Notes under the pieces: model-generated
Database searches by the model: none
Told to the model about the DNA's origin: nothing
What the model saw: only the letters and a program-made list of their open reading frames with translations
Made by a program: the position numbers and the translations under genes
In this document: piece by piece, positions 1 to 35,710 of the stretch
How positions within the stretch are numbered: position 1 is the first letter of the stretch
Layout: each line of letters starts with the position of its first letter
NCBI GenBank assembly: GCA_913055205.1
Contig: CAJXJN010000019.1
Span: forward strand, 1 to 35,710
Origin: an uncultured Sulfurovum sp.
GTDB taxonomy: Bacteria; Campylobacterota; Campylobacteria; Campylobacterales; Sulfurovaceae
Direction: 5' to 3'
DNA: 35,710 nucleotides

Positions 1-215
1 ATAAAATCATCTTGTTTGATATATCCAAAAGGTGGATTTTCCAATAAAGGAGTAGTTTGCAAAATGACAAATTTGTTATCTTGTTTGAATTTTAAAAACA
101 ACTTATTAAATCGTCTTCTTATATTACCTATATTTCCACCGATACTTAGCACAACTATATGCTTTTTGTTTGATATGACCTTGCTTTTGTATGGATAAAA
201 ATTTGAGAAATATAA
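1..215 (-). CDS. folK: FolK (HPPK) N-terminal fragment, runs off left edge; start missing
   Basis: The minus strand is open from the window edge to beyond 215 and reads a 6-hydroxymethyl-7,8-dihydropterin pyrophosphokinase N-terminus. It shows VVLSIGGNIGNIRRRF, then LLENPPFGYIKQDDF, the pattern of the epsilonproteobacterial HPPK family. This enzyme transfers pyrophosphate from ATP to the pterin in cytosolic folate synthesis. A short FYPYKS stretch ahead of the core resembles the N-terminal extension of campylobacterial FolK, so the gene should begin further right, but there the frame becomes antisense to the thermonuclease gene and has no ATG. An in-frame GTG at 150-152 is possible but would cut very close to the fold. 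I infer that the true 5' end was lost at a junction near 198-235. The DNA is visibly more AT-rich than the genes after 3 kb. Confidence is high for the family and moderate for the truncation. Confidence 0.72.
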
Positions 216-235
216 TTCTGATTTCGATGAACAAT
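198..235. other. Putative recombination or assembly junction between folK and thermonuclease
   Basis: Two divergent reading frames, folK leftward and thermonuclease rightward, meet here and overlap. Recognisable FolK sequence continues to about 200 and recognisable nuclease sequence begins by about 232. Neither frame offers a proper start, promoter or ribosome-binding site. A natural divergent pair would need an intergenic promoter region, so the simplest reading is a breakpoint that removed both 5' ends. Confidence 0.6.
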
Positions 236-687
236 TTGAAGGAAAAATAGTAAAAGTCGTTGATGGGGATACGGTCGATGTAATGGTAAGAAATGGAACT
301 ATATATAGAGTAAGATTGTTAGGTGTAGATACTCCTGAAACATATATAAAAAATAAACCTGATGAATATATTATGAGCAACGGCAAACCAATAACAAATA
401 TTACTTATTTAAAAATATGGGGTAAAAAAGCAACAACATATGCAAAACACATGTTAGATAATAAAACAGTAATGGTAGTATTTGATGGGAAATCACAAAA
501 AAAAGGCAGATATGGAAGATATTTAGCATATATTTATGTAGATAATATTAATTTTAATGAAGAACTTATAAAAAATGGTTATGCGAGAGTATATATTAGC
601 AATTTTGAACTAAAAAATAAGTTTTTAGAGGAAGAGCGAAAAGCAAAAGACAATAAAATAGGGTTGTGGAATTGGAGCAATAGTTAA
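199..687 (+). pseudogene. Thermonuclease-like (SNase/TNase) gene lacking its 5' end
   Basis: The frame opens just after a stop at 196-198 and encodes a staphylococcal-nuclease-like domain to the TAA at 685-687. The catalytic set is present: VVDGDTVDV with the metal-binding aspartates, RVRLLGVDTPET with Arg, Asp and Glu, and GRYGRYLAYIYVDN with the second Arg. It ends LWNWSNS, a normal C-terminus. The first ATG, at 283, would remove VVDGDT and cannot give an active enzyme. Upstream of it there is no in-frame ATG, GTG or TTG, and no room for the signal or lipoprotein segment such nucleases usually have. I therefore read it as a gene whose start was lost at a junction near 198-235. Base composition is very AT-rich. 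It converges on the EamA gene with one base between stops. It may be archaeal, like serA downstream. Confidence 0.72.
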
Positions 688-688
688 T

Positions 689-1132
689 TTATTGCGAATT
701 TGTTGAAATTAAAATAATACCCATAGTTATCAATATTATCCCGAATATCTGCATATGAGATAATTGTTCCTTTAAAAAAACCATGGCTAATATTGTGGTA
801 ATGGCTGGACCTATTGCAGATAGCGTTACAACTATACTTGCTCTCCCACTATGGAGTGAATAATATAACAACAAGCTTCCTAATATTACCAATATTGCAG
901 ATGTAATTCCATATAATAAAATATCTCCGTGGAGAAGTTGTAATTTTTGGGGGTATTTTATAATAATAAATAGACAGAATATAATACCTAAAATATTTAC
1001 AATTATCCATTGCAAGAGGGGGTCTTTTTCAGAAACTATTTTTGCTAAAAATGTTCCTACACCATACATAAGAGCTACAAGAAGTCCTGCAATTATTTCG
1101 TTAATAATACCACCATTTCGTAGAAAATTCAA
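689..1132 (-). CDS. Small single-repeat EamA/DMT-family membrane transporter
   Basis: The protein is 147 residues and almost wholly hydrophobic, with about five membrane helices. It includes LLVALMYGVGTFLAKI, a central GSLLLYYSLHSGRAS, and a C-terminal IFGIILITMGIILIST. This is one EamA repeat; larger drug/metabolite transporters contain two, so this would act as a dimer. The substrate is unknown. The start is uncertain. The ATG at 1130-1132 gives MNFLRNGGIINEI, but the methanogen-like Shine-Dalgarno GGTGGT lies inside that stretch, directly before an ATT codon, and the conserved part begins at about NEIIAGLL. The gene converges on the thermonuclease gene, shares its low GC, and probably belongs to the same foreign block. 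Confidence 0.7.
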   Translation of the reverse strand: MNFLRNGGIINEIIAGLLVALMYGVGTFLAKIVSEKDPLLQWIIVNILGIIFCLFIIIKYPQKLQLLHGDILLYGITSAILVILGSLLLYYSLHSGRASIVVTLSAIGPAITTILAMVFLKEQLSHMQIFGIILITMGIILISTNSQ

Positions 1133-1147
1133 AATCTTATCAGAAAA

Positions 1148-1283
1148 TATAGTAAATCGACATGTTGTCCCTAATGTGTCCTATTGGGTCTTTATTGGAA
1201 TGAATTACTTTAATTGTTCATTAGTAGCATCTATTTTCTTATTTGCAAGAGTAATTTACGAAAGTGTTCGTCGATTTACTATA
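1148..1283. repeat. 136-bp segment bounded by perfect 14-bp inverted repeats
   Basis: The 14-mer TATAGTAAATCGAC at 1148-1161 reappears as its exact reverse complement at 1270-1283. The segment lies in the 216-bp gap between the EamA gene and serA. A plus-strand frame is open across it and ends with TAA at 1296-1298. It reads NRHVVPNVSYWVFIGMNYF and then a hydrophobic stretch, but it has no good start, and I do not recognise it. A small non-autonomous element or the remnant of an insertion sequence would fit. No target-site duplication was found. Confidence 0.5.
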
Positions 1284-1348
1284 AATAAAATATATTAATA
1301 TTAATTTAGGAGCTCCTATGTTCCACATCATTAAAAAATTAAAATGAC

Positions 1349-2920
1349 CTATAATTTAATTATTTTAGCATCAAGTATATTATCAATATTTTTTAATTTA
1401 TTTATTACTTCGTCAGCGATTGTATGGTCTAAATTAAGAACCATAACACTTTCTCCCCCCGGTTCTTTTCTTCCAACCTGCATTCCTGCAATATTTACTC
1501 CATAATCACCTAATAGAGTGCTCGCTTTTCCAATTATTCCCGGTATATCCATGTGTTTAATTACACAAACAATACCTTCTGGTTTTATGTCTATTTTATA
1601 GCTATTTATTTCTTTTAGTACGGGAGCTCCTTCAACAAGAGAGCCCACTAATGAAATAGATTCCTCTTTTCCTTCTGCCTTTATTTTGATACCACTTCCA
1701 TATTCGCACTCTGAAAGTGTTCCTTCTACGATTTTTATATTTCTATTTTTAGCCAGTGTTGGAGCATTTACCAAATTAACACCAGCAAGTAATATCGGAG
1801 ATAATAACCCCATTAAAAATGACCTTTTTACCATTTCAGTATCTTCTGATGCTAATTCACCACCATAAGTTAATTCTACTTTTTCAACAGATTTATCAAG
1901 AAGTTGTATAATCATACTACCCATTTTTTCGGCAAGTGCCATATATGGATTTAATTTATTCATTTTATCGGTTGGTATTCTTGGGAGATTTACAATATTA
2001 TCCGCAGGTTTTCCAGACAATATTTTTACAACTTGTTCCGCTACCACAGTTCCAGCACTTTTTTGAGCTTCCACGGTTGAAGCTCCTTGGTGGGGTGTTC
2101 CTATCACTTTATCAAGAGTTAATAATGGGTTGTCTTTTGGTGGTTCTTGTTCAAATACATCAAGTCCTGCCCCTCCTATTTTTTTATTGTTTATGGCATC
2201 ATAAAGAGCCTCCTCGTCAATAAGTCCGCCCCTTGCACAATTTACAATAACTGTATTTGGTTTCATTAATGAAATTTGTTCTTTTCCTATCATATGTTTT
2301 GTTTTTGGAGTTAATGGAACATGAAGAGTTATAAAATCACTAACCTTGCATAAATCATTTACTTCCATAAGTTCAATGCCCATATTTTTAGCAACTTCCT
2401 CTGGTATATATGGGTCATAAGCTACAACAGTCATTCCAAAAGCTTCTGCTCTTTTTGCTATTTGCTGTCCAATTCTACCTAATCCAATAATACCAAGAGT
2501 TTTTCCGTAAAGTTCCATACCTTTAAATGATTTTCTATCCCATTCGCCTCTTTTTAGTGATGCAGTTGCTTGAGGTATATTTCTTGCAGATGAAAGCATT
2601 AAACCTAATGCCAATTCTGCCACTGAAATTGAAGAAGCGTCTGGTGAATTAACAACAATAATCCCTTTTTCTGTTGCTGCCGTTAAATCAACATTATCAA
2701 CGCCAACACCAGCCCTAGCAATTACTTTTAAATTATCTGCAACATCAATTATTTCCTTGGTAGCTTTTGTTCCACTTCTTATTACAAGTGCATCAGCATC
2801 TTTTATTTTTTCTTTTAATTCTTCAACAGTAAGACCTGTTGCCACTTCTACGGTTCCTATCTGTTTTAATAATTCCACGGCATCATCGTGAATTGAATCA
2901 GTAATTAATATTTTTGGCAT
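1349..2920 (-). CDS. serA: D-3-phosphoglycerate dehydrogenase, methanococcal (archaeal) type
   Basis: SerA oxidises 3-phosphoglycerate to 3-phosphohydroxypyruvate with NAD, the first step of serine synthesis in the cytosol. The protein is 523 residues, the length of the long form with substrate-binding, NAD-binding, ASB and C-terminal ACT domains. The NAD loop is GLGRIG at 146-151, and the catalytic residues are Arg230 (NCARGG), Glu259 (FEQEPP) and His277 (GTPHQGAST). The ACT domain covers roughly 450-523 ([20 protein letters not shown]). By recall of the family, the protein tracks the Methanocaldococcus/Methanococcus enzyme closely ([35 protein letters not shown]) and is unlike campylobacterial SerA. 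The arginine codons I checked are AGA or AGG. Upstream on the minus strand are GTGTGAT, a match to the methanogen ribosome-binding site, and an AT-rich TATA-like stretch. Function is very likely; archaeal origin is inferred from sequence recognition. Confidence 0.93.
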
Positions 2921-2923
2921 AAA

Positions 2924-2960
2924 ATCACACTCAATAAATTTAATTATTTTATATTATTTT
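2924..2960 (-). promoter_or_regulatory. Archaeal-looking serA promoter and ribosome-binding site
   Basis: On the minus strand GTGTGAT (2924-2930) stands three bases before the serA ATG and resembles GGTGAT, which pairs with methanogen 16S rRNA. About 20-40 bases upstream is an A/T-only stretch, AAAATAATATAAAATAATTA (2941-2960), that could be a TATA box. A bacterial -35/-10 pair is not evident. Very AT-rich DNA produces such matches by chance, so this is only supporting evidence. Confidence 0.4.
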
Positions 2961-3021
2961 TAAAGATTATCTTATCTATTTCATGTAAGAATTAATAGAA
3001 ATTAAATATAAAGGGGATAAA

Positions 3022-5385
3022 ATGATTTCAAAAATTGTACGATCAAGCCTTGTCGCTTCTTTTTTAGTTACAACTGCATTTTCTGCAACTGACTACTCTA
3101 AAAAACCTCCATTTACAATGGATCTTCTAAAAAAGACCAAAGTAAAAGGTGAGGAAGCTTACCAACCTAAAAATGACTATAGTCTATTTATCAATTATGA
3201 ACTGGGGATGCACTGTGTCGGTTTTGAGATGAGTTACTGTTGTGTGATTCCACCTTATAATTCCATACAATCACAAGCAATTCAAACAGGTAAAGACGGG
3301 AAACTGCCAAAACTTTTAAGTCCAGCCGATAATGTAAAGCTCTATTATAACACTAAAGACAACTCTTACAGTGAAGGGAACAAGATGAAATACTGGTCTG
3401 TCCCTAAAGATGTAGATGGTGACGGACACTTCGACAGCCCAGGTGACAATGTTGCCAACTATGTATGGGGTCACCTCTTTATTTATAAAGATCTCGAAGG
3501 TACCATTCCAAAAGGTGCAACCGAAAAAGACAGACTACGCATAGGACATCAGATCAAAGTGAAAATAGATGCCGGTCCTTCCGGAAAACCTATCTCTGGC
3601 GGATACCTGGAATATGCGGGAAAAGATGGTGGGAATGTTGTCATGACAGATACACTTGTACCGGCTGTTAAAGATGTAAAACTTATACTTACAGCTTCAC
3701 ATCTCTGGGATGCACTCGGTCTTCCTTTAACTGCATTTAACGACAGCACAAGAAAAGGTACCATCCGTTCTATTACAGAAAAGGATTTTCAACCCTTCCA
3801 ATACTCTCAAGTACAGCTTCACGACAATACCGGTAAAGCCATTGTAGATAAAGAAGGTCACGGATACCAATATTTCGGTACAAACCCTGTAGATATTCCG
3901 AACTGTTATGCATGTCACTCCAGAAACGGTAAAGCTGCACAAATGGCAAGAGATGAGGGCTTGACAAAATCTGATGCAGAGTATAAATACTGGAAATCAT
4001 ATCCGGATGAGAGTGAATACATGGCAAGACTTTCCGAGTCATCTATCAATATCCTGTCACTTCATGATGCCCACCATGGTACTTCTTTCTTACGTGACTA
4101 TCAATCAGATGCTCCGGGTAACCGTCTTGGTAAAGTAGGTGAAGTAAACTGTGCAGACTGTCATGGTGACAATGTCTCAGGTAACCTTCAAGAACCAAGA
4201 CCTGTCGCAACAGGATATAAAGCGGTTAAAGCAAAACCTCTTTCTGAAGCGATCCATAGCTTCCACTTGGGTATGGTTCCTATGCCGGATGCTGCAGGCA
4301 GATCACAATCATGTCAATCTTGTCACCCTACACACTTCCAAAACCCTAACATGAATGATGACAGTAATCCATTCCGTGTTACAGACAGATACGGTGAAGG
4401 CCGATTCGCCAAAGGAGACATCAGAAAATCAGGAGGCGGATGTTATGTCAGACGTGATGCACACTCCAATCCTAATGCAAAACCTCCATTCTTCCTGAAT
4501 GCTTATGGTAAATGGCAGCTTGAGAATGTTGCTACAAAAGATGAGCATGGAAAAGATGCCGGTGAGTTAAGAGGACTTTACTGTACAAACTGTCACACCA
4601 AAGTGGCTCAAAAAATGTATGCTTATGACGATATCAAGAATGACAGTCTGCAAACAGGAAAAACACTCAGAAACAAATCTTTAAAAGAGATCGTAGCAGA
4701 AGTTACCGGTGGAGATATGAAAAAATTTGCAGCTATTGCCGACCCTAAATCGACAGGGGACAACGAAGTACTCAGCTATTATGCAGACCATAAATCTGCA
4801 ACACTGGTAAAAAATGTCGGTAAAGACGGTAAATTGGATCTTAAACCGTGGAATCATCCAAAAGGGGGAGATGTACCATACAAAGCTGCTTCAGGCGGTG
4901 ATGACTGGTGGCTGTCTGCCTCTGAACCACATTGTGCAGATTGTCACTTGGCACCATTTGTTGAGCAAGAGACCGGTGGTAAATACTTCCCTATCGATCA
5001 GCCGAACAAATACTCACTCTATAGATATTCTAAGGCACACGGAAACATCGCATGTCAAACATGTCATGAATCAACCCATGGTCTTTACTCTACCCGATAT
5101 GACGGAGATGAGAGATCGGTGGATGTAACAACACATCAACAAGCACTGCAATACAGTCCTGATGGAAAATATGCCGGACCTGTAACCTGTTCTGCATGTC
5201 ATACAGTAAATAAACATGGGGTGCCTATGCAACTTAAAGGTACAAAATATGAAGATGACTATTGGGCATCAGTAACACTTGCTCACTTCATGAGAGAAGG
5301 AGACCAAAAACTTTCAGTAAAAGAGTTGGTTAAAAAGTATCCTTATAAAAAATCAACCCGCATTGTTGAGGATGGCTGGAAATAG
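3022..5385 (+). CDS. Periplasmic seven-haem cytochrome c with LGMHC-type N-terminal domain
   Basis: The protein is 787 residues, with a Sec-type signal peptide of about 22 residues ending near AFSA. Seven canonical CxxCH haem sites start at Cys295, 377, 431, 521, 638, 678 and 723. The haem-free N-terminal part carries ELGMHCVGFEMSYCCVIPPYN (Cys65, Cys73, Cys74), a motif I recall from uncharacterised multihaem cytochromes. Around Cys474 a CYVRRDAH stretch sits where another haem site might be expected, but it lacks the second Cys. It should transfer electrons in the periplasm; I cannot name substrate or partner. The start is supported by an AGGGG ribosome-binding site 6 bases upstream. The gene stands alone on its strand, 133 bp before the RND gene. 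GC content jumps here relative to the block to the left. Confidence 0.85.
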   Translation: MISKIVRSSLVASFLVTTAFSATDYSKKPPFTMDLLKKTKVKGEEAYQPKNDYSLFINYELGMHCVGFEMSYCCVIPPYNSIQSQAIQTGKDGKLPKLLSPADNVKLYYNTKDNSYSEGNKMKYWSVPKDVDGDGHFDSPGDNVANYVWGHLFIYKDLEGTIPKGATEKDRLRIGHQIKVKIDAGPSGKPISGGYLEYAGKDGGNVVMTDTLVPAVKDVKLILTASHLWDALGLPLTAFNDSTRKGTIRSITEKDFQPFQYSQVQLHDNTGKAIVDKEGHGYQYFGTNPVDIPNCYACHSRNGKAAQMARDEGLTKSDAEYKYWKSYPDESEYMARLSESSINILSLHDAHHGTSFLRDYQSDAPGNRLGKVGEVNCADCHGDNVSGNLQEPRPVATGYKAVKAKPLSEAIHSFHLGMVPMPDAAGRSQSCQSCHPTHFQNPNMNDDSNPFRVTDRYGEGRFAKGDIRKSGGGCYVRRDAHSNPNAKPPFFLNAYGKWQLENVATKDEHGKDAGELRGLYCTNCHTKVAQKMYAYDDIKNDSLQTGKTLRNKSLKEIVAEVTGGDMKKFAAIADPKSTGDNEVLSYYADHKSATLVKNVGKDGKLDLKPWNHPKGGDVPYKAASGGDDWWLSASEPHCADCHLAPFVEQETGGKYFPIDQPNKYSLYRYSKAHGNIACQTCHESTHGLYSTRYDGDERSVDVTTHQQALQYSPDGKYAGPVTCSACHTVNKHGVPMQLKGTKYEDDYWASVTLAHFMREGDQKLSVKELVKKYPYKKSTRIVEDGWK

Positions 5386-5408
5386 TCTTCTCAGTTATCG
5401 CATTTAAA

Positions 5409-5434
5409 CTCTCCTTTACATCCGTAGAGGAGAG
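5409..5434 (+). terminator. Possible weak hairpin downstream of the multihaem cytochrome gene
   Basis: CTCTCC (5409-5414) pairs with GGAGAG (5429-5434) across a 14-base loop, followed by a pyrimidine-rich stretch but no clean T-run. It lies 24 bases after the cytochrome stop codon. It could attenuate read-through into the RND gene; a classical intrinsic terminator is not clear. Confidence 0.28.
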
Positions 5435-5518
5435 CTCTTCTTACAATCTTATTTTCTTCAGTATTTAATATCAGAATTATACGATACAATAACTTCTAAA
5501 AATAAAAATGGGTAATGG

Positions 5519-8500
5519 ATGTTTGAAAAACTATTAAGATTCTTTGTCAATAACAGCAGACTGAACTATTTTCTATTTATCCTGGTTTTTCTTTCAGGCA
5601 TTGCGCTTTATATAAAAACACCCAAAGAAATATTCCCCTCTTTTGAACTCGATATGGTCTCTGTCAATGGGTACTATGCAGGATCTTCTATCGATATGCT
5701 GGATAAAATGGCTGTAAAAGAGATAGAGAGTGAAATTAAAAATATCGACGGTATCGATAAAATGGCAACTGTCATCTCTGCAGGCAAGTTCAACATTATT
5801 TTAGAACTGGAAAAAAGAGTCGATAAATACAATACCGCAGATAAAGTCAAAGATGCCATCGCACTCAGCAGACAGAATCTGCCCAGTGACATGGATGAAC
5901 CCAGTGTCAAAGTCCTGGAGATCAAAAAAGATCTTATGCGTATCGCAGTTTCATCCGATCAAGCTTCACATAGTGAACTCATAGCTGCTGCAAACAAACT
6001 AAAAGATAAAATCAGCCTTTTAAAAAATATTTCTGAAATTTCCATCTTCGGAGATTCAGATAAATATTATGATATTCGTCTTCATAGTGAAAAGATACGT
6101 GCATTGGGTCTGGATGAGAACAGTATCATCGCTGCACTCTCCGGACTTTCCTACATTTTTCCCATAGGAACCATAGAAGACAGCCAAAAAGGGCACTATT
6201 TTATCTCTACCTATAATGGTCCCAAAGATGCACAAAAGATGCTTCAGAGCCGGATCATGGTTTCAGGTAAAACACTTTACCTGAAAGATATCGCGACCGT
6301 TTCCAAACGCTATGAAGACAGTGCTACAATGTTCTCCATAGATACCAAACATGCTGTTGACCTCTCTGTTAAACAAAGCAGCAAAGGAAATGCCTTAGAG
6401 CTTTCAAAAGCCATTATGGACCTTGTAGAGCAAAGTAACATAACAGGCGGTAATATCACCTATACGATCCACGATGACAGATCTGAAGCGATCAAGGATC
6501 GTCTCAATATTGTCATCTCAAATATTTTACTGGGTCTCATTCTAATTGCTCTTTTGGTAGCACTTTTGATCAACAAACGCATGTCTTTCATCATCTCTTT
6601 GGGTATTCCTACCTCTTTTGTGATGGGTGCGATCTATCTCTATGCTGCGGGATACTCCATCAATATGATCTCTCTGATCGGGGTACTCATCGCACTGGGG
6701 ATCATTGTTGATGATGCCATTGTTGTAAGTGAAAATATTCAGCAGCATATTGAAGAGGGGATGGAACCAAAAGAAGCTGCCATTCTTGGGGCAAAAGAGA
6801 TGTTCAAGCCTGTGACCATTGCTTCTCTTACTACACTCTTTGCTTTCATCCCCGCCCTTATGATGAGCGGAACCATGGGAGAAGTCATCAAACTCATACC
6901 TATTGCTGTATCTGTGCTTGTTTTAGCCTCTCTTATAGAGTCTTTTCTCTTTTTGCCTATTCATGCAGCACATGTCTTAAAAAAAGAGCAAAAGACCACA
7001 TCATGGGAAAAAGCCAATCATTTATATAGCAGAATCATCCACTTTTTTATGCACTATAAAAAAACTTTTTTACTGCTCTTTATCATACTTGTACCACTTT
7101 TTATCATCATAGGTATTAAAAACAGTAAATTTCAAATGTTTCCGCAATTTGATGCCACTACACTGAGTATCACACTGAAAGCCAATGTCAACACAAAAAC
7201 GGAAGAGACCATCCGGTACCTCAAAGCGATCGAAAAAGACCTCTATGAAAGAAAAGAGGAATTCTTTATTTCACATGTGGGTTCTGTTGCCGGATGGAGA
7301 AGAGACAGTGCAGGTAACTCTGAAACCTACCCTTATGTAGGACAGATCACCATTGAACTGCAAAAACTTAAAGCACAGAATTTTGTAGATAAGTTCATTA
7401 CACCTACATTGAGTTTCTATTATGACAAAGAGGGGCGTACCAGAGAAGAAAAATCTGTTAAGATCGCAAACCGACTACGGCATTTTTTAGAAACACAAGC
7501 GTATAAAAAGAGATTTGATCTTTCTGATCTTGCTATCGTAGAGAAAAAAGTAGGTCCGATCAAATCTGATCTGAAGATCGGTCTTGTCTCGGATAATGAT
7601 CAGAGAGTAATGCATTATGTCGAGAAGATAGAAGCAAAACTTCGCAGCATAGAGGGTATTGTATCGGTGAACGATGCCATGAATTACGGTGTGGATGAGA
7701 TAAAACTGCAAGTCAACAGTTATGGAGAATCTTTAGGTCTCTCAGAACAAATGCTGGGCATCCTCCTCTCTAATGCTTATCTGGAGAGAAAAATAGCTTT
7801 AGCCTTTGACAGTAATAATCTGCTGGAGCTAAAAATTAGAAGTGAAGAGAAAGACTCCCTGGATGCACTGAAGAATTTCCAGATCAAACTTGACAGCAGC
7901 CAGTTTGTTTCACTTAAAGATGTCGTACATTTCAGGGTCATTAAATCATTTGAAAAGATCATCAAAGACAGTGGTGAGAAGAACTTTTATGTCTATGCCA
8001 ATGTTGACAGTAAAAAGATCACAGCCACAGAGACACTTAAACAGATAGATCCTATTTTAGAAGAGGCAAAAAAAGAAGGTATCAAGATCATACTAAAAGG
8101 AGAGGAGGAGAAGAAGAAAGAGCTTAAAAATGACATGATGATGGCAAGTACGGTCGCCATGCTTCTTATCATGCTCTCGTTACTCTACCTTTTTAACTCT
8201 TTTAGAGAGACATTTATGATGATGTCCGTAATACCTTTTGCCTTTCTAGGTGTACTCATAGGACACTTCGCACTTGGGATCAATCTTTCCATGCCATCTA
8301 TCATCGGTATGCTTGGTCTCTCCGGAGTCGTGGTCAATGACGGTATCATCATGGTCATGAATCTTAAAAAAGCACATAATATGGAAGAGATCTTCCTCTA
8401 TGCCTCCAAAAGATTCAGACCCATTATACTCACTTCCGTCACCACACTCATCGGTCTGAGTTCTCTTGTCTTTTTTCCTACAGGACAAGCTGCCATTTTC

Positions 8501-8611
8501 CAGCCTATGGCGATAGCATTGGCATTTGGACTTGCCTGGGGAACAGTACTCAACCTACTCTATCTACCTGTTCTTTATACGATCCTCAATCAAAAAAAAC
8601 TAGGGATTTAA
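5519..8611 (+). CDS. RND-superfamily (AcrB/HAE1-like) efflux permease
   Basis: The protein is 1030 residues, full length for the family. The layout is an N-terminal membrane helix (17-32), a first periplasmic loop, a helix bundle at about 330-490, a second periplasmic loop from about 540 and a second bundle from about 860 to the end. The proton-relay aspartates are present in LGIIVDDAIVVSENI (Asp398, Asp399), and the related LSGVVVNDGIIMVMN appears in the second half. These pumps move substrates outward using the proton gradient, normally with a periplasmic adaptor and an outer-membrane channel. Neither partner gene is beside it. The substrate cannot be told from sequence. The start at ATG 5519 places the first helix normally and is preceded only by GGGTAATGG, a weak ribosome-binding site. 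It converges on a decayed PAS-GGDEF gene. Confidence 0.9.
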   Translation: MFEKLLRFFVNNSRLNYFLFILVFLSGIALYIKTPKEIFPSFELDMVSVNGYYAGSSIDMLDKMAVKEIESEIKNIDGIDKMATVISAGKFNIILELEKRVDKYNTADKVKDAIALSRQNLPSDMDEPSVKVLEIKKDLMRIAVSSDQASHSELIAAANKLKDKISLLKNISEISIFGDSDKYYDIRLHSEKIRALGLDENSIIAALSGLSYIFPIGTIEDSQKGHYFISTYNGPKDAQKMLQSRIMVSGKTLYLKDIATVSKRYEDSATMFSIDTKHAVDLSVKQSSKGNALELSKAIMDLVEQSNITGGNITYTIHDDRSEAIKDRLNIVISNILLGLILIALLVALLINKRMSFIISLGIPTSFVMGAIYLYAAGYSINMISLIGVLIALGIIVDDAIVVSENIQQHIEEGMEPKEAAILGAKEMFKPVTIASLTTLFAFIPALMMSGTMGEVIKLIPIAVSVLVLASLIESFLFLPIHAAHVLKKEQKTTSWEKANHLYSRIIHFFMHYKKTFLLLFIILVPLFIIIGIKNSKFQMFPQFDATTLSITLKANVNTKTEETIRYLKAIEKDLYERKEEFFISHVGSVAGWRRDSAGNSETYPYVGQITIELQKLKAQNFVDKFITPTLSFYYDKEGRTREEKSVKIANRLRHFLETQAYKKRFDLSDLAIVEKKVGPIKSDLKIGLVSDNDQRVMHYVEKIEAKLRSIEGIVSVNDAMNYGVDEIKLQVNSYGESLGLSEQMLGILLSNAYLERKIALAFDSNNLLELKIRSEEKDSLDALKNFQIKLDSSQFVSLKDVVHFRVIKSFEKIIKDSGEKNFYVYANVDSKKITATETLKQIDPILEEAKKEGIKIILKGEEEKKKELKNDMMMASTVAMLLIMLSLLYLFNSFRETFMMMSVIPFAFLGVLIGHFALGINLSMPSIIGMLGLSGVVVNDGIIMVMNLKKAHNMEEIFLYASKRFRPIILTSVTTLIGLSSLVFFPTGQAAIFQPMAIALAFGLAWGTVLNLLYLPVLYTILNQKKLGI

Positions 8612-8641
8612 TATAGAGGTCTCTAATATACAGACCCATTC

Positions 8642-9444
8642 TCAAAACATAAACGATCCTGTTTGGAAATTAGTCTCAACCCTGTTTCGCCCACTGTTTT
8701 TTGCCTTATACAATGCATCGTCAACACGTTTTATTGTCTCTCTAACCTCTTCATGTCCATAGTAGAATGTTATACCAATACTTATAGTGATATGCTGGAC
8801 CTGTTCAAAATATGCTCCCTCAACACGTTTTCTGATATGCTCTGCAATTGAGTTGATGATTTAACCTGCTCTGTAATGTTTCTTACTATTCCTTCAACCT
8901 CTTTTACTCTTCCCTCATCATCAAAAATGGGAAATTCAGTTACCTCAAGATAACGGATCGTACCATCTTTATGATGGACACTGATCTTATAAGGCGGCTG
9001 TGTTTTTCCGGCAATACTTTTTTGGGAATATCTTATTGCTTTTTTATTGATAAGATCATCAGTCAGATACTTAACGTGATGAATTAAAAACTCCTCTTTA
9101 CTGTATCCCAAAATATCGGTGATTGAATCACTTAAGTATGTAAAAACTCTATCTGTATCGTATGTATAAAAGAAATAGTTACCTTTAAGATTTTCAACAA
9201 GCCGCTCATACTTTTTTTCACTTATTTCAAGCTCTTTTTTAGCTCTTGTCTCTAGTGCTTTATATAAACCTTGCATCTCTTTAGATGAAACATCTAAAGC
9301 ATTTTCCAATAATTTACGATCATCATCGGCATCAATGTATGCTTGGTCTACAAGACTGATAAGTTTTTCAATTTGCTCTTGAGAGCACTTATCTTTTTGG
9401 TAGGCGATCTTTTTTAGCTGTCGTTTAAGTAAATGATGCATCAT
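8642..9444 (-). pseudogene. Decayed PAS-GGDEF diguanylate cyclase gene with internal deletion
   Basis: From the ATG at 9444 the frame reads a helical linker (LLKRQLKKIAYQKD, then a coiled coil) and an intact PAS domain ending IVRNITEQVK. Shortly after NITEQVK the frame runs into LRE-HILNRSSISL and stops at 8782. In another frame, from about 8870 down to the TGA at 8642-8644, the sequence is clearly the C-terminal third of a GGDEF domain: IAEHIRKRVEGAYF, ITISIGITFYYG, then VDDALYKAKNSGRNRVE. The middle of the GGDEF domain, with the substrate site and the GGDEF motif, is missing, and the two parts are out of frame. I therefore call a deletion pseudogene of a c-di-GMP synthase. Its start overlaps the end of the FIST remnant, suggesting the two were once translationally coupled. 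Confidence 0.82.
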
Positions 9445-10024
9445 CTTCCCAGATCAGAGTTAATGTCATTGTTTGATTATACAGATCACATGTTCCGGAC
9501 GGCAATGGTGATATAACCTGATGAAATTTTACCATCTGCTATGACCCAGTTTCTATAAAACGATCATCATCACCTGCAAGCCCACCGGTAACAACTATAT
9601 CTTTTGAAATGACTGAATCAATACCACTTGTAAGTTTTGAACCATTAACCATAAGACCATCTGAAAGTATGAATATCGCTTTAAGGTCATCACCTTTAAG
9701 TGTATTGGCAATATTTACACCTCTAGAGAAAGAGTCATCAGCATGAGATAAACTCTGAGTTGCTATTTTTACTCTTGTAGTATCAAACTGCATAACAACT
9801 ACCACAATACTCTCTTTTAAGAGTTCATCTTGAAGAATCTCTCCAGCAGTAGAAGCACCCATTATTTTTGAATTTGGAAAATGGGACAGTACTTCTTGTA
9901 TTGGTTTATCTACTATCTCTTTTTTAGATGTCCCAAAAACAATAACTAACGTATCATTTGAATCTAAAGTAGAATCAAGTGGCATGTTCCATGTCCCTTT
10001 ATAAGAATATATCATTAATTTCAT
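9425..10024 (-). pseudogene. Decayed FIST-domain sensor gene (frameshift plus internal deletion)
   Basis: The start is taken at ATG 10024 (MKLMIYSYKGTWN), after GGGGAG. An earlier ATG at 10057 is less likely. The frame reads a FIST_N domain (TLVIVFGTSKK, MGASTAGEIL, IFILSDGLMVNGS, VVTGGLAGDDDRF) and hits a TAG at 9539-9541. A one-base loss at about 9545-9550 explains this, because the neighbouring frame continues as VIADGKISSGYITIAV. A second frame change near 9500-9508 leads into SGTCDLYNQTMTLTLIWED, the very end of a FIST_C domain, with TAA at 9425-9427. Most of FIST_C is therefore missing. FIST domains sense small ligands, possibly amino acids, and are often next to signalling output genes, here the PAS-GGDEF remnant. 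Both genes look dead. Confidence 0.8.
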
Positions 10025-10251
10025 AGATCTCCCCAGATACAAGAATATTGTACTCATTCTAACATAAATTTTTCAAATCTCTAAAATTTAAATACATTTA
10101 ATAAAAATATAAATTGAAAGAAGAGGTAATCGATATAAAGCTATCTGTTTTTGATATTATACATATTCTATTAAACTACCTCTTACAACAGTAAACCCTT
10201 ATACTTGATCATTTTAAATAAGTGATAAAGTTTTAATATAGATAAATATGA

Positions 10252-10257
10252 TATAAT
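10252..10257 (+). promoter_or_regulatory. Probable -10 element (TATAAT) for the SPOR-trpE-aroE run
   Basis: A perfect TATAAT lies 33 bases before the start codon of the SPOR protein, in an A/T-rich 233-bp gap between divergent genes. No clear -35 is seen, as is usual for campylobacterial sigma-70 promoters. The rest of the gap (10058-10290) shows nothing further that I can name. Confidence 0.5.
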
Positions 10258-10290
10258 TAATTCAAAATAATACTCGGAGATTTCCCCCTT

Positions 10291-11073
10291 ATGAATGATC
10301 ACAATTTAGATGACCTTATCATCGACAACATCAAACCTGAAAACAGCAGAACAAAAAGTTTTTTAACTATTGTTGCACTGCTGATCGTTGTTTTAATTGT
10401 AGCAATAATCCTTACAAAAATCATCCTTAAAGACCCAAATGCAGAGCAACTTGCTTTTGAAGAAACTCATACTGAGATGATCAGTCCAGAACTTACGTTA
10501 CAGAGTGCTACTGAACCAAAACCCGTAAAAGAAGAGCCAAAACTTTCAAATATCATGGAAGCTGAACCCAAAGCACCTGTTCAAACAAAAGAAGTTATCA
10601 AAGAGAGTATCCAGACTCCTGAACAACCTGTAGCAAAAGCAAAAATCGAAAACAGCATAAAAAAAGCAGCCACGACTGAAGTTTCAGAAAAAAAAGAAGT
10701 ATTGGCCCCAAAAGAGTCTAAAAAAGAAATAATTAAAGAAAAGGCACCCAAAACAGCAAAACCTCTTCCAACTAAAATCATAGAAAAAGCCAAGAAAAAG
10801 CCAACAGAAAAATCTGTGAATACCCCAACAATTACAAAGCCTGTTGTAGCACAAGATTATTATATTCAGGTAGGATCATTTCAAAAAACACCTAGTACAC
10901 AATTCTTAAGCATTGTTAGAAACAGTGGTTTTAATTACAAGATCACATCTCCAACAGCAAATGGAACAAAGAAACTGCTTATCGGTCCATATAAAAACAG
11001 AACAGCTGCAGATATTGCTTTAGCAAGAGTTAAAGACCGTATCAACAAAAGTGCTTTTGTGATTAAAAAGTAG
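10291..11073 (+). CDS. Single-pass membrane protein with C-terminal SPOR domain
   Basis: The protein is 260 residues. A short cytoplasmic N-terminus is followed by one membrane helix (about 24-46, rich in Ile/Leu/Val), then a low-complexity linker of Lys, Pro, Glu and Ala, and a C-terminal SPOR domain from about 190 (YYIQVGSFQKTPS to the end). SPOR domains bind septal peptidoglycan lacking stem peptides, so a role in cell division or envelope remodelling is likely, with the domain in the periplasm. CGGAGA upstream supports the start. Its stop is two bases before the trpE start, so it is probably co-transcribed with trpE and aroE, although no functional link is evident. A second SPOR domain of similar sequence ends the lipoprotein at 33841-34728. 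Confidence 0.85.
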   Translation: MNDHNLDDLIIDNIKPENSRTKSFLTIVALLIVVLIVAIILTKIILKDPNAEQLAFEETHTEMISPELTLQSATEPKPVKEEPKLSNIMEAEPKAPVQTKEVIKESIQTPEQPVAKAKIENSIKKAATTEVSEKKEVLAPKESKKEIIKEKAPKTAKPLPTKIIEKAKKKPTEKSVNTPTITKPVVAQDYYIQVGSFQKTPSTQFLSIVRNSGFNYKITSPTANGTKKLLIGPYKNRTAADIALARVKDRINKSAFVIKK

Positions 11074-11075
11074 AT

Positions 11076-12485
11076 ATGATGCATAAAACAATTCTTTTTG
11101 ACCAACTTACACCTGTTGCCCTCTATGGGAAGATCAAAGATATTTTTCCAAATGAGATCACCATGCTTTTTGAAAGTGTCGTCAATACCAGTGACGGGAA
11201 CTTCTCATTCATTACCATAGGGGCACAGGAACGTCTCATTTATAAAGACAAGACCACCACATATATAGATCAGACCGGTACCGAAAAAATACTGGATGAA
11301 AACCCCTTTAGTTTTTTAAAGACCTATTATGCTTCCCTGGACAAAGCTGCCTATAAAGAAAAAGCATTGGAAGTCGGCTTCTCTTTTGTTGATGGCTTCA
11401 TAGGTTTCATCGCTTATGATATGGTAAAAGTATTTGAACCTGTGCTTGAAGAGAGTATGGACCACCTGCTTGACCCGCTGAATACTCCGGATCTGGACCT
11501 GGTACGTCCAAAGATCATCATTGCCTACTCACATAAAAGTGCAAAACTTACACTGATCCTAAATGACAGCTCTATGCAGAAGGAGCTTAAAAGCATAGAG
11601 GACATTCTACACAATACCTGTACCCCGATGCCGCTAAAAGCTGTAGAATTGGAGGGTGAAGGAAGTTTCAGTATCGATGAAGAACGTTTTAAAACTCTTG
11701 TGAATGAGTCTAAAGAGAGTATACGTTCCGGTGATATCTTTCAGATACTTCTCTCAAACAGATATACACAAAAGGGAAAGATAGATCCTCTGAGTTTCTA
11801 TAGAGTACTGCGTTCCAAAAATCCTTCTCCCTATCTTTTCCTGCTTGACTATGAGGATTTCTCCATCTGCGGTTCTTCTCCGGAAGTCATGGTAAGATTA
11901 ACAGAAGGCGAGATACTTCTGCGTCCTATTGCAGGTACAAGAAAACGGGGGAAGAATGCCAAAAGAGATAAAGAGCTCGAGCTTGAAATGCTCAATGATC
12001 CCAAAGAGTGTGCAGAACACCTGATGCTTATCGATCTTGGGCGTAATGATGTAGGCCGGGTAGCACAGACAGGCACGGTCAAAGTAACCGATATGATGCG
12101 TGTTGAAAAATACTCTCATGTGATGCATATGGTCTCTGATGTGGAAGCACAGATACTGGAAGACAAAGATATGTTCGATCTTTTTGCTGCCACATTCACA
12201 GCCGGGACCATGACCGGTGCACCCAAGATCAAAGCGATGGAACTCATCGCCCAATTCGAAGGACTTAAGCGCGGTTTCTACTCCGGATCTGTGGGATATT
12301 TCTCTTTTAACGGCAATATGGACTCTGCCATAGCCATACGTACATCACTTATCAAACCCGACAGTATCACTCTGCAGGCAGGTGCCGGAGTGGTTGCTGA
12401 CTCTATTCCTGAACTGGAGTACCTTGAAGTAAAAAATAAACTTGGTGCTCTGCTCTCCACCCTTAAAGAAATGGAAACACTTTAA
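11076..12485 (+). CDS. trpE: Anthranilate synthase component I
   Basis: TrpE converts chorismate plus ammonia (from the TrpG partner) to anthranilate, the first committed step to tryptophan. The protein is 469 residues, standard for the family, with the N-terminal regulatory region and C-terminal chorismate-binding domain. MLFESVVNTSDG carries the ES motif that binds feedback tryptophan, favouring TrpE over PabB. The chorismate domain shows RPIAGTRKRG, DLGRNDVGRVAQTGTV, VEKYSHVMHMVSDV and the signature TFTAGTMTGAPKIKAMELI. Two ATGs in a row (11076 and 11079) make the exact start uncertain. No trpG follows; the next gene, three bases on, is aroE, which acts two steps before chorismate. The coupling to a SPOR gene upstream is unexpected. 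Confidence 0.93.
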   Translation: MMHKTILFDQLTPVALYGKIKDIFPNEITMLFESVVNTSDGNFSFITIGAQERLIYKDKTTTYIDQTGTEKILDENPFSFLKTYYASLDKAAYKEKALEVGFSFVDGFIGFIAYDMVKVFEPVLEESMDHLLDPLNTPDLDLVRPKIIIAYSHKSAKLTLILNDSSMQKELKSIEDILHNTCTPMPLKAVELEGEGSFSIDEERFKTLVNESKESIRSGDIFQILLSNRYTQKGKIDPLSFYRVLRSKNPSPYLFLLDYEDFSICGSSPEVMVRLTEGEILLRPIAGTRKRGKNAKRDKELELEMLNDPKECAEHLMLIDLGRNDVGRVAQTGTVKVTDMMRVEKYSHVMHMVSDVEAQILEDKDMFDLFAATFTAGTMTGAPKIKAMELIAQFEGLKRGFYSGSVGYFSFNGNMDSAIAIRTSLIKPDSITLQAGAGVVADSIPELEYLEVKNKLGALLSTLKEMETL

Positions 12486-12488
12486 AAG

Positions 12489-13286
12489 ATGGCAAAAGAA
12501 CTATTTGCTATCTTCGGAAACCCTGTCTCCCATTCCAAATCACCTCTTATGCATAATCTCTCTTTTCAAAGCTTGGATTATGATGCATGTTATACCCGTT
12601 ATTTGTTAGAAGAGGGAGAAAAGCTCAAAGAGACTTTTTTTAAGTTAGGGCTTAAAGGCATCAACATTACAGTACCACATAAAGAACATGCTTACAATGC
12701 CTGTGATGTACTTGACCCATTTGCCAAAAAAGTGGGTGCAGTCAATACCATTGTTGAAAAAGAGGGAAAACTCTATGGGTACAATACCGATGCACCAGGG
12801 TTTCTAAAAGCCATCTCTGAGTTTAAAGGGTCTAAAACCATACTCTTCTTAGGTGCGGGAGGTACCGCTCAGTCTACAAGCAGCATCTTGCGTGATGCGG
12901 GATATGAAGTAACTATTCTGAACCGAAGCGAAGGAAGACTTGAACGCTATATTAAAGAGGGATTTCAAACCTACACTTTTGAGGATTTTATTCCACAGTC
13001 ATATGACTTAGTCATCAATATGACATCTGCAGGTCTTGAAGATGACTCTCTCCCTGCTCCGGAAGAGATACTTGAACATGTGATTCCCCAGGCCAAAGCC
13101 TGTGTCGATGTGATCTATGGAAAAGAGACACCTTTTTTAAGACTGGCGAAGTCCTATGATAAACAAACCAAAGACGGGTCTGATATGCTGCTCTATCAGG
13201 GGATCATTGCTTTTGAATATTTTACAGATCACCGATTCACTTTTGATGAGATCAAATATCATATGCAAAAAACTTTCACACTATGA
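12489..13286 (+). CDS. aroE: Shikimate dehydrogenase
   Basis: AroE reduces 3-dehydroshikimate to shikimate with NADPH in the aromatic amino-acid pathway. The protein is 265 residues, a typical length. The shikimate-binding segment GNPVSHSKSPLMHN is at 11-24, and the catalytic lysine lies in NITVPHKE. The cofactor loop is FLGAGGTAQS, and NRSEGR provides the NADP-selective basic patch. INMTSAG and the C-terminal QGIIAFEYFT are also diagnostic. It starts three bases after trpE and overlaps the next cytochrome gene by four bases (ATGA), so it is translated from the same message. Confidence 0.95.
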   Translation: MAKELFAIFGNPVSHSKSPLMHNLSFQSLDYDACYTRYLLEEGEKLKETFFKLGLKGINITVPHKEHAYNACDVLDPFAKKVGAVNTIVEKEGKLYGYNTDAPGFLKAISEFKGSKTILFLGAGGTAQSTSSILRDAGYEVTILNRSEGRLERYIKEGFQTYTFEDFIPQSYDLVINMTSAGLEDDSLPAPEEILEHVIPQAKACVDVIYGKETPFLRLAKSYDKQTKDGSDMLLYQGIIAFEYFTDHRFTFDEIKYHMQKTFTL

Positions 13287-14620
13287 AAAAGGTTTTAACT
13301 CTCTTTATTGTCTTTCTGCTTCTTCTTTCCCTTCTCATCTGGTTCAGCTTACCCAAAATCACTTCCTACTACACACAACTTACAAAAACACGTGTGGGGC
13401 TGAACCTTGATCTGCAGCCGGAAGCACAAAAAAAGGCCCGCTTTGTCGGCTCCCAAAAGTGCAAAAAATGTCATGAAGAGAACTACCATGACTGGAAAGG
13501 CTCTATGCACTCCAAAATGATCCAAAATATCAAAGCCGACTCCTCTGTTGTCGTAGCAGACTTTTCAAAACTCCCTGATGATGCCGACTTTACACTGGCA
13601 GAGGCTGTTTACACCATAGGAAGCAAGTTTAAACAACGCTATATGATACCTGCCACCATCAACGGAAAAGAGGATTTTAGGCTTGGAAATTATCAGTGGA
13701 ATTCCCAAACCGAAAAATGGCAGCACTTCAAACCCTATAAATACTGGTATAAAGACTCTTACCCTCATGATAACAAAGAATTTCCGACATCGAACACCTG
13801 TGACGGTTGCCACTTTACAGGATTTATGTCTACCGGAGAACGTGTTGAACCGGCCATTGCCTGTGAAAGTTGTCATGGTCCGGGAAGTGAACATTCCAAA
13901 GATCCGGACAACCCTGTTTTCAAAGCAAGTCTTTCTGATCCGATACGTACGAACGAAGTCTGCTTTCAGTGTCATATGAGAAATCGGGATAAACGTATCG
14001 AAACACAGAACCTCAATGCAAAAAAGATGTGGATGAATGCAAAAGATTATCCTGACGGATATGAACCGGGCAAACCGCTTATCAGCTATAAACTTCCGGC
14101 ACCTTTCGCATTGGGGAAAGAGACAAAAGAGTTTTGGGCGAACGGGGCGGCAAAGAAGAACAGAACACAGGGGAATGAATATATCCACGACCGCATGTAT
14201 AAGCACGGTATTACCTGTATTAATTGTCATGATCCGCATAAACTGACCAATACTGCCCAAAAACCTGAAGGCAATGATGCCTGTATAAAATGTCACTCCT
14301 TTAGTTCCATTATCGGTCCGCATCAGGATACACTTGAGCAGCATACACATCATAAAGCAGAGTCGAAAGGTTCCCTGTGTACAGAATGTCATATGCCCAA
14401 AACAGCAAAACATACAGGGAAATCACCTCTTACAGTACGTTCACATCTTTTTGATTTCACTTATCCTGCACAAACTAAAGCCTATGGAATGCCACCGGAA
14501 ACAAATGCCTGCTATGCATGCCATAAAGATAAAAGCCTGGATGATCTGCAGGACAATCTCAAAGAATGGGGAAAACTGGAATGGGAGAAACTCGAACTCC
14601 CTCCGATAGGATTTAAATAG
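13283..14620 (+). CDS. Membrane-anchored eight-haem cytochrome c (c554-like)
   Basis: The protein is 445 residues. A hydrophobic N-terminal segment (about 3-23) acts as signal anchor and places the rest in the periplasm. Eight CxxCH sites start at Cys60, 173, 194, 227, 312, 334, 366 and 410. FVGSQKCKKCHEENYHDWKG near the front and CESCHGPGSEH in the middle are typical of the cytochrome c554 / doubled-CxxCH group. It is probably an electron carrier or reductase subunit in anaerobic respiration or sulfur/nitrogen metabolism; the substrate is unknown. It overlaps aroE by four bases. A response regulator and histidine kinase follow after a promoter, which could place it under redox or electron-acceptor control, but no operator was seen. 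Confidence 0.85.
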   Translation: MKKVLTLFIVFLLLLSLLIWFSLPKITSYYTQLTKTRVGLNLDLQPEAQKKARFVGSQKCKKCHEENYHDWKGSMHSKMIQNIKADSSVVVADFSKLPDDADFTLAEAVYTIGSKFKQRYMIPATINGKEDFRLGNYQWNSQTEKWQHFKPYKYWYKDSYPHDNKEFPTSNTCDGCHFTGFMSTGERVEPAIACESCHGPGSEHSKDPDNPVFKASLSDPIRTNEVCFQCHMRNRDKRIETQNLNAKKMWMNAKDYPDGYEPGKPLISYKLPAPFALGKETKEFWANGAAKKNRTQGNEYIHDRMYKHGITCINCHDPHKLTNTAQKPEGNDACIKCHSFSSIIGPHQDTLEQHTHHKAESKGSLCTECHMPKTAKHTGKSPLTVRSHLFDFTYPAQTKAYGMPPETNACYACHKDKSLDDLQDNLKEWGKLEWEKLELPPIGFK

Positions 14621-14624
14621 CTAT

Positions 14625-14655
14625 TTGACTTTAATTAACCTTTGGCTAGTATAAT
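14625..14655 (+). promoter_or_regulatory. Sigma-70-like promoter for the two-component operon
   Basis: TTGACT (14625-14630) and TATAAT (14650-14655) are 19 bases apart, slightly wider than optimal. The start codon follows 23 bases later with AAGGAG as ribosome-binding site. The extended -10 context is TAGTATAAT. The promoter begins just five bases after the cytochrome stop codon. Confidence 0.55.
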
Positions 14656-14677
14656 TAAATAAAAAGGAGTCTACATC

Positions 14678-15331
14678 ATGATCAATATCCTTATGATAGA
14701 AGATGATCCGGAGTTTGCAGAACTTTTAAGTGAATATCTTTCACAATTCGATATTAAAATAACGAACTTTGAAGACCCTTACCTGGGACTGAGTGCCGGT
14801 GTAAAAAAATATGATCTGATGATACTAGACCTTACCCTGCCCGGTATGGATGGATTGGAGGTGTGTGAGGAAGTCGTACGAAAATATGATATCCCTGTGA
14901 TCATTTCCTCGGCAAGAAGCGATATTAATGACAAAGTACAAAGCTTTGAACTGGGAGCATACGACTATCTTCCCAAACCTTATGATCCAAAAGAAATGTA
15001 TGCACGTATTATGGCGATTTTAAACCGGGTCAACAAAACACAAGGCAGTCAAAGCACACTGCCGAAAAGTGATTTTGAGATCAAAGGTGATACCATTTAT
15101 TTTAAAGGCAAGGCACTTTCACTTACCCCTGCAGAATTTGAAGTACTTTCCTTGCTTGTAAAACATCAGGGCATCACCCAATCCCGGGAACAGATCATTA
15201 ACACTTCAGGTACGATGAGTATTGATTCCCAAGGGAAAAGTCTTGATGTGATCATCTCCAAGATACGTACAAAGATCGGAGACAATAAGCGAATACAAGC
15301 CGTACGCGGTATAGGGTATAAACTTGTTTAA
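14678..15331 (+). CDS. OmpR-family response regulator
   Basis: The protein is 217 residues. An N-terminal receiver domain has the acidic pocket IEDD (8-10) and phosphoacceptor Asp51 in LMILDLTLPGMDG, with Lys in LPKPYDP. A C-terminal winged-helix DNA-binding domain follows (about 125-217; LTPAEFEVLSLLV, then SLDVIISKIRTKIGD and RGIGYKLV). It should bind promoters when phosphorylated by the kinase encoded next, with which it overlaps by eight bases. The architecture is that of campylobacterial regulators such as ArsR of Helicobacter, but I cannot assign an ortholog. Strong AAGGAG supports the start. Confidence 0.92.
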   Translation: MINILMIEDDPEFAELLSEYLSQFDIKITNFEDPYLGLSAGVKKYDLMILDLTLPGMDGLEVCEEVVRKYDIPVIISSARSDINDKVQSFELGAYDYLPKPYDPKEMYARIMAILNRVNKTQGSQSTLPKSDFEIKGDTIYFKGKALSLTPAEFEVLSLLVKHQGITQSREQIINTSGTMSIDSQGKSLDVIISKIRTKIGDNKRIQAVRGIGYKLV

Positions 15332-16520
15332 AGGCTTCAGCTCATTACGAAGCAAGATCAATCTTGTTTTTTCGATCACCCTGTTGCTTCTTGCTATTCT
15401 TTTCGTAGGATCGATCAAATATGACCATGCCAAATTTGAAGAGCGCAATGAAGCACAGGAGAGAGCAATTTCGCATTATCTTTATAACTATTATCTCAAA
15501 ACAGGCAAGATAGACGAAGCATATCTTGAATCCCAGAATGTCTCTCTTATTAAAGACAAGGGACAGATAATACAGATAGAACGCTCTTTTAAAGAAAAAG
15601 GGAAATACAAACGTTATGCCGTCGATACCTATCGTCTGCAACGTATCATCCTTATCAATAATGATCGATTTAAACTTTTTTTAGAGAACAAGAACAGACC
15701 TAAATACCCCATTAAACGTATTGCTATTTTTTCTATAGTATTCCTTTTGATCATTTCACTCTATCTATGGATAGTCAAAAGTCTTAAACCCCTCTCCGTA
15801 CTTAAAAAGAAGATCAAAACATTTTCGGAAGGGAATCTCGACATACAATGCACCAGTGATAAAAATGATGAAATAGCGGAAGTTGCCAATGAGTTCGACC
15901 ATGCTGTAACTATGATACGGGAACTTCTGCAGTCACGCCAGCTCTTCTTGCGTGCTATCATGCATGAACTTAAAACACCTATTGCAAAAGGCCGGCTCAT
16001 GAGTGAAATGCTTCCCGATGAAAAGAACAAAGCACGTATGCACAGTATTTTTGAACGTTTGAACCTGCTCATTGATGAATTTGCCAAAATAGAAAAGATC
16101 ACTTCCAAGAATTTCAAACTTAATATAAAACCTTATAAAATGAGTGATCTTCTCGAAGCAAGTATAGATATGTTGATGGTAGAGAACCCTGCGCGGCTTA
16201 TCACAGTAAAGATAAAAAAAGACTATATAGTCAAAGCAGACTTTGAACTCTTTACCCTGGTCATCAAAAACCTGCTCGATAATGCGATCAAATACAGTAC
16301 GAATAAACATGTAACTGTGATCATCAATGAAAATAGAATAGAGGTCATTAACAAAGCAAAAGCCCTGAAAGAACCTTTGGAAAACTACTTTAAACCATTC
16401 CATTCCTCAAAAAGCGGCTTAGGTTTGGGGATATATATTGTCAAAAGTATTTTGGATATTCATCATATGACACTGAAATATCGACATGAAGAGGGTGAAA
16501 ATATCTTTATTGTAGAGTAA
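15324..16520 (+). CDS. Membrane sensor histidine kinase
   Basis: The protein is 398 residues. Two membrane helices (about 12-30 and 131-150) enclose a periplasmic sensor of about 100 residues of unknown ligand. HAMP-like sequence follows (LKPLSVLKKKIKTFSEGNLD), then the dimerisation segment with phosphoacceptor His in AIMHELKTPIAKGRLMSE and an HATPase domain (LLDNAIKYS, then GLGLGIYIVKSIL). It autophosphorylates and controls the regulator encoded just before. The start is TTG at 15324, inside the end of the regulator gene, consistent with translational coupling. ArsS-like by order and length, but the specific stimulus cannot be inferred. Confidence 0.9.
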   Translation: MFKGFSSLRSKINLVFSITLLLLAILFVGSIKYDHAKFEERNEAQERAISHYLYNYYLKTGKIDEAYLESQNVSLIKDKGQIIQIERSFKEKGKYKRYAVDTYRLQRIILINNDRFKLFLENKNRPKYPIKRIAIFSIVFLLIISLYLWIVKSLKPLSVLKKKIKTFSEGNLDIQCTSDKNDEIAEVANEFDHAVTMIRELLQSRQLFLRAIMHELKTPIAKGRLMSEMLPDEKNKARMHSIFERLNLLIDEFAKIEKITSKNFKLNIKPYKMSDLLEASIDMLMVENPARLITVKIKKDYIVKADFELFTLVIKNLLDNAIKYSTNKHVTVIINENRIEVINKAKALKEPLENYFKPFHSSKSGLGLGIYIVKSILDIHHMTLKYRHEEGENIFIVE

Positions 16521-16528
16521 ATCCGGAT

Positions 16529-16551
16529 CCGCTGAATTCAATGATCAGCGG
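16529..16551. terminator. Hairpin between convergent kinase and DAHP synthase genes
   Basis: CCGCTGA (16529-16535) pairs exactly with TCAGCGG (16545-16551) over a 9-base loop, in the 71-bp gap between two convergent genes. No T-run follows on either strand, so termination would be inefficient or factor-dependent. Confidence 0.35.
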
Positions 16552-16591
16552 AAAGGACAATGATAGAGAGACAGAAGAAAATATGTATCTC

Positions 16592-17941
16592 TTACTTGTC
16601 TGAATCCGTTATCGTATCAGAAAGCATGAATGCAAGTTCCAATGCCTGTGAAGCATTCAGTCTTGGATCACATTGTGTATGATAACGGCTTGCAAGTCCT
16701 TCATCCGTGATGGCACAGGATGTACTACCCGTACACTCTGTTACATCATTACCTGTCATTTCAAGATGTATGCCGGCAGCAACAGTACCCATCTCTTTAT
16801 GAATAGCAAAGAACTGTTCCACTTCTGAGAGGATATTGTCAAAATCTCTTGTTTTGAAGCCTGTGGAACTCTTCTCTACATTTCCATGCATAGGATCACA
16901 GGACCAAACCACATTTTTCCCCTCATCTCTTACACGCTTAAGAAGCTTAGGGAAATATTCACCTATTTTACTTGCACCCATACGAACGATCAGATTGAGC
17001 CTTCCTTCTTCATTGTCCGGGTTAAGGGCATCAATAAGTTCAATAAGCTCATCTTCTTCCATACTTGGCCCTACTTTACAGCCAATAGGGTTCTGTATCC
17101 CTCTGAAATATTCAATATGGGCTTCCTTGAGATCTCTTGTTCTGTCCCCTATCCATAACATGTGCGCTGAACAGTCATACCATTCACCTGTTTCGGTATC
17201 TTTCCTTGTCAATGCTTCTTCATAGTTCAAAAGCAGTGCTTCATGTGAAGTATAAAGTGTTGTCTGATGAAGTTGAGGCATAGTGTCACTGTTCAGTCCG
17301 CATGCTGCCATAAAATTCATCGCATGGTCTATTTTATCACTCAACTCATCATATCGTTTACCCAGCGGATTGTCTTTAATAAAGTCAAGATTCCACTGGT
17401 GTACTTTGTTGAGATCAGCTAAACCGCCTCTTGAAAATGCACGCAAGAGGTTAAGTGTTGCTGCCGATTTGTTATACGCTTTGATCATATTATCAGGGTT
17501 GGGTACTCTGGCCTCCTCGGTAAATTCAATACCGTTGATAATATCACCGCGGTAACTTGGCAGTTTCACTCCCTCTACTTCTTCAAAGTCCGAAGATCTC
17601 GGCTTGGCGAACTGTCCTGCAATACGTCCTACTTTAACCACTGGCTTACCGGTTGAATACATCAACACCATATTCATTTGAAGCATAAGTTTAAAAAGGT
17701 TCTTTATGCTCTGCGCATTAAAGTCGGAAAAGCTTTCTGCACAGTCTCCTCCTTGAAGTAAAAATGCTTCACCTCGTCCGGCTTTGGCTAATTTCTCTTT
17801 GAGTCTTCTTGCCTCACCGGCAAAAATAAGTGGGGGGTAGGAACTCAATTCTTCTTCTACTTTTTTAAGCTGCTCTTCATCTTGATATGTTGGTTGTTGC
17901 TTTATAGGAAAATTTCTCCAGCTACTTGGTGTCCAACTCAT
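16592..17941 (-). CDS. aroG: Class II 3-deoxy-7-phosphoheptulonate (DAHP) synthase
   Basis: The enzyme condenses phosphoenolpyruvate and erythrose 4-phosphate, opening the shikimate pathway used by aroE and trpE nearby. The protein is 449 residues, normal for the plant/actinobacterial class II type that campylobacteria also use. Marks include [11 protein letters not shown] with the metal-ligand Cys, [53 protein letters not shown] and [15 protein letters not shown] minus-strand TATAAT (17991-17996) and AAGGAT just before the ATG support the start at 17941. It is a single gene, opposite in strand to the two-component pair. The gene symbol follows common annotation of this class and is not specific. 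Confidence 0.94.
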
Positions 17942-17990
17942 AGGTTATCCTTCTAGGGGCTATTTCTGATCGCCCAAAATTAATTGGATG

Positions 17991-17996
17991 ATTATA
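17991..17996 (-). promoter_or_regulatory. Probable -10 element for the DAHP synthase gene
   Basis: TATAAT reads on the minus strand 50 bases before the aroG start, with AAGGAT as ribosome-binding site downstream. The DnaA-box-like cluster lies immediately upstream of this promoter (18046-18182). Confidence 0.5.
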
Positions 17997-18077
17997 GCTT
18001 AAAAAATATGAAAAATGACTATGATTTGGAAAAAAGGTTTATTTTTGTGGATAATTTTTATCTTTTAATAGAAAGAT

Positions 18078-18114
18078 GACTTATTCACCCCTGTGAATAG
18101 GAGGTGAATAAGTC
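18078..18114. repeat. 12-bp perfect inverted repeat within the octamer cluster
   Basis: GACTTATTCACC (18078-18089) is exactly complementary to GGTGAATAAGTC (18103-18114) across a 13-base loop that itself contains another GTGAATA. It could be a palindromic protein-binding site or a hairpin in the transcript leaving cmoA. Confidence 0.6.
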
Positions 18115-18130
18115 TTATTAAATAATATAA

Positions 18131-18160
18131 AAAAGGAGTGAATAACTCTGAATTATTCAC
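18131..18160 (-). terminator. Possible intrinsic terminator of cmoA
   Basis: Read on the minus strand, GTGAATAA, a 7-base loop and TTATTCAC form a hairpin 24 bases past the cmoA stop, followed by TCC and a run of six T. This is a plausible but A/U-rich terminator. Its two arms are also two of the DnaA-box-like octamers. Confidence 0.45.
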
Positions 18161-18183
18161 GCAATAACATACTGTTATTCACG

Positions 18184-18894
18184 TTATTTTTTCGCTATGA
18201 ATGTTACAAAGTTCGCCCACTGAAAAACGGTATCTACTTGTTTGAATCCTGCATCTTTACACATCTGTATATTCTCTTCTATAGTGAATGGGATCAATAC
18301 ATTTTCCAATGCTTCTCTTTTTTGTGCTATCTCATATTCACTGTAGCCCTGCTCTTTCTTATAGTCATAATAGATATCTATAAGCACTTTATCCAGTTTT
18401 TTATCCTTGAAAACTACTTTTTCGGAAAAGATGAATATCCCCTCATCCTTCAATCCGGTATAAAGTTTTTTCATAAGCTCCATACGCTGCATAGGACGGA
18501 TGAACTGCAGGGTATAGTTTGCCACGATCACATCTTCATCTTTATACTCATAGGTCAACATATCAGCAAGTTCCAATTCAATATCGGCACCAAAAGCCTG
18601 ACACTTCTGCAAAGCTCTGTCCAACATGGCTTGAGAATTGTCCAAGCCTTTAAGTTGCATTTTTGTATGCATTTTACTATGCAGGTCCAGTAAGAACTTT
18701 GCCGTAGAAGAACCAAGATCCAGCACTTTTTTACCCTCTTCCTGCTCTGCCAGGATCAATGCTATGACCAATTTCCGTACCTCATCATAAAAAGGTACCG
18801 AACGGCTCAGCATATCATCAAATACAGAAGCCACGGCTTCGTCAAATTCAAATTTCTTCTCTATTTTTTTAGCAAATACTTTATCTTCTTTCAC
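18184..18894 (-). CDS. cmoA: Carboxy-S-adenosyl-L-methionine synthase
   Basis: CmoA makes carboxy-SAM from SAM and prephenate, the donor used by CmoB to finish the wobble-uridine modification cmo5U in tRNA. The protein is 236 residues, the usual length. It has a Rossmann methyltransferase fold, with [16 protein letters not shown] as SAM loop and [12 protein letters not shown] next. Family marks are [51 protein letters not shown] and the C-terminal VFQWANFV. Prephenate links it to the shikimate pathway genes nearby. The start is GTG at 18894. A second, truncated copy of this 5' end lies upstream (18905-19069), so initiation here may be secondary to a rearrangement. Confidence 0.92.
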
Positions 18895-18904
18895 AACTCA
18901 GTCC

Positions 18905-19069
18905 TTATATCAAATTCCCGTCATTCGACAGAAGCCCTGCATGGCTACACTTCATTCCGACCATTCCGGTTCCAAAGCTGCAGACAACAAGCAGTTGTTG
19001 CCTGCTGACGCTTTTCACATCAAATTCAAATTTCTTTTCTATTTTTTTGGCGAATACTTTGTCTTTCAT
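18905..19069 (-). pseudogene. Truncated extra copy of the cmoA 5' end
   Basis: From an ATG at 19067-19069 the frame reads [17 protein letters not shown], nearly the same as the start of CmoA ([19 protein letters not shown]), and then diverges into about 37 unrelated residues to the TAA at 18905-18907. Over the shared part the base differences are synonymous apart from the start codon and one added codon in the intact gene. The unrelated part contains an imperfect inverted repeat (GCAGACAACAA / TTGTTGCCTGC, about 18980-19006) and a GTCATTC-containing segment, suggesting a dispersed repeat. The rest of the 309-bp gap between cmoA and the next gene (19070-19203) is A/T-rich with no gene that I can support. 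Confidence 0.65.
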
Positions 19070-19203
19070 TATGATTTCTTTATGTTTTATTTTTATAATT
19101 ATATTAGAAGTCTATTCCAATCAGTTGAAGAACTAAATCTTAACAATTTTTTATATATAATAATTTCATGGAAGATAAAAGTTTTTTATATTAGAATATA
19201 AGA

Positions 19204-21048
19204 ATGGAACAACTCACTGTACTTATCGTAGATGATGATAAAATCACTACTTCTATCCTGAATCACATGTTAACCCCATATGCAAACACTATACTTACGG
19301 CATCTGACGGCCTGGAAGGATTTGATCTTTATCAAAAATATCATCCGGATATCATCCTTTCAGATATCAATATACCTCGTTTGAATGGGCTGGAAATGGT
19401 TGAACGGATAAGAAAAACAGATGAAGATGTAAAAATAGCCATCTTTACCAACTTTGAAAAAAGGGATATTCTTCTCAAAGCGATCCAGCTTGGTGTCAAC
19501 CAATTTTTCTCAAAACCTTTTGACAGTAAAAGTTTTACAAAGATCATACAGCATCTTTGCAATGAAGTACTTGAAAAAAGACATATCAACCATGAGGTTC
19601 AAAGACAGCAGAACATACTTCATGCCATCAATGAAATGGCTCATAATTTTTTACAGAAATCTGATTGGCGAGAGACACTGCAGCAAGAGATGATGAACCT
19701 TAAACAGGCTTCTGAAATGTCATCGATCTTTATATACCAGAACGAACAGCATACGAATAATCTTCTGGCACATGAGCTTTTATATATCAATGATAATTCT
19801 GAAGCAAAAAGTAAAAAACATATCCATTACCGTAAGCATTGTCTCATGCGCTGGAAAAACAAGTTGGAAAAAAACCTGCCTGTAAACGGAAGCAGAGATG
19901 ATTACGATAAATCAAAAAAGAAACTTTTGGACCTTTTCAAGATCAATTCTCTCCTTATATTACCTATATTCATACAAAAAAAATGGTGGGGTTTTCTTGG
20001 TATCGGCGATGAACACAATCAAATACTGAAAACAACCAATGTTGAAATGCTCGGTACGGCAGCATCCATCATTGGATCTGCTATTAACAACACATACAAT
20101 CTTCAGTCACTTGAAATGTCTTCTGCCGTATTCAAACATACAATGGATGGTGTTTTAATCACAGATGCCCATAACAATATTATACATGTCAATGATGCCT
20201 TTCTTAATATCACGGGATACTCACTGTCATCTGTCATCGGAAAAAATCCCAAGATCCTGAAATCCGGAAAACATACTAAACATTTTTATCAAAAGATATG
20301 GGATAAATTAACTACGGACGGGTACTGGCAGGGAGAGATAACAAATCGTAAGAAGAACGGGGAGATATATATTGAATGGTTAAGCATCAATACTATCAAA
20401 AGTTCACAAGGTCAAATAGAAAATTTCATAGGTATCTTTTCGGATGTCACACATCAGAGAAAAGATGCCCATAACCATGCTTACCTGGCAACACATGATC
20501 CTCTTACAGGTCTTTCCAATAGACTTTTATTAAATGATAGATTAACACATGCCATCGATCATGCAGAAAGGTTCAACAAATGTATCAGTCTCATATTTTG
20601 CGACTTGGATAATTTTAAACCGATCAATGACACCTATGGACATACCATCGGGGATGAGATCCTTAAAAGAGTAGGAAATTCTCTTAAAGAAATTTTAAGA
20701 AAAGAAGATACGATCTGTCGTTTCGGTGGAGATGAATTTGTCATACTTCTTGAAGACTTAAACAGTTTTGAATACCTTGACAATATTTTACAAAGGATCA
20801 ACAATCTCACCAATACACCTTGTGTCATAAATGGCAAGACTATCTCTATAGGTATGAGTATCGGTGCTTCTATTTATCCAGATGACGGGACTAAACCAAA
20901 AGAGCTGATACAGGCAGCTGATACTGCAATGTACAGAGCAAAAAATCGTGGTAAAAACCGCATAGAGTATTCTCAGTCGGACCTTAACGTATATTGTCTA
21001 AAAAAACAACAAAATATAAATTACTTACATAGTAACTTTGTTATTTAA
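19204..21048 (+). CDS. Response-regulator diguanylate cyclase (REC-GAF-PAS-GGDEF)
   Basis: The protein is 614 residues. A receiver domain (1-120) has VDDD at 9-12, phosphoacceptor Asp54 (IILSDINIPRLNG) and Lys in FFSKPFD. A GAF-like region (about 145-295; SLLILPIFIQKKWWGFLGIG) and a PAS domain (about 305-425; GVLITDAHNNIIHVNDAF, then GIFSDVTHQRKD) follow. A GGDEF domain (about 432-600) has the intact motif at 508-512. The inhibitory I-site RKED (499-502) lies five residues before it. It should make c-di-GMP in the cytoplasm, controlled by phosphorylation and by product feedback. No kinase is adjacent. It is the only intact cyclase here, while another (8642-9444) is decayed. Confidence 0.9.
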   Translation: MEQLTVLIVDDDKITTSILNHMLTPYANTILTASDGLEGFDLYQKYHPDIILSDINIPRLNGLEMVERIRKTDEDVKIAIFTNFEKRDILLKAIQLGVNQFFSKPFDSKSFTKIIQHLCNEVLEKRHINHEVQRQQNILHAINEMAHNFLQKSDWRETLQQEMMNLKQASEMSSIFIYQNEQHTNNLLAHELLYINDNSEAKSKKHIHYRKHCLMRWKNKLEKNLPVNGSRDDYDKSKKKLLDLFKINSLLILPIFIQKKWWGFLGIGDEHNQILKTTNVEMLGTAASIIGSAINNTYNLQSLEMSSAVFKHTMDGVLITDAHNNIIHVNDAFLNITGYSLSSVIGKNPKILKSGKHTKHFYQKIWDKLTTDGYWQGEITNRKKNGEIYIEWLSINTIKSSQGQIENFIGIFSDVTHQRKDAHNHAYLATHDPLTGLSNRLLLNDRLTHAIDHAERFNKCISLIFCDLDNFKPINDTYGHTIGDEILKRVGNSLKEILRKEDTICRFGGDEFVILLEDLNSFEYLDNILQRINNLTNTPCVINGKTISIGMSIGASIYPDDGTKPKELIQAADTAMYRAKNRGKNRIEYSQSDLNVYCLKKQQNINYLHSNFVI

Positions 21049-21054
21049 CCTACT

Positions 21055-21861
21055 TCATTCCAATATCTTTTTAGCTATTTCTATATCATCTTGAATTTGT
21101 ATTTTCAGATCATCCAGGCTTTCGAATTTTTGATTTAGACGTATGAAGTCCAAGAACTTTAGTTCAACCTCTCCCTCTACTTTGCCTATCTCTTTATCCA
21201 ACACATATGTTTCAACTGCATAGGAACCGTCTGTACTTACCCGATGTCCTAAAAAGCTTATAGAATCCAGCCATTCATCTTCTATCTTTGTTCGTGTTGC
21301 ATAAACACCTTCTAAAGGAAGTTGGTAATGATCGACATCAAGATTAAGTGTAGGAACAAGTTCTTTTTTACCAAGTCCCTGGCCTTTAACCACTTCTCCA
21401 TTGATAACATACTCTCTGCCTAAAAGTCTGTTTGCCATCTCTATATTACCCTCTCTAATGTACGCTTTGATCGTACGGGAGTGTACAGAAACACCATCAA
21501 TACTTATCTCCTGTATGATGTCTACTTCACCCTCGAACAATACTTTAAGCAACTGGGCATTACCCTTCTTTTCTTTTCCAAAAGCAAAATCATATCCTAT
21601 GATGATCTTTTTTAATTTCGGAAAATCCTTTTGAAGTTTTGCTACAAAAGCTTCTGGAGTCAATGATTTTATCTTATCAAAATGGTAAAAACAGCATACT
21701 TTTGAAGTATAAAGTGAACGTTTGTACCCAGGAGTCAAGTATCCGCTGTTACGTTCTATGATGACGATAGCATCGGCTTTTTCTATGAGTGTTTGATGGG
21801 CAATATGCATACCGTCAAATGAACCTATGGCTATAGATCGAATATCATTATTGAACTGCAA
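21055..21861 (-). CDS. ribF: Riboflavin kinase / FMN adenylyltransferase
   Basis: RibF phosphorylates riboflavin to FMN and adenylylates FMN to FAD. The protein is 268 residues, slightly short for the family. The N-terminal nucleotidyltransferase part shows IGSFDGMHIAHQTLI and IIGYDFAFGKEKKGN, and SVHSRTIKAYIREGNIEMAN closes it. The C-terminal kinase part has VVKGQGLGKKELVPTLNL, with the GxG...PTxN signature, and PLEGVYATRT. Its start follows the tlyA stop with no gap, so it is the last gene of the long minus-strand run. Confidence 0.93.
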   Translation of the reverse strand: MQFNNDIRSIAIGSFDGMHIAHQTLIEKADAIVIIERNSGYLTPGYKRSLYTSKVCCFYHFDKIKSLTPEAFVAKLQKDFPKLKKIIIGYDFAFGKEKKGNAQLLKVLFEGEVDIIQEISIDGVSVHSRTIKAYIREGNIEMANRLLGREYVINGEVVKGQGLGKKELVPTLNLDVDHYQLPLEGVYATRTKIEDEWLDSISFLGHRVSTDGSYAVETYVLDKEIGKVEGEVELKFLDFIRLNQKFESLDDLKIQIQDDIEIAKKILE

Positions 21862-25165
<3,304 letters not shown>

Positions 25166-25172
25166 CTTTACC

Positions 25173-26312
25173 TTACGCTAAAGCTTTCAACACAGCCAAA
25201 GCCTGCACATGTTCTTTCACATCATGGCACCTCACAATACTCGCCCCGTTTTCCACTGCTTTCAGATGAATAGCCAAAGTCCCAGGTAACCGTTCTTCTG
25301 TTGGGGTAGAGATGATCTTGTCAATCATAGACTTTCTACTCGCTCCCACAAGTACTTCACATCCAAACAGTTTAAAATGTGCCATGTTTTTAATAAGTGT
25401 AAGATTATGCTCTAAGGTTTTACCAAAGCCTATACCTACATCCAAAATGATGTTTTCTCTTGAGAGTCCCAGAGTTTCACATTTTTCTATACGCTCTTCA
25501 AAGAACTCACTCACTTCAACCATCACATCATCATACGTAGGGTTTTTCTGCATGGTCTGTGGAGTACCTTGCATGTGCATGATGCAAAGTTTGGCATCAT
25601 ATTTGACAGCTAATTCAATAATGGCTTCATCATTTGCACCTGTAATATCATTAATAAGGGTAAATCCGCTCCTTAGCGCATACTCCACGACCAAAGGCGT
25701 ATAACTGTCTATACTAAAGGTGGCTTTTTCATAAAGTTTTTGCTCTTTGATGATGTCACAGACAATCTTCATACGGTCTAACTCTTCCGCTTCACTGACT
25801 ACATCCGCACCTGGACGGGAAGAGACTGCACCGATGTCAATGATGTGTGCACCATCGTTTATCATCTTTTCTATTTGGACTATGGCATCCTCTGCTACAA
25901 ACCTGCTGCCTTCAAAAAAGCTATCGTCGTTGGCATTGAGGACACCCATGATCTGCGTGGGGTATGTTTTTACAGAAAGAAACTTTTTAAGTTCAGTAGC
26001 AACGGTTTTCAGTCCAAAAGGTTGGGCTAACTCTTTTCGAGAGAGTAACTCCATATGTTTTTTAGTCCCTATGAGTATGCAGTCATACATAGGTTTTTCG
26101 CACAAGATCACTCCACCGGGAACAGCAAGCTCTGCACCAATGCTTAGAGCATCTTGCTTAAGTATGTTTGCAGCAGGTGTTTTAAGGTCTTTAATGAAGA
26201 AGTAAAGCAACTCCATCTTCTTGGCCATGATACCCACACCACCATTCTCTACACCCAGTGCTTTGAGTGCTGCCTTTTTATCTGCGATGTTTCCGAGTTT
26301 ATAGATATGCAT
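25173..26312 (-). CDS. folP: Dihydropteroate synthase with N-terminal extension
   Basis: FolP joins p-aminobenzoate to the pterin diphosphate made by FolK, the step blocked by sulfonamides. I place the start at ATG 26312 (MHIYKLGNIADKK), because homologous campylobacterial FolP proteins begin there. The longer frame to 26342 runs into a repeat. This gives 379 residues, about 100 more than Escherichia coli FolP, owing to an N-terminal domain (NILKQDALSIGAELAVPGG) typical of the class. The catalytic barrel starts at IMGVLNANDDSFFEG (the usual NxTPDS altered to NANDDS), followed by IIDIGAVSSRPGA, LINDITGAND and VLVGASRKSMID. A 130-bp inverted-repeat element separates it from holB upstream. Confidence 0.92.
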   Translation of the reverse strand: MHIYKLGNIADKKAALKALGVENGGVGIMAKKMELLYFFIKDLKTPAANILKQDALSIGAELAVPGGVILCEKPMYDCILIGTKKHMELLSRKELAQPFGLKTVATELKKFLSVKTYPTQIMGVLNANDDSFFEGSRFVAEDAIVQIEKMINDGAHIIDIGAVSSRPGADVVSEAEELDRMKIVCDIIKEQKLYEKATFSIDSYTPLVVEYALRSGFTLINDITGANDEAIIELAVKYDAKLCIMHMQGTPQTMQKNPTYDDVMVEVSEFFEERIEKCETLGLSRENIILDVGIGFGKTLEHNLTLIKNMAHFKLFGCEVLVGASRKSMIDKIISTPTEERLPGTLAIHLKAVENGASIVRCHDVKEHVQALAVLKALA

Positions 26313-26321
26313 ATCAACCCT

Positions 26322-26451
26322 TGTAGGGTGCGTGGTGCCCAAAGGAAATGCCCTTGGGGTACTAACGCACCTTTGAGATGTTAGCCCTTACGGCGAAAGT
26401 TATATTTTATACAATATTTTATTACATGGTGCGTTAAAAACGCACCCTACA
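26322..26451. repeat. 130-bp element with perfect 12-bp terminal inverted repeats
   Basis: TGTAGGGTGCGT (26322-26333) and its exact complement ACGCACCCTACA (26440-26451) bound the element. Inside, GGTGCGTT-AAA-AACGCACC (26428-26446) forms an 8-bp hairpin, and a further AACGCACC occurs near 26364. GTAGGGTGCGT-type palindromes are common dispersed repeats in many bacteria, so I read this as a MITE- or REP-like element inserted between holB and folP. It supplies in-frame codons that lengthen folP artificially. It could also act as a processing or termination site in the operon message. Confidence 0.65.
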
Positions 26452-26457
26452 GTTATT

Positions 26458-27078
26458 TTATCGTTTTTTTCTTGCCAAAAGTTTCAAAAGCAAAGTATTC
26501 AGCACGAAGGCAGGAGGAGAGCCTAGGTCCAATGCAATAAAAGCATTTGAAAACAGTGTCAGCGTTTTTTCATCTAAATCATAACCTTGTGAATGGATAG
26601 CTTCTTTACTGATGCGTTCTACAAGTAATTTCATCGTTTTAGTATCTGTACGTTTATGAGTTTGTATAAACTCATACACTGTAGCCAAAGAGAGCCCTGC
26701 TACATCCAACCCTAATTCTTCTTCTTGTAATGCTTGAGAAAGCATAGTGATAGGCAACCGTGAACGTATGGTATCTAAGATAGTCGCCTTGCTTTGCGTC
26801 AGGATAATAAACTCTTTTCTAGGTGGCGGTTCTTCTATGACTTTCAAAAGTTTGTTCTGTACTACAGGAGAAAATGTTTTAGCGGCAAGCAGAATAACCG
26901 TAGTCTCTTCACTTGCCATGTAGGCTTTTTCTATAGCAAGTTTCGCATCTTCAACCAGAAAAGTGTCTTCTTTGATAATCTTAACGAAACGTTCCGTTGT
27001 TTTTGACTCTTCAAGTTTAGCGATGGTACCTTCTATGTCACTTGTGATGATTACCTGACTCACTAATGCAATACTCAT
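26458..27078 (-). CDS. holB: DNA polymerase III delta-prime subunit, short campylobacterial type
   Basis: HolB is a clamp-loader subunit that helps place the sliding clamp on primed DNA. The protein is 206 residues, much shorter than gammaproteobacterial HolB. It keeps the central part of the AAA+ fold: AAKTFSPVVQNKLLKVIEEPPPRKEFIILTQ with the conserved EEPP, then TILDTIRSRLP with the SRC-like SRL motif. The zinc-binding N-terminus of larger HolB is absent. It overlaps hobA by four bases (ATGA), and the lysC-hobA-holB-folP order matches that in Helicobacter by recall, which supports the call. Confidence 0.82.
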   Translation of the reverse strand: MSIALVSQVIITSDIEGTIAKLEESKTTERFVKIIKEDTFLVEDAKLAIEKAYMASEETTVILLAAKTFSPVVQNKLLKVIEEPPPRKEFIILTQSKATILDTIRSRLPITMLSQALQEEELGLDVAGLSLATVYEFIQTHKRTDTKTMKLLVERISKEAIHSQGYDLDEKTLTLFSNAFIALDLGSPPAFVLNTLLLKLLARKKR

Positions 27079-27623
27079 GATTCTAAATCTAAATCACCAA
27101 AAAGAGCTTCTGAGATGGTCATATCAAAAAGTTTATAAAGTTGTAAGAGTTTAATATCTAAAAGAGGGTCAGAACTTCGAAGGGAAAAACTATTTTGTAC
27201 CTCTTCATCCATGATCCATAAAAAGCTATCATCATTTCTATATGCTTCCTTGGTGAATGGATGGCCACCCTTACCGATATACCAAATATAATATCCATTC
27301 GGGTAAGAGATATCCAACATATCTTCAAGTAGCTGCAACTCTTGTGCAGAGGTTAAGTTCTGCAAATTTGGAAAAATATCAGTGAGTTGGTAAAAAGGTA
27401 AAAGCGGTCTGTTTTTTTGTAGCTCATTTACTCTACTCAGTATATATTTTCCAAACCATCTACGCGGTTCATCTGTAATGATCAGAACAGTCTTTCCCTC
27501 AAGTACTTGAGAAACAGCACTTTTAACTAAAGGTGCCCACTCATAGCGGTACTCTTCCATCCACGAGAAGCAGGACTCCTCCTCCCTTATAGTGTCAAGT
27601 GTCCATTTTAAGAGCTTCTGCAT
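27075..27623 (-). CDS. hobA: HobA, DnaA-binding replication initiation factor
   Basis: HobA is a campylobacterial protein that binds DnaA domains I-II and promotes orderly DnaA assembly at the origin, as DiaA does in Escherichia coli. The protein is 182 residues, matching the family. Its SIS-like fold is suggested by KTVLIITDEPRRWFGKYIL, LPFYQLTDIFP, YYIWYIGKGGHPF and SFLWIMDEEVQNSF. DPLLDIKLLQLYKLFDMTI near the C-terminus is also characteristic. Neighbours are lysC (eight bases upstream) and holB. Its presence supports assigning the bulk of this window to Campylobacterota. A cluster of DnaA-box-like sites lies 9 kb away at 18046-18182. Confidence 0.88.
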   Translation of the reverse strand: MQKLLKWTLDTIREEESCFSWMEEYRYEWAPLVKSAVSQVLEGKTVLIITDEPRRWFGKYILSRVNELQKNRPLLPFYQLTDIFPNLQNLTSAQELQLLEDMLDISYPNGYYIWYIGKGGHPFTKEAYRNDDSFLWIMDEEVQNSFSLRSSDPLLDIKLLQLYKLFDMTISEALFGDLDLES

Positions 27624-27631
27624 AAATCTTA

Positions 27632-28837
27632 TTACTTATCTAACTCGTACGCTTCATGAAGTGTACGAATCGCAAGCTCTCCATATTTTTCATCGATCAC
27701 CATAGAAACTTTGATTTCGGATGTTGAGATCATTTGAATATTGATATTATTTTCAGCCAATACAGTAAATGCTGTTGCTGCTACACCGGAATGAGATTTC
27801 ATCCCTACACCTACCACGGAGACTTTACATACATGTTCATCAAAATCCATACTTTCAATATCATGATCAAAACTTTCCATCAGTTTTTTTGCATTTTCAT
27901 GTTCACTTTGAGGTACGGTAAACCCAAGATTTGTTAAACCGTCTGTACCTACATTTTGAATGATCATATCTACGTTGATATTTGCATCTGCCAGCTTTGT
28001 AAAGATCTCTGCTGCGATTCCCGGTCTGTCTGCAACACCTCTAAGAGTTACTCTTGCCTGGTTTTTGTCAAGGACAACACCACTTACTAAAACTGCTTCC
28101 ATATTATTGCTCTCCTTTGTTATCAATGTACCTTCATTGTCACTAAAACTACTTTTTGCATAAAGTTTGACATTCAACTTTTTTGCCAATTCTACCGAAC
28201 GGTTCTGTAATACTTTGGCTCCTAAAGAAGAGAGTTCAAGCATCTCATCGTACGAAATAGTATCTAGTTTTTTTGCATTAGGCTCAATACGCGGGTCTGT
28301 CGTATAGATACCATCCACATCTGAATAGATCTCACACTGGTCTGCATGCAATGCACCTGCCAATGCTACAGCCGAGAGGTCTGAACCTCCACGCCCCAGT
28401 GTAGTAACTGAACCATTTTTATTAATACCCTGGAAACCGGCAACGATCACGATCTTGCCCTCTTTAATTGCATTTTGCATTGCTGTAGGATCTATAGATT
28501 CGATGCGTGCATAGGTATGTGTATCATCTGTGACGATCCCTGCTTGACGTCCTGTCATAGCTACTGCATCAAAACCTTTAGCCTGCAAAGCGATAGAGAG
28601 AAGTGCGGCTGTCACTCTTTCACCGGAACTCAAAAGCATATCCATCTCTTTTTTTGCCGGATTTGAAGAGAAGTGATTTGCATACTCTATAAGTTTATTC
28701 GTCTCACCACTCATGGCAGAGACTACCACTACGATATCATGCCCTTCTTCTCTTGCCTTGCTTACACGGTTAGCCACATTTTCAATACGGTCTAAACCAC
28801 CTACACTGGTACCACCATACTTCTGTACGATCAACAT
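27632..28837 (-). CDS. lysC: Aspartokinase
   Basis: LysC phosphorylates aspartate, the first step towards lysine, threonine, methionine and diaminopimelate. I choose ATG 28837 (MLIVQKYGGTSVG) over 28855, because AAGGG lies between them at ribosome-binding distance and family members begin at IVQKYGG. This gives 401 residues. The kinase domain shows VVVVSAMSGETN, GFQGINKNGSVTTLGRGGSDLSAVAL and DVDGIYTTDPR. Two C-terminal ACT domains (from about 265; RVTLRGVADRPGIAAEIF, then KVSVVGVGMKSHSGVAA) provide allosteric control by end products. The leader between nudH and lysC holds several hairpins. Confidence 0.95.
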   Translation of the reverse strand: MLIVQKYGGTSVGGLDRIENVANRVSKAREEGHDIVVVVSAMSGETNKLIEYANHFSSNPAKKEMDMLLSSGERVTAALLSIALQAKGFDAVAMTGRQAGIVTDDTHTYARIESIDPTAMQNAIKEGKIVIVAGFQGINKNGSVTTLGRGGSDLSAVALAGALHADQCEIYSDVDGIYTTDPRIEPNAKKLDTISYDEMLELSSLGAKVLQNRSVELAKKLNVKLYAKSSFSDNEGTLITKESNNMEAVLVSGVVLDKNQARVTLRGVADRPGIAAEIFTKLADANINVDMIIQNVGTDGLTNLGFTVPQSEHENAKKLMESFDHDIESMDFDEHVCKVSVVGVGMKSHSGVAATAFTVLAENNINIQMISTSEIKVSMVIDEKYGELAIRTLHEAYELDK

Positions 28838-28867
28838 TAAATTAAACCCTTTCATTTATGATAATGC

Positions 28868-28965
28868 TTTTTGAGCAAAGCCCAAAAAACGATACTGACA
28901 CCGGAGCACACCTAAAGGTATACACTCCGATAAGTTCAGCAGTCGGCTCATGCGACTGGTCGCAT
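28868..28965 (-). promoter_or_regulatory. Hairpin-rich leader between nudH and lysC
   Basis: In 111 bases three stem-loops can be drawn: ATGCGAC/GTCGCAT (28950-28965), CGGAG/CTCCG (28902-28929) and TTTTTGGGC/GCTCAAAAA (28868-28888, with one G-U pair on the minus strand). The first competes with an alternative CAGTCG/CGACTG pairing (28940-28958). A lysine riboswitch core is not recognisable. It could be an attenuator, an mRNA processing site or a dispersed repeat. Confidence 0.35.
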
Positions 28966-28966
28966 T

Positions 28967-29440
28967 TTAAATCAAACCCTCTTGTATAAAATAATCAATC
29001 ACTCTACGATACACTCTTCGTTTAAAATAAGTTACCTTTTTAAACAGGTTCTCATACGCTACAAACTCATACTCTTTAAATTCTGGAATATCATATGCCT
29101 GCAAGTCGATCATTGCATCCTCTTTAAGACGTACCAAAAAATATTTTTGGGTCTGTCCGTCAAAAGGATACACTTTTCCTCTTGCAACTTTTGGAAAATC
29201 ATACGTGATCCATTCCGGGAACTCTCCCAAAATCTCCACATCATTACAACCAATTTCTTCTAACAACTCCCTATATAGTGCGTCATGAGGTGTTTCTCCT
29301 TCATCGATACCCCCTTGAGGAAATTGCCATGCATTTTTGATATCACTTCGGTGTGCCAAAAAAAACTCACACTTCTCCGGATATTTGGAAGAGAGTATCA
29401 CTGCAGCAACATTTGGGCGATAACGCTTTTTGTTTTGCAT
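28967..29440 (-). CDS. rppH: Nudix RNA pyrophosphohydrolase
   Basis: RppH (also NudH) removes pyrophosphate from the 5' end of mRNA or cleaves dinucleoside polyphosphates. The protein is 157 residues. The Nudix box is complete at 43-64, with Gly43, Glu49, Arg57, Glu58, Glu61, Glu62 and Gly64, in [34 protein letters not shown] at the start and [14 protein letters not shown] are typical of the family, as is the basic C-terminus ([12 protein letters not shown]). It leads the minus-strand run; a TATAAT (29470-29475, minus strand) stands 30 bases upstream. The same position before lysC is known in other campylobacteria. Confidence 0.9.
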
Positions 29441-29469
29441 ACTTTACTCATTTCACTAACAATTACGAC

Positions 29470-29475
29470 ATTATA
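29470..29475 (-). promoter_or_regulatory. Probable -10 element for the nudH-lysC-hobA-holB run
   Basis: TATAAT reads on the minus strand 30 bases before the nudH start codon, in the divergent gap shared with hemW. On the plus strand TAAAAT (29522-29527) could serve hemW in the same way. No -35 boxes are obvious. Confidence 0.45.
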
Positions 29476-29569
29476 ATATTCTAGATATTTAGCTCATGCC
29501 GTAAGATATATTTTTTTCTGGTAAAATTCTATCTAAAATGCGGTTATAACCATTTGAAAGAAAGAAAAT

Positions 29570-30625
29570 TTGCTACTCTATATTCATATCCCCTACTGTG
29601 ATTCAAAATGTCACTACTGCAGTTTCAACTCTTATGTCGATAAATTTGATACACGTTCTGATTACATGAAGGCACTTTACAAACAACTCTCTTTTGAACT
29701 TAAACGTTTTCATACGAAAGAAAAACAAATCGAGACACTTTTCATAGGTGGAGGAACACCCTCTACCGTCACACCTGAACTCTACACTCCTATCTTTGAA
29801 TTACTCAAACCTTATTTACAGGACAATGCAGAGATCACTACTGAAGCAAATCCGAACTCTGCTACAAAAGCATGGTTAGGCGGAATGAAAGATCTCGGCG
29901 TAAACCGTGTAAGTTTCGGGGTACAGAGTTTTGATACAAATAAACTTAAAGCACTCAACCGTGCACATACTCCAAAGCAAGCCAAAGAAGCTATAATCCA
30001 TGCGCGGGATCTTGGATTTGAACATCTGTCGCTTGACCTTATCTATAACTACAAAGGTGATACAAAGGCACTGCTTTTAAATGACATAAAAGAGGCATTT
30101 GAACTTCCTATAGACCATATTTCTGCCTATGAACTCACTATAGAAGACGGTACCAGATTTTCTTCTACCCCTGATGTACGCCAAGAAAATGAAGATCTTG
30201 CCTTTTTTGTAGCTAATAAAATAAAGAAAAAGGGATTTAAACACTATGAGATTTCTAATTTTGGTACATATCAAAGCAAACATAACAAAGGATACTGGCA
30301 ACTGAAGAACTACATAGGGGCTGGTGCCGGTGCCGTAGGTTTTTTAAAAGACACCAGATTTTATCCGCAAACAAATATTGAATCTTATATCTCAGATCCT
30401 CTGAATATTACAGAAGAACTACTCAACAAAGAGGAATTATTTACAGAAAAAATATTTTTAGGCTTGCGAAGCAATATAGGTATTCAAAAGTCCATTTTAT
30501 CAGAAAAAATAACCCGGAAAATGCAAATACTGCTTGAAGAAAACAAACTTGAATGTGATGATACACACTATTACAATAGTAATTTCTTTCTTAGTGATGC
30601 ATTAGCACTCTACATTTTAGATTAA
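29570..30625 (+). CDS. hemW: HemW-type radical SAM protein
   Basis: HemW binds haem and is thought to deliver it to respiratory enzymes; it was formerly confused with the oxygen-independent coproporphyrinogen oxidase HemN. The protein is 351 residues, shorter than HemN, as expected. The radical-SAM cluster is Cys10, Cys14 and Cys17 in YCDSKCHYCSFN, followed by TLFIGGGTPSTV, TTEANPNS and VNRVSFGVQSFD. The C-terminal HemW part has HYEISNFG and HNKGYWQLKNYIGAGAGAVGF. The start is TTG at 29570, the only position giving the usual MLLYIHIPYC end; a GAAAG stretch precedes it. Multihaem cytochromes in the window fit a haem-rich metabolism. Confidence 0.9.
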   Translation: MLLYIHIPYCDSKCHYCSFNSYVDKFDTRSDYMKALYKQLSFELKRFHTKEKQIETLFIGGGTPSTVTPELYTPIFELLKPYLQDNAEITTEANPNSATKAWLGGMKDLGVNRVSFGVQSFDTNKLKALNRAHTPKQAKEAIIHARDLGFEHLSLDLIYNYKGDTKALLLNDIKEAFELPIDHISAYELTIEDGTRFSSTPDVRQENEDLAFFVANKIKKKGFKHYEISNFGTYQSKHNKGYWQLKNYIGAGAGAVGFLKDTRFYPQTNIESYISDPLNITEELLNKEELFTEKIFLGLRSNIGIQKSILSEKITRKMQILLEENKLECDDTHYYNSNFFLSDALALYILD

Positions 30626-30662
30626 TTTGTTAAAATACATCAAATTAAATCGAAGGTGTTAG

Positions 30663-31121
30663 ATGTTTGGCATAGGTTTTACAGAAATACTCCTCATTTC
30701 TATTATCGCAATACTTTTTTTAGGGCCGGATAAACTTCCTGAAGCAATGATACAGATTGCAAAGTTTATCAAAGGGGTTAAAAAGACTGTGGGAGAAGCA
30801 AAAAGTTCACTTGAAGAAGAGATGAAAATCGCAGACCTCAAAGAGGAAGCGCTTAATTATAAGCAGCAGTTAGATAATGCAACCAATGAGCTCAAAAGCT
30901 TTAAAAATATAGATTTTGATGATCTTGAAGATATCACTTATGATAAAGAGGTATCTCCAAAAGAGAGCCCTTATGCTGAGGCTAAACCTGCGATGCAAGT
31001 AGAACCTAAAAGTGATACCGTGACTTTTAAGAAAAAATCTAAAAAGAAAGAAGAGCCGAAAGCTGACAATGATACACAAGAGAATAATAAAAAAACAGAT
31101 GAAACCAAAGGTGATGCATAA
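30663..31121 (+). CDS. tatB: Sec-independent translocase subunit TatB
   Basis: TatB works with TatC to recognise twin-arginine signal peptides and export folded, often cofactor-bearing, proteins. The protein is 152 residues. An N-terminal membrane helix (MFGIGFTEILLISIIAILFLGPDKLPEA) has the Glu in helix 1 and the FLGPDKLP hinge that mark TatB over TatA. An amphipathic helix and a charged, Lys/Glu-rich tail follow. GAAGGTGTTAG supports the start. The tatC start overlaps its stop by one base (TAATG), so the two are translated together. Confidence 0.9.
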   Translation: MFGIGFTEILLISIIAILFLGPDKLPEAMIQIAKFIKGVKKTVGEAKSSLEEEMKIADLKEEALNYKQQLDNATNELKSFKNIDFDDLEDITYDKEVSPKESPYAEAKPAMQVEPKSDTVTFKKKSKKKEEPKADNDTQENNKKTDETKGDA

Positions 31122-32152
31122 TGTTTGATGATTTAAGACCTCACCTTGCTGAGTTACGAAAAAGATTGGGGCTTTCAGTTCTCTCTGTTTTTGTTGCATT
31201 TGTCATTGCCTTTGTTTTTCACAATAGCATTTTAACTTGGATCACACAACCGCTTAACGATGCTCTTACTGAAGTAGGACGCATCATAGAATCTCAGGAT
31301 AAAGCGACTTGGCACATGCAGACTGCTGAGCAAAACACTACCGTACAAATAACACAAAGTAGCTCATCTATAGTTGCAGAAAAGTTGCAGAACCGTTTAG
31401 ACGAGGCTTCAAAAATAGCGGACAGCAAACTAAGTGTTTTACTTAAAGAAGCTGCATCTGCTGCCAAAGAGCTTAGCCAAACACTGCAAAAACTTGATAC
31501 GAATGCAAGTCAAACCTCAGCAACGAATAACACTTTTATCGGGCAGATCACAACACACCAGGTAGGTGGTGCATTTTTCGTAGCCCTTAAAGTCTCTTTC
31601 TTTGCAGGACTCTTGGGAGCCCTTCCTTTTATTCTTTATCAACTTTGGCTTTTTGTTGCCCCCGGACTTTACAGCAATGAAAAAAAGATGATCATACCTT
31701 TTGTGGTGGGTGGTTCAGTGATGTTCTTCATAGGTGTCATTTTTGCCTACTATATCGTCACTCCGTTTGGATTTCAATTCCTAATTACCTTTGGATCATT
31801 CCTCTATACACCACTGATCAATATTGAGGATTATGTTGGATTCTTTACTAAGATCATGTTGGGCTTCGGACTTGCATTCGAACTTCCTGTTTTTGCTTAT
31901 TTCTTAGCACTGCTTGGGCTTGTAACTGACCGTACACTGATTGACTTTTTCAAGTATGCTATGGTGATCATCTTTGTACTTGCTGCACTCCTGACACCGC
32001 CTGACATCTTGACGCAGTTACTTATGGCAGCACCATTGGTTATCCTTTATGGTATTTCTATCCTCATCGTACGTATGGTAAACCCTGCTCCAAAAGAAGA
32101 AGATGATGAAGATGAAGATGAAGATGAAAAAGTCTCCCGAACTACTTACTAA
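31121..32152 (+). CDS. tatC: Sec-independent translocase subunit TatC with large first periplasmic loop
   Basis: TatC is the membrane receptor for twin-arginine signal peptides. The family marks are present: HLAELRKRL at 8-16, LPFILYQLWLFVAPGLYSNEKK at about 169-189, and six membrane helices. The protein is 343 residues, whereas TatC is usually about 240-260. The excess is mostly about 90 residues inserted at roughly 53-145 in the first periplasmic loop, polar and helical (VAEKLQNRLDEASKIADSKL, KEAASAAKELSQTLQKL), probably a coiled coil. The C-terminus has a very acidic repeat (EEDDEDEDEDEK) encoded by GATGAA repeats that also carry the queA start. The insertion may be a lineage feature; function is unknown. 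Confidence 0.92.
   Translation: MFDDLRPHLAELRKRLGLSVLSVFVAFVIAFVFHNSILTWITQPLNDALTEVGRIIESQDKATWHMQTAEQNTTVQITQSSSSIVAEKLQNRLDEASKIADSKLSVLLKEAASAAKELSQTLQKLDTNASQTSATNNTFIGQITTHQVGGAFFVALKVSFFAGLLGALPFILYQLWLFVAPGLYSNEKKMIIPFVVGGSVMFFIGVIFAYYIVTPFGFQFLITFGSFLYTPLINIEDYVGFFTKIMLGFGLAFELPVFAYFLALLGLVTDRTLIDFFKYAMVIIFVLAALLTPPDILTQLLMAAPLVILYGISILIVRMVNPAPKEEDDEDEDEDEKVSRTTY
32102..32126 (+). repeat. Short GATGAA tandem repeat spanning tatC end and queA start
   Basis: GATGAA is repeated about four times in a row. In the tatC frame it codes the Asp/Glu tail, and in the other frame it gives alternating Met-Lys, each Met a possible queA start. Units of six bases keep both frames, so changes in copy number would alter only tail length and start choice. 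Confidence 0.75.
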
Positions 32153-33152
32153 AAACTATGACTATGCACTCCCTGAGGGGTTCATAGCTACTACGCCTGT
32201 TCATCCAAGAGACCATGCAAAACTTCTTGTATATGACAGAAAAAGTGATACCATTACCCATACAACCTTTAAACATCTTTTAGACTTTTTACCTAAAGAG
32301 TGTGATGTATTTCTTAATGATACCCGTGTGATAAAGGCACGTATATTTGGGACAAAGGAGAGTGGTGGCAAAGTTGAACTTCTTTTTAACAAACCACTGG
32401 ATGCCCACCATTATCTTGTACTTATCCGCGGTAAAGTAAAGGTGGGCACAGCTCTCTTTTTTGAAAATGATCTCGTTGCAACCGTTACTAAACTCAATGA
32501 AGATGGTTCACGTGAAGTTACCTTTACCCATAAAGGTGAAGAGATACGTTTTGAAGACCTGGTACTTGTACTGGATGAGATAGGACACATCCCTCTACCT
32601 CCCTATATGCAAAGAGAAGATAACAAAGAGGATGAAACAGACTATCAAACCCTCTTTGCAAAAAATGCAGGTGCAGTTGCTGCTCCTACAGCTTCTTTAC
32701 ACTTTACACCTGAACTTTTTTCTGCATTGGAGCAAAGACACCAAACACATAAAGTTACCCTGCATGTAGGTGCAGGTACTTTTAAACCTGTAGAAGTAGA
32801 AAAGATACTTGAACATCCTATGCATTCAGAGTATTTTCATATCTCCAATGAAGCAGCTAAAGTATTGGATAGCGACAGACCTATCTTAGCCATAGGTACA
32901 ACCGTAACAAGAACGGTAGAATACTATGTGCGAACCCAAAAAACACAAGGAGAGTGTGACCTCTTTCTAAACCCACACAATCCACCTCAAAGAGTCACCC
33001 ATCTACTCACTAATTTCCATTTGCCCAAAAGTACACTCATTATGCTGGTGAGTAGCTTCATAGGAAGAGAAAAAACGTTACAATTATATAAAGAGGCCAT
33101 ACAAAAAGAATATCGCTTCTTCTCTTATGGGGATGCCATGCTGATACTCTAA
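32124..33152 (+). CDS. queA: S-adenosylmethionine:tRNA ribosyltransferase-isomerase
   Basis: QueA transfers and rearranges the ribose of SAM onto preQ1-modified tRNA, giving epoxyqueuosine. From the last ATG of the repeat (32124, MKKSPELL) the protein is 342 residues, the usual length. Earlier in-frame ATGs at 32103, 32106, 32112 and 32118 only add Met/Lys. Family marks are YALPEGFIATTPVHPRDHAKLLVYDR, FLNDTRVIKARIFG, AGAVAAPTASLHFTPEL, VTLHVGAGTFKPV and LLTNFHLPKSTLIMLVS. It overlaps tatC by 29 bases and so is probably translated by coupling. With CmoA it is one of two tRNA-modification enzymes here. Confidence 0.95.
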   Translation: MKKSPELLTKNYDYALPEGFIATTPVHPRDHAKLLVYDRKSDTITHTTFKHLLDFLPKECDVFLNDTRVIKARIFGTKESGGKVELLFNKPLDAHHYLVLIRGKVKVGTALFFENDLVATVTKLNEDGSREVTFTHKGEEIRFEDLVLVLDEIGHIPLPPYMQREDNKEDETDYQTLFAKNAGAVAAPTASLHFTPELFSALEQRHQTHKVTLHVGAGTFKPVEVEKILEHPMHSEYFHISNEAAKVLDSDRPILAIGTTVTRTVEYYVRTQKTQGECDLFLNPHNPPQRVTHLLTNFHLPKSTLIMLVSSFIGREKTLQLYKEAIQKEYRFFSYGDAMLIL

Positions 33153-33163
33153 AGGAGCTAAAA

Positions 33164-33793
33164 ATGAAAACTGTTTCACCCTTGCTTTTAGCCCTGCTTC
33201 TAGGCACGATCCTTTTTACAGGTTGTGCACAAAAAAAACCTTATCACTATCCAAACTATGATATTATCAAACCTGAAACCACCTGTAAACCTAACCGGAA
33301 GAACATTCAGGAACTGCTGCTTTCCTACCTGGGAAAACCTTATGTCTGGGCAGAAGAAGGGCCCAATGCCTTTGATTGTTCCGGACTCACATACAATATC
33401 TATGGTTCCATGGGTATAGAAATACCGCGTGTTGCAAGGGAACAGGCAAAAATGGGTAAGCGCATTGCCTTTAACAATCTTGAATATGGTGATCTTATTT
33501 TCTTTGGATCGACCAATAAAAGAAGCAAACGTATCAACCATGTAGGTATCTATCTTGGTGACGGATGGTTTGCACATGCAAGCAGTAAAGACAGAAAAGT
33601 CACTATAAGTCATTTCGAAAAAGAACCACGTTATCTGAAACGCATGAAACTCTGTAAGCGTTATCTCAGTATTGATGAACGGGCGCGATATATGACTTGT
33701 GATGCACCGCTTAAAAAAATGAAAATTACAAGTAACCGCTATACAACACCTTGGCAAACCGGAATGGCATTACCTGAAAAGGCAGTGCCGTAA
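33164..33793 (+). CDS. NlpC/P60 lipoprotein (first of a tandem pair)
   Basis: The protein is 209 residues. A lipoprotein signal peptide has its lipobox at LFTGC (Cys21). The NlpC/P60 domain carries the catalytic Cys72 (NAFDCSGLTYNIYGSMG), His126 (RINHVGIYLGDGW) and His138 (FAHASS). Such enzymes are peptidoglycan endopeptidases that cut D-Glu-DAP bonds and help cell separation. It follows queA by 11 bases with AAAGGAG as ribosome-binding site. The neighbour downstream is a paralog sharing most of this domain, with PYVWAEEGPN and IPRVAREQAK nearly unchanged, pointing to tandem duplication. It lacks the SPOR domain of that paralog. Confidence 0.9.
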   Translation: MKTVSPLLLALLLGTILFTGCAQKKPYHYPNYDIIKPETTCKPNRKNIQELLLSYLGKPYVWAEEGPNAFDCSGLTYNIYGSMGIEIPRVAREQAKMGKRIAFNNLEYGDLIFFGSTNKRSKRINHVGIYLGDGWFAHASSKDRKVTISHFEKEPRYLKRMKLCKRYLSIDERARYMTCDAPLKKMKITSNRYTTPWQTGMALPEKAVP

Positions 33794-33828
33794 TTTACTT
33801 CATTTAGGCAAGTTTAAAGGCATTCACC

Positions 33829-33834
33829 TATAAT
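33829..33834 (+). promoter_or_regulatory. TATAAT unusually close to the second NlpC/P60 start
   Basis: A perfect TATAAT ends only six bases before the start codon at 33841, and no good ribosome-binding site lies in front of that ATG. If used, the transcript would begin at or near the start codon, i.e. leaderless. Alternatively it is incidental and the gene is read from the queA side. Confidence 0.35.
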
Positions 33835-33840
33835 AAGTTT

Positions 33841-34728
33841 ATGAAAAAATCAATCTATATACTTTTACCTATTCTTGCAATGCTTCTATTTACGGCATGC
33901 AAACCCCCTCATCATCCTAAAAACCCTAACTATAGTATTAAAAAACCTAAAGTTATCTATAAACCCAGTAAAAAAAACCTTGATAAAATGGTTAAAAAAC
34001 TTAATGGAAGTCCCTATGTGTGGGCAGAAGAGGGTCCCAATTATTTTGACTGTTCCGGTTATACCTATTATATGTATGGAAGTATGGGGATCGAACTGCC
34101 GAGAGTAGCAAGAGAGCAGGCAAAGGTAGGAAAGTATATCAAACCTGCCGAATTACAATATGGTGATCTTATCTTCTTTGATACTACCAAAAAGCGAAAC
34201 GGAAAGATCACACATGTAGGTATGTATTTGGGAAATGGCTGGTTCACCCATGCGAGTACCACAAAATATGAAGTGGTCTATTCCAACTTAAATACCTCAA
34301 AATACTATAAAAAAAGATTACGTATCTGTAGAAGATATTTACCTGATCATAAAGAAAAAACCCGTATTGCGGGTACTGCAACTCCATGGAAAACACAGCC
34401 TCTTCCTCTGCCTGCGACCCCAATCCCTGCAGCACAACCTGTTGCTGCTTCAGGTGGACCTTCTATTGCCCGACCAGTCATAGACAGCACTTCATCAGGA
34501 ACATATTATGTACAGGTAGGGTCTTTTAAGGGTAGGCCCAACAGTGCATTACTCTATACAATAACACGGAATGGATACAAGTATAAGATAATTCAGTTTC
34601 CAAGAAACGGAGTACAGATATCAAAACTTCTCATAGGACCATATAAAGATAAAACCTCTGCTCTGGAGGTTTTACCGAAAGTCAAAGCCAACATAGAGAA
34701 AACAGCATTCATTGCTGAAATACTCTAA
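33841..34728 (+). CDS. NlpC/P60 lipoprotein with C-terminal SPOR domain
   Basis: The protein is 295 residues. It has a lipoprotein signal with LFTAC (Cys20) and the NlpC/P60 domain (Cys71 in YFDCSGYTYYMYGSMG, His125 in KITHVGMYLG, His137 in FTHAST). A Pro/Ala-rich linker follows (about 185-220), then a SPOR domain from about 222 (YYVQVGSFKGRPNS, ISKLLIGPYKDKTSA). The SPOR domain should guide this peptidoglycan hydrolase to the division site. It is a paralog of the preceding gene but has gained SPOR, and the SPOR part resembles that of the protein at 10291-11073. Its start is discussed with the nearby TATAAT. Confidence 0.9.
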   Translation: MKKSIYILLPILAMLLFTACKPPHHPKNPNYSIKKPKVIYKPSKKNLDKMVKKLNGSPYVWAEEGPNYFDCSGYTYYMYGSMGIELPRVAREQAKVGKYIKPAELQYGDLIFFDTTKKRNGKITHVGMYLGNGWFTHASTTKYEVVYSNLNTSKYYKKRLRICRRYLPDHKEKTRIAGTATPWKTQPLPLPATPIPAAQPVAASGGPSIARPVIDSTSSGTYYVQVGSFKGRPNSALLYTITRNGYKYKIIQFPRNGVQISKLLIGPYKDKTSALEVLPKVKANIEKTAFIAEIL

Positions 34729-34737
34729 GGCAATCAT

Positions 34738-35139
34738 ATGGGAAAGTTCTCACCTAATAAAGTCTGTCCTTGCGGCAGCGCGAATAAATACAAAAAATGT
34801 TGCAGTATTTACCATAAAGGTGCACTTCCGCCTACTGCCCTGCTTTTAATGAAGTCACGCTATTGCGCTTATGCAGTAGGAGACAGTAACTATATCATAA
34901 AGACCACACATCCTGATAATCCTGACTATACCGCCGATATAAAAAGTTGGAAAGAATCTATCTTAAGTTTTAGTAAACAGACAAACTTTTTGAGTTTGGA
35001 GATTATTGATTTTATCGATGGGAAAGAAGAAGCTTTTGTTACTTTTAATGCCCGACTCTCTTCTGGTGATTTAAAAGAAAAAAGTCGATTTTTAAAACTA
35101 AGGGATCAATGGTTCTATGTTGATGGAGAGTTTTTATGA
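34738..35139 (+). CDS. YchJ-family SEC-C zinc-binding protein
   Basis: The protein is 133 residues. An N-terminal SEC-C zinc motif VCPCGSANKYKKCC at 9-22 provides four metal ligands (CxC...CC). The remainder is an NTF2-like YchJ domain with LLMKSRYCAYAVGDSNYIIKTTHPD, then KEEAFVTFNARL. The function of the family is not established. It starts nine bases after the SPOR lipoprotein gene and probably ends this plus-strand operon; the next gene converges four bases on. Confidence 0.85.
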   Translation: MGKFSPNKVCPCGSANKYKKCCSIYHKGALPPTALLLMKSRYCAYAVGDSNYIIKTTHPDNPDYTADIKSWKESILSFSKQTNFLSLEIIDFIDGKEEAFVTFNARLSSGDLKEKSRFLKLRDQWFYVDGEFL

Positions 35140-35143
35140 GCCA

Positions 35144-35710
35144 TTATTGCAGTGCAATATAGTGTTCAATAGATTCATTGAGTTTACAAAGTTCTTTTTG
35201 ATAGGTATCTATATAATTTTCAAGTAATTCTTGTTTATTATAGAGCATACATTGATTAATCTCATTTATAAGTTGATACATATCTTTTGCTCCTATAGTC
35301 CCAGTTAACCCCTTCATATCCAAACATAACATTTTAATCTGTTCATAACGATGTTCTCTCACTAATTTTGCAAAAAGTTCACTACTTTTACCATAAGCAT
35401 CCATAAACTCTTTTAAGATTTCTATATAGAATGCTTGATTATTATTTGAGTACCTGATACCCGCTTGAATATCTAAAGCATCTATCTGTTCTACTATTTT
35501 ATAATGTTGAACTTTTTTCCCCTCATTCATATCTGTAACAAACATTTTAAAAACAGTATAAAGTTTACCAATGTTTAATGGTTTAGTTAAAAATGCATTC
35601 ATTCCACTCTTAAATATCTTTTGCTTTTCACTCTCTAATGCCAAAGCAGTAAATGGGTAATCCTCCCCTTTCCCAACCCCTCTAAAAGTAGAGGTTAAGC
35701 TACAAGAGCC
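35144..35710 (-). CDS. C-terminal part of a hybrid signalling protein (REC end plus HPt-like)
   Basis: The frame is open from the right edge to the stop at 35144. From about 35664 leftward it reads the end of a receiver domain (DYPFTALALESEKQK, then SGMNAFLTKPLNIGKLY, with the conserved Thr and Lys) and then an HPt-like helical domain. The HPt phosphoacceptor His is replaced: the expected AHxLKG is CLDMKG, with Leu at the His position. The other HPt features (GLTGTIGA and flanking helices) remain. The first 15-17 residues at the window edge do not look like a receiver and coincide with a hairpin repeat, so the gene may be interrupted there. Partners are unknown. Confidence 0.7.
   Translation of the reverse strand, partial: GSCSLTSTFRGVGKGEDYPFTALALESEKQKIFKSGMNAFLTKPLNIGKLYTVFKMFVTDMNEGKKVQHYKIVEQIDALDIQAGIRYSNNNQAFYIEILKEFMDAYGKSSELFAKLVREHRYEQIKMLCLDMKGLTGTIGAKDMYQLINEINQCMLYNKQELLENYIDTYQKELCKLNESIEHYIALQ
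35679..35694. repeat. Hairpin repeat at the right edge, possibly interrupting the hybrid gene
   Basis: CCTCTA-AAAG-TAGAGG is a perfect 6-bp stem, flanked by AACC and GGTT that extend the symmetry imperfectly. The context (CCCC runs, TAACC, GGTTAAG) resembles dispersed palindromic repeats rather than receiver-domain coding sequence. Confidence 0.45.

Follow-up and report, generated by a model that had tools for sequence, protein, structure and literature searches.

The cluster of DnaA-box-like sites found between a cmoA-like gene and aroG of an uncultured Sulfurovum sp. may, judged from its sequence, be a non-origin accessory control site to which DnaA binds, acting by titration or by control of the nucleotide state of DnaA as datA and DARS do (estimated probability about 0.5). 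The chances that such a site would serve the control of initiation rather than the expression of aroG appear to us to be about even. The stretch of 35,710 nucleotides that was analyzed (the window) is contig C19 of a 1.66-Mb assembly of 47 contigs (G000). Seven DnaA-box-like sites had been placed at 18046-18182 by a sequence-only reading of the window, and all of them were recovered at exactly these positions, namely five copies of TTATTCAC, one CTATTCAC and one TTATCCACA. The features of the locus are:

16592..17941, minus strand: aroG, class-II DAHP synthase, the downstream neighbour
17991..17996, minus strand: TATAAT, the likely -10 element of aroG (each of the 76 upstreams examined has a TATAAT 32-65 bp ahead of aroG)
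18046..18054, minus strand: single TTATCCACA, a box of the E. coli type, not found at the corresponding place in G022 and G063
18081..18088, plus strand: triplet box III, TTATTCAC, facing boxes I and II; 4-bp gap
18093..18100, minus strand: triplet box II, CTATTCAC, 3 bp after box I
18104..18111, minus strand: triplet box I, TTATTCAC
18112..18133, minus strand: AT-rich block abutting box I on its 5' side, the TATTATTTAATA part of which matches the block accompanying the triplet in relatives
18138..18145, minus strand: accessory box TTATTCAC, kept in G022 and G063
18153..18160, plus strand: accessory box TTATTCAC, on the strand opposite to the box at 18138
18175..18182, plus strand: accessory box TTATTCAC, adjoining the cmoA stop
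18184..18894, minus strand: cmoA-like methyltransferase, the upstream neighbour (Pfam identifies a methyltransferase only; the name cmoA is that of the sequence-only reading)
27075..27623, minus strand: hobA, encoding a DnaA partner (PF12163, E 1.8e-71)

The encoding of HobA 9 kb from the cluster, as previously pointed out, was corroborated by the PF12163 match; this proximity proves nothing alone, and a role of HobA at the cluster is putative. It also holds that dnaA is not in the window: in the assembly, a DnaA domain was matched once only, on contig C26, with dnaN and ruvC on either side, both of which were identified from their translations and not by family search.

In the window, TTATTCAC occurs six times as compared to 1.98 expected copies, a number reached in 0/100 shuffles. 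When one mismatch was allowed, no excess was detected across the window (66 found, 77 expected), hence the signal is the cluster and not the window. The whole assembly holds 43 copies of TTATTCAC, five of which lie inside 102 bp at the cluster; the chance of finding five among 43 random points inside 102 bp anywhere is approximately 7e-11, a value computed post hoc with the cluster already known. The cluster is the densest TTATTCAC grouping of the assembly, and among the listed copies, pairs less than 200 bp apart occur only here and at oriC1 (positions 6020 and 6087 of C26), which disposes of the objection that the octamer might be common in intergenic hairpins throughout the genome. Over the whole assembly, the 43 copies of TTATTCAC fall short of the 99 copies of the octamer read backwards, with weaker deficits in G001 (60/81), G004 (51/69) and G036 (64/73), which hints at avoidance outside clusters.

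Conservation of the three-box unit in the genus

Read in the direction from cmoA to aroG, the core of the cluster consists of boxes I and II in tandem, separated by 3 bp, and of box III, which faces them after a further 3-4 bp. A search for the pattern TTCAC-N6-TTCAC-N3/4-GTGAA detected this triplet at 83 places in 68/78 genus genomes, while the pattern read backwards as a control was found in 0/78. Of these places, 80 are located no more than 500 bp from aroG, in 66 genomes, 14 of which possess two copies there. One of the remaining three adjoins cmoA in G055, in which aroG is 6.6 kb off and neither TTATTCAC nor TTATCCAC is present in aroG's last 340 bp; the other two (G008:C28 and G037:C7) are at other loci. 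A separate count of upstream regions, which includes G055 and misses G033, gave 80 copies in 66/76 aroG upstreams. Conservation upstream of aroG in relatives, to which the sequence-only reading had pointed as a check, was thus found.

The strict triplet was missing from ten of the 78 genomes (G007, G011, G031, G051, G052, G059, G060, G061, G069, G072). Near-triplets were seen in G007 and G061, as well as in G008 at its aroG locus, and no aroG match was obtained for G011 and G051. The other six, G031, G052, G059, G060, G069 and G072, possess aroG with its TATAAT and no triplet, which indicates that the triplet can be lost. Conservation in the genus extends to the 22-bp AT-rich block that abuts box I on its 5' side. 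Moreover, G022 and G063 share the three accessory boxes of the window at the same spacing, and between G000 and G022 the bases of these boxes are identical at 24/24 positions, as compared to 10/21 in the spacers.

Sequence logos of the 80 copies force the TTCAC core by construction, and the conservation of the core therefore rests on a count of 60 copies from 54 genomes that were anchored on the AT-rich block, with no core required. In these copies the core positions carried 1.2-1.8 bits and the spacers 0.2-0.8 bits. Positions 1-3, which are degenerate in the epsilonproteobacterial DnaA box, carried 0.5-1.0 bits in box III and 1.0-1.4 bits in box II, and positions 1-2 of box I carried 1.7-1.8 bits.

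Box identity and related triplets at dnaA and elsewhere

The TTCAC core is described, from DnaA footprints, as the hallmark of epsilonproteobacterial DnaA boxes (PMC5043019), and the boxes of the cluster, with TTCAC at positions 4-8, fit this published core as had been proposed. Furthermore, the flanks of dnaA in the genus were compared using 30 loci, of which 28 were parsed correctly (L201 was not parsed and L202 was misplaced; some flanks end at the record end): the commonest NNNTTCAC in them is TTATTCAC, with 67/229 occurrences. An oriC1 triplet, TCATTCAC-4-TTGTTCAC-3-GTGAATNN, is present at 24/30 of these loci, the other six being four that are cut and the two that were not parsed. TTATTCAC is thus likely to be the DnaA box of the genus, and the boxes of the cluster are very probably bound by DnaA.

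As compared to oriC1 of Campylobacterales, located between ruvC and dnaA, the aroG unit has the same box sequence and a similar triplet of two tandem boxes and a facing third, whereas it is not beside dnaA, its gaps are 3 and 3-4 bp instead of the 4 and 3 bp of the genus oriC1 triplet, and its AT-rich block is not visible by eye in the dnaA flanks. In other genera of the family, 21/30 inspected loci with the triplet also carry cmoA and/or aroG (genera g2, g9, g88 and g89); one of the others (g88) carries dnaA, and eight, all from g3, have neither cmoA nor aroG nor dnaA in view. The family search yielded no triplet match in genera g4, g5, g6 and g8 (27 genomes), and in genus g7 the pattern matched in 13/34 genomes, at loci outside the 30 inspected. 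Among named records, boxes were found in 4/26 aroG upstreams (L011, L012, L013, L017) and were absent in the other 22, including L015, where cmoA adjoins aroG; these 26 were taken from 80 aroG loci, records of other phyla or classes being left out. The aroG of the window shows 87-93% identity to aroG of Sulfurovum sp. records.

Across the order, Sulfurovaceae included, the triplet was found in 165/398 genomes and its backwards control in 5/398. The tandem pattern, searched in the same range, is weak evidence alone, since its own backwards control also matches in many genomes. Among the first 30 listed tandem loci from other families, 26 contain the triplet (with GTGNA accepted as third box) and nine contain dnaA; 16 end at a record or contig end, as would be expected of records opened at dnaA (those of G085 and G276 begin there), and in 5 of the 14 loci that are not cut dnaA was not seen. 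The presence of like triplets beside dnaA in other families indicates that the cmoA-aroG unit resembles a displaced oriC1 box triplet. The triplet is not a universal mark of oriC1, considering the five uncut loci and a published comparison of epsilonproteobacterial origins which saw no common box pattern (PMC5043019).

Two further occurrences were observed. In genus g41 of family f10, a dnaB-type helicase gene is closely followed by a triplet with the geometry of the aroG unit (L255, L256 and L257, from G122, G136 and G175, at about position 1500; DnaB by Pfam in L255 and L257), 0.93-1.08 Mb into the record, which in G122 opens with dnaA. Genomes of genus g32 have in common a triplet TTCACAAGAGTTTCACAGTGTGAA that is found away from record ends (G380, G186, G217, G386 and G439 on C1, 0.87-0.99 Mb; G375:C1:143001) and that may lie inside a gene.

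Possible control of aroG and other explanations

DnaA might act here as a transcription factor that represses or activates aroG and thereby couples aromatic synthesis to the replication cycle. We regard this as a serious rival, if on balance a somewhat unlikely one. The proximity of 80/83 triplets to aroG speaks for it, as do the uniform orientation of the 80 upstream copies, none of which is reversed, and the fact that the unit remained beside aroG in G049 and G073 after relocation of cmoA; the latter counts against a role in initiation control. By contrast, in 66 upstreams triplet and TATAAT are 29 to 169 bp apart and not at the constant spacing typical of a simple operator, which weakens a promoter role while leaving room for it. 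Likewise, aroG of G055 has kept its TATAAT with no boxes nearby, at a distance of 6.6 kb from the triplet, and the six genomes mentioned above combine aroG and TATAAT with the loss of the triplet. We know of no case in which aroG is controlled by DnaA.

It is rather improbable that the octamers serve some other protein as operators, be it a repressor or an HP1021/Cj1509-type orphan response regulator. The boxes do form inverted pairs near a promoter, and Cj1509 is reported to bind TTTCACA at the C. jejuni oriC (PMC6052347). The Cj1509 consensus given there, WKTWWCA, does not fit, by inspection, the TTATTCA found in 65/80 copies of box I, and it does fit TTTTTCA, which is found in some copies of boxes I-III; a Cj1509-type operator was rejected on account of the mismatch of the commonest box. 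A different repressor is also disfavoured by the like triplets at oriC1 of other families and by the definition of the TTCAC core by DnaA footprints (PMC5043019).

Even less probable is that the repeats act as RNA, either as a hairpin ending cmoA transcription or as a leader switch. The window copy does fold strongly as RNA (z -5.5), and 40 of the 80 copies reached z < -2, with a median of -1.96. Nevertheless, the agreement between boxes I and III over positions 1-3 is 0.588 as compared to 0.580 after shuffling (547/2000 shuffles reach this value), which is no sign of covariation, and the agreement of boxes II and III, 0.504, is below the shuffled 0.563. In addition, the last triplet is upstream of the aroG TATAAT in 66/66 upstreams measured, so that an aroG leader starting there would exclude it. 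An Rfam scan of the locus returned two matches, both far below threshold, and a terminator scan of the locus returned no terminator-like site. An RNA hairpin was consequently rejected as the main cause of conservation because covariation was not detected, though half of the copies fold well.

A true or second replication origin can practically be dismissed, in spite of the cluster being the densest TTATTCAC cluster of the assembly and its triplet being oriC1-like, based on GC skew in the two genomes sampled and on the scarcity of trio-like motifs. In both genomes, G004 and G036, the skew has the same sign on either side of the locus, and its turns are near dnaA and at mid-chromosome. In G004 (2,562,277 bp, 20 stretches) it was positive in 12/12 stretches between 1.5 kb and 1.15 Mb and negative in 6/8 from 1.3 to 2.55 Mb, with exceptions at 1.45 and 2.4 Mb, and the locus, at 0.47 Mb, has positive skew on either side. 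In G036 (18 stretches) it was zero or positive in 11/11 stretches up to 1.05 Mb and negative in 6/7 later ones (the exception being at 1.8 Mb), and both flanks of the locus are positive, one barely (0.006). Within the window, the skew is negative on both sides of the cluster. CTACTA/TAGTAG, taken as a proxy for DnaA-trios, is nearly absent from aroG upstreams (3/76, each of 400 bp or less; a degenerate trio would escape this count), as compared to a box followed within 30 bp by a trio-like CTAC in 29/30 dnaA loci. Furthermore, the AT-rich block is 5' of the tandem boxes, whereas the trios of oriC2 are 3' of their box. The view put forward from the sequence, that a non-origin DnaA-box locus is more likely than oriC, is therefore upheld by GC skew and the trio proxy, and also by the match with boxes in the dnaA flanks of the genus, the conserved unit and the triplets beside dnaA elsewhere.

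A putative accessory site for control of initiation

HobA is the counterpart of DiaA. If the cluster is an accessory control site, DnaA would bind the triplet, i.e., the two tandem boxes and the facing third, with the accessory boxes alongside, and the site would alter the amount of free active initiator. This could occur either by holding DnaA at the site or, through DnaA paired head to head, by a change of its bound nucleotide, in the manner of E. coli datA and DARS, with HobA taking the part of DiaA.

In E. coli MG1655, two chromosomal places, which we take to be DARS1 and DARS2 from their map position and three-box pattern, were compared with the aroG unit. The first reads TTATCCACT-5-TGTGGATAA-3-TGTGTATTA, and the second also has two tandem boxes and a facing one. 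Shared with the aroG unit are this three-box core, for which the chance of the same topology with three boxes is about one in four, and the location at single chromosomal places away from oriC. The gaps differ: counted between 9-mers, they are 3 and 5 bp in DARS and 2 and 1-2 bp here (from gaps of 3 and 3-4 bp between 8-mers). In DARS, opposed boxes lead to head-to-head DnaA and to ADP release, and DiaA stimulates assembly on the core (PMC8682772). Similarly, datA and the B. subtilis DnaA-box clusters (DBCs) lie outside the origin and reduce untimely initiation, an effect for which it is important where they stand with respect to oriC (PMC4585315, PMC5010248). The aroG unit is likewise a DnaA-box cluster off the origin; datA relies on an IHF site, whereas none is known at the aroG unit, and C. 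jejuni is reported to be without IHF (PMC6052347).

The distance between unit and dnaA amounts to about 18-20% of the chromosome, on either arm, in G001, G002, G004, G036 and G010 (rounded sizes were used for G001 and G010), to 25.6% in G102 and to about 40% in G030. The E. coli distances from oriC are 0.10 for datA, 0.21 for DARS2 and 0.33 for DARS1 (PMC5010248, Table 1), so that the aroG unit, mostly at 0.18-0.20 from dnaA, is near DARS2 and differs from datA. Symmetric inversions about the origin would preserve such distances without selection.

As a non-origin DnaA-box cluster, the site belongs to a known kind; its architecture is new, and so, within the searches made, is its occurrence in the group. 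Its novelty for the group, claimed from the outset, stands within the literature covered: no such site was found in the accessible portions of work on non-oriC DnaA-box clusters in Campylobacter and Helicobacter, DARS with HobA, Sulfurovum DnaA and Campylobacterota DnaA boxes, a coverage with few subscription papers and no bioRxiv preprints. For C. jejuni, boxes outside oriC are described as evenly distributed and of unknown role (PMC6052347). A unit whose location is shared by the majority of the genus genomes and by several sister genera offers a concrete locus for tests of initiation control, and its likeness to both oriC1 and the DARS core ties origin architecture to accessory control sites.

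A more specific proposal, which we make tentatively, is that the family possesses a dedicated movable DnaA-control element composed of the AT-rich block and an oriC1-type triplet, a switch like DARS or datA in which HobA would stand for DiaA and some block-binding factor for IHF/Fis. If so, Campylobacterota, for which the searches showed none, would have a non-oriC element for control of the initiator, and half an origin would be seen as a possible source of such elements. On G008:C28 (L318, at about 1097), the AT-rich block and the triplet are found together away from aroG, which suggests that the two can move as a whole unit. In G021, a tandem TTATTCAC-N3-TTATTCAC is found close to the end of a contig (L157, G021:C41), with a second cmoA at a distance of about 4.7 kb, and the aroG locus of the same genome, on C30, has its own triplet.
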